Positions 1 through 51,824 of a DNA stretch of 51,824 nucleotides are shown one piece after another. Origin of the DNA: Pseudomonadota bacterium (GTDB lineage: Bacteria > Pseudomonadota > Gammaproteobacteria > Burkholderiales > Burkholderiaceae_C); contig JAJZEB010000011.1 in assembly GCA_021805805.1 (NCBI GenBank), positions 1 to 51,824 on the forward strand, read 5' to 3'. The position numbers and the translations under genes are program-made. The notes beneath the pieces were generated by a model. The model did not search any database. It worked only from the letters and a program-made list of their open reading frames with translations, and was not told the origin of the DNA. How positions within the stretch are numbered: the stretch's first letter is position 1; the number at the start of each line of letters is the position of its first letter.

Positions 1-78
1 CCGCCGCTGCCCCCGACGGCTGCGCCGCGGCAGGCCGAACCGACCGTGGCGGCAGGCAGCGACTTCGTTCGCTTCTGA
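1..78 (+). CDS. C-terminal end of an unidentified protein (partial)
   Basis: An open frame enters from the left edge and stops with TGA at 76-78. The 25 visible residues are rich in Pro and Ala and end GSDFVRF. That is too little to assign a family. A GC-rich hairpin follows about 10 bases after the stop, which supports this being a real gene end. The next genes lie on the opposite strand, so the two transcription units converge here. Confidence 0.5.
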   Translation, partial: PPLPPTAAPRQAEPTVAAGSDFVRF

Positions 79-87
79 GTGCCCCCA

Positions 88-108
88 GGGCCGGGCTGCG
101 CCCGGCCC
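88..108 (+). terminator. GC hairpin after the partial gene; repeated after pcm
   Basis: GGGCCGGG (88-95) pairs perfectly with CCCGGCCC (101-108) around the loop CTGCG. There is no T-tract, so it is at best a weak intrinsic terminator. The same stem and loop recur at 7573-7591, also just after a stop codon. Confidence 0.45.
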
Positions 109-189
109 GTTCCACCTCGCAGCCTGCAGGCTGCTCGGATTCGGCGGGCGCGCGGTCGTGCGCAGGCACGGCCGCTGGTCCCGCCTCAT

Positions 190-236
190 CCCCCGCGGGG
201 GTCAAGCAATCTTGGGGCTGCCCGGCGATTGCTTGA
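190..236 (-). terminator. inverted repeats at the 3' end of the ABC ATPase gene
   Basis: TCAAGCAATC (202-211) and GATTGCTTGA (227-236) form a perfect 10-base inverted repeat with a 15-base spacer, spanning the stop codon. Immediately downstream on the minus strand comes CCCCCGCGGGGG (190-201), a second self-complementary block. Together they could end or stabilise the transcript; there is no T-tract. Confidence 0.4.
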
Positions 237-1020
237 GCGCGGCGCGGGCAAACGCCTCGGCGCGACCGCCGCGGAAATACGCCACCAGTTCCGGCTCGTC
301 ACGCTTGGCGAGTTCTGCCGCAGGCGCCATCGCCAGCACCTTGCGGCGCGCCAGGAACGCGACCTGGTCGCTTCCATGCCAGATCGAATCCAGATCGTGG
401 GTCACCTGCAGCACGGTCAGGTCGAGCGCGCCGCACAGCTCGCGAATCAGCGCGTCGAACGCAGCCGCGCCCAGCGGATCGAGCCCCGACGTGGGCTCGT
501 CGAGCACCAGCAGTTCCGGGTCGAGGGCCAGCGCGCGCGCCAGCGCAGCGCGCTTGACCATGCCGCCCGACAGCTCGGCTGGATATTTGTGCGCGGCGTC
601 CTGCGGCAGCCCGGCCAGGCCGATTTTCAGCATCGCGACTTCGCGCGCCAGCGATACCGGAAGCGCCCCGTGTTCGCGCAACGGCAGCAGCACGTTCTCC
701 AGCACGCTCAACCCGGTGAACAGAGCTCCCCCCTGGAACAACACGCCGATACGCTGACGCAGCGCAGCGCGCGCGCGCTCGGGAAGCGCCAGCGCGTCTT
801 GTCCGAACAGCGTCAAGCTGCCCTTTTCGGGCTGCTGCAACATGATCAGCGTACGCAGCAGTACGGTCTTGCCGCTGCCCGAGGCGCCGACCAACGCGGT
901 GATGCGCCCGCGTGGCACGTCCAGGTCGAGCCCCTCGTGCACGGTCTGCGCGCCGAAGCGGTTGACGATGCCGCGGGCGCGAACCAGTGCGGACGCGTCC
1001 GCAACGGGCACCTGGGTCAT
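202..1020 (-). CDS. ABC transporter ATPase, MlaF/Ttg2A type
   Basis: A 272-residue ABC ATPase of the family that powers MCE/Mla phospholipid transport between the membranes. Visible motifs are Walker A GASGSGKT near residue 36, the signature LSGGM, Walker B LLVLDEPTSGLDP, and the switch His in VTHDLDS. Its ATG overlaps the stop of the permease gene by 4 bases (ATGA), indicating translational coupling. The last codons, encoding SPKIA and the stop, lie in a 29-base element that recurs near murB, so the C-terminus may have been shaped by that repeat. No MCE (MlaD) or MlaC gene follows; transcription would run into the convergent gene at the window edge. ATPase family is firm; the substrate is inferred. 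Confidence 0.9.
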   Translation of the reverse strand: MTQVPVADASALVRARGIVNRFGAQTVHEGLDLDVPRGRITALVGASGSGKTVLLRTLIMLQQPEKGSLTLFGQDALALPERARAALRQRIGVLFQGGALFTGLSVLENVLLPLREHGALPVSLAREVAMLKIGLAGLPQDAAHKYPAELSGGMVKRAALARALALDPELLVLDEPTSGLDPLGAAAFDALIRELCGALDLTVLQVTHDLDSIWHGSDQVAFLARRKVLAMAPAAELAKRDEPELVAYFRGGRAEAFARAALKQSPGSPKIA

Positions 1021-2147
1021 AGCCCGAGCATGTTGTACAGCACCGAGAATCCGGCATCGACGACGATGACCAGGAAGATCGCCTGCACCACGCTCGACGT
1101 CGTCGCGCGCCCGACCGCAGCGGTGCCGCCGCGCACCCGCAGTCCCTGCATGCAGCCGACCAGCGCGATGATCACCGCGAACACCGGCGCCTTGGCCAGT
1201 CCCAGCAGCAAGGTGGTGACACTGACCACCTGCGGGATGCGTTCGACGTAGACGCGCCAGGGCACGCCATAGCCCATCATGGCGACGACGCCGCCGCCGA
1301 AAAGCCCCATCGCATCGGCCAGCAACGCCAGCAGCGGCATGACCACGATCAGCGCCAGCACCTTGGGCAGCACCAGGACGTCGAACGGCTCCAGCGCGAG
1401 CACGCGCAGCGCATCGATCTCCTCGGTGATGCGCATGGTTCCGAGTTGGGCCGCATACGATGATCCGGTTCGCCCCGCGACCAGGATCGCGCACAGCAGC
1501 GGCCCCATTTCCCTCAGGGTGATGATCGCCACCAGGTTGACGATCAGGATGTTGGCGCCATAGGTTGCGAGCGTCGCGCCGCCCTGGTAGGCCATGACCA
1601 TGCCGATCAGGAACGACAGCAACGCGACGATGCCCATGGCGCGTACCCCGGCGGCTTCCAGTTCGGCAGCGACTTCGCGCCAGCGGATGCGCCACCAGCG
1701 CGCCAGCTGCGGCGTACCGCGCCAGACCAGCTCGCCGAGCATGGCACTGAACGCGGCCCCGACCTGCAGTGCAGCGCAGACTCCGCGCCCGATGTCGCCG
1801 AACAGTCCCGCGTGGCGCCTGACCGGGGCCGCCGGCAGTGTCAACGCGCGTGCGCGCACCAGCGCGAGCAGACGCGTCGCGCGCTCGGGCAGATCCAGTT
1901 CGAGCACGATGCCCTGCGCATGCCAATCGCGCAAAGCGGCTTCGAGCACGCAGGCTCCCGCGCTGTCGAGCGTCCACGCCGCGTCGGCGCGCAACCGCAG
2001 ACGCACGCACCCGGGCGGCGCGCGCAACAGGGGCGGCCGCGCCAGCGCGCGCACCGTCCACGCGCCGCGCAGCAAGAGCTCGGCCTCGCTGGATCCGCTC
2101 CAGCGCGCATCGGCGCGGGACGCGACAGCGGATGGGGCTTCGCGCAC
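1017..2147 (-). CDS. STAS-MlaE fusion, ABC lipid transporter permease
   Basis: A 376-residue protein. About 120 N-terminal residues look like a STAS/MlaB-like domain (LDSAGACVLEAAL region). The rest is a MlaE-family permease with motifs such as YQGGATLATYGAN, REMGPLLCAILVAGRTGSSYAAQLGTM (split here by the conserved AGR) and EEIDALRVLALEP. In many genomes MlaB and MlaE are separate; N-terminal STAS fusions are also known. The start is GTG, 9 bases after the stop of the upstream GspE-like gene, and the stop overlaps the ATPase gene. It should pair with that ATPase in the inner membrane. No substrate-binding MCE partner is present locally. Confidence 0.88.
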   Translation of the reverse strand: MREAPSAVASRADARWSGSSEAELLLRGAWTVRALARPPLLRAPPGCVRLRLRADAAWTLDSAGACVLEAALRDWHAQGIVLELDLPERATRLLALVRARALTLPAAPVRRHAGLFGDIGRGVCAALQVGAAFSAMLGELVWRGTPQLARWWRIRWREVAAELEAAGVRAMGIVALLSFLIGMVMAYQGGATLATYGANILIVNLVAIITLREMGPLLCAILVAGRTGSSYAAQLGTMRITEEIDALRVLALEPFDVLVLPKVLALIVVMPLLALLADAMGLFGGGVVAMMGYGVPWRVYVERIPQVVSVTTLLLGLAKAPVFAVIIALVGCMQGLRVRGGTAAVGRATTSSVVQAIFLVIVVDAGFSVLYNMLGL

Positions 2148-2156
2148 GGTGTCCGC

Positions 2157-3944
2157 TCAGCCCTGTGCCGCGGGGGTCGCACGCAGCACTTCGTCGAGCG
2201 TGGTGCTGCCGTCGGCCACTTTCAGGGCCCCGGCCAGTCGCAGCGGGCGCATGCCGTCCTTCAGCGCCTGCTGCCGCAGCCGGTCCAGGTCGGCGCCGGC
2301 GGCGAGCAACTGGCGCAACGGCGAAGTGACCTGCAGCAGCTCGTACAGGCCGACGCGGCCGAGAAAGCCGGTGTTGCGGCACGCCAGGCACCCCACAGGG
2401 CGGTACGGCGACACCCGCGCGCTCGGTCGCCAGGGTGCCACGGCCTGCTCGAAGGTCTGCTGGTCGAACGCCGGATCGGGCTGCTTGCACTGGGGGCACA
2501 GCAGCCGCACCAGACGCTGCGCGAGCACGCCCAGCAAGGTGGCCGAGATCAGGTACGGCGCGACGCCGAGTTCGACCAGACGTGTGATGCTGGCGGCCGC
2601 GTCGTTGGTGTGCAGCGTCGACAGCACCAGATGGCCGGTCAGCGCCGCCTGCACCGCCATCTCGGCGGTTTCGCGATCACGGATTTCGCCGACCATGATG
2701 ATGTCCGGATCCTGCCTCATCAGCGCGCGCAGCCCTTCGGCAAAACCCAGATCCAGTCCGGCCTGCACCTGCATCTGGTTGAACGCCGGCTCGATCATTT
2801 CGATCGGGTCCTCGACCGTGCAGACATTGACCACGTCGGTGGCCAGGCGCTTGAGCGTGGCGTACAGCGTCGTCGTCTTGCCGCTTCCGGTCGGACCGGT
2901 CACCAGCACGATGCCGTGGGCACGTGCAGTCAGCGCCTCCCAGGCCTGGGCCTCGGCCGGAGGAAAGCCCAGCGAGGCGCTGTCACGCTGCACCACGTCG
3001 GGGTCGAAGATGCGCATCACCAGCTTTTCGCCGAAGGCCGTGGGCAGCGTCGACAGGCGCAGCTCGACTTCGTCGCCGCCGGGGCGGCGGGTCTTGATGC
3101 GGCCGTCCTGCGGCCGCCGCTTCTCGACCACGTCCATGCGTCCGAGCAGCTTGATGCGGCTGGTCATTGCGCCGAGCACCGCTGCAGGAACCTGGTAGAC
3201 GGTGTGCAGCAGGCCGTCGATGCGCAGCCGGATGCCGCCCATGTCGCGGCGAGGCTCGAGATGGATGTCCGACGCGCGCTGCTCGAACGCGTACTGCCAC
3301 AGCCAGTCGACGACTTCGACCACACCGGCGTCGTTGGCATCGAGTGCGCGGCCGCTGCGGTCGAGCTCGACGAGTTGCTCGAATTGCTGGATCGCGCCGT
3401 TGCGCGCACCTCGGCGCTGCGCCTGGCGCACCGAGCGCGCCAGATTGAAGAACTCGGTCGTGTAGCGGGTCACCTCGGCCGGGTTGGCCACGACCACGCG
3501 GATCGGCTGGCGCAGCATGCGCTCGAGCTCGCCGACCCAACCCAGCGCGAAAGGCTCGGCGGTGGCGATGGTCACGCCGCTGGCGTCGGCCGCCACCGGC
3601 AGGATGTGGTGGCGCTGCGCGTAACTCAGGGAAAACAGGTCGCCGATGCGGCCGATGTCGACACGCAACGGGTCGATGCGCAGCAGCGGCAATCCCGCCC
3701 GCTCGGCCAGCCACGCGGTCAACGCATCGATTTCGAGCAGGCCGCCGCCTGGCCTCGGCAACGAGGCCAGCGCGATCTTCTCAAGCGCGTGCCGCTGAGC
3801 CCCGGCGTGCGCGCAGCGATCCAGTCCCTGGCGCAAGGCCTCGTCGTCGATGAGGCCGTCGTCTCGCAGCCAGTGCAGCAGTTCACGCCAGTCGAGCGTG
3901 CCGACGTGCGCGTGCGGCTTGGCGGGTGAGCGGGCGCGATGCAT
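2157..3944 (-). CDS. gspE: GspE/PulE/PilB-family secretion ATPase
   Basis: A 595-residue hexameric secretion or pilus ATPase. It has an N-terminal GspE-like domain (about residues 20-170), the Asp box with ASDIHLEP, Walker A GPTGSGKTTT, Walker B IIMVGEIRD, the His box LVLSTLHTNDAA, and a tetracysteine zinc site CPQC...CLAC near residues 500-535. The ATG at 3944 is preferred to a TTG ten codons upstream. No other type II secretion or pilus gene lies in the window; it sits directly ahead of the ABC permease. It may therefore serve machinery encoded elsewhere. Family is firm, pathway is not. Confidence 0.85.
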   Translation of the reverse strand: MHRARSPAKPHAHVGTLDWRELLHWLRDDGLIDDEALRQGLDRCAHAGAQRHALEKIALASLPRPGGGLLEIDALTAWLAERAGLPLLRIDPLRVDIGRIGDLFSLSYAQRHHILPVAADASGVTIATAEPFALGWVGELERMLRQPIRVVVANPAEVTRYTTEFFNLARSVRQAQRRGARNGAIQQFEQLVELDRSGRALDANDAGVVEVVDWLWQYAFEQRASDIHLEPRRDMGGIRLRIDGLLHTVYQVPAAVLGAMTSRIKLLGRMDVVEKRRPQDGRIKTRRPGGDEVELRLSTLPTAFGEKLVMRIFDPDVVQRDSASLGFPPAEAQAWEALTARAHGIVLVTGPTGSGKTTTLYATLKRLATDVVNVCTVEDPIEMIEPAFNQMQVQAGLDLGFAEGLRALMRQDPDIIMVGEIRDRETAEMAVQAALTGHLVLSTLHTNDAAASITRLVELGVAPYLISATLLGVLAQRLVRLLCPQCKQPDPAFDQQTFEQAVAPWRPSARVSPYRPVGCLACRNTGFLGRVGLYELLQVTSPLRQLLAAGADLDRLRQQALKDGMRPLRLAGALKVADGSTTLDEVLRATPAAQG

Positions 3945-4047
3945 GGCCGCAGTGTAAGGCGCCCGGCGTGGCAAGTGCCGACCTTGGGCTTCGACGCGCG
4001 CGCACCTGCACGATGGCCTGCGGCAGCCCGACGGGTCGCGCGTTCAT

Positions 4048-4569
4048 TCATTGCTGCGGCTGCAGCAGGCCATGAAGCGCGAACACCGCGCGCCAGGCCT
4101 GCAGCTTGCGCTCGAAGCTCCACGACGCATTGGCCGGGCTGCTCGACGGCAGGCGGTCGACGCGAGCGACCAGGCCGCGCGTGCGCACAAGGAAACGCGC
4201 CGACGCGCCGCCGTTGTGCGCGATGCCGCGCAGCCGCGGCAGCTGCGCGACCAGCCCCGCCAGGTCGTTGGGCTCGCCGGCGGTGATGGCCGCGTCCAGG
4301 CTGCCCTCGCGCCGGCACGCCGCATACACGTCCCAGATGCCGACTCCGCACCGCAACACCGCGGCGACCCGATCCGGGTAGGCAAGCGCGCGCAGATCGC
4401 GTTCGAGCAGGCACGACAACAGCGGCCAGAACTGGTTGCGTGGATGCGCGTAGTACTGCCCCGCGTTCAGCGAGGCGACGCTTGGAAAGCTGCCGAGGAT
4501 CAGCAGCCGCGTGCCGCTGTCGGCCAGCGCGGGCAAACCGGTCAGGCGCGGAGAAACTTCACGGTGCAC
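4048..4569 (-). CDS. DNA-deoxyinosine (hypoxanthine) / uracil-DNA glycosylase family protein
   Basis: A 173-residue single-domain protein of the uracil-DNA glycosylase superfamily, closest by motif to the Mug-like or hypoxanthine-DNA glycosylase group. It would excise deaminated bases in base-excision repair. Supporting motifs are LLILGSFPSVASLNAGQYYAHPRNQFW at the start (quoted in part: LGSFPS and HPRNQFW), GVGIWDVYAACRREGS, and SSSPAN near the C-terminus. GTG at 4569 is chosen because longer reading frames would run into the tRNA gene. It faces away from the tRNA. Confidence 0.82.
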   Translation of the reverse strand: MHREVSPRLTGLPALADSGTRLLILGSFPSVASLNAGQYYAHPRNQFWPLLSCLLERDLRALAYPDRVAAVLRCGVGIWDVYAACRREGSLDAAITAGEPNDLAGLVAQLPRLRGIAHNGGASARFLVRTRGLVARVDRLPSSSPANASWSFERKLQAWRAVFALHGLLQPQQ

Positions 4570-4637
4570 GGTCGCGCAGCTTAACCGAAGATGACGCCCT
4601 CGCCTGCGCTGCGGCTCATGTACACTCTCGCCCCAGC

Positions 4638-4711
4638 GCGGGTGTAGTTCAATGGCAGAACGGCAGCTTCCCAAGCTTCATACGAGGGTTCGATTCCCTT
4701 CACCCGCTCCA
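4638..4711 (+). tRNA. tRNA-Gly (anticodon CCC)
   Basis: A cloverleaf with acceptor GCGGGTG/CACCCGC, discriminator T and encoded CCA (4709-4711). The anticodon loop TTCCCAA (4668-4674) places CCC at 4670-4672. The T arm is AGGG TTCGATT CCCT. The anticodon stem is GCAGC against GCTTC, so the second pair is C4664 opposite T4678, a C-U mismatch where GCTGC would give five pairs. It lies 38 bases before trmB. Confidence 0.95.
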
Positions 4712-4749
4712 GTCATCATGCGCGCTGTCGCAGCAGCCGCCGCCCCCCG

Positions 4750-5436
4750 ATGCCCGACTCCGATCCGTTCCAGCCGCAACGCGGCGTGCGCAGCTTTGTG
4801 CTGCGCGCCGGCCGCACGACCAGTGGCCAGAGCCGAGCGCTGGCCGAACTCGGCCCGCGTTTCGTCGTCCCTTTCGCGCGCGACGTCGACTGGGACGCCG
4901 TGTTCGGGCGCCACGCACCGCGGGTGCTCGAAATCGGCTTCGGCATGGGCGAGGCCACGGCACAGATCGCGGCCGCGTCGCCCGAACGCGACTACATCGG
5001 AGTCGAAGTGCACCCGCCGGGAGTCGGCGCGCTGCTGCTGCGCATCGAACGCGCCGCGCTGCGCAACCTGCGCCTGGTGCAGCACGACGCGGTCGAGGTG
5101 CTGCGCGACATGGTCGCGCCGCAGTCGCTGGCTGCGGTGCACGTGTTCTTTCCCGACCCGTGGCACAAGAAGCGGCACCACAAGCGCCGCCTGATCCAGC
5201 CCGCGCTGGTCGCGTTGATCGCCAGCCGGCTGCAGCCCGGCGGCGTGCTGCACTGCGCCACCGACTGGGACGACTACGCGCAGCAGATGCTCGCCGTGCT
5301 CGGCGATTGCGCGCTGCTGGCCAATACCGCCGACGGCTACGCGCCGCGCCCCGACAGCCGGCCGCTGAGCAAGTTCGAGGCCCGCGGCCTGCGGCTGGGA
5401 CACGGCGTGCGCGACCTGGTGTTCGTGCGCCGCTGA
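4750..5436 (+). CDS. trmB: tRNA (guanine-N7)-methyltransferase TrmB
   Basis: A 228-residue SAM-dependent enzyme that makes 7-methylguanosine at position 46 of the tRNA variable loop. Motif I is EIGFGMGE, followed by the family hallmark [15 protein letters not shown], then ATDWDDYA and the C-terminal SKFEARG. Length is typical. The gene sits directly after tRNA-Gly and may be cotranscribed with it. It ends 23 bases from the convergent metal transporter gene. Confidence 0.95.
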
Positions 5437-5459
5437 CGGCGCCGCACCACCGACGCGGG

Positions 5460-6725
5460 TCAGGCGCTGCCGAACAGACCGCTCAAGCCGCCGTAAACGC
5501 CCAGCGCCGAGGTCAGCACGACCACTGCGAGCACCACCGCCAGGTAGACGCCGCGCGGCCGGTGCGCCGGCGGCAGCGCCTTCATCGCCAGCGCGACGAG
5601 GAATCCGAGCACCAGCGGCAACAGCAGCGCGTTCATGACCTCGACGCCGACCGACAGCGCGACCAGGTCCGGAGCCAGCGCGACGATCAGCGCGCCGCCG
5701 ATCACCCCGGCACTGAACACGATGTAGAACCACGGTGCCTCGAGCGGGTGATGCTCGAGCGAGTGCTTGTAGCCGGTGACTTCGCCGAAACCCCACGCCG
5801 CGGCCAGTGCGACGACGATGGCCGCGACCATCGCCGCGCCGAGCATTCCCAGCCCGAACAGCGTGCGTCCGAGCAGCGGGCCGAGGAACGGAGTCAGCGC
5901 CTGCGCCACCTGGCCGACCGTGTTCAGCGGCGCGCTGTGGTGTCCGGCCCACAGCGTGGCCGCGGCCACCACCAGCACCGCGGCCATCACCACCTGGGTG
6001 ATCAGCGCGCCCAGCGCGGTATCCCAGCGCGCCGCCGCGTACTGTTGCGGCTGCAGCCCCTTGTCGGCGACCGCGGATTGCTGGTAGAAGACCATCCACG
6101 GCATGATCACCGCGCCGATGTTGGCCGCGACCAGGTACCAGTAGCCGCGGTCGTGCAGCGGAACGCCGAGCATGCCATGCCACAGCGCTGTGCCATGCAC
6201 CGGCGCGCGCAGCGCGACCCAGATGAACACCAGCTCGAACAGACCCAGCGCGATCGCCACCCGTTCGACCCGTCGGTAGCTTCCGGTCCAGACGATCAGC
6301 AGCAGGAAGCCTGCGGCCAGGCTCAGGCTGACGCCGCGGCCGATGCCGAACAGCTCGGCCACGCCGGCCACGCCGGAGAATTCGCTGAGCAGCGCACCGA
6401 CCGTGGCAACCGCGAGTCCGCCGACCGAGACCCACGCCCAGCCCGTGCCGAAGCACTCGCGTATCAGCTCGCCGTGCCCCTTGCCGGTGAAAATGCCCAA
6501 TCGGACTGTCAGTTCCTGCACGACGTACAGGATCGGCACGAGCAGCAACTGCAACGCGAGCAGGCGGTAACCCCATTGCGCACCGCTTTGCGCGGCCGTC
6601 AGCACGCTGCCGACATCGGTGTCGGCCAGCATGACCACGAGCCCGGGGCCGAGCACGGACAGAAAAATCCGCCACCGCGCGGCGCGCGACACGCCGACCG
6701 CGGTCGGATTCAACGACGAGTTCAT
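5460..6725 (-). CDS. Nramp-family divalent metal transporter, atypical site
   Basis: A 421-residue protein with about 11 hydrophobic segments and the Nramp fold pattern: SGAQWGY after helix 1, ELTVRLGIFTGKGHGELI, and EHHPLEAPWFY. Helix 1 carries ADTDVGS where canonical MntH/Nramp has DPGN, and helix 6 has MPWM instead of MPH. It therefore belongs to a divergent branch whose substrate cannot be assumed to be manganese. A Fur-like box 28 bases upstream of the ATG suggests iron-responsive control. The ATG at 6725 is the only plausible start before the promoter region. Confidence 0.85.
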   Translation of the reverse strand: MNSSLNPTAVGVSRAARWRIFLSVLGPGLVVMLADTDVGSVLTAAQSGAQWGYRLLALQLLLVPILYVVQELTVRLGIFTGKGHGELIRECFGTGWAWVSVGGLAVATVGALLSEFSGVAGVAELFGIGRGVSLSLAAGFLLLIVWTGSYRRVERVAIALGLFELVFIWVALRAPVHGTALWHGMLGVPLHDRGYWYLVAANIGAVIMPWMVFYQQSAVADKGLQPQQYAAARWDTALGALITQVVMAAVLVVAAATLWAGHHSAPLNTVGQVAQALTPFLGPLLGRTLFGLGMLGAAMVAAIVVALAAAWGFGEVTGYKHSLEHHPLEAPWFYIVFSAGVIGGALIVALAPDLVALSVGVEVMNALLLPLVLGFLVALAMKALPPAHRPRGVYLAVVLAVVVLTSALGVYGGLSGLFGSA

Positions 6726-6753
6726 CCAGAGTTCCAGGGAATTCAGTTTTGAC

Positions 6754-6768
6754 GAATGATAATCGTTC
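6754..6768. promoter_or_regulatory. Fur-like box upstream of the Nramp-type gene
   Basis: GAATGATAATCGTTC is a near-perfect 15-base palindrome (one mismatched pair) and resembles the core of the Fur consensus GATAATGATAATCATTATC. It lies in an AT-rich stretch 28 bases before the transporter ATG and 144 bases before pcm on the other strand. Control of the transporter is the simpler reading. Confidence 0.55.
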
Positions 6769-6912
6769 TTGATAGACGCCGAACTCAGGTTACTCTACGT
6801 TACCGCGAATTTTCGACTTGGCGCAACATCATGCCCGATCGACGCACGCGGCGCGTTCGCGCCCGCGCGCACCCGGTAGAATCGGAGGCTTTTGACCGCC
6901 AAGCTCCAAGCC

Positions 6913-7563
6913 ATGGACTTCGAACAAGCCCGCTTCAACATGATCGAGCAGCAGATCCGGCCCTGGGACGTGCTCGCACCCGACGTTCTGGACCTGCTGG
7001 GAGCGGTCAAGCGCGAGGATTTCGTGCCGGCCGCGTACCGCAACCTGGCATTCACCGACATGGAAATCCCGCTGCCCGGCGGCGAGTGCATGCTCGCGCC
7101 TAGGGTTGAAGCGCGCATGTTGCAGGAACTGGCGCCGCGCAAGCACGAATGGGTGCTTGAAGTCGGCACCGGCAGCGGTTTCGTCGCCGCGCTGCTCGGC
7201 CACTGCGCCGCCCAGGTCATGAGCCTGGAAATCCATCCCGAACTCGCCGACAGCGCGCAGCAGCGGCTGCGCCAGTGTGGCGTGATGAACGCCACGGTTC
7301 GCTGCATGGACGCGTCGCGCGAACTGCCCCCCGGCGAGTTCGACGCCATTTTGCTGTCGGGCTCGGTGGCGCAGATCCCCGCGGCGCTGGTCCAGCGCCT
7401 GAAGCCGGGCGGACGTCTGTGCGCCATCGTCGGCGACACGCCGGTGATGCGCGGCCAACTCCTGACCCGTGTCGGCGCTGCCGAAAGCAAGGTCGTCGAT
7501 CTGTTCGACACCGTCGCGCCGCGCTTGCACGGCTTCGCCGAGACCCCGCGCTTCCGCTTCTGA
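6913..7563 (+). CDS. pcm: protein-L-isoaspartate O-methyltransferase
   Basis: A 216-residue SAM-dependent methyltransferase that repairs isoaspartyl residues in aged proteins. Motif I is VLEVGTGSGFVAALLG; the N-terminus ARFNMIEQQIRPWDVLAP and the segment REDFVPAAYRNLAFTD (central part of the family's substrate region) are characteristic of the proteobacterial form. ATG 6913 is chosen over an upstream TTG. A -10-like TAGAAT lies at 6877-6882. A hairpin follows the stop, then the rhodanese gene on the same strand. Confidence 0.93.
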   Translation: MDFEQARFNMIEQQIRPWDVLAPDVLDLLGAVKREDFVPAAYRNLAFTDMEIPLPGGECMLAPRVEARMLQELAPRKHEWVLEVGTGSGFVAALLGHCAAQVMSLEIHPELADSAQQRLRQCGVMNATVRCMDASRELPPGEFDAILLSGSVAQIPAALVQRLKPGGRLCAIVGDTPVMRGQLLTRVGAAESKVVDLFDTVAPRLHGFAETPRFRF

Positions 7564-7572
7564 GCACCCGCC

Positions 7573-7591
7573 GGCCGGGCTGCGCCCGGCC
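7573..7591 (+). terminator. GC hairpin between pcm and the rhodanese gene
   Basis: GGCCGGG pairs with CCCGGCC around CTGCG, 9 bases after the pcm stop. It is the same stem-loop as at 88-108. The lack of a T-tract suggests an attenuating or transcript-stabilising role rather than full termination. Confidence 0.45.
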
Positions 7592-7654
7592 CCCGTGCAA
7601 CCTGTGGCGACCCTGCGCTCGTGCGAGGGTCGCACCGATGCAGAGAACCATGCG

Positions 7655-7999
7655 ATGATCGAACAGTTCACCGTCGCCGACCTTGCCGACATGCTGGACA
7701 ACCAGCCGGATCAACTCGACGGCTGGCAGATCGTCGACGTACGCGAGCCCTGGGAACTCGAGCGTGCGTCGATCCGGCATGCAGCGTTTCGCTGCAGCGC
7801 CATTCCGATGGCCACCGTTCCATTGCGCAGCGGCGAGATCGCGCGCGACAAGAAGATTCTGGTCATGTGCCGCAGTGGCGGGCGCAGCATGCAGGTGGCG
7901 AACTTTCTCGCCGGCAGCGGCTACGCGCAGGTCTACAACCTGCAGGGCGGGATCACCGCCTGGTCGCGCGAAATCGACCCCGGCGTCCCGACTTATTGA
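7655..7999 (+). CDS. single-domain cytoplasmic rhodanese (GlpE/PspE-like sulfurtransferase)
   Basis: A 114-residue rhodanese domain. VDVREPWE is the conserved N-terminal block and the active-site loop is CRSGGRS with catalytic Cys72; LQGGITAW closes the domain. There is no signal peptide, so it acts in the cytoplasm, moving sulfane sulfur from a persulfide donor to an acceptor. A rhodanese after pcm is a common betaproteobacterial arrangement. Its stop overlaps the end of the convergent waaA by 7 bases. Confidence 0.9.
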   Translation: MIEQFTVADLADMLDNQPDQLDGWQIVDVREPWELERASIRHAAFRCSAIPMATVPLRSGEIARDKKILVMCRSGGRSMQVANFLAGSGYAQVYNLQGGITAWSREIDPGVPTY

Positions 8000-9318
8000 G
8001 GCTGCTGCCCCAAGCCGCCTCCGGGCGCATCCAGGCGCGCGCCGATCCACGCCGCATGCTGCACCGCTGCGCCTCGATGCGCGGCGCTGAACGCCAGCGC
8101 GGCCTGCTGCGCCGAGACGCGTTGCTGCGGTTGATCCAACCAGGTCTGCAGCGCGCTCCAGACTCCGGCGGCGTCGGCCGCCCGGCGCAGCGCGCCTGCC
8201 GCCGCGGCCTGCTCGGCAGCCTGCGCAAAATTGAAGCTGGACGGGCCCATCACCACCGGACAGCCCTCGGCGCACGCCTCGATCAGGTTCTGCCCGCCGA
8301 GCGGCAGCAGGCTGCCGCCGACAAAAGCTGCGTCGGCCATCGCGAAATACGCCGACATCTCGCCCAGGGTGTCGCCGAGCCAGACGTCGGTGCCCGCATC
8401 CGGCAGGCCGATGCTGCGCCGCTGCACGCGCAGACCGCGGTCGCGCGCCAGACGCGCGACGGCGTCGAATCGCGGCGGGTGGCGCGGAACGAGCACGATC
8501 AGCACGCGCGCACGCAGCGCCGCGGGCAAGGCGTCGAGCAACAACGCCTCCTCGGCGATGCCCTGGTGCTCGCGCGTCGATGCGAGCACCAGAACCGGTC
8601 GCGGCGCGACCGCAGCGCGCCAGCGCAGACCCAGCGCGTGCAGCTTCGGATCGCTGTGCCGGTCGAACTTCAGATTGCCCGCAACGGTGACCTCGCGCAC
8701 GCCCAGCGCGCGCAGGCGCGCCGCATCGTCCTCGGTCTGCGCCGCCGCGCTGTCGATCGCGCCGAACGCGGCCGTCGCCAGCCGTGGCCAGCGCGCCCAG
8801 CGCGCCGCGCTGCGCGGCGACAACCGCGCATTCGCCAGCAGCAGCGGAACCCCTGCGTCGGCGCACACGGCGAGCAGATTGGGCCAGACCTCGGTTTCCA
8901 TCAGCACGCCCAGCTCGGGTCGGAATCGCTGCAGGAAGCGGCGCAACGCGCCGGGAAGGTCATACGGCAGCCAGACCTGCAGATCGTCGGCGCGCAGCAA
9001 CGCGCGGCCGGCGTCGCGCCCGCTTGCGGTCATGTGGGTCAGCAGGATGCGCAGCCCGGGGCGTTGTGCGCGCAAGGCATCGAGCAGCGGCGCGACGGCG
9101 CGCGTTTCGCCCAGCGAAACCGCATGCACCCACAACAGCGGTGCGCCGGCGTCGCGCTCGGGCGCCGCATAGCGCCCCAGGCGCTCCCCCAGGTGAGCCC
9201 GGTACAGCGGTTCGCGCCGGCCGCGCCACCACAGTCGCAGCAACGCCAGCGGCAGCAGCAGCCGCCAGGCCAGGCTGTACAGGCTCAGCGCCCAGCGCGG
9301 CGCGGAACTCTCGCGCAT
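7993..9318 (-). CDS. waaA: 3-deoxy-D-manno-octulosonic acid (Kdo) transferase
   Basis: A 441-residue inner-membrane-anchored glycosyltransferase that adds Kdo to lipid A precursor, the first step of LPS core assembly. It has an N-terminal hydrophobic anchor (residues 8-30), the acceptor-domain segment LWVHAVSLGET, METEVWPNLL, NARLSPRSA, and the donor-domain motif VGGSLLPLGGQNLIEACAEG. ATG 9318 lies 7 bases after the waaC stop, so the two are probably one operon. The 3' end overlaps the convergent rhodanese gene. Confidence 0.94.
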   Translation of the reverse strand: MRESSAPRWALSLYSLAWRLLLPLALLRLWWRGRREPLYRAHLGERLGRYAAPERDAGAPLLWVHAVSLGETRAVAPLLDALRAQRPGLRILLTHMTASGRDAGRALLRADDLQVWLPYDLPGALRRFLQRFRPELGVLMETEVWPNLLAVCADAGVPLLLANARLSPRSAARWARWPRLATAAFGAIDSAAAQTEDDAARLRALGVREVTVAGNLKFDRHSDPKLHALGLRWRAAVAPRPVLVLASTREHQGIAEEALLLDALPAALRARVLIVLVPRHPPRFDAVARLARDRGLRVQRRSIGLPDAGTDVWLGDTLGEMSAYFAMADAAFVGGSLLPLGGQNLIEACAEGCPVVMGPSSFNFAQAAEQAAAAGALRRAADAAGVWSALQTWLDQPQQRVSAQQAALAFSAAHRGAAVQHAAWIGARLDAPGGGLGQQPQ

Positions 9319-9325
9319 CGCCACC

Positions 9326-10339
9326 TCAGGCTGCAGCGGCCAGCACCGTGCGCACCGCGTCGCACACTGCCTGCGTGGTCGGAGGCGCGCCGTCGTCGCC
9401 GAGGCTGCACCACGGCGCCGCCGAAGCGAAATCGACGCTGTGCGGCGACGAGCCGGCATGGATCGCCACCGCCGGCGTGCCCACCGCGGCGCCCAGGTAC
9501 AACAGCCCGGTGTCGACGCCGACGACCAGCGCCGCACCGTGCAGCACCTGCATCCAGGCGTCGAGCGCGAATGCCTGCGGTGCCAGCTGTGCAGCGCAGG
9601 GCCCGTCGGCGGAATTGACTGCGCGCTGCAGTCGCTCGACGCGCGCCCGCTCGGCAGCGTCGCCCCAGGCGAACACGCTGCGAATGCCCAACGCGCGCAA
9701 CCAGCGCGCGAGCTCGACCCAATGGGCCTCGTCCCACAGCTTGCGCGGCTTGGCGGTGGCCGACAACAACACCGCGTAGCGCCCGGCGTCGACCCACTCA
9801 GGCCGCTGCGCGTGCAGCTGCAGGCCGTAACGCGGCGGACCCGACGGCGAGTAGTGCAAGGCCCACGCAGCCAGTTCGCGATAGCGCCGCACCGCGGCTT
9901 CGGTTCGTCCGAGGCCGGTGCGCATGCGCCGCGCGTAGAACAGCGGCGCCAGCGGTTCGCGCGCCGAGGCCCAGGACAGCCCCACATGCTCGCCGCGCGC
10001 CAGTCTGGCGACCAGCGCGCTCTTGAGCAGGCCCTGCAGGTCGATCACGGCGTCGTAGTGCTGCTGCCGCAACTGCGCGACCAGCGCACGCCACTCGTGC
10101 CGGGTATCGGCCGCCAGCGGCCTGCGGCGCCAGCGCCGCAGCGCCACGGTGACGATGCGGTCGATCCCCGGGTGGGCGCGCAGCAGCGGCGCGTACGCCT
10201 CCTCGACCAGCCAGTCGACGCGCGCCCCCGGCATGGCAGCGTGGATGTCGGCCACCACGGGCAGCGCATGCACGATGTCGCCCATCGAGCTGGTCTTGAC
10301 CAGCAGCACCCGGCGCGGCACTTGCGCGGTGTCGATCAC
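9326..10339 (-). CDS. waaC: LPS heptosyltransferase I
   Basis: A 337-residue GT9-family enzyme that transfers L-glycero-D-manno-heptose to Kdo. RRVLLVKTSSMGDIVHALP is the N-terminal signature (in part: KTSSMGD), followed by DLQGLLKSAL and the C-terminal nucleotide-sugar segment VGVDTGLLYLGAA. GTG at 10339 begins one base after the stop of the phosphomannomutase gene, implying tight coupling. It lies with waaA and a sugar-phosphate mutase in an LPS-core operon. Confidence 0.94.
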   Translation of the reverse strand: MIDTAQVPRRVLLVKTSSMGDIVHALPVVADIHAAMPGARVDWLVEEAYAPLLRAHPGIDRIVTVALRRWRRRPLAADTRHEWRALVAQLRQQHYDAVIDLQGLLKSALVARLARGEHVGLSWASAREPLAPLFYARRMRTGLGRTEAAVRRYRELAAWALHYSPSGPPRYGLQLHAQRPEWVDAGRYAVLLSATAKPRKLWDEAHWVELARWLRALGIRSVFAWGDAAERARVERLQRAVNSADGPCAAQLAPQAFALDAWMQVLHGAALVVGVDTGLLYLGAAVGTPAVAIHAGSSPHSVDFASAAPWCSLGDDGAPPTTQAVCDAVRTVLAAAA

Positions 10340-10340
10340 G

Positions 10341-11717
10341 TCAGAACGGCAGCGCCAGCTTCGGGTCGAGCGCGTGCAGTGCGCTGCGGAATTCGCTCTG
10401 GATGCGTTGCAGCGCCGCCGCATCATGGCCTTCGAAGCGCAGCACCACGCAAGGCGTGGTGTTCGACGGACGCGCCAGGCCGAAACCGTCGGCATACTCG
10501 GCGCGCACACCGTCGATGGTGTGCACGTGCTGGGCGCCGGGGAATCGCGCCTCGCGCTGCAGGCGCGCGCACAGCGCGAACTGCGCGCCCTCGTCGGTGT
10601 GCAGCTTCAGCTCCGGGGTCGAGACCGCATCGGGAAGCGCGAGCAGCTCGGCTTCGGGGTCGGCGACGCGCGACAGCAGCTCGAGCAGGCGGGCCGCGCC
10701 GTACTGGGCATCGTCGAAGCCGAACCAGCGATCCTTGAAGAAGATATGGCCGCTCATTTCACCGGCCAGCGGAGCGCCGACCTGCTTCATGCGCGCCTTG
10801 ATCAGCGAGTGTCCGGTGCGCCACATCATCGGCTCGCCGCCGTGGCTGCGAACCCAAGGCGCCAGGTTCGCGGTGCACTTGACGTCGAACAGGATCGGCG
10901 CGCCCGGGTGGCGGCGCAGCACGTCTGCCGCGTACAGCATCAACTGACGGTCGGGCCAGATCACGTGGCCGTGCTTGGTCACCACGCCGAGGCGGTCGCC
11001 GTCGCCGTCGAACGCCAGGCCGATCTCGGCGTCGGTGTCGCGCAGCACGCGCTGCAGGTCCTCGAGGTTGTGCGGATCGGCCGGATCCGGATGGTGATTC
11101 GGGAAACTGCCGTCGACTTCGCAGAACAGCTCGCGCACGTCGCAACCGAGCATGCGCAGCAAGCGAGGCGCGAAGGCGCCGGCGACACCATTGCCGCAGT
11201 CGACGGCGACCTTCATCGACCGGGCCAGCTTGACGTCCTGCGCGATGCGCGCCAGGTACGGTTCGACGACGCTGGCCGTGCGCAGCGCACCGTCCCCGGA
11301 CGCGTACGCCTCGCTGCGCGTCAGCGCACCCAGCTGGGCGATGTCGTCGCCGTGCAGCGCGTCACCCCCGAGCACCATCTTGAGCCCGTTGTATTCGGGA
11401 GGATTGTGGCTCCCGGTGATCTGGATTCCGCTGCGCACATCGCCTTCGGCGCATGCGAAATACAGCATCGGCGTGGCGTTGAGCCCCAGGTCGACGACGT
11501 CCAGCCCGCCGGCGCGCAGGCCGCGCGCCAGCGCAGCGGCCAAAACGGGGCCGGAATGGCGCCCGTCGCGGCTGATGTACGCGACGCGCTCGCCGCGCTG
11601 CCGCGCCAGGGTCGCGAACGCGCGGCCGATGTGCGTGCAGGCATCCTCGGTCAGGGTGCTGCCGACCACGCCGCGAATGTCGTAGGCCTTGAAGATGCTG
11701 GAGTCGAGTTGCGCCAT
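10341..11717 (-). CDS. phosphomannomutase/phosphoglucomutase (AlgC/ManB family)
   Basis: A 458-residue alpha-D-phosphohexomutase, interconverting mannose or glucose 6- and 1-phosphates for surface polysaccharide synthesis. All four family loops are visible: phosphoserine TGSHNP, metal site DGDGDR, sugar loop GEMSGH, and phosphate loop RPSNTTP. ATG 11717 is preferred because AGGA lies 8 bases upstream; a longer start ten codons earlier has no such site. It heads the run leading to waaC and waaA. Substrate preference cannot be told from the sequence. Confidence 0.92.
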   Translation of the reverse strand: MAQLDSSIFKAYDIRGVVGSTLTEDACTHIGRAFATLARQRGERVAYISRDGRHSGPVLAAALARGLRAGGLDVVDLGLNATPMLYFACAEGDVRSGIQITGSHNPPEYNGLKMVLGGDALHGDDIAQLGALTRSEAYASGDGALRTASVVEPYLARIAQDVKLARSMKVAVDCGNGVAGAFAPRLLRMLGCDVRELFCEVDGSFPNHHPDPADPHNLEDLQRVLRDTDAEIGLAFDGDGDRLGVVTKHGHVIWPDRQLMLYAADVLRRHPGAPILFDVKCTANLAPWVRSHGGEPMMWRTGHSLIKARMKQVGAPLAGEMSGHIFFKDRWFGFDDAQYGAARLLELLSRVADPEAELLALPDAVSTPELKLHTDEGAQFALCARLQREARFPGAQHVHTIDGVRAEYADGFGLARPSNTTPCVVLRFEGHDAAALQRIQSEFRSALHALDPKLALPF

Positions 11718-11774
11718 CGTGGTGTCCTGGTCGTCTGTCTGTCGCATTGCCCGTCTGGGACAGGCGCGTGTCGC

Positions 11775-11808
11775 CGCCCGGGCAGACCGCCCGGGCAGAC
11801 CGCTATTC
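11775..11808 (+). promoter_or_regulatory. apaH promoter region with a 13-base direct repeat
   Basis: CGCCCGGGCAGAC occurs twice in tandem (11775-11787 and 11788-11800), each copy containing the palindrome GCCCGGGC. A -10-like TATTCT follows at about 11803-11808, ten bases before the apaH ATG. The repeat sits where a -35 or operator would be expected. No regulator is assigned. Confidence 0.35.
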
Positions 11809-11817
11809 TATGGACCC

Positions 11818-12672
11818 ATGGCAACTTACCTGATCGGCGATCTGCAAGGCTGCGACGACGCGTTCGCGCGCCTGCTCGACGCCATCCGCTTCGACCCCCG
11901 CAACGACCGCATCGTCGTGCTCGGCGACGCCGTCAATCGCGGGCCGCAATCGCTGCCGGTGCTGCGCCGCCTGATCGCGCTGGGCCCGGCAGCCGAGTGC
12001 CTGCTCGGCAACCACGACCTGCACCTGCTGGCCGTCGCACACGGCGTCCGGCGCAGCCATCGCAGCGATACGCTGCAACCGATTCTCGACGCGCCCGACC
12101 GCGACGCCCTGCTCGACTGGGTACGGCAACGACCTCTGGCGCTGTTCGAGCACGGATGGTTGCTGGTCCACGCCGGAGTGTTGCCGCAGTGGAGTGTCGA
12201 CCAGACCCTGCAACTGGCCGAGGAAGTCCAGCGGCAGTTGCGCGGCGACGTCGTCGGCCTGCTCGGCGACCTGTTCGGCAACCAGCCCGATCGCTGGGAC
12301 GACACGCTGCGCGGGCCCGACCGCTGGCGCCTGGTGGTCAATGTGCTGACCCGCGCGCGCTACCTGGACCTGCGCGATGGCAGCCCGCGGCTGGACTTCC
12401 ATGCCAAGCAGCATCCCGACCAGGCGCCCGAAGGATTGGTCCCGTGGTTTGCCGCCCCCGGACGGGCCAGCGCGGCGGTTCCGATCGCGTTCGGCCACTG
12501 GTCGACGCTGGGACTGCGCTGGAGCGACGGCGCCTTGTGCCTGGACAGCGGCTGCCTGTGGGGCGGCAGCCTCAGCGCCCTGCAACTCGCCGACGCAGCG
12601 CCGCGCTGGCTTCGGGTGCACGCGCAGCCCTGCGCGCGACAGCACGAGCCGATGGGCTTCCGCAACGATTGA
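11818..12672 (+). CDS. apaH: bis(5'-nucleosyl)-tetraphosphatase, symmetrical
   Basis: A 284-residue metallophosphatase that cleaves Ap4A to two ADP. Metal-binding motifs are [18 protein letters not shown] (the usual form is GDLVNRGP, so one Leu is Ala here), GNHDLH, and HAG. The length is slightly above the enterobacterial enzyme. It is divergent from the phosphomannomutase gene and is followed by rpmB, which has its own promoter. Confidence 0.93.
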
Positions 12673-12695
12673 ACCTGCCCTTGCGCGGTCGATGC

Positions 12696-12723
12696 TGGAC
12701 CTGGACGCGAACCGGTGTATACT
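12696..12723 (+). promoter_or_regulatory. sigma-70-type promoter of rpmB-rpmG
   Basis: A -10 TATACT (12718-12723) is preceded by TGGACC (12696-12701) after a 16-base spacer. It lies 40 bases before the rpmB start and just after the apaH stop. Confidence 0.6.
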
Positions 12724-12763
12724 CGCTGTTTTGCTTCGTTGTAAGAAATCTCTGGAGTGCGCG

Positions 12764-12997
12764 ATGGCACGCGTCTGTCAAGTTACCGGCAAAGCGCCGA
12801 TGGTGGGCAACAACGTTTCCCACGCAAACAACAAAACCAAGCGTCGGTTCCTTCCCAACCTGCAGTACCGCAGGATCTGGGTCGAAAGCGAAAACCGTTT
12901 CGTGCGCCTGCGCATTTCCAACGCCGGCCTTCGCCTGATCAATAAGGTCGGCATCGACAGTGTGCTCGCGGACCTTCGCGCACGCGGCGAAGCCTGA
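12764..12997 (+). CDS. rpmB: 50S ribosomal protein L28
   Basis: A 77-residue basic protein beginning [20 protein letters not shown], the bL28 signature, with the C-terminal [19 protein letters not shown] ribosome-binding site precedes the ATG. It is followed 28 bases later by rpmG, the normal pairing. Confidence 0.98.
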
Positions 12998-13025
12998 TCC
13001 AGGACCCGTACAGGAGCGATAGACC

Positions 13026-13196
13026 ATGGCAGCCAAGGGCGGACGTGAGAAGATCAAGCTGGAGTCGACCGCAGGTACCGGCCACTTCTACACCACGACG
13101 AAGAACAAGCGTATCCAACCGGAAAAGATGGAAATCCTGAAGTTTGATCCGGTCGCGCGCAAGCACGTCGCGTACAAGGAAACGAAAATCAAATAA
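13026..13196 (+). CDS. rpmG: 50S ribosomal protein L33
   Basis: A 56-residue protein, [20 protein letters not shown] onward, ending [10 protein letters not shown]. It has the bL33 pattern TTTKNKR and is the Cys-free form, lacking the zinc-binding CxxC pairs. It is cotranscribed with rpmB and followed by a strong terminator. Confidence 0.98.
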
Positions 13197-13226
13197 GCCG
13201 ATTCGGCTGATTCGGCTTCCTGAAAG

Positions 13227-13254
13227 AAACCCGCTTGAATGGCGGGTTTTTTTT
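13227..13254 (+). terminator. intrinsic terminator of rpmB-rpmG
   Basis: AAACCCGC (13227-13234) pairs with GCGGGTTT (13242-13249) around a 7-base loop and runs into eight T residues (13247-13254). Confidence 0.9.
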
Positions 13255-13279
13255 CGGCCCCGATCAGGACAAAAAGGAC

Positions 13280-13303
13280 AAAAAAGGCCAGCTTGCGCTG
13301 GCC
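13280..13303 (-). terminator. intrinsic terminator of the Ala-rich lipoprotein gene
   Basis: GGCCAGC (13286-13292) pairs with GCTGGCC (13297-13303) around a 4-base loop. Read on the minus strand the stem is followed by six T residues (13280-13285). It lies 38 bases past the lipoprotein stop and 26 bases from the rpmG terminator on the other strand. Confidence 0.8.
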
Positions 13304-13340
13304 TGATCGGTGGCCGCGGAAACCCGCAGCCAACGGTTCA

Positions 13341-13583
13341 TCACTTGCTCGCGGCGCTGGCCGGGGCAGCCGGGGCCGCGCCCGAAGCGGCCTTCGACGC
13401 GGCGGCGGCAGGGGCCGAAGCCTTCGAAGCGGCAGCGGCAGGGGCCGAAGCCTTCGACGCGGCGGCGGCCGGAGCCGACGCGGCGGCAGGCGCCGACGCG
13501 GCAGGAGCGGATTCCTCCTTCTTGCCGCACGCACCCAGCGCCAGGGCGGCAATCACGGAAGCCAACAGCATCACTTTTTTCAT
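13341..13583 (-). CDS. small Ala-rich repeat lipoprotein
   Basis: An 80-residue protein with a lipoprotein signal peptide: MKKVMLLASV start, hydrophobic core, and lipobox LGAC with Cys19. The mature part is almost only Ala, Ser, Pro and Lys and contains three copies of the decapeptide ASAPAAAASK, from a 30-base DNA repeat. It probably tethers to the envelope through the lipid and extends as a flexible linker; function is unknown. ATG 13583 has GAGGA six bases upstream. Its own terminator supports expression. Confidence 0.75.
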   Translation of the reverse strand: MKKVMLLASVIAALALGACGKKEESAPAASAPAAASAPAAAASKASAPAAAASKASAPAAAASKAASGAAPAAPASAASK

Positions 13584-13833
13584 TTGTGTCCTCAAGGGTC
13601 AGATCGACAAAGCAGTTTAGAAATCTAGCGACTTCTGGAATTTTTTACGTCACGGACTCGGCGTGCTCCGGTTCGGAGCCCCCCGAACCCGGCTGTGAAG
13701 TATAGCTCTGCCAAGAAAACGCAGGAGTGACAGTCAACCGGGATGTCCCCTGTGTTGCTAAATATTCACAAGCCAAGAGACTCCATCATCAACGCTCGAT
13801 TCATCCGGCAAGCGCGCGCTGCGCCACCGCGCG
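13584..13833. other. intergenic region, AT-richer, promoter of the lipoprotein gene presumed
   Basis: About 250 bases without a gene between two minus-strand genes. It is less GC-rich than its surroundings. A small perfect hairpin GCTCCG/CGGAGC (13665-13679) and a run of six T residues at 13641-13646 are visible. I see no clear open frame and no RNA gene I recognise. Confidence 0.4.
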
Positions 13834-14967
13834 TCAACGCGGGTGTGCCCAGCCCTGCCTGCACCAGTCCAGCAGCAGCGCACGCAAAGCCTCGGGCGCG
13901 GCTGCCCAGTCCTGCGCATCGAGTCGCCGGAGATCGGCCAGGCGGCGCAGCAGCGCTGCGCGGCCGTGCTCGGCAGGGGCGCGCTCGCCGTTGATCATCA
14001 CCGCGTCGGCCGCGTAGAGCATGCGGCTGCGGCGGTCCAGGCGCAGCCCGCTGCGCGCCAGGGCGCGACGCAGTTGCGCCGGCGGCGTCGGATCGGACTC
14101 GAACCAGACCTGCGCCTTCGGCTCGGTGAGCAGTTCGCCGAGCGCGGCGGTGAACGCTCCGCGCCCGGGGCGCAGGCGGGAAAACGCCTGCTGCAGGAAA
14201 TCGACCATGTCTTCGGGAATCCGCGCCGGATGGCGCGCGACGGCCGCGCCGACGCGCCCGCGGTCGCTGTACCGTGCCCCCGGAGGCTGCTCGTCGGCGA
14301 GCTTCCACAACAGCTGGCGCATCAGCTCGCCGGCAGGAGGTGCGCGGAAACCGACCGAATACGTCATGCACGCGCCCACCGCGATGCCGTCATGGCCCCA
14401 GCCCGGAGGCAGGTACAGCACATCGCCCGGATCGAGCACGACGTCGGTATCGGGTTCGAAATGGCGCAGCAGCTTCAGCGCCTGACCGTCGCGCATGCTG
14501 GTGTCGCGCACCGGGCCCAGACGCCAGCGCCGGCGGCCTTGGGCCTGGATCAGGAATACGTCGTAGTCGTCGACGTGCGGGCCGACGCCGCCGCCGTCGC
14601 TGGCCCACGAAATCATGATGTCGTCGAGCCGCGCGTCTGGAATGAAGCGGAAGCGCTCGAGCAGTCCGGCGACCCGGTCGTCGAGCAGGTCGACACCCTG
14701 CACCAGCAAGGTCCACTGCGGCCGGCGCAGCGGCGGCAGCGCGCGCGCGCCGAACGGTCCGTGGCGCACGCTCCAGTCGCCGCCGTCGCGCTGCACCAGC
14801 CGCGCCTCGGCGTCGTCGGCACCGGCCAGCGCGAACAGTTCGGCGCGGCTCAGCGGCGAGCTGAATCCGGGCAGCGCCTGGCGCAGCAGCAGCGGCCGGC
14901 GCTGCCAGTGGCGACGCAGGAAAGCGTCTGGGGAAATGCCGCGCAGCGGCCAGCAGGACGTGGACAT
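13834..14967 (-). CDS. roxA: JmjC-type ribosomal protein L16 arginine hydroxylase (RoxA/YcfD)
   Basis: A 377-residue cupin/JmjC 2-oxoglutarate oxygenase that hydroxylates an Arg of ribosomal protein L16. Iron ligands are visible as HVD (His131, Asp133) in GPHVDDYDVFL and His192 in YLPPGWGHDG. The C-terminal third matches the winged-helix dimerisation region of the family in position. It faces the SlyD-like gene divergently and lies next to ribosomal protein genes, though not in their operon. Confidence 0.88.
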   Translation of the reverse strand: MSTSCWPLRGISPDAFLRRHWQRRPLLLRQALPGFSSPLSRAELFALAGADDAEARLVQRDGGDWSVRHGPFGARALPPLRRPQWTLLVQGVDLLDDRVAGLLERFRFIPDARLDDIMISWASDGGGVGPHVDDYDVFLIQAQGRRRWRLGPVRDTSMRDGQALKLLRHFEPDTDVVLDPGDVLYLPPGWGHDGIAVGACMTYSVGFRAPPAGELMRQLLWKLADEQPPGARYSDRGRVGAAVARHPARIPEDMVDFLQQAFSRLRPGRGAFTAALGELLTEPKAQVWFESDPTPPAQLRRALARSGLRLDRRSRMLYAADAVMINGERAPAEHGRAALLRRLADLRRLDAQDWAAAPEALRALLLDWCRQGWAHPR

Positions 14968-15074
14968 GATCAGCGATGCCGAAAAAGGTGCGGCGAGTTT
15001 ATCCGCGCCGACGCGCGAGGCACTAAGCTTGCATCAAACGAAGCAACCCCCGCGCCTCGCGGCGTCCGAGACCG

Positions 15075-15575
15075 ATGCAAGTTCAACCCGACACCATTGT
15101 CACGCTGGCCTGGAGCCTGAGCGATGCGCAGAACGAGCCGATCGCCGAGAACGAGGCCGGCACCGATTTCTATGTCGGCGGCGCAGACCTGCTGCCGGCG
15201 ATCGCGCGCGACCTGATCGGCAAGGAGGCCGGAGTCGAAGGCCAGTTGCAGATCGAGCCCGCGGACGCCTTCGGCGACTACGACCCCGAACTGTTGCGCG
15301 TCGAGCAGCGCGCGCTGTTTCCCGACGCTCTGGAACCGGGCATGCAGTTCGAACAGTTGCCGGCCGGCTGCACGCCCGGCGCGCCGGGCGTGATCTACAC
15401 GGTCACCGACCTGGCCGGCGACAAGCTGGTGCTCGACGGCAACCATGCCCTGGCCGGGATGGCGCTGCGGGTGCGCTACACCATCCTCGACGTGCGCGAA
15501 CCCGACCCCGATGAACGCGAGGCGCGCAGCGCTCAGCTCGACGACGCCGACAGCGGCCTGTTCATGGCGCCTTGA
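15075..15575 (+). CDS. FKBP-type peptidyl-prolyl isomerase, SlyD-like
   Basis: A 166-residue cytoplasmic FKBP with an IF (insert-in-flap) domain. The FKBP half shows VTLAWSLSDAQ and YVGGADLLPAIARDLIG; the second half carries GMQFEQ and the conserved DGNHALAGMALRV segment (DGNHPLAG in SlyD). It lacks the metal-binding His-rich tail of E. coli SlyD, so it is closer to FkpB/SlpA-type proteins in length. It would act as a folding helper. Divergent from roxA. Confidence 0.9.
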   Translation: MQVQPDTIVTLAWSLSDAQNEPIAENEAGTDFYVGGADLLPAIARDLIGKEAGVEGQLQIEPADAFGDYDPELLRVEQRALFPDALEPGMQFEQLPAGCTPGAPGVIYTVTDLAGDKLVLDGNHALAGMALRVRYTILDVREPDPDEREARSAQLDDADSGLFMAP

Positions 15576-15583
15576 TGCGCCAT
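15564..15583. terminator. hairpin between convergent isomerase and dut genes
   Basis: ATGGCGC (15564-15570) pairs perfectly with GCGCCAT (15577-15583) around a 6-base loop that contains the stop codon. It could serve both strands. No T-tract is present. Confidence 0.4.
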
Positions 15584-15587
15584 CGGC

Positions 15588-16037
15588 TCAGCGTCCGGTC
15601 GAGCCGAATCCGCCCTCGCCGCGCCGGCTCGGCGTGAAGCTGTCGACCACGTTCCAGCGCGCCTGCACCACCGGCACGATGACCAGCTGGGCGATGCGCT
15701 CGAGCGGTTGCAGCGTGAACGCGGCGTCGCTGCGGTTCCAGCAGCTGACCATCAGCGGGCCCTGGTAGTCGGCGTCGATCAAGCCGACCAGGTTGCCGAG
15801 CACGATGCCGTGCTTGTGTCCCAGCCCCGAGCGCGGCAGGATCAGCGCGGCGTAGCCGGGGTCGGCCAGGTGCATCGCGATTCCGGTGGGGATCAGCGCG
15901 CACTGCCCGGGCGCCAGCTCCAGCGGCGCATCGAGGCAGGCACGCAGGTCCATGCCGGCAGCACCCGGGGTGGCGTAGGCGGGCAGCTGCTCGCGCAGCC
16001 GGGGGTCGAGCAGGCGGACTTCGATGTCCAGGGTCAT
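15588..16037 (-). CDS. dut: dUTP diphosphatase
   Basis: A 149-residue trimeric dUTPase, which hydrolyses dUTP to dUMP and keeps uracil out of DNA. The five family motifs are visible: [34 protein letters not shown], and the C-terminal [11 protein letters not shown]. Its ATG overlaps the coaBC stop by 4 bases (ATGA). The coaBC-dut pairing is widespread in proteobacteria. Confidence 0.97.
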
Positions 16038-17236
16038 GATGGTTGTCGTCGGTCGGGCAGACGGGCCGCGGCCACGTCGAGAATCTGGCGCGCCAGTTCC
16101 AGCTTGGGCGCGCGCGGCAGTTCGCGCACGCCGTCGGCGTCGACCAGCACGCAGGCATTGTCGTCGCGGCCGAAGGCCTGCGCGCCGACGTTGCCGACCA
16201 GCAGCGGAACGCCCTTGCGCACGCGCTTGGCCTGCGCCTGCGCATGCAGGTCGTCGGCCTCGGCAGCGAAACCGACGCAATACGGCGCGTCGGCACGTGC
16301 AGCGACTTCGGCCAGGATGTCGGGGTTGACTTCCAGCGCCAGCTCCGGCGGGGCCTCGCCCGAGCGCTTCTTCAGCTTCCCGGCCACCGTCTGCGCCGGG
16401 CGCCAGTCGGCCACCGCCGCGGCGGCGACGAACAGATCCACCGGTGCGCGCTGCAGTTCGACGAGCACCGCGTCGCGCATCTGCCGCGCGGTCTCGACCG
16501 CGACCACGCGCACGCCGTGCGGCGGCGCCAGCGCGGTCGGGCCGGCGACGACGACGACCTCGGCGCCACGCTCCCAGGCCGCACGCGCCAGCGCCCAACC
16601 CATCTTGCCGCTGGAGCGGTTGCCGAGGTAGCGCACCTCGTCCCACGGCTCCAGGGTCGGCCCTGCGGTCAACAGCACGCGGCGGCCAAGCAGACTCTGC
16701 GGCGCCAGCAACGCGTCGATCTCGGCCAGCAGCTGCTCGGGCTCGAGCAGGCGGCCGTCGCCGACCTCGCCGCACGCCTGCTCGCCGCTGCCGGGTCCGG
16801 CGATGCGCACGCCGTCGCCGCGCAGCAGCGCGACATTGCGCTGCACCGCCGGATTGGCCCACATGGCGCGATTCATCGCAGGCGCCAGCAACGTCGGCAG
16901 CGCGTCGCGTGCCAGCAGCAGGTTGGTCAGCAGGTCGTCGCCGCGCCCCTGCGCGGCGCGCGCCAGCAGATCGGCAGTGGCCGGCGCGACGACGAAGGCG
17001 TCGGCCGCGCGCACCAGGTCGATGTGATCCATGCCGCCGCTGGCGTGCGGGCGCCACAGGTCGAGCGCGACCTCGCGCCCGGACAAGGCCTGGAACGTCA
17101 GCGGTGCGACGAAACGCGTCGCCGCATCGGTCATCACCACCTGCACCGCGTCGCCGGCCTTGACCAGCAGGCGCGTGAGCTCGCAGGCCTTGTAGGCGGC
17201 GATTCCGCCGCCGACGCCGAGCAGGATGCGGCGCAT
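16034..17236 (-). CDS. coaBC: phosphopantothenoylcysteine decarboxylase / phosphopantothenate-cysteine ligase
   Basis: A 400-residue bifunctional enzyme for two steps of coenzyme A synthesis. The CoaC half has [11 protein letters not shown], the active-site His in MDHIDL and PAMN; the CoaB half has [30 protein letters not shown] and KLKK. It starts six bases after the alaS stop and is coupled to dut, suggesting an alaS-coaBC-dut transcript. Confidence 0.96.
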
Positions 17237-17242
17237 CGCGCG

Positions 17243-19987
<2,745 letters not shown>

Positions 19988-20182
19988 GCTGGGGCACCGG
20001 TGGACCGACGCATCGCGCCGGCGAACGTACGATTCTATCGAGTGCGCAGCACACTCCTTTGCCCTTGCACGGACGCGACATGGCTCGGTGGTTGGCTGCG
20101 CCGTGGCGATGTGGTTCTGTGCAAATGCGGCGCGGCGGCACTAAATTGCTGTGGATTGCAGCTTCGAACCGACTCCCGAACC

Positions 20183-21664
20183 ATGTCCGCCAACGCCCTG
20201 TCCCCGCTCAAAGACCCCTCGCTGCTGAAAACGCAGGCCCTGATCGATGGTCGCTGGATCGATTCCCCGACCGGCGTTGCGATCCACGACCCGGCCACCG
20301 GAGCCCCGCTGGCGCAGGTGCCGCGACTGGGCGCAGCCGAGGCCGAGGCGGCGATCGACGCCGCGGCGCGCGCGCTGCCGGCGTGGCGCGCGCAGACCGC
20401 CAAGCAGCGCGCCGCGGTGCTGCGCCGCTGGTTCGACCTGCTGCTGCAGCACGCCGACGACCTGGCGCGGATCATGACCGCCGAACAGGGCAAGCCGCTG
20501 GCCGAGGCGCGCGGCGAAGTCGTCTACGGCGCCAGTTTCGTCGAGTGGTTCGCCGAGGAAGCCAAGCGCGTGTACGGCGAAACGATTCCCAGCCCGGACG
20601 CGAGCAAGCGCCTGCTCGTGCTGCGCCAGCCGGTCGGCGTGTGCGCGGCGATCACGCCGTGGAACTTCCCGCTGGCGATGATCACGCGCAAGGTTGCACC
20701 GGCGCTGGCGGCCGGCTGCACGGTGGTCATCAAGCCGGCCGAGCAGACCCCGCTGACCGCGCTGGCCGCCGCCGAACTGGCGCAACGCGCCGGCATGCCG
20801 CCCGGGGTGCTCAATATGCTGACCAGCGATGCCGAAGGCTCGGTGGCGATCGGCAAGGTGCTGTGCGCCAGCGACACCGTGCGCCACCTGTCGTTCACCG
20901 GCTCGACCGAGGTCGGCCGCATCCTGATGGCGCAGTCGGCGCCGAGCATCAAGAAGCTGGCGCTCGAGCTCGGCGGCAACGCGCCGTTCATCGTCTTCGA
21001 CGACGCCGACATGGACGCGGCGATCGAGGGCGCGCTGGCCAGCAAGTACCGCAACGCCGGACAGACCTGCGTGTGCGCCAACCGTCTGTACGTGCAGGAC
21101 GGGATCTACGACGCCTTCGTCGAACGCCTGGCGCAGCGCGTGGCGGCGATGAAGGTCGGCAACGGCTTCGACTCCGGGGTGCAGATCGGCCCGCTGATCG
21201 ACGCGCCGGCGTTGGCCAAGGTGCAGCGCCACGTCGACGACGCGGTTTCCAAGGGCGCGCGGGTGCTGACCGGCGGACATGCCATCGAGGCCTCCGCCGG
21301 ACGTTTCTACGCGCCCACCGTGCTGGCCAACGCCGACGCCAGCATGCTGTGCGCGCGCGAGGAGACCTTCGGCCCGGTCGCCCCGGTGTTCCGCTTTGCC
21401 ACCGAGGCCGACGCCATCGCCGCGGCCAATGCGACCGAGTTCGGCCTGGCCGCGTATTTCTACAGCCGCGACGTCGGCCGCATCTTCCGCGTCGGCGAGG
21501 CGCTCGAATACGGCATCGTCGGGATCAACACCGGGATCATCTCCAACGAGGTCGCGCCGTTCGGCGGGGTCAAGCAGTCGGGCCTGGGCCGCGAGGGCTC
21601 GCATCACGGCATCGACGAGTACGTCGAGCTCAAGTACATGTGCCTGGGCGATATCGACCGCTGA
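20183..21664 (+). CDS. gabD: succinate-semialdehyde dehydrogenase, GabD type
   Basis: A 493-residue aldehyde dehydrogenase oxidising succinate semialdehyde to succinate, in 4-aminobutyrate and related catabolism. Motifs are TPWNFPLAMITRK, FTGSTEVGR, the general base Glu262 in LELGG, and catalytic Cys296 in NAGQTCVCANR, the GabD-type active-site context with a second Cys two residues on (linked to redox control in E. coli GabD). No GABA transaminase is nearby. ATG 20183 gives the family length. Confidence 0.93.
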   Translation: MSANALSPLKDPSLLKTQALIDGRWIDSPTGVAIHDPATGAPLAQVPRLGAAEAEAAIDAAARALPAWRAQTAKQRAAVLRRWFDLLLQHADDLARIMTAEQGKPLAEARGEVVYGASFVEWFAEEAKRVYGETIPSPDASKRLLVLRQPVGVCAAITPWNFPLAMITRKVAPALAAGCTVVIKPAEQTPLTALAAAELAQRAGMPPGVLNMLTSDAEGSVAIGKVLCASDTVRHLSFTGSTEVGRILMAQSAPSIKKLALELGGNAPFIVFDDADMDAAIEGALASKYRNAGQTCVCANRLYVQDGIYDAFVERLAQRVAAMKVGNGFDSGVQIGPLIDAPALAKVQRHVDDAVSKGARVLTGGHAIEASAGRFYAPTVLANADASMLCAREETFGPVAPVFRFATEADAIAAANATEFGLAAYFYSRDVGRIFRVGEALEYGIVGINTGIISNEVAPFGGVKQSGLGREGSHHGIDEYVELKYMCLGDIDR

Positions 21665-21687
21665 TCGCCGGTGATACGCTTGGGTGT

Positions 21688-22800
<1,113 letters not shown>

Positions 22801-22824
22801 TCCAAACCGCGAGCCCGACCCCCG

Positions 22825-23145
22825 ATGGACCAAACCGTGATCCGCGCGCGCGTGACCCCGCGTGCCAATGTGTATTTTGGCGGCCGCTGCGTCAGCCACA
22901 GCCTCGAGCTCGATGGCGGCGAGCGCGTCAGCGTCGGGGTGATCCTGCCCGGCGAGGTCCTCACCTTCCGCACTGCAGCGCCCGAGCGCATGCAAGGCGT
23001 CGGTGGCAGCTGTGCGTGGCGCATGCAGGGCGAGACCACCTGGCAGGCCAGCGGCGAAGGCGACAGTTTCGACGTCCCCGGCGAAAGCGCGTTCGAAATC
23101 CGCGTCGACACCGAGCCGTACCACTACATCTGCCGCTACCGCTGA
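22825..23145 (+). CDS. ppnP: pyrimidine/purine nucleoside phosphorylase
   Basis: A 106-residue cupin-fold protein of the PpnP (YaiE, formerly DUF1255) family, which phosphorolyses several nucleosides. Matching segments are ANVYFGGRCVSHS, GVILPGEVLTF, PERMQGVGG and GDSFDVPGESAFEIRV. Length is slightly above the usual 94 residues. It is 24 bases after the Old Yellow Enzyme gene and probably ends the transcript. Confidence 0.9.
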   Translation: MDQTVIRARVTPRANVYFGGRCVSHSLELDGGERVSVGVILPGEVLTFRTAAPERMQGVGGSCAWRMQGETTWQASGEGDSFDVPGESAFEIRVDTEPYHYICRYR

Positions 23146-23627
23146 CGGGGCGCTGCGCGCAGTCCGCGCACGTCGTCGACCCTGGAGCGTTCATCTCCGT
23201 CCGGCTTGCCAGCCGCAGCCCCGGGGACTTCCAGGGCGGCAGTTTTCCATATCGTGCTGACACCTGGATCGCGTGGGGGGCGAAGCGACTGGGCTCGGCC
23301 ATCTGCCTGCATCGCGTAGGCGCGTGGCGACTGGCCCCTGCGCACGGCCGGGCGTCGGGGCGGTCGACCCCTGCGGGGCCGACTGCGCTTGCGCTGCTCG
23401 GGCTGCAGGCGCGCGGCGGAACTCGCTACGCGCGCTGGCGCGCGCTGCGCTCGAACAACCGCCGCGAGCTTGATGGTGGAAGCGCGCTGCGCGCGCCGCC
23501 TGCACCCCTGCGCTGCTCGCCGCCCCGAAGCCGGCCGTGCGCAGAGCCCAGTCGCCACGCGCCGCCACCGTCCGTTGCGCTCGACGAACCACCAACCCAA
23601 CCCGAACGGAGCAGCCCGCGCCGTTCG

Positions 23628-23955
23628 AGCCGGAGCGCGCACCCCGCGCCACCCATTCGCCCCGGAGCGTGTAGCCGCGTCCGGTGGACGGCTGACGCGC
23701 AAAGCCGGAGCGTGCGTCCCGCGCCACCCATTCGCCCCGGAGCGTGTAGCCGCGTCCGGTGGACGGCTGACGCGCAAAGCCGGAGCGTGCGTCCCGCGCC
23801 ACCCATTCGCCCCGGAGCGTGTAGCCGCCTCCGGTGGACGGCTGACGCGCAAAGCCGGAGCGTGCACCCCGCGCCACCCATTCGCCCCGGAGCGTGTAGC
23901 CGCGTCCGGTGGACGGCTGACGCAGAAAGCCGGAGCGCGCACCCCGCGCCACCCA
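23628..23955. repeat. 75-base tandem repeat, four full copies plus partial ends
   Basis: Full units start at 23651, 23726, 23801 and 23876, each opening ACCCATTCGCCCCGGAGCG. A partial unit precedes (23628-23650) and five bases of another follow. Units 1 and 2 are identical; unit 3 has a C for G in CGCGTCC, and units 3 and 4 have ACCCC instead of GTCCC. The period is a multiple of three and every minus-strand frame stays open, so open frames across it are not evidence of coding. Confidence 0.9.
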
Positions 23956-24012
23956 GGACGCGAGCCGTCGCAGAGCCGCCTCAAGGCGGCGAGCGGTCCC
24001 CCTCGGGGGGAA

Positions 24013-24036
24013 GCAGCCGGGGTCGCCCCCGGCTGC
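24013..24036. terminator. strong hairpin between convergent ppnP and SQR genes
   Basis: GCAGCCGGGG (24013-24022) pairs perfectly with CCCCGGCTGC (24027-24036) around TCGC. It lies 16 bases past the SQR stop and could terminate either direction. There is no T-tract. Confidence 0.5.
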
Positions 24037-24051
24037 TCAGGGGGCCCACAC

Positions 24052-25353
24052 TCACCCCCCCTGCCCGGGATGCATCACCTTGTCCTGCAGGCGCTTGAAG
24101 CCGATCAGCTTGAGCACGTATTTCTCGTAGATCGGCTCCGAATTGCCTGTCTTCATCTTGCGCATGAAATACTTCTCGAAGGCGATCTTGGCCAGGTGCA
24201 CCCACTTGCCCGAACCGAACCAGTTGACGTCGCGTGGGGGAATCTGCGGTATCGCCGCGAACGCCGCGCCGGTGGTGCCGAAATCGGCCAGGCAGATCGC
24301 CTGCCACGTCCCCTTGTGGGTCGGCTCCTGCCCGGCGAGCTCCTCCTCCAGGTTGTGCACGATCGCGGTCACCATCGACTCGATCATGTAACCGGTCTTC
24401 GGCACTCCGGTAGGAACGGGGCTTGGCGACACCGGAGGAATCGCGATGCAAACTCCGGCCGAATAGATGTTCCTGTACTTCGGGCTGCGCTGGTTCGAGT
24501 CGACGATGACGAAACCGCGCGGATTGCACAGACCGGGCACCGCAGCCACCGCGTCGACTCCCTTGAACGCCGGAAGCATCATCGCATGCTTGAACGGCAG
24601 CTCGTGCTTTTTCAGCACATTGCCCTGCATATCGAGTTCATCGACGTACATCTTTCCCGCTTCGACTTTGGTCGTGCGCGCGTTCGTGATCCAGCGCACG
24701 TCATGGTCGCGGAACTCGTGCTCCATGATGCCCTTCGAATCGCCGACGCCGTCGAGCCCGAGGTGGCCGATGTACGGCTCCGAGGTGACATAGGTCATCG
24801 GAACCTTGCTGCGCATGCGCTTCTTGCGCAACGCTGCGTCGAGGATCATCGTGTACTCGTAGGCCGGGCCGAAACAGCTCGCTCCGGGCATCGCGCCGAC
24901 GATCACCGGCCCGGGAGCTTCAAGCAGCCGCTGGAAATCCTCGAAGCACTTCTCGGCGTGGTCGATCGAGCAGACCGACTGGGTGTGTCCGCCATGCGGC
25001 CCGGCGCCGTCGACCTCGTCGAACATCAGCTTCGGCCCGGTGGTGACGATCAGGTAATCGTAGGTGACCTTGTCGCCGCTTTGCAGGGTGATGACGCTGG
25101 CATCGGCGTCGATCGACGTCGCCGGCTGGGCGATGAAGTCGATTCCCTTGCGCTGCAGGTACGGCGCGATCGGAAACACCACCTCGTCGCGCGCGCGCCA
25201 GCCGACCGCCACCCAAGGGTTCGACGGCACGAACTGGAAATAGTCGACGGCGTTGATCACCGTGACCTTGTGCTCGCGCCCGAGCTTGGCCTGAACCTCG
25301 TACGCCGCGGGCAGGCCGCCGATGCCGGCGCCAAGTATGACGATGTGAGCCAT
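24052..25353 (-). CDS. sqr: sulfide:quinone oxidoreductase
   Basis: A 433-residue peripheral membrane flavoprotein that oxidises sulfide to sulfane sulfur or polysulfide and reduces quinone. It closely follows the Acidithiobacillus ferrooxidans enzyme as I recall it: FAD motif GAGIGGLPAAYE, DYFQFVPSNPWVAVGW, and YIGHLGLDGVGDSKGI. All three redox cysteines are present: Cys128 (QSVCSIDHAE), Cys160 (GASCFGPAYEY) and Cys354 (AICLADFG). ATG 25353 has an excellent AGGAGGAA site. No signal peptide is seen, as usual for SQR. It diverges from the YeeE/YedE pair, with a probable FNR-type site between. Confidence 0.93.
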   Translation of the reverse strand: MAHIVILGAGIGGLPAAYEVQAKLGREHKVTVINAVDYFQFVPSNPWVAVGWRARDEVVFPIAPYLQRKGIDFIAQPATSIDADASVITLQSGDKVTYDYLIVTTGPKLMFDEVDGAGPHGGHTQSVCSIDHAEKCFEDFQRLLEAPGPVIVGAMPGASCFGPAYEYTMILDAALRKKRMRSKVPMTYVTSEPYIGHLGLDGVGDSKGIMEHEFRDHDVRWITNARTTKVEAGKMYVDELDMQGNVLKKHELPFKHAMMLPAFKGVDAVAAVPGLCNPRGFVIVDSNQRSPKYRNIYSAGVCIAIPPVSPSPVPTGVPKTGYMIESMVTAIVHNLEEELAGQEPTHKGTWQAICLADFGTTGAAFAAIPQIPPRDVNWFGSGKWVHLAKIAFEKYFMRKMKTGNSEPIYEKYVLKLIGFKRLQDKVMHPGQGG

Positions 25354-25516
25354 CTGATCGTTCCTCCTAGTCGATGCTGCCTTGTCATGATGCGACCGCC
25401 GCGATTGCCGCATCCCAGCTGCCGTTGTGGCGTCGCGCACCGCCGAAAAAAGTCAGCGAAGCATAGCGAGCACGCCGGCGCGCGGCGTCAGCGCCAACCC
25501 GCGGTTGGTGCGCGTA

Positions 25517-25530
25517 TTGACCTGCATCAA
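25517..25530. promoter_or_regulatory. FNR/ANR/DNR-type box
   Basis: TTGACCTGCATCAA matches the FNR-family consensus TTGATNNNNATCAA at nine of ten fixed positions. It sits about midway between the divergent sqr and YeeE starts, roughly 164-170 bases from each. It suggests oxygen- or NO-responsive control of one or both units. The regulator is not in the window. Confidence 0.6.
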
Positions 25531-25576
25531 GTTCCGTGAGGCGGGTTCGGTGTTTGTCCTAGGATCGTGAACCCTA

Positions 25577-25592
25577 ATACCCCCACGGGCAT
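25577..25592. promoter_or_regulatory. candidate CsoR/CstR-family operator over the YeeE -35 region
   Basis: ATACCCCCACGGGCAT has the symmetric pattern AT-N-CCC-N4-GGG-N-AT, like operators of CsoR-family repressors, which include persulfide sensors (CstR). It covers the expected -35 position for the TATACT at 25607-25612, where bound repressor would block transcription. No CsoR-family gene is visible nearby. Confidence 0.4.
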
Positions 25593-25606
25593 AGGACAAA
25601 GGTGTC

Positions 25607-25612
25607 TATACT
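25607..25612 (+). promoter_or_regulatory. -10 element for the YeeE/YedE unit
   Basis: TATACT, 85 bases before the first YeeE ATG. No good -35 is present at the right distance, consistent with an activated or tightly controlled promoter. The right arm TAGGACAAA of the inverted repeat occupies the spacer. Confidence 0.5.
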
Positions 25613-25696
25613 GAATTTTCATCGGTGTTTCGCGATCCAGCCCATGATCCACAGCAAACACCGAGACGCCATGCAACCCGAGGAGTGCAACACCCG

Positions 25697-26203
25697 ATGA
25701 AACGTCCGCTTCCACTTTGGAATCCTTACCTCGCCGGCATCGTGCTCGGCCTGGGCCTGCTGGTGACCTTCGTCGTCACCGGCAACGGCTACGGCGCCAC
25801 CGGGGCGACAACGCGCGCCACGGCGGTGATCGCCGGCCACCTGGCGCCGTCGCTGGTCGCGCCGCACACCTATCTGCACGGGTCGTACGTGGCCGGGTTG
25901 AACTCCTGGATCGTCTGGGAGGTCGTCGGCCTGGCCATCGGTGCGTTGATCGGCAGCATGCTGGCCGGGCGCTTCCGCTTCGAAGTCGACGGCCCGCGCC
26001 GCACCGGCAGCAGCGCGCGGCTGGTGCTGGCGCTGCTCGGCGGAACCGCCTCGGGGCTGGGCGCCCGACTGGCGCTGGGCTGCACCAGCGGCCTGGGGCT
26101 GTCGGGTGCTGCCGTGCTGGCCGCGTCCGGGTTCCTGTTCCTGATCGGATTCTTCATCGCCGGCGCGTTGTTCGGCACCCTGACCAAAGGACTCTGGAAA
26201 TGA
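25697..26203 (+). CDS. YeeE/YedE-family sulfur transport protein, first half
   Basis: A 168-residue membrane protein with about four hydrophobic segments. The motif LALGCTSGLGLSG carries conserved Cys129; this family includes thiosulfate and sulfur-compound importers (TsuA/YeeE) in which such cysteines contact the sulfur atom. It is a half-length form that should work with the next gene. GGAG lies a few bases before ATG 25697. Its stop overlaps the next start (ATGA at 26200-26203). The transported species is inferred, not shown. Confidence 0.87.
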   Translation: MKRPLPLWNPYLAGIVLGLGLLVTFVVTGNGYGATGATTRATAVIAGHLAPSLVAPHTYLHGSYVAGLNSWIVWEVVGLAIGALIGSMLAGRFRFEVDGPRRTGSSARLVLALLGGTASGLGARLALGCTSGLGLSGAAVLAASGFLFLIGFFIAGALFGTLTKGLWK

Positions 26204-26793
26204 GCTTGCCTCTCGGTTATACAGGCCCGGTTTCCGGCATCGTGCTCGGCCTGGTGTTCGGCTACGCGCTGGAAAACGCCGGCTTCGGCAGCAGCTGCAA
26301 ATTGACCGCGCAACTGCGCTTCCAGGACTGGGCGGTGTTCAAGGTGATGTTCACCGCGATCATCGTGGCCTCCGGTGGCCTGTACCTGCTGCAGGCGCTG
26401 GGCATGGTCAACGTGGTCAACGATCTGTTCGTGCCATCGGTGTTCCTGTGGGGCAGCTCGATCGGCGGGGTGCTGATCGGCGCCGGCATGGCGCTGGGCG
26501 GGTACTGCCCCGGCACGTCGATCGTGGCGCTGTTCTCGGGCAAGCTCGACGGCTTGCTGTTCCTGCTTGGAATCGGGCTGGGCACGCTGGTGTTCAATGC
26601 GTTCGCACCGCAACTCGAGGCGTGGGCCTGGAAGCAGACCGGCCCTGACTCGCTGACGCTGCCGCAATTGCTGCATCTGCCGGCCTGGCTGGTCTGGGCG
26701 CTGCTGCTGGCGGTGTTGCTGGCGATCGGCTTCCTGACGCGGACGTCGCGTGCGCCGGACGCCGGGGCCACGATGGCCGCACAGCGCGGCTGA
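26200..26793 (+). CDS. YeeE/YedE-family sulfur transport protein, second half
   Basis: A 197-residue membrane protein with five or six hydrophobic segments and two family cysteine motifs, GFGSSCKLT (Cys33) and ALGGYCPGTS (Cys103). It is translationally coupled to the first half. Pairs like this (PmpA/PmpB type) commonly lie beside SQR, rhodanese or persulfide dioxygenase genes, as here. Together the two would make a complete transporter for a sulfur compound. Confidence 0.88.
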   Translation: MSLPLGYTGPVSGIVLGLVFGYALENAGFGSSCKLTAQLRFQDWAVFKVMFTAIIVASGGLYLLQALGMVNVVNDLFVPSVFLWGSSIGGVLIGAGMALGGYCPGTSIVALFSGKLDGLLFLLGIGLGTLVFNAFAPQLEAWAWKQTGPDSLTLPQLLHLPAWLVWALLLAVLLAIGFLTRTSRAPDAGATMAAQRG

Positions 26794-26897
26794 TGCAGCG
26801 GACCGCGGGCACGCGTCCGTTCCGTTTATTCGTTCATAATGATGTAGCGCATTAAAACGCGCACGCTGTCTTTCATCCCCCACTCTGGAGTGTCATC

Positions 26898-27152
26898 ATG
26901 GCCCAACGCCGAATCCGACTTTCCCAAGCCCTGCCGCTGCTGGCGCTGGCCGCGACGGTCGTCGCACCAATGCCGCAGGCGCTGAACCGCGTCTCGCCGG
27001 TACCTTCCGCGCTCGCTGCCGGCAATCCGTGCGCGCCGAGCAATCCGTGCGCGCCCGCTGCAGGCAGCAACAAGCAAAAGGCCGGCAACCCGTGCGCGCC
27101 GGCGGCGTCGAAGAAACACAAATCGGGCAACCCCTGCGCGCCGTCGAACTGA
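26898..27152 (+). CDS. small secreted protein with four NPCAP cysteine motifs
   Basis: An 84-residue protein with an N-terminal signal: basic start MAQRRIRLSQ, hydrophobic core ALPLLALAATVV, probable cleavage after ALA at about residue 40. The mature part of about 44 residues contains GNPCAP or SNPCAP four times with Cys45, Cys51, Cys66 and Cys80 and no other cysteine, separated by Lys/Ser/Ala linkers. A GGAG site lies just before ATG 26898. The gene follows the YeeE/YedE pair and precedes a hypothetical gene by 16 bases. Metal or sulfane-sulfur binding in the periplasm is a guess; I know no assigned function. Confidence 0.75.
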   Translation: MAQRRIRLSQALPLLALAATVVAPMPQALNRVSPVPSALAAGNPCAPSNPCAPAAGSNKQKAGNPCAPAASKKHKSGNPCAPSN

Positions 27153-27168
27153 GACGGCAACGCTCCGA

Positions 27169-27894
27169 GTGCAGCTCAGCGCAGCGCAGCGACAAATGTG
27201 CCCAACGCCCGCCCTTTCATCCAGCGTCGCGCTCAGCCGTGACGCGCTGGTCGCCGCGCTGCGCTCGGCCCCCCGCCAGCGCCTGCTCGATGCCGCCGCG
27301 AGCCTGCTCGCAGGCATCGAGCGCGATGCCCGGCGCGGACGCAGCGTGCTGAGCGAACTTCTCGGCAGGCGGGGAAGCTGCGAAGTCTGGGAGCACTACC
27401 CTGCCAGGGACGCAATCGATCTGCGCAGCGGCTACCGTTTCTACTATCACGCCCATGCGCAGAACGCACGCGGCGAGCACGGTCACTTCCATGTGTTCGC
27501 CCAGGTTCCGGAGCGTCCCGGACAACCCGACTACACGCATCTGGTGGGCATTTCGGTCGATTCCCGCGGCTTCCCGCTGCGGGTATTCACGACCAACCAG
27601 TGGGTCACCGCAGAGCGCTGGGGGAGCGCCGCGCAGGTGCTGCGCGCGATCGAGCGCATGGACCTGACGCAGGCCCGCCCGACTCGCGTGGCGCGCTGGG
27701 TGCAGGACACCACCCGTTTGTTCACGCCGCAGATCGCCGCGGCATTGCAGCGGCGCGACGCACGCATCGCGCAACGCGCCGCGCGCATCGGTGTCGACGC
27801 CGCGCGCAACGATCGGCGCACCCATGTCGTAAGCCAGTGCCGCGTCGACCTGGCAGCCCAGTTCCGTCATTTGGAGGCAGCCGGAATCGCGTGA
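27169..27894 (+). CDS. conserved hypothetical protein (DUF6969-like), EHGHFHVF motif
   Basis: A 241-residue soluble protein from GTG 27169, or 232 from ATG 27196; neither has a clear ribosome-binding site. The core EHYPARDAIDLRSGYRFYYH (first part) and GEHGHFHVF resemble a family I recall as DUF6969; His-rich placement hints at metal binding or hydrolysis but no catalysis is established. No signal peptide is evident. It is 16 bases after the NPCAP gene, so the two are probably one transcript, closed by a terminator that overlaps its stop codon. Confidence 0.75.
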   Translation: MQLSAAQRQMCPTPALSSSVALSRDALVAALRSAPRQRLLDAAASLLAGIERDARRGRSVLSELLGRRGSCEVWEHYPARDAIDLRSGYRFYYHAHAQNARGEHGHFHVFAQVPERPGQPDYTHLVGISVDSRGFPLRVFTTNQWVTAERWGSAAQVLRAIERMDLTQARPTRVARWVQDTTRLFTPQIAAALQRRDARIAQRAARIGVDAARNDRRTHVVSQCRVDLAAQFRHLEAAGIA

Positions 27895-27920
27895 CCGACA
27901 ACGCGATTCGGCTTTTTTTT
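27880..27920 (+). terminator. intrinsic terminator overlapping the stop of the DUF6969-like gene
   Basis: GCC and GAATCGCGT (27880-27892, one bulged G) pair with ACGCGATTC and GGC (27901-27912), followed by eight T residues (27913-27920). The TGA stop (27892-27894) lies in the end of the left arm and loop, so translating ribosomes could affect folding. Confidence 0.88.
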
Positions 27921-27941
27921 GTGCAACGTGGAGAAGAAAGC

Positions 27942-28925
27942 ATGAAACTCGTGAAGCACCTGATCGCCGCCGGCATCGCCGGATCCGTCGCCCAGTTCGC
28001 CGCCGCGGCGGGCGTTCCGGCCCCATTGGTCTCGCCGCAGTGGCTCAAGGCGCATCTGTCGGACGTGACGGTGGTCGACGTGCGCGAAGGCACCAAGGGC
28101 TTCACTGCCCAGCCCGAGCTGGGCAAGGACAAGAAGGGCCACACCGTGGTCAAGATGACCGGCGGCCACGTCCCTGGCGCGATCGCGGTCGACTTCGACA
28201 AGATCCGCCAGAACAAGGTCGAGGACGGCAAGACCATCAAGGCGCAACTTCCCACCGCCGAGTACTTCGCCAAGGTGCTCGACAGCGCCGGGCTGAACAA
28301 GAGCGACAAGCCGATCGTCATCGTGCCGACCGGTCAGACGGTCGACACCATGGACATGGCCACCCGCCTCTACTTCCAGCTGCGCTATTTCGGCGAGCCG
28401 GCGGCCAAGGTGGCGATCCTCAATGGCGGCGTCAACGCGTGGATCCTGGCCGGCAATGAGGTCAGCACCGCCCCGGCGCCGAGCGCCACCGGTGACTGGA
28501 CCGCAAGCCGCGAGGACAAGTCCATCCTGGCGACGATCGACGAGGTCAAGCAGGGCGTTCATCAAGGCAGCACGCAGTTCATCGACGCGCGCCCGACTCC
28601 GCAGTACCTGGGAATCGTCACCAAGCCGGTGAACAAGAGCGGCGGCCATCTGCCCGGCGCCAAGTCGTTCCCGACCGATGCCATCGTGCGCGACATCGAC
28701 GGCGCCACCCAGTTCATGACCCGCGCCGACTACGAGCGCATTTTCCGCGCCTACGACATCAGCACCCACGCGCCGACCGTGACCTACTGCAACACCGGTC
28801 ACCTGGCGTCGGGCGCCTGGTTCGTGAGCCACGAGATCCTCCGCAACCCGCACGCCAAGCTGTACGCGGGCTCGATGATCGAGTGGACCAATCTGGGCAA
28901 TCCGACGGTGGGTCTGGCCGACTGA
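27942..28925 (+). CDS. periplasmic two-domain rhodanese (thiosulfate sulfurtransferase)
   Basis: A 327-residue exported sulfurtransferase with signal peptide MKLVKHLIAAGIAGSVAQFA. The N-terminal rhodanese domain (about 28-175) has VVDVREG but VPTGQT in place of the active loop, so it is inactive, as is usual. The C-terminal domain (about 195-325) has active loop CNTGHLAS with Cys283, the only cysteine of the mature protein. It would transfer sulfane sulfur, for example from thiosulfate or polysulfide, in the periplasm. It has GGAG upstream, follows a terminator, and so needs its own promoter or readthrough. Confidence 0.9.
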   Translation: MKLVKHLIAAGIAGSVAQFAAAAGVPAPLVSPQWLKAHLSDVTVVDVREGTKGFTAQPELGKDKKGHTVVKMTGGHVPGAIAVDFDKIRQNKVEDGKTIKAQLPTAEYFAKVLDSAGLNKSDKPIVIVPTGQTVDTMDMATRLYFQLRYFGEPAAKVAILNGGVNAWILAGNEVSTAPAPSATGDWTASREDKSILATIDEVKQGVHQGSTQFIDARPTPQYLGIVTKPVNKSGGHLPGAKSFPTDAIVRDIDGATQFMTRADYERIFRAYDISTHAPTVTYCNTGHLASGAWFVSHEILRNPHAKLYAGSMIEWTNLGNPTVGLAD

Positions 28926-28947
28926 CGCGCCGCGCCGCGCGACCCCC

Positions 28948-28969
28948 GGAGGGCGCCGCGGCGCCCTCC
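28948..28969 (+). terminator. hairpin after the periplasmic rhodanese gene
   Basis: GGAGGGCGCC (28948-28957) pairs perfectly with GGCGCCCTCC (28960-28969), followed by TTCGTTTTCG. It begins 22 bases past the stop. Confidence 0.65.
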
Positions 28970-28992
28970 TTCGTTTTCGACGCCGCCGCGCC

Positions 28993-29021
28993 GCCCCAAG
29001 ATTGCTTGACCCCCACGGGGG
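28993..29021 (+). repeat. 29-base dispersed repeat, copy 2 (copy 1 at 190-218, minus strand)
   Basis: GCCCCAAGATTGCTTGACCC and the following nine bases match the reverse complement of 190-218 at 28 of 29 positions. The 3' half is a CCCCC/GGGGG block able to fold on itself. Here it lies between the rhodanese terminator and the murB stop; copy 1 encodes the last codons of the ABC ATPase. Confidence 0.8.
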
Positions 29022-29025
29022 GCGC

Positions 29026-30042
29026 TCAGACGACGACCGGCTCGTATTCGAGGCCGATGCCGAACTTGCTGCGCACGGCCGCGCGCACTGCCTCGGCCAG
29101 CGCGACGATCTCCTCGCCGCTGGCGCCGCCGAGGTTCACCAGCACCAGTGCGTGGCGCGAATCGACCGCCGCGCGGCCGAGCGCGCGCCCTTTCCAGCCG
29201 CAGGCGTCGATCATCCATGCCGCCGCCAGCTTGTAGCTGCCGTCGGCAAGCGGGTAGCTGACGATTTCGGGGTATTCCTGCAGGATCTCGTTGCGGATGG
29301 ACCTGTTGACGACCGGATTCTTGAAAAAACTGCCGGCATTGCCCAGCACCGCCGGGTCCGGCAGCTTGGCGCGCCGGATCTGGCACACCGCGTCGAATAC
29401 CTGCTGCGCGTCGGGCGCCGGCGCGTGCGCGAAACGCCGCGCCAAGTCGGCGTAGCCGATCTGGGGCACCCACGGTCGCGCCAGCCGCAGCCGCACCCTG
29501 GTGATCACCGACTTGCCGGCCAGCTCGCGCTTGAACAGGCTGTCGCGATAGCCGAAGCGGCACGCCGCCGCGCTCAGCGTGACCTCGCGGCCGGTCGTCA
29601 GGTCGACCGCGTCGAGCGATTCGAAGCGCTCGGCCAGCTCGACACCGTAGGCGCCGATGTTCTGCACCGGCGCGGCGCCGACGGTGCCCGGGATCAGCGC
29701 CAGGTTCTCCAGCCCCGGCAGGCCGCGCTGCAGCGTCCAGCTGACCAGCTCGTGCCAGCGCACGCCTGCGCCGGCCTCGACGACGCAGGCTTCGGCGTCG
29801 TCGCGCAGGACGCGCACACCGCCGATCTCGACCTTGACCACCAGCTGCGTCGGATCGCGCGTGAGCAGAAGATTGCTGCCGCCGCCGAGGATCAGCTTCG
29901 GCGCCGTGCCCAGCTGCGGATCGTCGACCAGCCGCCGCACCGCGCGCGCGTCGTGCACACGCACCAGGCGCGCCGCACGCGCGGCGACGCCGAAGGTGTT
30001 CATCGCGTCGAGCGCGACGTCGTGTTCGAGCTGCAGGTCCAT
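29026..30042 (-). CDS. murB: UDP-N-acetylenolpyruvoylglucosamine reductase
   Basis: A 338-residue FAD enzyme completing UDP-MurNAc synthesis for peptidoglycan. FAD-binding [11 protein letters not shown], type I active-site segment FGYRDSLFK, the catalytic Ser in [10 protein letters not shown], and the C-terminal GIGLEYEP with the catalytic Glu are present. ATG 30042 is the natural start. It diverges from yajQ. Confidence 0.96.
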
Positions 30043-30113
30043 ACAATCGCATCCGTTGCGCAAACGCGCATTATCAGGCTGCAAGGCCTGTCACCTCAGC
30101 CGAGACTTCCGCG

Positions 30114-30599
30114 ATGCCTTCTTTCGATACCGTCCTCGAACCGAACCTGATCGAAGTGCGCAATGCCGTCGAGCAGGCGGCGAAGGAGATCTCCACCCGA
30201 TTCGACTTCAAGGGCACGTCGGCCCGCGTCGATCTGGCCGACAAGACCATCACCGCGTGGGCCGACAGCGACTTCCAGCTCGGCCAGCTGCGCGACGTGC
30301 TCAACGGCAAAATGGCCAAGCGCAACGTCGACCTGCGCTTTCTCGACCTGGGCAAGCCCGAGACCATCGGCGGCGACAAGCTCAAGCAGGCGATCACCGT
30401 GAAATCGGGAATTCCGCAGGACATGGCCAAGCGCATCGGCACGGCACTGAAGGAAGCCAGGCTGAAGGTGCAGTCGTCGATCCAGGGCGACGTGGTCCGC
30501 GTCAGCGGCGCAAAACGCGACGACCTGCAAGCGGCGATCGCGCTGCTGCGCCAGCGCATCGACGACGCGCCGCTGAGCTACACCAATTTCCGCGACTGA
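30114..30599 (+). CDS. YajQ-family nucleotide-binding protein
   Basis: A 161-residue protein with two ferredoxin-like repeats. [20 protein letters not shown] and STRFDFKGT open it, with [22 protein letters not shown] and [13 protein letters not shown] as family signatures. Some YajQ proteins bind cyclic di-GMP and modify transcription factors; whether this one does is unknown. It converges on plsY with 9 bases between stops. Confidence 0.93.
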
Positions 30600-30608
30600 C
30601 GCGCAGCG

Positions 30609-31232
30609 TCAGCGCCGGCCGATCCGGCTCTCGGTTCCGGCGAGCAGCTTGGCGACGTTGCCGCGGTGGCGCCAGACGATGAGCAGCGCGATCGCGGTGA
30701 CCGCCAGCAGCATCGCCGGCGCGCGCGGCCAGACGCGTCCGCCGCCGATCCAGTAATACACCGGCGCGCAAACCGCGGCGGCCAGCGCCGCAGCCGACGA
30801 ATAGCGGCTGACGGCAGCCACGATCAGCCAGGTCGTCAAGGTCGCCAGACCGAGCCAAGGATTGATCGCCAGCAAGATACCGGCAGCGGTCGCCACGCCC
30901 TTGCCTCCCTTGAAGGCGAAGAACACCGGAAAAAGGTGGCCACCGAAAACGGCCAACGCGACCACCGCAACCGCGGCCGCATCGACCAGGCCGTGCGCCT
31001 GCGCGCGGTACGCGAGCCAGACCGCCAGCCATCCCTTGGCCGCGTCGAGCAACAAGGTCAGCGCAGCGGCGACCTTGCTGCCCGAACGCAGCACGTTGGT
31101 CGCGCCCGGGTTGTGCGAGCCGAAACTGCGTGGATCGGCCAGCCCCATCGCGCGACTGACGAGGATGGCGAAGGCCACCGAGCCGAGCAGATATGCGGCC
31201 AGCGCCGCGAGCAATGCGTTCAGCGAATTCAT
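30609..31232 (-). CDS. plsY: acyl-phosphate:glycerol-3-phosphate acyltransferase
   Basis: A 207-residue inner-membrane enzyme for the first acylation of glycerol-3-phosphate in phospholipid synthesis. The three conserved loops are visible: [25 protein letters not shown] and [10 protein letters not shown], plus several hydrophobic segments. It follows ybaK on the same strand with a 41-base gap. Confidence 0.95.
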
Positions 31233-31273
31233 CGGACGGGTTCCAGCGGCGCGGAGACTGAAGGGATTCGATT

Positions 31274-31765
31274 TCAGGAGGCGGACAACGCGCAGTGCAC
31301 CGCTTGTGCCTGCAACTGCTCGCTCAGCAGCGACGGCGCAATGCCCAGCAGCAGGCCGCGGCGGCCGCCGTTGATGTAGATGCGTTCGAGTTCCAGAACA
31401 CTGGCCTCGACATGGATCGGCAGCGGCTTGCGCAACGCGAACGGCGACGTACCGCCGACCAGATAGCCGCTGTGGCGCTGCGCCACCTGCGGCGTGCACG
31501 GCTGCACCGCGCGCACGCCGAGGCCTCGCGCCAGGTTCTTGGTCGAGACTTCGCGATCGCCGTGCATCAGCACCACCAGCGGCCGCGCGGCGTCGTCCTG
31601 CATGATCAGCGTCTTGACCACGGCCTGCGGCTCGAGCCCCAGGCAGCGCGCAGCCCAGGCCGCGCCCCCATGCTCGACATAGTCGTAGACGTGCAGCGTG
31701 AACACGCAACCCCGCTGGCGCAGCCAGGCAGTGGCGGGAGTTTCCGTGACGTGAGTCTTGCGCAT
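31274..31765 (-). CDS. ybaK: YbaK/EbsC-type aminoacyl-tRNA deacylase
   Basis: A 163-residue trans-editing domain that hydrolyses mischarged Cys-tRNA(Pro) or related species. [12 protein letters not shown] opens the protein; KTLIMQDD includes the conserved Lys, and [14 protein letters not shown] carries the GxxP-type loop. It lies upstream of plsY and divergent from the PHP phosphatase gene. Confidence 0.88.
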
Positions 31766-31837
31766 GGTGGACGACGAACAGCCGCGCATACTACCCCGCC
31801 CGCGCCGCCGCGGGAAGCGCCCCCCTAGAATGCAGGC

Positions 31838-32683
31838 ATGTCCCCTGCGCTGAACGCCGATCTGCATTCGCATTCGACCCGCTCCGACGGCACCTTGAGC
31901 CCGGCGCGGCTGGCGCGCCGCGCCCACGACAACGGCGTGCAGCTGTGGGCGCTGACCGACCACGACGAGCTCGGCGGAATCGACGAAGCGGCGGCGGCGG
32001 CGCGCGACTGCGGGCTGCGTTTCGTCGCCGGGGTCGAGATCTCGGTATCGGTGGCCGAACAGACCGTGCACGTGGTCGGCCTCGGGGTCGACCCGGCCGA
32101 CGCTGCGCTGCATGCCGGATTGCAGCAGGTGCGTGCCGGCCGCGAGCAGCGCGCGCGGCGCATCGCCGCCGAACTCGAGCGCCATGTCGCGCTGGACGAC
32201 GCCTACGCCGGAGCGGTGCGCCTTGCCGGCAACCCGGCGCTGCTGTCGCGCACGCATTTCGCGCGCTACCTGGTCGAGCGGCGCGTATGCGCCAGCACGC
32301 ATGAGGTGTTCACGCGCTTTCTGACCCCGGGCAAGCCCGGCTACGTCGAACACGACTGGGCGACGCTGCGCGACGCCGTGCGGTGGATCCGCGGCGCCGG
32401 CGGGCACGCGGTGATCGCGCACCCGGCGCGCTACCACTTCACGTCGACCGAAGAATGGGCGCTGTTCGAGTCGTTCAAGGAACTCGGCGGTGCAGCAGTC
32501 GAGATCGTCACCTCCAGCCACGGCCACGGGGACCAGCGCAAGTACGCGGACATCGCCACCGAGTTCGGCTTGCTGGCCTCGCGTGGGTCGGATTTCCACA
32601 GCCCGCAAGAAAGCCGCTGCGACCTTGGCCGGCTGCCGCCTCTTCCGGCCGGCCTGACACCGGTCTGGGAACTGTTCGCCTGA
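31838..32683 (+). CDS. PHP-domain 3',5'-nucleoside bisphosphate phosphatase / 5'-3' exoribonuclease (RNase AM type)
   Basis: A 281-residue PHP phosphoesterase related to YciV/TrpH. The metal site is built from DLHSHSTRSDG, LTDHDELGG, AGVEIS, IAHPARY and GSDFH. Such enzymes hydrolyse 3',5'-bisphosphate nucleosides or trim RNA 5' ends in rRNA maturation. It starts a same-strand run with yciO, an M50 protease, pagL and trpS; only 7 bases separate it from yciO. Confidence 0.9.
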   Translation: MSPALNADLHSHSTRSDGTLSPARLARRAHDNGVQLWALTDHDELGGIDEAAAAARDCGLRFVAGVEISVSVAEQTVHVVGLGVDPADAALHAGLQQVRAGREQRARRIAAELERHVALDDAYAGAVRLAGNPALLSRTHFARYLVERRVCASTHEVFTRFLTPGKPGYVEHDWATLRDAVRWIRGAGGHAVIAHPARYHFTSTEEWALFESFKELGGAAVEIVTSSHGHGDQRKYADIATEFGLLASRGSDFHSPQESRCDLGRLPPLPAGLTPVWELFA

Positions 32684-32690
32684 CGATTCG

Positions 32691-33326
32691 ATGGCCCAAT
32701 ACTTTCACGTCCACCCCGACAATCCGCAGCCGCGGCTGATCAAGCAGGCTTGCGCGATCCTGCACGGCGGCGGCGTCGCCGCAGTGCCGACCGACTCTTC
32801 GTACGCGCTGGTATGCCATCTCGACGACAAGGCCGCGGCCGAGCGGCTGCGCCGCATCCGCCAGGTCGACGCCAAGCACCACCTGACGCTTTTGTGCAGC
32901 GACCTGTCCGAACTGGGCACCTATGCCGTGTTCGACAATCGGCAGTTCAGGCTGCTGCGCGCCGCCACGCCAGGTCCGTATACCTTCATCCTCGAGGCCA
33001 CGCGCGAAGTTCCGCGGCGGCTGTCGCACCCATCGCGCAAGACCATCGGCGTGCGGGTTCCGGATCACGCCGTGACCCTGGCGCTGCTGGCCGAGCTTGC
33101 TCAGCCGCTACTGGCGACGACCTTGATCCTGCCCGGATCCGATGACCCGCTGAACGATCCCGACGCCATCCGGGCCGCGCTGGAAAAACAGATCGACCTC
33201 GTGCTCGACGCCGGCAGCTGCCCCCAGCAGCCTTCCACCGTGATCGACCTGTGCAGTCAACCGCCAACCCTCGTGCGCCTCGGGCGCGGAGCGCTGGAGC
33301 CGCTCGGCCTGCAGGCCGACGCCTGA
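32691..33326 (+). CDS. YciO-family Sua5/YrdC-like protein
   Basis: A 211-residue threonylcarbamoyl-AMP synthase-like protein. It has the YrdC fold motifs GGVAAVPTDSSYALVC and KHHLTLLCSDLSELGTYA (family KxRxxxxP is altered), with PGPYTFILEATREVPRRL and STVIDL. YciO is a paralogue of TsaC with low or no t6A activity in tested cases, so its role is uncertain. Genetically linked to the PHP phosphatase, as in many proteobacteria. Confidence 0.88.
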   Translation: MAQYFHVHPDNPQPRLIKQACAILHGGGVAAVPTDSSYALVCHLDDKAAAERLRRIRQVDAKHHLTLLCSDLSELGTYAVFDNRQFRLLRAATPGPYTFILEATREVPRRLSHPSRKTIGVRVPDHAVTLALLAELAQPLLATTLILPGSDDPLNDPDAIRAALEKQIDLVLDAGSCPQQPSTVIDLCSQPPTLVRLGRGALEPLGLQADA

Positions 33327-33348
33327 ACCCCCGGAGCCCGACCCGACC

Positions 33349-34014
33349 ATGACGGACCAAATGATCCAGGCTTTCACCGTCTTCGCGCTGCCGGTGCTGT
33401 TCGCGATCACCCTGCACGAGGCAGCGCACGGCTGGATGGCGCGCCGGCTGGGCGACAACAGCGCCTACATGATGGGGCGCGTGACGCTGAACCCGATGCG
33501 GCACATCGACCCGATCGGCACCATCCTGGTCCCGCTGGTGCTGTATGTGGCGACCGGAGGCAGCTTCCTGTTCGGCTACGCCAAGCCGGTCCCGGTCAAT
33601 TTCAGCGCCCTGCGCCACCCCAAGCGAGACATGATCTGGGTCGCGCTCGCCGGACCGCTTTCCAATTTGCTGCAGGCCTTCCTTTGGGGCGTGCTGCTGA
33701 TCCTGCTGCAGGCGGCACGGGTCAACGAGATCTATTTCCACGACGTCGCGCGCGCCGGGATCGTGGTCAATATCGTCATGTTCGTCTTCAACCTGTTTCC
33801 GCTGCCCCCGCTCGACGGCGGCAGGGTCCTGGTCGGCATACTGCCGATCCGGCAGGCCATCGCGCTGTCGCGCATTGAGCCGTACGGGTTTTTCATCGTC
33901 ATGGCGCTGGTGCTGACCAACATCATCACCACGTTCTGGCTGCTGCCGCTGATGGAGATCACGCGCGTGCTGCTCAATCTGCTGCTCAGCCCTTTGCGCC
34001 TGCTGTTGTTCTGA
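33349..34014 (+). CDS. M50-family intramembrane metalloprotease (site-2 protease-like)
   Basis: A 221-residue membrane protein with about five hydrophobic segments. Zinc ligands are expected from HEAAH (residues 20-24) and the Asp of LPPLDGGR; NPMRHIDPIGT is also typical. It lacks PDZ or CBS domains, so it is the compact bacterial form seen upstream of trpS in Burkholderiales. Substrate unknown. Confidence 0.92.
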   Translation: MTDQMIQAFTVFALPVLFAITLHEAAHGWMARRLGDNSAYMMGRVTLNPMRHIDPIGTILVPLVLYVATGGSFLFGYAKPVPVNFSALRHPKRDMIWVALAGPLSNLLQAFLWGVLLILLQAARVNEIYFHDVARAGIVVNIVMFVFNLFPLPPLDGGRVLVGILPIRQAIALSRIEPYGFFIVMALVLTNIITTFWLLPLMEITRVLLNLLLSPLRLLLF

Positions 34015-34046
34015 GTCGCCTCGTCCCACATGGAGCACGCCCTGTC

Positions 34047-34556
34047 ATGACTGCAACGCACCGCCTGCTGATCGCCACCGCCTGCGTCGTCGGCGCCCTC
34101 GCCGTGCCGCCGGCGCAAGCCGCCGAATGGACCGCGCTTTGGGGTGGCGCAGACGGCGCCCACAACCTGGCGCTGGCCTGGCAGTCGGCGCCGATCTGGC
34201 GCTCCGGACGCGGCGCGCACCCGCTCGACGTATCGCTGGAAGCTTCCGCCGGGCGCTTCAGCCGCGACGGCGACTCCACCTGGCACGTCGGCCTGACGCC
34301 GATCCTGCGCTGGTGGATGACGCCGAGCAACGCGATCGAGGCCGGAATCGGAGCGAATCTGCTGTCGTCGACCTACATCGGTCCCAAGGGCATGGCCACG
34401 GCGTACCAGTTCGGCGACTCGATCGGACTGGTGCACCGCTTCGAAGCCTCGCCGTGGAGCGCGGGCGTGCGCTTCTCGCATTACTCGAACGCCGGAATCA
34501 AGCATCCGAATCCGGGCCAGAATTTCCTGCAACTCCGCCTCAGCTATGACTACTGA
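34047..34556 (+). CDS. pagL: lipid A 3-O-deacylase PagL-like outer-membrane protein
   Basis: A 169-residue beta-barrel protein with signal peptide ending PAQAA (about residue 26). PagL removes the 3-O acyl chain from lipid A. The hallmark HYSNAGIKHPNPG is present with catalytic His145 and Ser147. The third catalytic residue of P. aeruginosa PagL, Glu140, falls in the segment that here reads PGQNF and has no Glu, so activity is uncertain. It ends in an aromatic (Tyr), the outer-membrane sorting signal. Its 3' end overlaps trpS by 11 bases. Confidence 0.85.
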   Translation: MTATHRLLIATACVVGALAVPPAQAAEWTALWGGADGAHNLALAWQSAPIWRSGRGAHPLDVSLEASAGRFSRDGDSTWHVGLTPILRWWMTPSNAIEAGIGANLLSSTYIGPKGMATAYQFGDSIGLVHRFEASPWSAGVRFSHYSNAGIKHPNPGQNFLQLRLSYDY

Positions 34557-35757
34557 GAACTCCGTCGACACCGTGCTGTCGGGAATGCGCCCGACCGGCG
34601 CGCTGCACCTGGGCCATTACCACGGCGCCTTGAAGAACTGGGCCCAGCTGCAGCACCGGCACCGCTGCCTGTTCTTCGTCGCCGACTGGCACGCGCTGAC
34701 CACCCACTACGAATCGCCGGAGGCGATCCAGCAGCACACCGTCGACATGGTGATCGACTGGCTTGCCGCCGGTGTCGACCCGCAACACGCCACGCTGTTC
34801 GTGCAAAGCCGGGTGCTCGAGCACGCCGAGCTGTTCCTGCTGCTGGGAATGGGCACGCCGCTGGCCTGGCTTGAACGCGTACCGACCTACAAGGACCAGA
34901 TCGCCAACCTGAACGATCGCGACCTGCTGACCTACGGCTTCCTCGGCTACCCGCTGCTGCAGGCGGCCGACATCCTGATCTATCGGGCACGCTGGGTTCC
35001 GGTCGGTGCCGACCAGGTACCGCATATCGAAATGAGCCGCGAAATCGCCCGCCGCTTCAACGCGCTGTACGGACGCGACGCCGAAATCGAGGCGCGCGCG
35101 CGACTGGCCGCGGCCAAGCTCGACGACGAGCAGCGCACGCAACTGCAGCGGCTGCGCCGCGCCGCCGACCAGGACGGCGAGCTCGACAAGCGCGATGCCG
35201 CGCGTGCGCTGATCGCGGCCAGCGCGCTGAGCCGAGCCGAAAAGGACGCGCTGCGCGCCCAGCTCGACGGTGGCCGCCGCACCATCCTGCGCGAGCCCGA
35301 AGCGCTGCTGACGCCGGAGTCCAAGCTGCCCGGGCTCGACGGGCGCAAGATGTCGAAGAGCTACGGCAACGCGATCGCGATCCGCGAACAGCGCGGCAGC
35401 GTCGAGACCAAGGTGCGGCGCATGCCGACCGACCCGGCGCGCGTGCGTCGCAGCGACGCCGGCGATCCTGCGCGCTGCCCGGTGTGGCAGTTCCACCTGG
35501 CCTACAGCGACGACACGACCCGCAACTGGGTGCAGCGCGGCTGCACCAGCGCGGGCATCGGTTGCCTGGAATGCAAGCAGCCGGTGATCGACGCCATCCT
35601 GCGCGAGCAGCAGCCGATGCTCGAGCGCGCGCAGCCGTACCTGGACCAGCCTGCGCTGGTGCGCGACATCCTCGATGACGGTTGCGATCGCGCACGTGCG
35701 GCCGCGCGCGAAACGATGGTCGAAGTGCGCGACGCGATGGGCCTGCGCCTGGGTTGA
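34546..35757 (+). CDS. trpS: tryptophanyl-tRNA synthetase
   Basis: A 403-residue class I synthetase. GALHLGHYHG is the HIGH-type site, GRKMSKSYGN the KMSKS loop, and PVGADQVPHIEM contacts tryptophan. A long charged helical insert after the Rossmann fold (about residues 185-250) accounts for the length over the 330-residue form and is usual in betaproteobacteria. The start overlaps pagL by 11 bases in another frame. It converges on dedA. Confidence 0.96.
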   Translation: MTTENSVDTVLSGMRPTGALHLGHYHGALKNWAQLQHRHRCLFFVADWHALTTHYESPEAIQQHTVDMVIDWLAAGVDPQHATLFVQSRVLEHAELFLLLGMGTPLAWLERVPTYKDQIANLNDRDLLTYGFLGYPLLQAADILIYRARWVPVGADQVPHIEMSREIARRFNALYGRDAEIEARARLAAAKLDDEQRTQLQRLRRAADQDGELDKRDAARALIAASALSRAEKDALRAQLDGGRRTILREPEALLTPESKLPGLDGRKMSKSYGNAIAIREQRGSVETKVRRMPTDPARVRRSDAGDPARCPVWQFHLAYSDDTTRNWVQRGCTSAGIGCLECKQPVIDAILREQQPMLERAQPYLDQPALVRDILDDGCDRARAAARETMVEVRDAMGLRLG

Positions 35758-35766
35758 CCAGGTGCG

Positions 35767-36324
35767 TCAGTGCCGGCGCCGCCGTGCGCGGCGCCAGGCC
35801 AGCAACCAGCCCGCTGCGACCAGCGCGAGCAGCGCGAGCAGGCCGAACTCGGCGTGCTCCAGGCGCAGCTCCAGCAGGCCCTCGGCCTGACCGAAAGCCC
35901 AACCGGCACCAGCGATCAAAGGCGCCCACAGCAGCGCACCGAGCACGTTGTAGACGAGGAAGCGGCCGGCGGGAACGCCGGCGGCCCCGATCAGCACCGG
36001 GCCGGCGATGCGCAAGCCGTACAGGAAACGCACGGCGACGATCGCACCCCGCGGGCGACGACGCAGCAATGCGGCAACGCGCTCGAACTGCGCCGCCAGC
36101 CGCGGCAGGCGACCCAGCAGCCGCTGGCCGCCGAAGCGCCCGACCCAATAGAAGAACTGGTCGCCCGCGCTGGCCGCGACCACCGCGACGAGCAGCACCA
36201 GCCAGATGTCGAGCATGCCGCGCCGTGCCGCGTAGCCGGCGGCAAGCAGGATCGTCTCGCCCTCGGCGAAGGCGCCGACCGCAACCGCGACATAGCCCCA
36301 ATCGTGGATCCACTGCTCGACCAT
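35767..36324 (-). CDS. DedA-family membrane protein
   Basis: A 185-residue inner-membrane protein (SNARE-associated/DedA). It shows FAEGETILLAAGYAARRG and GDQFFYWVGRFGG, with FLYGLRIAGPVLIGAAGVP holding the conserved Arg and Gly, plus about four hydrophobic segments. Family members move undecaprenyl phosphate or polar lipids across the membrane. ATG 36324 is the start of the conserved region. A cspA-type gene lies upstream, separated by a terminator. Confidence 0.88.
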   Translation of the reverse strand: MVEQWIHDWGYVAVAVGAFAEGETILLAAGYAARRGMLDIWLVLLVAVVAASAGDQFFYWVGRFGGQRLLGRLPRLAAQFERVAALLRRRPRGAIVAVRFLYGLRIAGPVLIGAAGVPAGRFLVYNVLGALLWAPLIAGAGWAFGQAEGLLELRLEHAEFGLLALLALVAAGWLLAWRRARRRRH

Positions 36325-36382
36325 GCTGCGCCCCGAACACCGTCCAGCCACGGATCATGCCACGCGCGCAGCGGCCAAACAA

Positions 36383-36400
36383 AAACCGGCCCATGGGCCG
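36383..36400 (-). terminator. intrinsic terminator of the cold-shock gene
   Basis: ACCGGCCC (36383-36390) and GGGCCGGT (36393-36400) form a perfect stem; on the minus strand it is followed by TTTTTGTTTGG. A second hairpin (GGCCCGC/GCGGGCC, 36440-36458) lies nearer the stop codon. Confidence 0.75.
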
Positions 36401-36468
36401 GTGCTGAACTTCGGCCGCCCTGCGGCGTCCCGAAGCTGCGGCCCGCTGGACGCGGGCCGGGTGCTCGC

Positions 36469-36672
36469 TCAGATCGCGCGAATCTGCGAGGCTTGCGGGC
36501 CCTTCGGGCCGGCCTTCACGACGAATTCGACGCGCTGGTTTTCTTGCAGGGTGCGGAACCCCTTGGCCTGGATTTCGCTGAAATGCGCGAACAGATCCTC
36601 GCCGCCTTCATCCGGCTTGATGAAGCCGAAACCCTTGCTTTCGTTGAACCATTTGACGGTGCCGGTGGGCAT
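36469..36672 (-). CDS. cold-shock protein, CspA family
   Basis: A 67-residue OB-fold nucleic-acid chaperone. RNP1 KGFGFI and RNP2-like DLFAHFS are present, and the protein starts [14 protein letters not shown] 36672 is chosen because AAAGG lies six bases upstream; an in-frame ATG at 36678 has no spacing from it. A long AT-rich leader precedes it. Confidence 0.96.
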
Positions 36673-36827
36673 GATCATCCTTTCGAAACATGAACATTAA
36701 AGAAGAATGCAAATCTTCATCAAGCCCAGCCGGTTTATCGATAATCAATGAACCCAAACTGTGGACGCAAACTGTCCGTCTTGAAGCGACTGCAGGGACT
36801 ACTATACACCGAATGACGCAAATGCAA
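36673..36827 (-). promoter_or_regulatory. promoter and long 5' leader of the cold-shock gene
   Basis: On the minus strand a -10 TATAGT (36801-36806) follows TTGCAT (36822-36827) with a 15-base spacer. Transcription would begin near 36795, giving a leader of about 120 bases, AT-richer than the genome. Long structured leaders that respond to temperature are known for cspA-type genes; structure here is not verified. Confidence 0.5.
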
Positions 36828-36925
36828 GACTTTCGTGCGAAGCTTGCGCAAAAACTACAACACCGGTCGTCGCCCTTGTTGCCGCCTGACAACGGCATTG
36901 GCCCACCCTCGAATCATCAGACTTC

Positions 36926-37891
36926 ATGCAGGTATTCCGCGGCATCCACCACGCCGCGCTGGCGTCGCCCAGCGCAGTCAGCATCGGCAACTTCGACGGC
37001 GTGCACCGTGGCCACCAGGCCATGCTTGCGCTGCTGGTCAACGAAGCCCGGCACCGTGCTCTGGTGCCGTGCGCGCTGACCTTCGAGCCGCATCCGCGCG
37101 ACTATTTCGCGTCGATGCACGGCGGCTCGGCGCCCAAGCGCATCGCCACCCTGCGCGACAAGCTCGAAGAGTTGCAGCGCTGCGGCATCGAGCGCGTCGT
37201 GGTGTTGCGCTTCGACCAGCGGCTGGCATCGCTGGACGCGCAGGAGTTCGTGCAGCGCGTTCTCGTCGACGGACTGCATGCGCGCTACGTGCTGGTCGGC
37301 GATGATTTCCGCTTCGGCGCGCGACGCGCCGGCGACTACGCGCTGCTCGACGCGGCCGGGATCCGGCTCGGCTTCGACGTGGCGCGGATGAACGCGTACG
37401 AGGTCCACGCACGCCGGGTCTCGAGCTCGGCGCTGCGCGAGGCGCTGGCCGCCGGCGACCTGCGCGCAGCGCAGGCGCTGCTCGACCGGCCGTATGCGAT
37501 CTGCGGCCGCGTGCTGCACGGGCGCAAGCTCGGTCGCGCGCTCGGCTTCCCGACGCTGAACATGCGTTTCAAGCACCGGCACCCAGCCGCCGAAGGCATT
37601 TTCGTCGTCCGCGTCCACGGTCTGGGCGATGCGCCGCTGCGCGGCGTGGCCAGCCTGGGTCGGCGCCCGAGCGTCGACGACGATGGCCGCGTGCTGCTCG
37701 AGACCTACGTGCTCGACTGGAGCGGCGACGCCTACGGTAAACTGGTGCGCGTGGAACTGCTGCACAAACTGCGCGACGAAGCGCGTTACGAAACGCTCGA
37801 GGCGTTGACCGAGGCGATCGCCGCCGACGTGCGCGCGGCGCGCGACTGGTTCGCGCGCGACGACTCCGAGGACTGCAGCATCCGAATTTGA
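36926..37891 (+). CDS. ribF: bifunctional riboflavin kinase / FAD synthetase
   Basis: A 321-residue enzyme making FMN and FAD. The adenylyltransferase half has SIGNFDGVHRGHQ and VGDDFRFGARRAGD; the kinase half has GRVLHGRKLGRALGFPTLN and GVASLGRRPSV. It opens the conserved ribF-ileS-lspA run and is divergent from the cold-shock gene. Confidence 0.97.
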   Translation: MQVFRGIHHAALASPSAVSIGNFDGVHRGHQAMLALLVNEARHRALVPCALTFEPHPRDYFASMHGGSAPKRIATLRDKLEELQRCGIERVVVLRFDQRLASLDAQEFVQRVLVDGLHARYVLVGDDFRFGARRAGDYALLDAAGIRLGFDVARMNAYEVHARRVSSSALREALAAGDLRAAQALLDRPYAICGRVLHGRKLGRALGFPTLNMRFKHRHPAAEGIFVVRVHGLGDAPLRGVASLGRRPSVDDDGRVLLETYVLDWSGDAYGKLVRVELLHKLRDEARYETLEALTEAIAADVRAARDWFARDDSEDCSIRI

Positions 37892-37963
37892 TCGACACCG
37901 GCCGCGACCCGCTGGCCGACGCCGCCGGGCGCGGCGTTGCCGTGTCCGCGCCCCCAGCCCGCC

Positions 37964-40813
37964 ATGACCGAATCCGCGACTCCGAAGACCGATTACCGCG
38001 CCACGCTGAACCTTCCCGACACCGCGTTCCCGATGCGCGGCGACCTGCCCCGGCGCGAACCCGGCTGGGTCGCCGAATGGGAACGCGACGGCGTCTACCG
38101 GCGGCTGCGCGCGGCACGCTTCGGGCGGCCGAAATTCGTGCTGCACGACGGTCCGCCTTACGCCAACGGTCAGATCCACATCGGACACGCGGTCAACAAG
38201 ATCCTCAAGGACATGATCGTCAAGGCGCGCCAGCTCGAGGGCTTCGACGCGGTCTACGTTCCGGGCTGGGACTGCCACGGCCTCCCGATCGAGAACCAGA
38301 TCGAAAAGCTGCACGGCCGCAGCCTCGGCCGTGACGAAGTGCAGGCGCTCAGCCGCGCCTACGCCACCGAGCAGATCGCCGGGCAGATGGCCGACTTCAA
38401 GCGCCTGGGCGTGCTCGGCGACTGGGACCGGCCGTACCGCACCATGGACTTCGGCAACGAGGCCGACGAGATCCGCGCGCTGAAGCGGGTGATCGAGCGT
38501 GGCTTCGTCTACCGCGGCCTCAAACCGGTGCACTGGTGCTTCGACTGCCATTCGTCGCTGGCCGAGTTCGAGATCGAATACGCCGACAAGAAGAGCCAGA
38601 CGCTCGACGTCGGCTTCCCATGCGCCGAGCCGCAGCGCCTGGCCGAAGCGTTCGGACTGCACGCGCTGCCCGGTCCGGCCAGCGCGGTGATCTGGACCAC
38701 CACGGCGTGGACCATTCCGGCCAACCAGGCACTGAACCTGAACCCCGAGCTCGACTACTGCCTGGTCGACACCGCGCGCGGCGTGCTGCTGCTGGCCGCC
38801 GCCCGCGTCGAGCCCTGCCTGACGCGCTACGCGCTGCACGGCACGGTGCTGGCGACCGTGCGCGGCGAACGTCTGGGCGGCATCGCGTTCCGCCATCCGC
38901 TGGCGCTGGTCGACGCCGCGTACGACCGCGCGAGCCCGGTGTACCTGGCCGAATACGCCACTGCCGACGACGGCACCGGCATCGTGCATTCGTCGCCGGC
39001 GTACGGAGTCGATGACTTCAACTCCTGCGTCGCCCACGGCATGCGCACCGACGAGGTGCTGAATCCGGTGCAGGGCGACGGCGTCTACGCCCCGGAGCTG
39101 GCGCTGTTCGGCGGACGCAACATCTGGCAGGCTGCGCCGCTGGTCATCGAGGCGCTGCGCGGAGCCGGCAACCTGTATGCGACCGAGGAAATCCGCCACA
39201 GCTACCCGCACTGCTGGCGGCACAAGACCCCGGTGATCTACCGCGCCGCCAACCAGTGGTTCGTGCGCATGGACGAAGGCGCCGGGGTCTGCACCACCGA
39301 CAAGGCGCCGGCCACGCTGCGCGCGGCCGCGCTGGCAGCGGTCGAGCAGACCGCGTTCTACCCGGCCGGCGGCAAGGCGCGGCTGCACGACATGATCGCG
39401 CACCGACCCGACTGGTGCATCTCGCGCCAGCGCGCGTGGGGCGTGCCGCTGCCGTTCCTGCTGCACAAGGCCACCGGCGAGTTGCACCCGCGCACCCTGG
39501 AGCTGCTCGACCTCGCCGCCGAACTGGTGCAGCGCGAAGGCATCGAAGCGTGGTCGCGGCTCGACCCGCGCGACTGGATCGGCGACGACGCCGACCACTA
39601 CGAGAAGAGCCAGGACATCATCGAGGTCTGGTTCGATTCGGGCACCACCCATTGGCATGTGCTGCGCGGCAGCCACGCCGATGTGCTGCAGTGGCCGGCC
39701 GACCTGTACCTCGAAGGCCACGACCAGCACCGCGGCTGGTTCCACTCGTCGCTGCTGACTGGATGCGCGATCGACGGCCGCGCGCCGTACAAGGCGCTGC
39801 TGACCCACGGCTTCACGGTCGACGGCCAGGGCCGCAAGATGAGCAAGTCGGTCGGCAACGTGATCGCGCCGCAGGCGGTCAGCGACAAGCTCGGCGCCGA
39901 GATCATCCGACTGTGGGTCGCTTCGACCGATTATTCGGGCGACCTGGCGATTTCCGACGCCATCCTCAAGCAGGTGGTCGAGAACTACCGGCGGGTGCGC
40001 AACACCCTGCGTTTCCTGCTGGCCAATTGCGTCGACTTCGACCCGGCACGCGACGCGGTGGACCCGGAGGCGATGGTCGAGATCGACCGCTGGGCGCTGG
40101 CGCATGCTGCCGCACTGCAGCGCGAGGTGCTGGCGCACTACGCGCGCTACGAGTTCCATCCGGTGGTCGCCAGGCTGCTGCTGCTGTGCTCGGAGGACTT
40201 GGGCGGCTTCTACCTCGACGTGCTGAAGGATCGGCTGTACACCACCCCGGCGAAAGGCCACGCCCGGCGCAGCGCGCAGACCGCGCTGTGGCACCTGACC
40301 CACGCCTTGCTGCGCTGGATCGCGCCGTTCCTGAGCTTCACCGCCGAGGAGGCGTGGCGCCATTTCGCGCCGCAGCAGGCTGCCGCCGGTGGATCGATCT
40401 TCGTCGAGACCTACGCCGAGCTGCCCGAACCGACCGACGCCGACGCGCTGCGCGCGAAATGGGCCCGACTGCGCGCGCTGCGCGACGTGGTCAACCGCGC
40501 CATCGAGGAGGTGCGTGCCAGCGGCGCGCTCGGCTCCTCGCTGCAAGCCTGGGTGCGCATCGAAGCTCCCGAATCCGACCACGCGCTGCTCGCCAGCCTG
40601 GGCGACGAACTCGCCTTCGCGCTCATCGTTTCACGCGTCGAACTGGCACGCGGCGCCGAACTTGCGGTGCAGGTGCGTCCAGCAGCAGGAGCCAAGTGCG
40701 AACGCTGCTGGCACTGGGAGGATGCCGTCGGCGCGCAACCCGAGCACCCCGGGCTGTGCCCGCGCTGCATCGACAATCTGCACGGTGCCGGAGAAACCCG
40801 GCGCTGCGCCTGA
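37964..40813 (+). CDS. ileS: isoleucyl-tRNA synthetase
   Basis: A 949-residue class I synthetase. HIGH site is in [18 protein letters not shown] loop in [10 protein letters not shown], the CP1 editing domain around [13 protein letters not shown], and the C-terminal zinc site CERCWHW...CPRC. ATG 37964 gives the usual length. It is followed three bases later by lspA. Confidence 0.97.
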
Positions 40814-40816
40814 GCC

Positions 40817-41302
40817 ATGCGGCGCAACGCACGTTGGCTGCTGCTGGCCGCGGCGCTGGTGGCCGCCGATCAGTTCACCAAGTGGCTGGTGCGGCGCGCG
40901 CTGCCGCTGGGCGGAAGCGTCGCGCTGACGCCGTTCTTCAACCTGGTGCACGCCGAGAATTCCGGCGCCGCATTCTCCTTCCTCGCCCAGCAGGCCGGCT
41001 GGCAGCGTTGGCTGTTCACCGCGCTCGGCCTGGGTGCCGCCGCGTTGATTGCGACGCTGTTGCGTCGCCCGCGCCGCGCGCTGTTCGGCGCCGGGCTCGG
41101 CTGCGTGCTCGGCGGAGCCCTGGGCAACGTCCTCGACCGTCTGCTGCGCGGTCGAGTGACCGACTTCATCGATCTCTACGTGGTGCACGCCGGCAGGCAA
41201 TGGCACTGGCCCGCGTTCAACCTGGCCGACAGCGCGATCACCATCGGCGCCATCTTGCTGCTGCTCGACGAGTGGCTGCAGTCGCGCCGCGAACGTCGGT
41301 AG
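40817..41302 (+). CDS. lspA: lipoprotein signal peptidase (signal peptidase II)
   Basis: A 161-residue membrane aspartyl protease that cleaves prolipoproteins. Catalytic aspartates are in GNVLDRLLRGRVTDFIDLY and FNLADSAI; AENSGAAFSFL is also conserved. Four hydrophobic segments are visible. It is coupled to ileS, as in many proteobacteria, and would process the lipoprotein encoded near 13.4 kb. Confidence 0.96.
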   Translation: MRRNARWLLLAAALVAADQFTKWLVRRALPLGGSVALTPFFNLVHAENSGAAFSFLAQQAGWQRWLFTALGLGAAALIATLLRRPRRALFGAGLGCVLGGALGNVLDRLLRGRVTDFIDLYVVHAGRQWHWPAFNLADSAITIGAILLLLDEWLQSRRERR

Positions 41303-41322
41303 AAATCCCAGTCCGGCGCGTC

Positions 41323-41351
41323 TTGCGCAAACGGGCGACGCACCCTACGCT
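41323..41351 (+). promoter_or_regulatory. possible promoter of the DUF2189 gene
   Basis: TTGCGC (41323-41328) and TACGCT (41346-41351) are 17 bases apart. A start near 41358 would fall inside the palindrome at 41356-41372, placing an operator over the start site. Confidence 0.4.
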
Positions 41352-41355
41352 CGTC

Positions 41356-41372
41356 TGCAAAATTATTTTGCA
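41356..41372. promoter_or_regulatory. perfect 17-base palindrome upstream of the DUF2189 gene
   Basis: TGCAAAATTATTTTGCA reads the same on both strands apart from its central base. It lies 24 bases before the ATG in GC-rich surroundings, which makes chance occurrence unlikely. It is probably a transcription-factor operator; the regulator is unknown. Confidence 0.6.
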
Positions 41373-41395
41373 AGACGTGACTGGAGGAGACCTGG

Positions 41396-42208
41396 ATGAC
41401 CCCGGAAGAGGCGAGGCGCCACCCGCTCGCGCACGAGACCCGGCGCCGCGTTTCGGTCCATAGCCTGGGGTGGCGCGACCCGCTGCGCTGGTTGCGTGCC
41501 GGGTGGCTTGACATGGTGCGCTGCCCCTGGGTCAGCCTGAGCTACGGACTGACGTTCATGTGCCTGACCTGGGCCCTGGGACTGACGTTCCTGCGCGATC
41601 CCGAGTTCACGCTGATGCTGGCCAGCACGGTGCTGCTGCTCGGGCCTGCGCTGGCCATGGGTCTGATCCAGGCCAGTCGCAGCCAGGAAATGGGCGAACG
41701 CCCGCGGCTTCGCCCATGCCTGCTCGTGTGCTGGCAGGCGCGTGCCGGCGTGGCGTTGTTCGCGGGATTGCTGCTGGTCATCGAACTGCTGTGGGCACGC
41801 TCGGCGATGCTGATCTTCGCCTTGTTCTTCGACACCATGGGTCAAAGCGGAAACGCACTGCAGATTTTGACGGACCCCGCCAACCTGGATTTCGTGTTGG
41901 CCTACGCTGCGGTCACAGCGCTTTTCGGCGCGGTCGCTTTCGGCATCAGCGCAGTGTCGATCCCGCTGATGCTCGATCGCCCGGTCGACGCCATCACCGC
42001 GGCGCTGACCAGCCTGCGCGCATGCCTGGAGCATCCCTGGGTGATGCTGCTGTGGGGCATGACGATCGCATCGATCACCTTGCTCGCGCTGGCGCCGCTG
42101 GGTGCCGGGTTGATGCTCGCCTGGCCGCTGGTCGGCCACGCAAGCTGGCACGCGTATCGCGGAATCATCGCCAACGACGCGCGCACGCAACTCGGCGTGG
42201 AAGGCTGA
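41396..42208 (+). CDS. DUF2189-family integral membrane protein
   Basis: A 270-residue protein with about six hydrophobic segments. GWRDPLRWLRAGWLDMVRCP and DRPVDAITAALTSLRAC (parts WLRAGWLDM and DAITAAL) match the DUF2189 pattern seen in membrane proteins of aerobic and facultative proteobacteria. An excellent GGAGGAG site precedes ATG 41396. Function unknown. The operator-like palindrome upstream suggests regulated expression. Converges on the quinone oxidoreductase gene. Confidence 0.85.
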   Translation: MTPEEARRHPLAHETRRRVSVHSLGWRDPLRWLRAGWLDMVRCPWVSLSYGLTFMCLTWALGLTFLRDPEFTLMLASTVLLLGPALAMGLIQASRSQEMGERPRLRPCLLVCWQARAGVALFAGLLLVIELLWARSAMLIFALFFDTMGQSGNALQILTDPANLDFVLAYAAVTALFGAVAFGISAVSIPLMLDRPVDAITAALTSLRACLEHPWVMLLWGMTIASITLLALAPLGAGLMLAWPLVGHASWHAYRGIIANDARTQLGVEG

Positions 42209-42248
42209 GGCCGGCGCGCGCCCGCCAGACCGGCTTCGACCGCCTCAG

Positions 42249-43232
42249 TCAGGGCTGCAGCACGATGCTTCCGGTGGTGCTGCGGCTCTCCAGCGCGGAC
42301 TGCGCGCGCGCGGCGTCATGCAGCGCGAAACGCTGGCCGATGCGGGGCACGATGCGGCCGCTTTGCAGCATCGCGAACAGCTCGCCCGCCATCTGCTCGA
42401 GCACCGCACGGTCGGCCACATGGGTCATCAGCGTCGGCCGCGTCACGTACAGCGAACCCTTGGCGGCAAGGTCGCTCAGCGTCACCGGAGGCACGGGGCC
42501 CGACGCGTTGCCGAAACTGACCATCAGCCCGAATGGCTGCAGGCACGCCAGCGAACGCTCCCAGGTGTCGCGCCCGACCGAATCGTAGACCACCGCGACT
42601 CCCTTGCCGCCGGTCAGCTCGCGGACCCGCGACACCACGTCCTCGGTCGCATAGTTGATGCAATGCGCGTAACCGTGCTCAAGCGCCAGGCGGCATTTCT
42701 CGTCGCTGCCGGCGGTTCCGATCAGGCGCACGCCCAAGGCCCTGGCCCATTGCCCCGCAATCAGGCCGACGCCTCCGGCCGCGGCGTGGAACAGCGCCAC
42801 GTCGCCGGGTTGCAGCGCGCGGGTGCGCCGCAGCAGGAACTGCGCGGTCAGACCTTTGAGCATCATGGCCGCAGCGGTCTCGAAAGCGATTGCCTCGGGC
42901 AGCGCGACCAGCACCTTGGCCGGGACCACCCGCGCCTGCGCATAGGCACCGGTCGGGCCGCTGCAATAGGCCACGCGATCGCCGACGCGCCACTGCGCGA
43001 CGCCTTCGCCGACCGCCTCGACGGTTCCGGCACCCTCGATGCCCAGGCCGGCCGGCAATTGCAGCGGGTACAGCCCGCTGCGGTGGTAGATGTCGATGAA
43101 ATTGACCCCGACCGCGCCGTGGCGCACGCGCACCTCGCCGGGCCCGGGCTCACCGAGCGCGACCTCTTGCCACTGCAGGACTTCGGGGCCGCCATGGCGT
43201 TCGATGCGAATCGCATGCGTGCTGGTGCTCAT
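42249..43232 (-). CDS. NADPH:quinone oxidoreductase (zeta-crystallin/QorA type)
   Basis: A 327-residue medium-chain dehydrogenase/reductase without catalytic zinc. GVNFIDIYHRSGLY and the nucleotide site HAAAGGVGLIAGQWA are family marks; YDSVGRDTWERSL follows. It reduces quinones by one electron with NADPH. ATG 43232 starts the conserved region. It diverges from the two-component system. Confidence 0.93.
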   Translation of the reverse strand: MSTSTHAIRIERHGGPEVLQWQEVALGEPGPGEVRVRHGAVGVNFIDIYHRSGLYPLQLPAGLGIEGAGTVEAVGEGVAQWRVGDRVAYCSGPTGAYAQARVVPAKVLVALPEAIAFETAAAMMLKGLTAQFLLRRTRALQPGDVALFHAAAGGVGLIAGQWARALGVRLIGTAGSDEKCRLALEHGYAHCINYATEDVVSRVRELTGGKGVAVVYDSVGRDTWERSLACLQPFGLMVSFGNASGPVPPVTLSDLAAKGSLYVTRPTLMTHVADRAVLEQMAGELFAMLQSGRIVPRIGQRFALHDAARAQSALESRSTTGSIVLQP

Positions 43233-43316
43233 CGTGACTCTCCGGGTTTGCTGGTCCAATGCGCATTGTGCCGTCGCCGGCGCCGCGCTGCACGGGCCGC
43301 GCTCCGGCCGCGGCGG

Positions 43317-43349
43317 GTTAAGGCGCGGCTAAGCGCGCTGCGCGATACT
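43317..43349 (+). promoter_or_regulatory. PmrA/QseB-type box and -10 element of the two-component operon
   Basis: GTTAAG (43317-43322), five bases, then GCTAAG (43328-43333) form a direct repeat with 11-base period, like the PmrA/QseB consensus YTTAAK-N5-YTTAAK (one half-site degenerate). A -10 GATACT lies at 43344-43349, so the box covers the -35, the usual arrangement for activation by this regulator family. It suggests autoregulation. Confidence 0.55.
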
Positions 43350-43392
43350 GCAGGCTTGCGGCACCAAAGGGTCCGCTTACGGGTTCCACACC

Positions 43393-44070
43393 ATGCGCCT
43401 GCTGCTCGTTGAAGACGATGTGATGATCGGCGAGAGCGTGCTCGACGCGCTGCGCGCGGAGGGCTACGCGGTCGATTGGGTGCGCGACGGCCAGACCGCG
43501 GACGCAGCCTGGAGCAGCGAGAGCTACGACCTGGTGCTGCTCGACCTCGGGTTGCCGCGGCGCGACGGCCTGCAGGTCCTGCAGCAGGCGCGCGCGCGCC
43601 GCGACCGCACGCCGGTCCTGGTCGCCACCGCGCGCGATGCCGTCGAGGAGCGCATCCGCGGACTCGACGCCGGAGCCGACGATTACCTGCTCAAGCCCTA
43701 CGACCTCAACGAACTGCAGGCGCGGGTGCGCGCGCTGCTGCGCCGTGCCGCGGGACGCGCCGAACCGGTGTTCACCCACGGTGCGCTGCGCCTGAACCCG
43801 GCCACGCACGAAGCGCTGCTCGACGGCGAGCCGGTGGCGCTGTCGCAACGCGAGTGGGCCGTGCTCGAAGCGCTGATCGCACGCCCGGGCGTGATCCTGT
43901 CGCGCGCCCAGCTGGAAGAGAAGCTCTACAGCTGGAAGGACGAGATCTCGAGCAACGCGGTCGAGGTCTACGTGCACAGCCTGCGCAAGAAACTCGGTGC
44001 CGAACTGATCCGCAACATCCGCGGCATGGGCTACGTGATCGCCCGCGACCCCGGCGACGAGGCCACATGA
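43393..44070 (+). CDS. OmpR-family response regulator (PmrA/QseB-like)
   Basis: A 225-residue regulator. The receiver domain has acidic EDD near the start, phospho-acceptor Asp51 in LLDLGLP, and Lys in LKPYD; the C-terminal winged helix has SQREWAVLEALI and SNAVEVYVHSLRKKLG. It lacks nothing essential. Its stop overlaps the kinase start by 4 bases (ATGA). The upstream box fits this subfamily. Target genes unknown. Confidence 0.94.
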   Translation: MRLLLVEDDVMIGESVLDALRAEGYAVDWVRDGQTADAAWSSESYDLVLLDLGLPRRDGLQVLQQARARRDRTPVLVATARDAVEERIRGLDAGADDYLLKPYDLNELQARVRALLRRAAGRAEPVFTHGALRLNPATHEALLDGEPVALSQREWAVLEALIARPGVILSRAQLEEKLYSWKDEISSNAVEVYVHSLRKKLGAELIRNIRGMGYVIARDPGDEAT

Positions 44071-45398
44071 GGTCGCTGCGCGCGCAGCTGCTGATGCTGC
44101 TGACCGCCGCCGTGCTGGTGTCGGCGGTGGTGCAGGCGGTGGTCGTGTTCGACACCGCGATGCGCGAAGCCGACGCGGTCTTCGACTACCACCTGCAGCA
44201 GCTTGCGCTGTCGCTGACCAACGGCGACCTCGGCCTGCCGGGTTTCGGTCCGCGCGGCCATGCGCGCAACGACGTCGACTACGTGGTGCAGGTGTGGGCT
44301 CCCGACGGGCGCCGCATCTACGTCTCGCGGCCGCGCATCGAAATGCCCGACCAGGCCGTGCTCGGCTACACCACCGCGGTGGTCGACGGCCATCCGTGGC
44401 GGGTGTTCTCGATGCAGGCCGGCGGGCGCACGATCCAGGTCGCGCAACCGCTGCAGACACGGCGCGCGCTGGCGCTGACCTTCGCTGCCGAGTCGGTTTG
44501 GCCGCAACTGCTCGTCGCGCCGGCGCTGCTGCTGGTGGTGGCCTGGGTCGTGCGCCGCTCGCTGCGCCCCTTGCGTACGCTGGCCGCGGAACTCGAAAAC
44601 CGTGCCGCAACCGCCACCGACCCCATCGAGCCGAACGCGGTGATGCCCGAAATGCAGCCGGTGGTGCGGGCGATGAACGGGCTGTTCGCACGCACCCGAC
44701 AGGCGTTCGACGCCCAGCAGGCCTTCGTCGCCGACGCCGCGCACGAACTGCGCTCGCCGCTGGCGGCGCTGAAGCTGCAGGTGCAGATGCTCGGCCGGGC
44801 CCACGACCCGGCGACGCAGCGCGTGGCGCAGCAGCGCGTCTCCGCCGGGCTCGAGCGCGCGACCCATCTCGTCGAACAGTTGCTGGCACTGGCCCGCGCC
44901 GACTCGGTCGCACCCGAGGACATGCAGCCGTCCTCGCTGGCGCAGGCCGCCAGGCTGGCGCTTTCCGACACCGTCGATCTGGCGCAAAGCCGAGGCGTCG
45001 ACGCCGGGCTCGAGCAAGCCGACGAAGTCGAGGTGCTGGCCCCGCCGCAGGGCCTGCGCATGATGGTGCGCAACCTGGTCGACAACGCCGTGCGCTACAC
45101 GCCAGGCGGCGGCCGCGTCGACCTGCGCATCCATCGCGACGCTGCCGGCGCGGTGCTCGAAGTCGATGACTCGGGCCCCGGAATCCCGCAGCACGAACGT
45201 GCACGCGTTTTCGACCGCTTCTACCGCGGCGAGGAAGCGCCGGCCGGGGGCAGCGGTCTCGGGCTGGCGATCGTCGCCCGCGCGGCCGCGCGCTGCGGCG
45301 CGCGCATCGAACTGCTTGACGCGCCGATCGGCGGCTTGCGCGTGCGCGTGCACTTTCCCGCGCTGCCTGGCGCCACGTCAGCCGCAGCTTCCGGCTGA
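44067..45398 (+). CDS. sensor histidine kinase (PmrB/QseC-like)
   Basis: A 443-residue inner-membrane kinase. Two hydrophobic segments (about 8-28 and 150-170) flank a roughly 120-residue periplasmic sensor region, followed by the H-box DAAHELRSPLAALK, N-box NLVDNAVRYTP, and ATP lid motifs DDSGPGIP and GSGLGLAI. It is translationally coupled to the regulator. The signal sensed is unknown. Confidence 0.94.
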   Translation: MRSLRAQLLMLLTAAVLVSAVVQAVVVFDTAMREADAVFDYHLQQLALSLTNGDLGLPGFGPRGHARNDVDYVVQVWAPDGRRIYVSRPRIEMPDQAVLGYTTAVVDGHPWRVFSMQAGGRTIQVAQPLQTRRALALTFAAESVWPQLLVAPALLLVVAWVVRRSLRPLRTLAAELENRAATATDPIEPNAVMPEMQPVVRAMNGLFARTRQAFDAQQAFVADAAHELRSPLAALKLQVQMLGRAHDPATQRVAQQRVSAGLERATHLVEQLLALARADSVAPEDMQPSSLAQAARLALSDTVDLAQSRGVDAGLEQADEVEVLAPPQGLRMMVRNLVDNAVRYTPGGGRVDLRIHRDAAGAVLEVDDSGPGIPQHERARVFDRFYRGEEAPAGGSGLGLAIVARAAARCGARIELLDAPIGGLRVRVHFPALPGATSAAASG

Positions 45399-45422
45399 CG
45401 TCTCCGGCGCCGATGCCGGGAT

Positions 45423-46676
45423 TCAGGCGACGGCGTCGAGGTCGAACGCCTTGTGCAGCGCGCGCACGGCGAGTTCGAGGTACTTTTCCTCGATCAAAAC
45501 CGACACCTTGATTTCCGAAGTCGAAATCATCTGGATGTTGATGCCTTCTTCGGACAGGGTGCGGAACATGGTGCTCGCCACTCCTGCGTGCGACCGCATA
45601 CCCACGCCGACGATCGACACCTTGCACGCCTTCGGATCGCCGAAGATGTCCTTGGCGCCGATGTGCGCCTGAACCCCGCTCTTCAGGATGTCCAGCGTGC
45701 GCGCGTAATCGCCGCGACCGACGGTGAACGAGAAGTCGGTGTAGCCGGCCACGCTCTGGTTCTGCACGATCATGTCGACTTCGATGTTCGCGCCGCCGAC
45801 TGCGCTGAGGATCTGGTACGCGATTCCAGGACGATCGGGAACACCGACCACGGTGATCTTGGCTTCGTCGCGTGCGAACGCGATGCCGGAGACGACGGCT
45901 CGTTCCATCTGCTGGTCTTCCTCGAAGGTGATGAGCGTGCCGCTGTGCATTTCCTGCTCCAGCGGGACGTCCCAGGGGGTCAGGCTCGACAGCACGCGCA
46001 GACGCACGCGGTACTTGCCGGCGAATTCGACCGACCGGATCTGCAGCACCTTGGAGCCCAGGCTGGCCATTTCCAGCATTTCCTCGAAGGTGATGGTCGC
46101 CAGTTTGCTGGCTTCGGCGACGACGCGCGGATCGGTGGTGTAGACGCCGTCGACGTCGGTATAGATCTGGCACTCGTCGGCGCCCAGCGCGGCGGCCAGC
46201 GCAACGCCCGAGGTATCCGATCCGCCGCGCCCCAGGGTGGTGATGTCGCCATGCGCGTCAACGCCCTGGAAACCGGCGACGACGACGATGCGCCCTTGCG
46301 CCAGATCGTCGCGGATGCGCTGCTCGTCGATCGATTCGATGCGCGCCTTGGTATGCGCGCTGTCGGTGCGCACGGCGACCTGGGCACCGGTGTAGCTGCG
46401 CGCGTCGCGCCCGAGCGCCTTCAGCGCCATTGCCAGCAGGCCGATGGTGACCTGCTCTCCGGTGGCCGCGACGACATCGAGTTCGCGCGGATCGGGTTCG
46501 GGTTGGATTTCGCGCGCCAGCGCGATCAGGCGATTGGTCTCGCCCGACATCGCCGAAACGACAACCACCACCTGATGGCCGGCATCGGCCCATTTGATCA
46601 CGCGCCGCGCGACGTTCTTGATGCGTTCGACGGATCCGACTGAAGTGCCGCCGTACTTCTGGACGATGAGCGCCAT
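45423..46676 (-). CDS. lysC: aspartate kinase
   Basis: A 417-residue first enzyme of the lysine, threonine and methionine pathway. [11 protein letters not shown] opens the catalytic domain, [16 protein letters not shown] carries the aspartate/ATP site, and two ACT domains (from about residue 265) provide feedback control. Length fits the single-function form. It lies downstream of tilS, the Burkholderiales order, with a 65-base gap. Confidence 0.97.
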
Positions 46677-46741
46677 GGTACCTAGGGGGGATGGGTCGCG
46701 CGCCCGGTGACGTGACGAACCGCGCGGCGAAAAACGCGCAA

Positions 46742-47746
46742 TTATAGGCTGCGCTGTGCGCCGCAACAAAGGCGTTTGCCATCGCGCCACACCGCGTGCC
46801 GCGTGCCCACGCGCAGGCGCAGGCGCGCCGCGCCGTGTGCGCTGTGCGCCAGCTGGCGGCACAGTTCGTCGATCTGCGCCGCGCTGCTGCGCACCCCGGC
46901 CGCGACCAGCCACGCGCGCAGGACCTCGGCCAGACGCTGCCGCGGCAACGCCCGCAGCGCGTCCAGCGACAGCGCGCCGCTGCCGTCCATGCAGTCGCTC
47001 AGGTCCGCGTCGGCCTGTGCCTGCAGTGCCGCGGCCGCCTGCGCGCACAGCCGCGCGCTGCGCGCCAGCGTGCGCGTGTAACCGGGCTCCAGGCGCGCAA
47101 TCAGCGGCAGCAGCTCGTGCCGGATGCGGCTGCGTCGCCACGCCGGGTCGGCGTTCATCGCGTCGACGACGTACGGCACGCGCTGGGCGTCGAGCAGCGC
47201 GCGCAGCGTGCCGGCGCCGACCGCGAGCAATGGTCGCCCCAGCCGCAGTCCGGCGCGCGCGCTGGCCGCCGGCATCGCCGCCAGCCCCTTCGGGCCGGCT
47301 CCGCGCAACAGCGCCAGCAGCAAGGTCTCGACCTGATCGTCGGCCTGATGGGCGGTCAGGATCCAGTTGCACCCGAGCGCGCGCGCGGCGTCGAACAGCA
47401 CCGCGTAACGCGCTTCGCGCGCGCGTTCCTCGACGCTGTCGCCGCGCGCCGCCGACACCCGCGCCGCAAGCACCTGCAGCGGTACGCCCCACTGCGCGCA
47501 CAGCGCCTGCGCGTGCGCGCTGAAGCGCACGGCGTCGTCCTGCAATCCGTGGTCGACGTGCAATGCACGCACGCGCGACGGCCCCCACAGGTGCAACGCG
47601 GCAAGCAGCAGCGAGGTCGAATCGGCGCCACCGCTGAACGCCAGCGCCACCGGGGCCTCGGCGCCGACGGCGTGCGCGGCAGCGAACTCCCGCAGCGCGT
47701 GCAGCGCCGCGCCGGCGTCAAGCGCGCGCCACGGCGGCGCCGGCAT
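46742..47746 (-). CDS. tilS: tRNA(Ile)-lysidine synthetase
   Basis: A 334-residue N-type ATP pyrophosphatase that converts C34 of tRNA-Ile(CAU) to lysidine. The PP-loop is [33 protein letters not shown] and [11 protein letters not shown] are family motifs. The C-terminal domain is short relative to E. coli TilS. ATG 47746 is 17 bases after accA. Confidence 0.93.
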
Positions 47747-47763
47747 GCTCGGGGGCGGGACGA

Positions 47764-48735
47764 TCAGCCCGCCTTGGTGTCCTGGAAGCGGCCGAACGCG
47801 CACAGGCGCTCGTAGCGCTGCCGGACCAGTTCGCCGGGCCTGGCGTCCTGGAACTGGCGCAGGCTCTCGCCGAGCGCGCGCTTGAGTGCGGCGCCCATGG
47901 CCTGCGGATCGCGGTGCGCACCGCCGATGGGTTCGCTGACGATCTTGTCGACCAGGCCCAGCGCCTTGAGGCGGTGCGCGGTCAAGCCCAGCGCCTCGGC
48001 CGCGTCGGGCGCGCGCTCGGCACCCTTCCACAGGATCGACGCGCAGCCCTCGGGCGAAATCACCGAGTACACCGCGAACTGCAGCATCAGCACGTGGTCG
48101 GCGACCGCGATCGCCAGCGCGCCGCCCGAACCCCCTTCACCGATGATGGTCGAGATGATCGGAATCTGCAATTGCGCCATTTCGAAGATGTTGCGCCCGA
48201 TCGCTTCGGACTGGTTGCGCTCCTCGGCGTCGATTCCCGGGTACGCACCCGGGGTGTCGACGAACGAGAACAGCGGCAGGCCGAACTTCTCGGCCAGCTT
48301 CATCAGCCGCAGCGCCTTGCGGTAGCCCTCCGGCTTGGTCATGCCGAAATTGCGCGCCGCGCGCTCCTTGGTGTCGCGTCCCTTCTGGTGGCCGATGACC
48401 ATGCAAGGCTGGCCGTTGAAGCGCGCCAGGCCGCCGACGATCGACAGGTCGTCGGCGAAGTGGCGATCCCCGTGCAGCTCGTGAAAATCGGTGAACATCT
48501 GCGCCACGTAATCGAGCGTGTACGGCCGCTGCGGATGGCGGGCGATTTGCGTGACCTGCCACGGCGACAGCTTCGCGTACAGATCCTTGGTCAGCTGCAG
48601 GCTCTTTTTCTGCAGCCTGCCGATCTCTTCGGAAATGTCCACCGCCGATTCGTCCTGCACATAGCGCAGTTCCTCGATCTTGGTCTCCAGTTCGGCGACC
48701 GGTTGTTCGAACTCGAGAAAGACCTTCTTGCTCAT
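47764..48735 (-). CDS. accA: acetyl-CoA carboxylase, carboxyltransferase alpha subunit
   Basis: A 323-residue subunit of the complex making malonyl-CoA for fatty acid synthesis. [20 protein letters not shown] opens it; [30 protein letters not shown] and [11 protein letters not shown] are invariant blocks. The partner beta subunit is elsewhere. Confidence 0.97.
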
Positions 48736-48815
48736 GAGACGACCCCATTGCTCTGGCGCCCGCGAAGCGGACCCGGCCGGGTCGGCTGCATCGGCCGCCC
48801 GGCTGCTTCGATTGT

Positions 48816-49442
48816 TCAGTACTCGACCGCGATGGCGTCGAGACTGCGCCAAATATACCAAGTGCCGACCGAGCGCCACGGCGCCCAGGCCTGCGCCACC
48901 TCGCGCAGGTCGCTGCGCGTGACTGCCTCGCCCGAGAAGTAGCGCTGGCTGATGCCGCGCTGCAGGCCGATGTCGTCGAGCGGCAGCACGTCGGGGCGCA
49001 GCAGGTGGAACATCAGGAACATCTCGGCGGTCCAGCGCCCGATGCCGCGGATCGCGACCAGCTCTGCGATGATCGCCTCGTCGCCCATCGCGGCCCACTG
49101 CGCCGGGTGGACCAGACCGGAATCGAACCGACCCGCCAGGTCGCGCAGGTACTCGCACTTGCGCTGCGACAGTCCGCAGCCCCGCAGCGCCTCGGTTTCC
49201 TGCGCCAGCACGCGTGCCGGCGTGACGCTGCCGACGCAGGCCGCGAAGCGGTCCCACACCGATTGCGCGGCCTTGACCGAGATCTGCTGTCCGACGACCG
49301 ATCGCGCCAGCGTCTGGAACGCGTCGCCGCGGCTTTGCAGGCCGACCTGTCCGTGCTGCGGAATCAGCCGGCGCATGACGCGGTCGGTGCGCATCAGCGC
49401 GGCGCAGGCATCGTCCCAATACGGTGGTCGCGCAGCGCTCAT
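48816..49442 (-). CDS. DNA-3-methyladenine glycosylase (AlkA/HhH-GPD type)
   Basis: A 208-residue helix-hairpin-helix glycosylase for alkylated purines. [25 protein letters not shown], the hairpin [15 protein letters not shown], and the catalytic Asp in LPLDDIGLQ are visible. It lacks the N-terminal TATA-like domain of E. coli AlkA, as common for this form. ATG 49442 overlaps the cysS stop (ATGA). Confidence 0.92.
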
Positions 49443-50818
49443 GCCTGCCGCCATACCGTCACCCCGCCAGGCTTGTCCTCGAGCGCGACACCGCGCTGGG
49501 CAAGCTCGTGGCGAATCGCGTCGGCCAGCGCGTAGTCGCGTGCCGCCTTGGCCTGGCTGCGACGCTGCAGCTGCTGCTCGACCCACGCGGTGTCGAGCGC
49601 GGCAGCGCCGGCCTGAAGGAATTGCTGCGCCGGCTGCTGCAGCAGCCCCAACGTTGCGCCAAGGCCGCGCAGCAGCGCGGCCAGTTGCGCATCGCCCGTG
49701 CGGTTGACGTCGCCGGCCAGCTCGAACAGCACCGCCAGCGCCTCGGGCGTATTGAAATCGTCGTCCATCGCGGCGCCGAAGCGCTGCGCCAGCGGATGCG
49801 ACCAGTCGACGTCGCCGGGGACGTCGCCGCAAGCCCGCAGCGCCGTGTACAGCCGCGCCAGCGCGTGGCGTGCGTCGCGCAGGTTGTCCTCGCTGTAGTT
49901 CAGCGGACTGCGGTAATGCGCACGGATGATGAAAAAGCGCACCGTCTCGGCGTCGAAACGCTGCAGCACGTCGCGGATGGTGAAAAAATTGCCCAGCGAC
50001 TTCGACATCTTTTCGTCGTCGACGCGCACGAAACCGTTGTGCATCCAGACGTTGACGAACGGCCCGTCGTTGGCGCCTTCGGACTGCGCGATTTCGTTCT
50101 CATGGTGCGGAAACTGCAGATCGGCGCCGCCGCCGTGGATGTCGAAATGCGGGCCGAGCAGCGCGCAGCTCATCGCCGAGCATTCGATGTGCCAACCCGG
50201 GCGGCCCGGGCCCCACGGCGACGCCCAGCGGACTTCGTCGGGCTCGTCGGGCTTGGCGTGCTTCCACAGCACGAAATCCAGCGGATCGCGTTTGGCGGCG
50301 TCGATCTCGACTCGTTCTCCTGCATGCAGTTCGTCCAGCGCCTTGCCGGACAGCCGTCCGTAGCCGGCGAACGACCGCACCGCGAAGTCGACGTCGCCGG
50401 CCGTGTCCTGATAGGCCAGTCCGCGCTCGATCAGGCGGCCGATCATCTCCTGCATCTGCGCGATATGGTCGGTGGCGCGCGGCTCGGCGTGCGGGCGCTC
50501 GATTCCCAGGGCATCGGCGTCCTCGTGCAGCGCGGTGATGAAGCGATCGGTCAGTTCGCGCACGCCGACTCCGGCCTCGAGCGCGCGACGGATGATCTTG
50601 TCGTCGACATCGGTGATGTTGCGCACGTAGGTCACGCGCAGCCCGCGCGCGCGCAGCCAGCGCTGCACAACGTCGAACACGGCCATCACCCGCGCATGGC
50701 CGAGGTGGCAGTAGTCGTAGACCGTCATGCCGCACACGTACATGCGGACATGGCCTGGTTCGAGCGGAACCAGAGGTTCCTTGCGACGCGTCAGAGTGTT
50801 ATAGATCAACAGGTTCAT
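49439..50818 (-). CDS. cysS: cysteinyl-tRNA synthetase
   Basis: A 459-residue class I synthetase. The zinc-binding [14 protein letters not shown]-type [16 protein letters not shown] with the second zinc ligands, [10 protein letters not shown] and KMSKSLGN are all present. It heads the cysS-glycosylase-accA-tilS run. Divergent from the TPR gene. Confidence 0.97.
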
Positions 50819-50939
50819 ACAGCGGGTACCGTGCGCAAAACGACCGCGCCGACGCGCGGTGCCGACGCGCACGCGCCGAACGGCTCGATGCGCTATGGAT
50901 AAAATCAAAAACTTAGCACAGCCCGATCGCTCCCGAACC

Positions 50940-51824
50940 ATGCCCGACGTCATCACCGTGCGCCGCCCGTACCCCGCCCCGAAGCTGTCGCGACTGTTCG
51001 TGGCGTTGAGCCTGGTCACCGCCGGCGCCCTTGGCCCGCTGGCACACGCCGCGCGCGCCGACGATTTGTCCCAGGTGCAGCAGATGGCCGCGGCCGGGCA
51101 TCTCGAGCAGGCCCAGGACCAGCTCGACAGGCTGATCGCGGCCCATCCGAAGGATCCGCAATACCGCTTCCTGCGTGGCGTGCTGCTGACCGAGCAGCAC
51201 AAGATCACCGAAGCGATCCAGGTCTTCACCCAGATCACCGAGCAGTTCCCCGAGCTGCCCGAGCCGTACAACAATCTTGCCGTGCTCTACGCGCAGGAAG
51301 GGCAGTACGACAAGGCGCGCAATGCGCTCGAAATGGCGATCCGGACCAATCCGAGCTATTCGACCGCGTTCGAGAACCTCGGCGACGTCTACGCCAAGCT
51401 GGCCAGCGAGTCGTACCAGCGCGCGCTGCAGCTCGACCCCGGAGACGCAGGCGCCACACAGGCCAAGCTTTCGCTGATCCGTCAGCTGTTCACTGCCGAG
51501 CAGCGCCATGCTGGCACCCAGGTGGCCTCGGCGGCGCCGTCGAAGCCGCCCGCAACAGGCAGGCAAGCCACTGCCCCGGAACCGAAGCCCGCCCCGGAAC
51601 CGAAGCCTGCCCCGGCACCGAAGCCTGCCCCGGCACCGAAGCCTGCCCCGGCACCGAAGCCTGCCCCGGCACCGAAGCCTGCCCCGGCACCGAAGCCCGC
51701 CCCGGCACCGAAGCCTGCCCCGGCACCGAAGCCTGCCCCGGCACCGAAGCCTGCCCCGGCACCGAAGCCTGCCCCGGCACCGAAGCCTGCCCCGGCACCG
51801 AAGCCTGCCCCGGAACCGAAGCCC
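50940..51824 (+). CDS. exported TPR-repeat protein with C-terminal (APAPKP)n tail (partial)
   Basis: The first 295 codons of a gene that continues past the window. A signal peptide (hydrophobic [19 protein letters not shown], about residues 19-38) leads to TPR repeats from about residue 45 to 175 ([48 protein letters not shown]). Then comes a Pro/Ala/Lys tail from an 18-base tandem repeat. Genes of this type commonly follow cysS divergently, upstream of ppi genes and lpxH, in Burkholderiales. It probably mediates periplasmic protein contacts; the tail may span the cell wall. Confidence 0.88.
51573..51824 (+). repeat. 18-base tandem repeat encoding Ala-Pro-Ala/Glu-Pro-Lys-Pro
   Basis: Fourteen units are visible and the array continues past the edge. 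The common unit is GCCCCGGCACCGAAGCCT; units 1, 2 and 14 have GAA (Glu) instead of GCA (Ala). Unit ends vary only CCC/CCT. Near-identity suggests recent expansion or gene conversion. The true copy number is not known from this window. Confidence 0.95.

Follow-up and report, generated by a model that had tools for sequence, protein, structure and literature searches.

A conserved gene pair for an exported-looking NPC-repeat cysteine protein and a DUF6969 protein beside YeeE/YedE and rhodanese genes in Proteobacteria

Bufferins are Sec-exported cysteine peptides with copper-binding cysteines modified by MNIO enzymes, the precursor gene preceding the MNIO gene; in the sections of PMC12452194 consulted here, cytochrome c fusions are known among bufferins, and sigma and anti-sigma genes are reported in Buf1 clusters. 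How sulfur is imported is poorly understood according to the consulted sections of PMC11582611, which present YeeE-like SoxT proteins as sulfur importers. The same sections describe PmpA and PmpB, of about 130 aa, as the C-half and the N-half of YeeE/YedE, and report for those of Hyphomicrobium denitrificans, which adjoin alcohol-oxidation genes, no evidence of serving oxidative sulfur metabolism. In these sections PmpA, PmpB and SoxT are described without a gene of the NPC or DUF6969 type. In SoxY and other periplasmic sulfur carriers the cysteine sits on an exported, flexible protein of a sulfur-oxidation context.

The window analysed here, a stretch of 51,824 nucleotides from a genome of the same genus as G032, contains a plus-strand gene (26898-27152) for an 84-residue protein with four NPCAP motifs, hereafter the NPC protein. 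Its N-terminus opens MAQRRIRLSQALPLLALAATVVAPMPQAL and is signal-peptide-like as judged by eye. The ~43 residues after this N-terminus hold the four NPCAP motifs, starting at residues 43, 49, 64 and 78, with Lys-rich linkers and a C-terminus reading NPCAPSN, and the only cysteines (45, 51, 66 and 80) each lie inside an NPCAP. Synonymous codon use differs between the copies, which argues that the pattern is maintained in the protein and is no recent DNA repeat, and three or more NPC were reached in 0 of 200,000 residue shuffles of the protein. No Pfam or NCBIfam family matched it up to E 1. Among 58 NPC proteins from the best 80 of at least 589 DUF6969 loci, Asn-Pro precedes 218 of the 233 cysteines counted from the first NPC onward. 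NPC-type strings and Asn-Pro-Cys in the open-access literature led mostly to aquaporins and to nothing matching this protein; the name "NPC repeats" is in use for the Clostridioides difficile protein CdeC.

Sixteen nucleotides further on (27153-27168) and on the same strand begins the DUF6969 gene (27169-27894, GTG start, 241 aa), the product of which matches PF22308 over profile positions 2-201 of 201 (E 1.3e-56, 191.8 bits, gathering cut-off 27) and has no evident signal peptide by eye. The pair is closed by an intrinsic terminator at 27884-27920 on the plus strand, with a stem at 27884-27909 and a T-run to 27920, which overlaps the end of the DUF6969 gene; the folding energy of its 61-nt stretch is -21.6 kcal/mol (z -2.28) and its end lies 21 nt before the rhodanese ATG at 27942. 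A promoter scan of 25400-29100 found none. The earlier note, with a range (26794-27920) that begins ~100 bp before the NPC gene, had described the motifs, the signal peptide, the 16-base gap, a DUF6969-like partner with an EHGHFHVF motif and the terminator, and all of these were borne out, the signal peptide by eye.

Upstream of the NPC gene are two plus-strand genes for YeeE/YedE (Sulf_transp) half-proteins, one PmpA-like (25625-26203; PF04143, 2.3e-21, profile 176-308 of 310) and one PmpB-like (26200-26793; 1.1e-16, profile 4-155 of 310). They match opposite halves of PF04143, the C-half gene standing first and the N-half gene second with a shared ATGA overlap, and thus correspond to PmpA and PmpB, with 192 and 197 aa as called against about 130 aa in the consulted sections of PMC11582611. 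On the other side of the pair the plus-strand rhodanese gene (27942-28925; PF00581, 1.4e-18, 67.6 bits, cut-off 22.2, in two stretches) encodes a protein with a signal-peptide-like N-terminus and, by eye, a CNTGHLASG loop in its second domain. The cysteine of this loop is presumably the active-site residue. Both had been named beforehand and are confirmed by Pfam. The third neighbour that had been named, SQR, is a minus-strand FAD/NAD(P) oxidoreductase (24052-25440) that Pfam assigns to Pyr_redox_2 (3.5e-16); we take it to be SQR-like, in line with the earlier note. Its frame is open to 25440, its true start being probably further in, and it is an optional neighbour. Several near-identical repeats, seen as GANGWRG... 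peptides in minus-strand frames, occupy 23400-23980.

The HxH...EHGHFH...H core of DUF6969 was invariant in 62 sequences, and the invariant residues include H94, H96, E103, H106, H108, H124, R196 and D197. This set of His, Glu, Asp and Arg looks catalytic or metal-binding. The AlphaFold2 model of the protein reached a pLDDT of 92.4 and a second DUF6969 model was also confident. Foldseek found no match at E <= 0.001 for either model in the PDB or for the first model in BFVD, and PDB sequences gave none against the 62-row profile up to E 1. Viral contigs gave no match to the single sequence and one partial match to the alignment. No mention of DUF6969 was found in the open-access literature, nor any description of an NPC-DUF6969 system. 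That neither profile nor Foldseek supplies a PDB relative that would prove catalysis is in keeping with an alternative in which unmodified NPC cysteines carry persulfide and DUF6969 acts as a chaperone, a sensor or an export hold-back factor instead of a modifying enzyme. Genomes that have NPC proteins and no DUF6969 match (see below) point the same way; the catalytic- or metal-binding-looking residues speak against it, and we regard it as unlikely.

Compared with bufferins as they appear in the consulted sections of PMC12452194, the pair shares a Cys-rich putative precursor, here with an N-terminus that is signal-peptide-like by eye, the order of this gene before the gene of the putative enzyme, lipoprotein variants (L066, L069 and L092, by eye) and cytochrome c fusions. 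It differs in its NPC motif, in its sulfur cassette and in a partner that matches DUF6969 and not PF05114; with the Sulf_transp halves and the rhodanese as immediate neighbours, neither the DUF2063 nor the MNIO gene of bufferins adjoins it. The only PF05114 match of the window's genome is on another contig (C36) and two of ten NPC genomes, G014 and G024, have none, so the NPC pair does not depend on MNIO. A strict bufferin was therefore rejected, there being no MNIO (PF05114) in the cluster. The NPC protein resembles SoxY and other periplasmic sulfur carriers in bearing cysteines on an exported, flexible chain within a sulfur-oxidation context and is unlike SoxY in its several cysteines, its DUF6969 partner and a C-terminus of NPCAPSN instead of GGCGG; SoxY was rejected on this C-terminus and on the absence of NCBIfam matches up to E 1. 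Unusual conservation of the NPC signal peptide, sought as a sign of leader recognition, was not found: the N-terminal means were 0.369 for NPC and 0.400 for the adjoining rhodanese (22 representatives) and NPC was higher in 85 of 231 pairs, in a comparison weakened by at least one mis-picked NPC start (L047) and by conserved mature residues in the rhodanese stretch.

The conservation of the locus was followed in the best 80 of at least 589 confirmed DUF6969 loci from named genomes, a set biased to close relatives. An NPC-repeat ORF lies within 3.5 kb in 60 of these best 80 loci, and in 58 an NPC gene stands close to DUF6969 on the same strand. This pair is spread over many families of Proteobacteria, so the expectation that the two genes would be neighbours in other genomes held. 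Cassette genes were counted by tblastn with the window's proteins within 5 kb, the ORF caller being crude, and the 58 NPC loci were set against the 22 of the best 80 that have no solo NPC gene, two of which (L078, L089) carry NPC-P460 fusions; the Fisher tests treat related loci as independent. YeeE/YedE halves were present in 53/58 NPC loci (C-half in 51, N-half in 53) versus 1/22 of the others, the rhodanese in 56/58 versus 4/22 and an SQR homologue in 18/58 versus 1/22. By ORF clusters within 10 kb, SQR-like, FCSD, SoxC, SoxA or SoxY genes occurred in 37/58 versus 2/22, again among the best 80 loci. Among the five NPC loci without YeeE/YedE, the DUF6969 match starts within 0.8 kb of the contig end in four (L036, L044, L060, L064) and the fifth (L076) lies on a short contig that carries the label Alphaproteobacteria. 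The two NPC loci without a separate rhodanese are L076 and L106, and in the latter the rhodanese domain is fused to NPC.

The ORF scan found no nearby Cys-repeat ORF in 20 of the 80 loci, the best of at least 589, and the notion that DUF6969 is always paired was dropped. In two Acidocella loci (L077, L081) DUF6969 stands without a nearby NPC gene and is followed by a gene that by eye resembles a [NiFe]-hydrogenase small subunit. On a contig labelled Simkaniaceae (L102), which may be mis-binned or transferred, DUF6969 is hydrophobic at its N-terminus, and a Cys-rich ORF resembling a lipoprotein is close by.

Across 100 genomes of the family, DUF6969 was found in 14 and the NPC profile in 10. 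All 10 NPC-profile genomes belonged to the 14 with DUF6969, and the other 86 gave no NPC match (Fisher 5.8e-11), the window's own genome being counted in both sets; without it the figures are 9/13 and 0/86. The remaining four DUF6969 genomes (G035, G041, G042, G055) have another Cys-repeat or NPC-fusion ORF beside DUF6969, of the KKCGA, KKCAA, AKCGA or NPC plus cytochrome c type. At one AKCGA-type locus (L193:5099-6282) a DsbD-type membrane protein and a thioredoxin-like protein adjoin the repeat peptide and DUF6969. In a phylum draw DUF6969 was present in 11/299 genomes, nine of which have an NPC or other Cys-repeat ORF somewhere; none was found in the other two, G115 and G262. In the set of 100 genomes a PmpB match under E 1e-20 was obtained in all 10 NPC genomes and in four without the pair (G017, G050, G059, G091). 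The window's rhodanese matches 85 of the 100 at E <= 0.001, some genomes having paralogues, and is less specific to the pair than PmpB; under E 1e-50 it matches the 10 NPC genomes and G084, which is without the pair. The YeeE/YedE halves and the rhodanese thus also exist without the pair, and the pair gives the impression of an addition to a sulfur-import/rhodanese module.

On a quick tree of 102 DUF6969 proteins the solo-NPC label needs at least 6 changes, versus 29.2 in shuffles, which suggests that the linkage is old, has for the most part been retained and was gained independently few times. Two functionally unrelated genes that are neighbours by descent inside a sulfur island would also be clustered in this way, and some DUF6969 genes are located elsewhere. 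We consider this very improbable: the linkage survives deep divergence, the 100 genomes hold no NPC match without DUF6969, and other Cys-repeat types adjoin DUF6969 too.

NPC repeats are also found fused to larger domains. In L106 (3329-3958) NPC repeats and a rhodanese domain (PF00581, 3.5e-13) form one exported-looking protein directly before DUF6969, and in L013 and L023 the repeats are fused to a SoxA/TsdA-type cytochrome c domain. NPC repeats with a cytochrome P460 domain were found above the cut-off in L078 and below it in L021 and L089. Long Cys-repeat arrays with a P460-like domain were seen in L078 (7579-8859), L089 (1269-2387), L021 (213-1241), L122, L123 and L128, the Pfam basis covering L078, L089 and L021. 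A search beyond the locus covered the genomes of 17 of the 20 loci in which the scan saw no Cys-repeat ORF, all 17 lacking a local NPC gene, and found NPC-P460-type proteins elsewhere in 4 of them (those of L088, L096, L099 and L105), the match of L096 with a TAG inside. A further search of 11 of the 20 gave a short NPC-type match in the genome of L071; L097, L104 and L107 were in neither search.

NPC proteins also occur without DUF6969. Of the 299 genomes in the phylum draw, 15 match the NPC profile, 11 of them without a DUF6969 match, and 52 match an NPCAAK-repeat query, 45 of these without a DUF6969 match, some of the 52 being weak and many being plain NPC proteins. The assumption that NPC always needs DUF6969 was dropped on these counts. 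The 52 genomes include 32 from family f32 and 3 from f30. In these two families small NPC proteins and NPC-SoxA/TsdA cytochromes (PF21342) adjoin ArsM-like methyltransferases and multiheme cytochromes, and ArsS-like radical SAM proteins are near in fewer loci. They are like the window protein in bearing NPC repeats on exported-looking proteins and unlike the window pair in having no DUF6969 match and in standing near genes for multiheme cytochromes, methyltransferases and radical SAM proteins. In 11 loci of this type (L174-L184) there was no match to the YeeE/YedE halves, the rhodanese or the SQR of the window. ArsM-like and ArsS-like genes with multiheme cytochromes were seen beside NPC proteins or NPC-cytochromes without DUF6969 in L174, L175 and L182, the same with ArsM-like alone in L183, and multiheme cytochromes with neither in L177. 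Perhaps these proteins constitute a second NPC system. The link of homologues to sulfur or metal genes proposed in the earlier note consequently holds for the pair, which is tied to YeeE/YedE and rhodanese, and not in the same form for NPC proteins of other families, which lack DUF6969 and have cytochromes and ArsM/ArsS-type genes nearby. NPC repeats are a wider motif, and metals and metalloids stay live candidates.

One locus places DUF6969 behind a bufferin-type cluster. In L192 (genome G042) a BufA-like ORF, MNIO (PF05114, 1e-103), DUF2063 and DoxX precede, on the same strand, a KCGA-repeat peptide (5524-5799, ~175 nt beyond the cluster) and DUF6969 (5952-6659). The BufA-like ORF we take to be DUF2282-like. 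After the peptide and DUF6969 a radical SAM/DUF3641 (ArsS-like) gene lies on the opposite strand (L192:2661-8937). Another gene of this locus, presumably for an ECF sigma factor-like protein, has homologues near DUF6969 or NPC genes in L024/L188, L141/L177, L179 and L023/L196.

The main rival explanation is a bufferin-like buffer of thiophilic metals, in which the NPC peptide, whether or not it is modified, would bind ions such as Cu(I) or As(III) in the periplasm and accompany sulfur cassettes because the chemistries of sulfide and metals meet there. It draws on L192, on the many loci where an ArsM-like gene stands near an NPC gene and the fewer with an ArsS-like gene, on a gene that adjoins an NPC-cytochrome in L179 and is near DUF6969 in L189, which we assume to be RND-pump-like, and on closely spaced cysteines, which suit soft metals. 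The steady YeeE/YedE and rhodanese neighbours in the window's branch, the NPC-rhodanese fusion of L106 and the finding of MNIO in a single one of the loci searched (L192) weigh against it, and we rate it as rather doubtful.

The reading that we tentatively prefer, while holding it short of probable, is that DUF6969 modifies or loads the exported NPC peptide for the handling of sulfane sulfur in the periplasm. We infer the catalysis by DUF6969, its chemistry and location and the direction of sulfur flow as follows. The NPC protein would be a Sec-exported cysteine-repeat precursor and DUF6969 its dedicated cytosolic metalloenzyme, which before export would modify the NPC cysteines or load sulfur or metal onto them. 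In the periplasm the exported rhodanese and SQR/Sox chemistry would supply the mature peptide with sulfane sulfur, which it would hand to the PmpA/PmpB (YeeE/YedE) importer. This reading draws on the co-occurrence in the 100 genomes and the synteny with YeeE/YedE and rhodanese, on the fusions to rhodanese and to SoxA/TsdA-type cytochrome c, on the invariant histidine-rich core with two confident models, on a layout of precursor before enzyme that is analogous to L192 and to bufferins as far as the latter are described in the sections consulted, and on sulfur import by YeeE-like SoxT proteins in the consulted sections of PMC11582611. Against it stand NPC proteins without DUF6969, the loci without a Cys-repeat ORF (20 of the best 80 of at least 589), the Hyphomicrobium denitrificans PmpA/PmpB findings in those sections of PMC11582611, the YeeE/YedE halves and rhodanese type without the pair, the lack of unusual signal-peptide conservation in NPC, and other branches with ArsM, ArsS, RND-pump-like genes and one bufferin cluster, which point to metals or metalloids.

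The earlier interpretation is supported in part: both the gene pair and the sulfur context in which it stands are real and conserved, and comparative genomics favours an NPC protein made or matured with its DUF6969 partner. It is possible, though we would not lean on it, that DUF6969 represents a class of peptide-modifying metalloenzymes that is new and has no relation to MNIO, acting on Sec-exported Cys-repeat precursors of the NPC, KCGA and GCC types; in sulfur oxidizers the modified product would serve as a dedicated carrier of sulfane sulfur in the periplasm and supply YeeE/YedE importers. If true, the MNIO enzymes, to which exported Cys-rich peptides have been tied until now, would be joined by an unstudied enzyme family, DUF6969, for which no fold match was found. 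A conserved peptide with its partner between an importer and a rhodanese is a direct candidate for the step at which sulfur is handed over.
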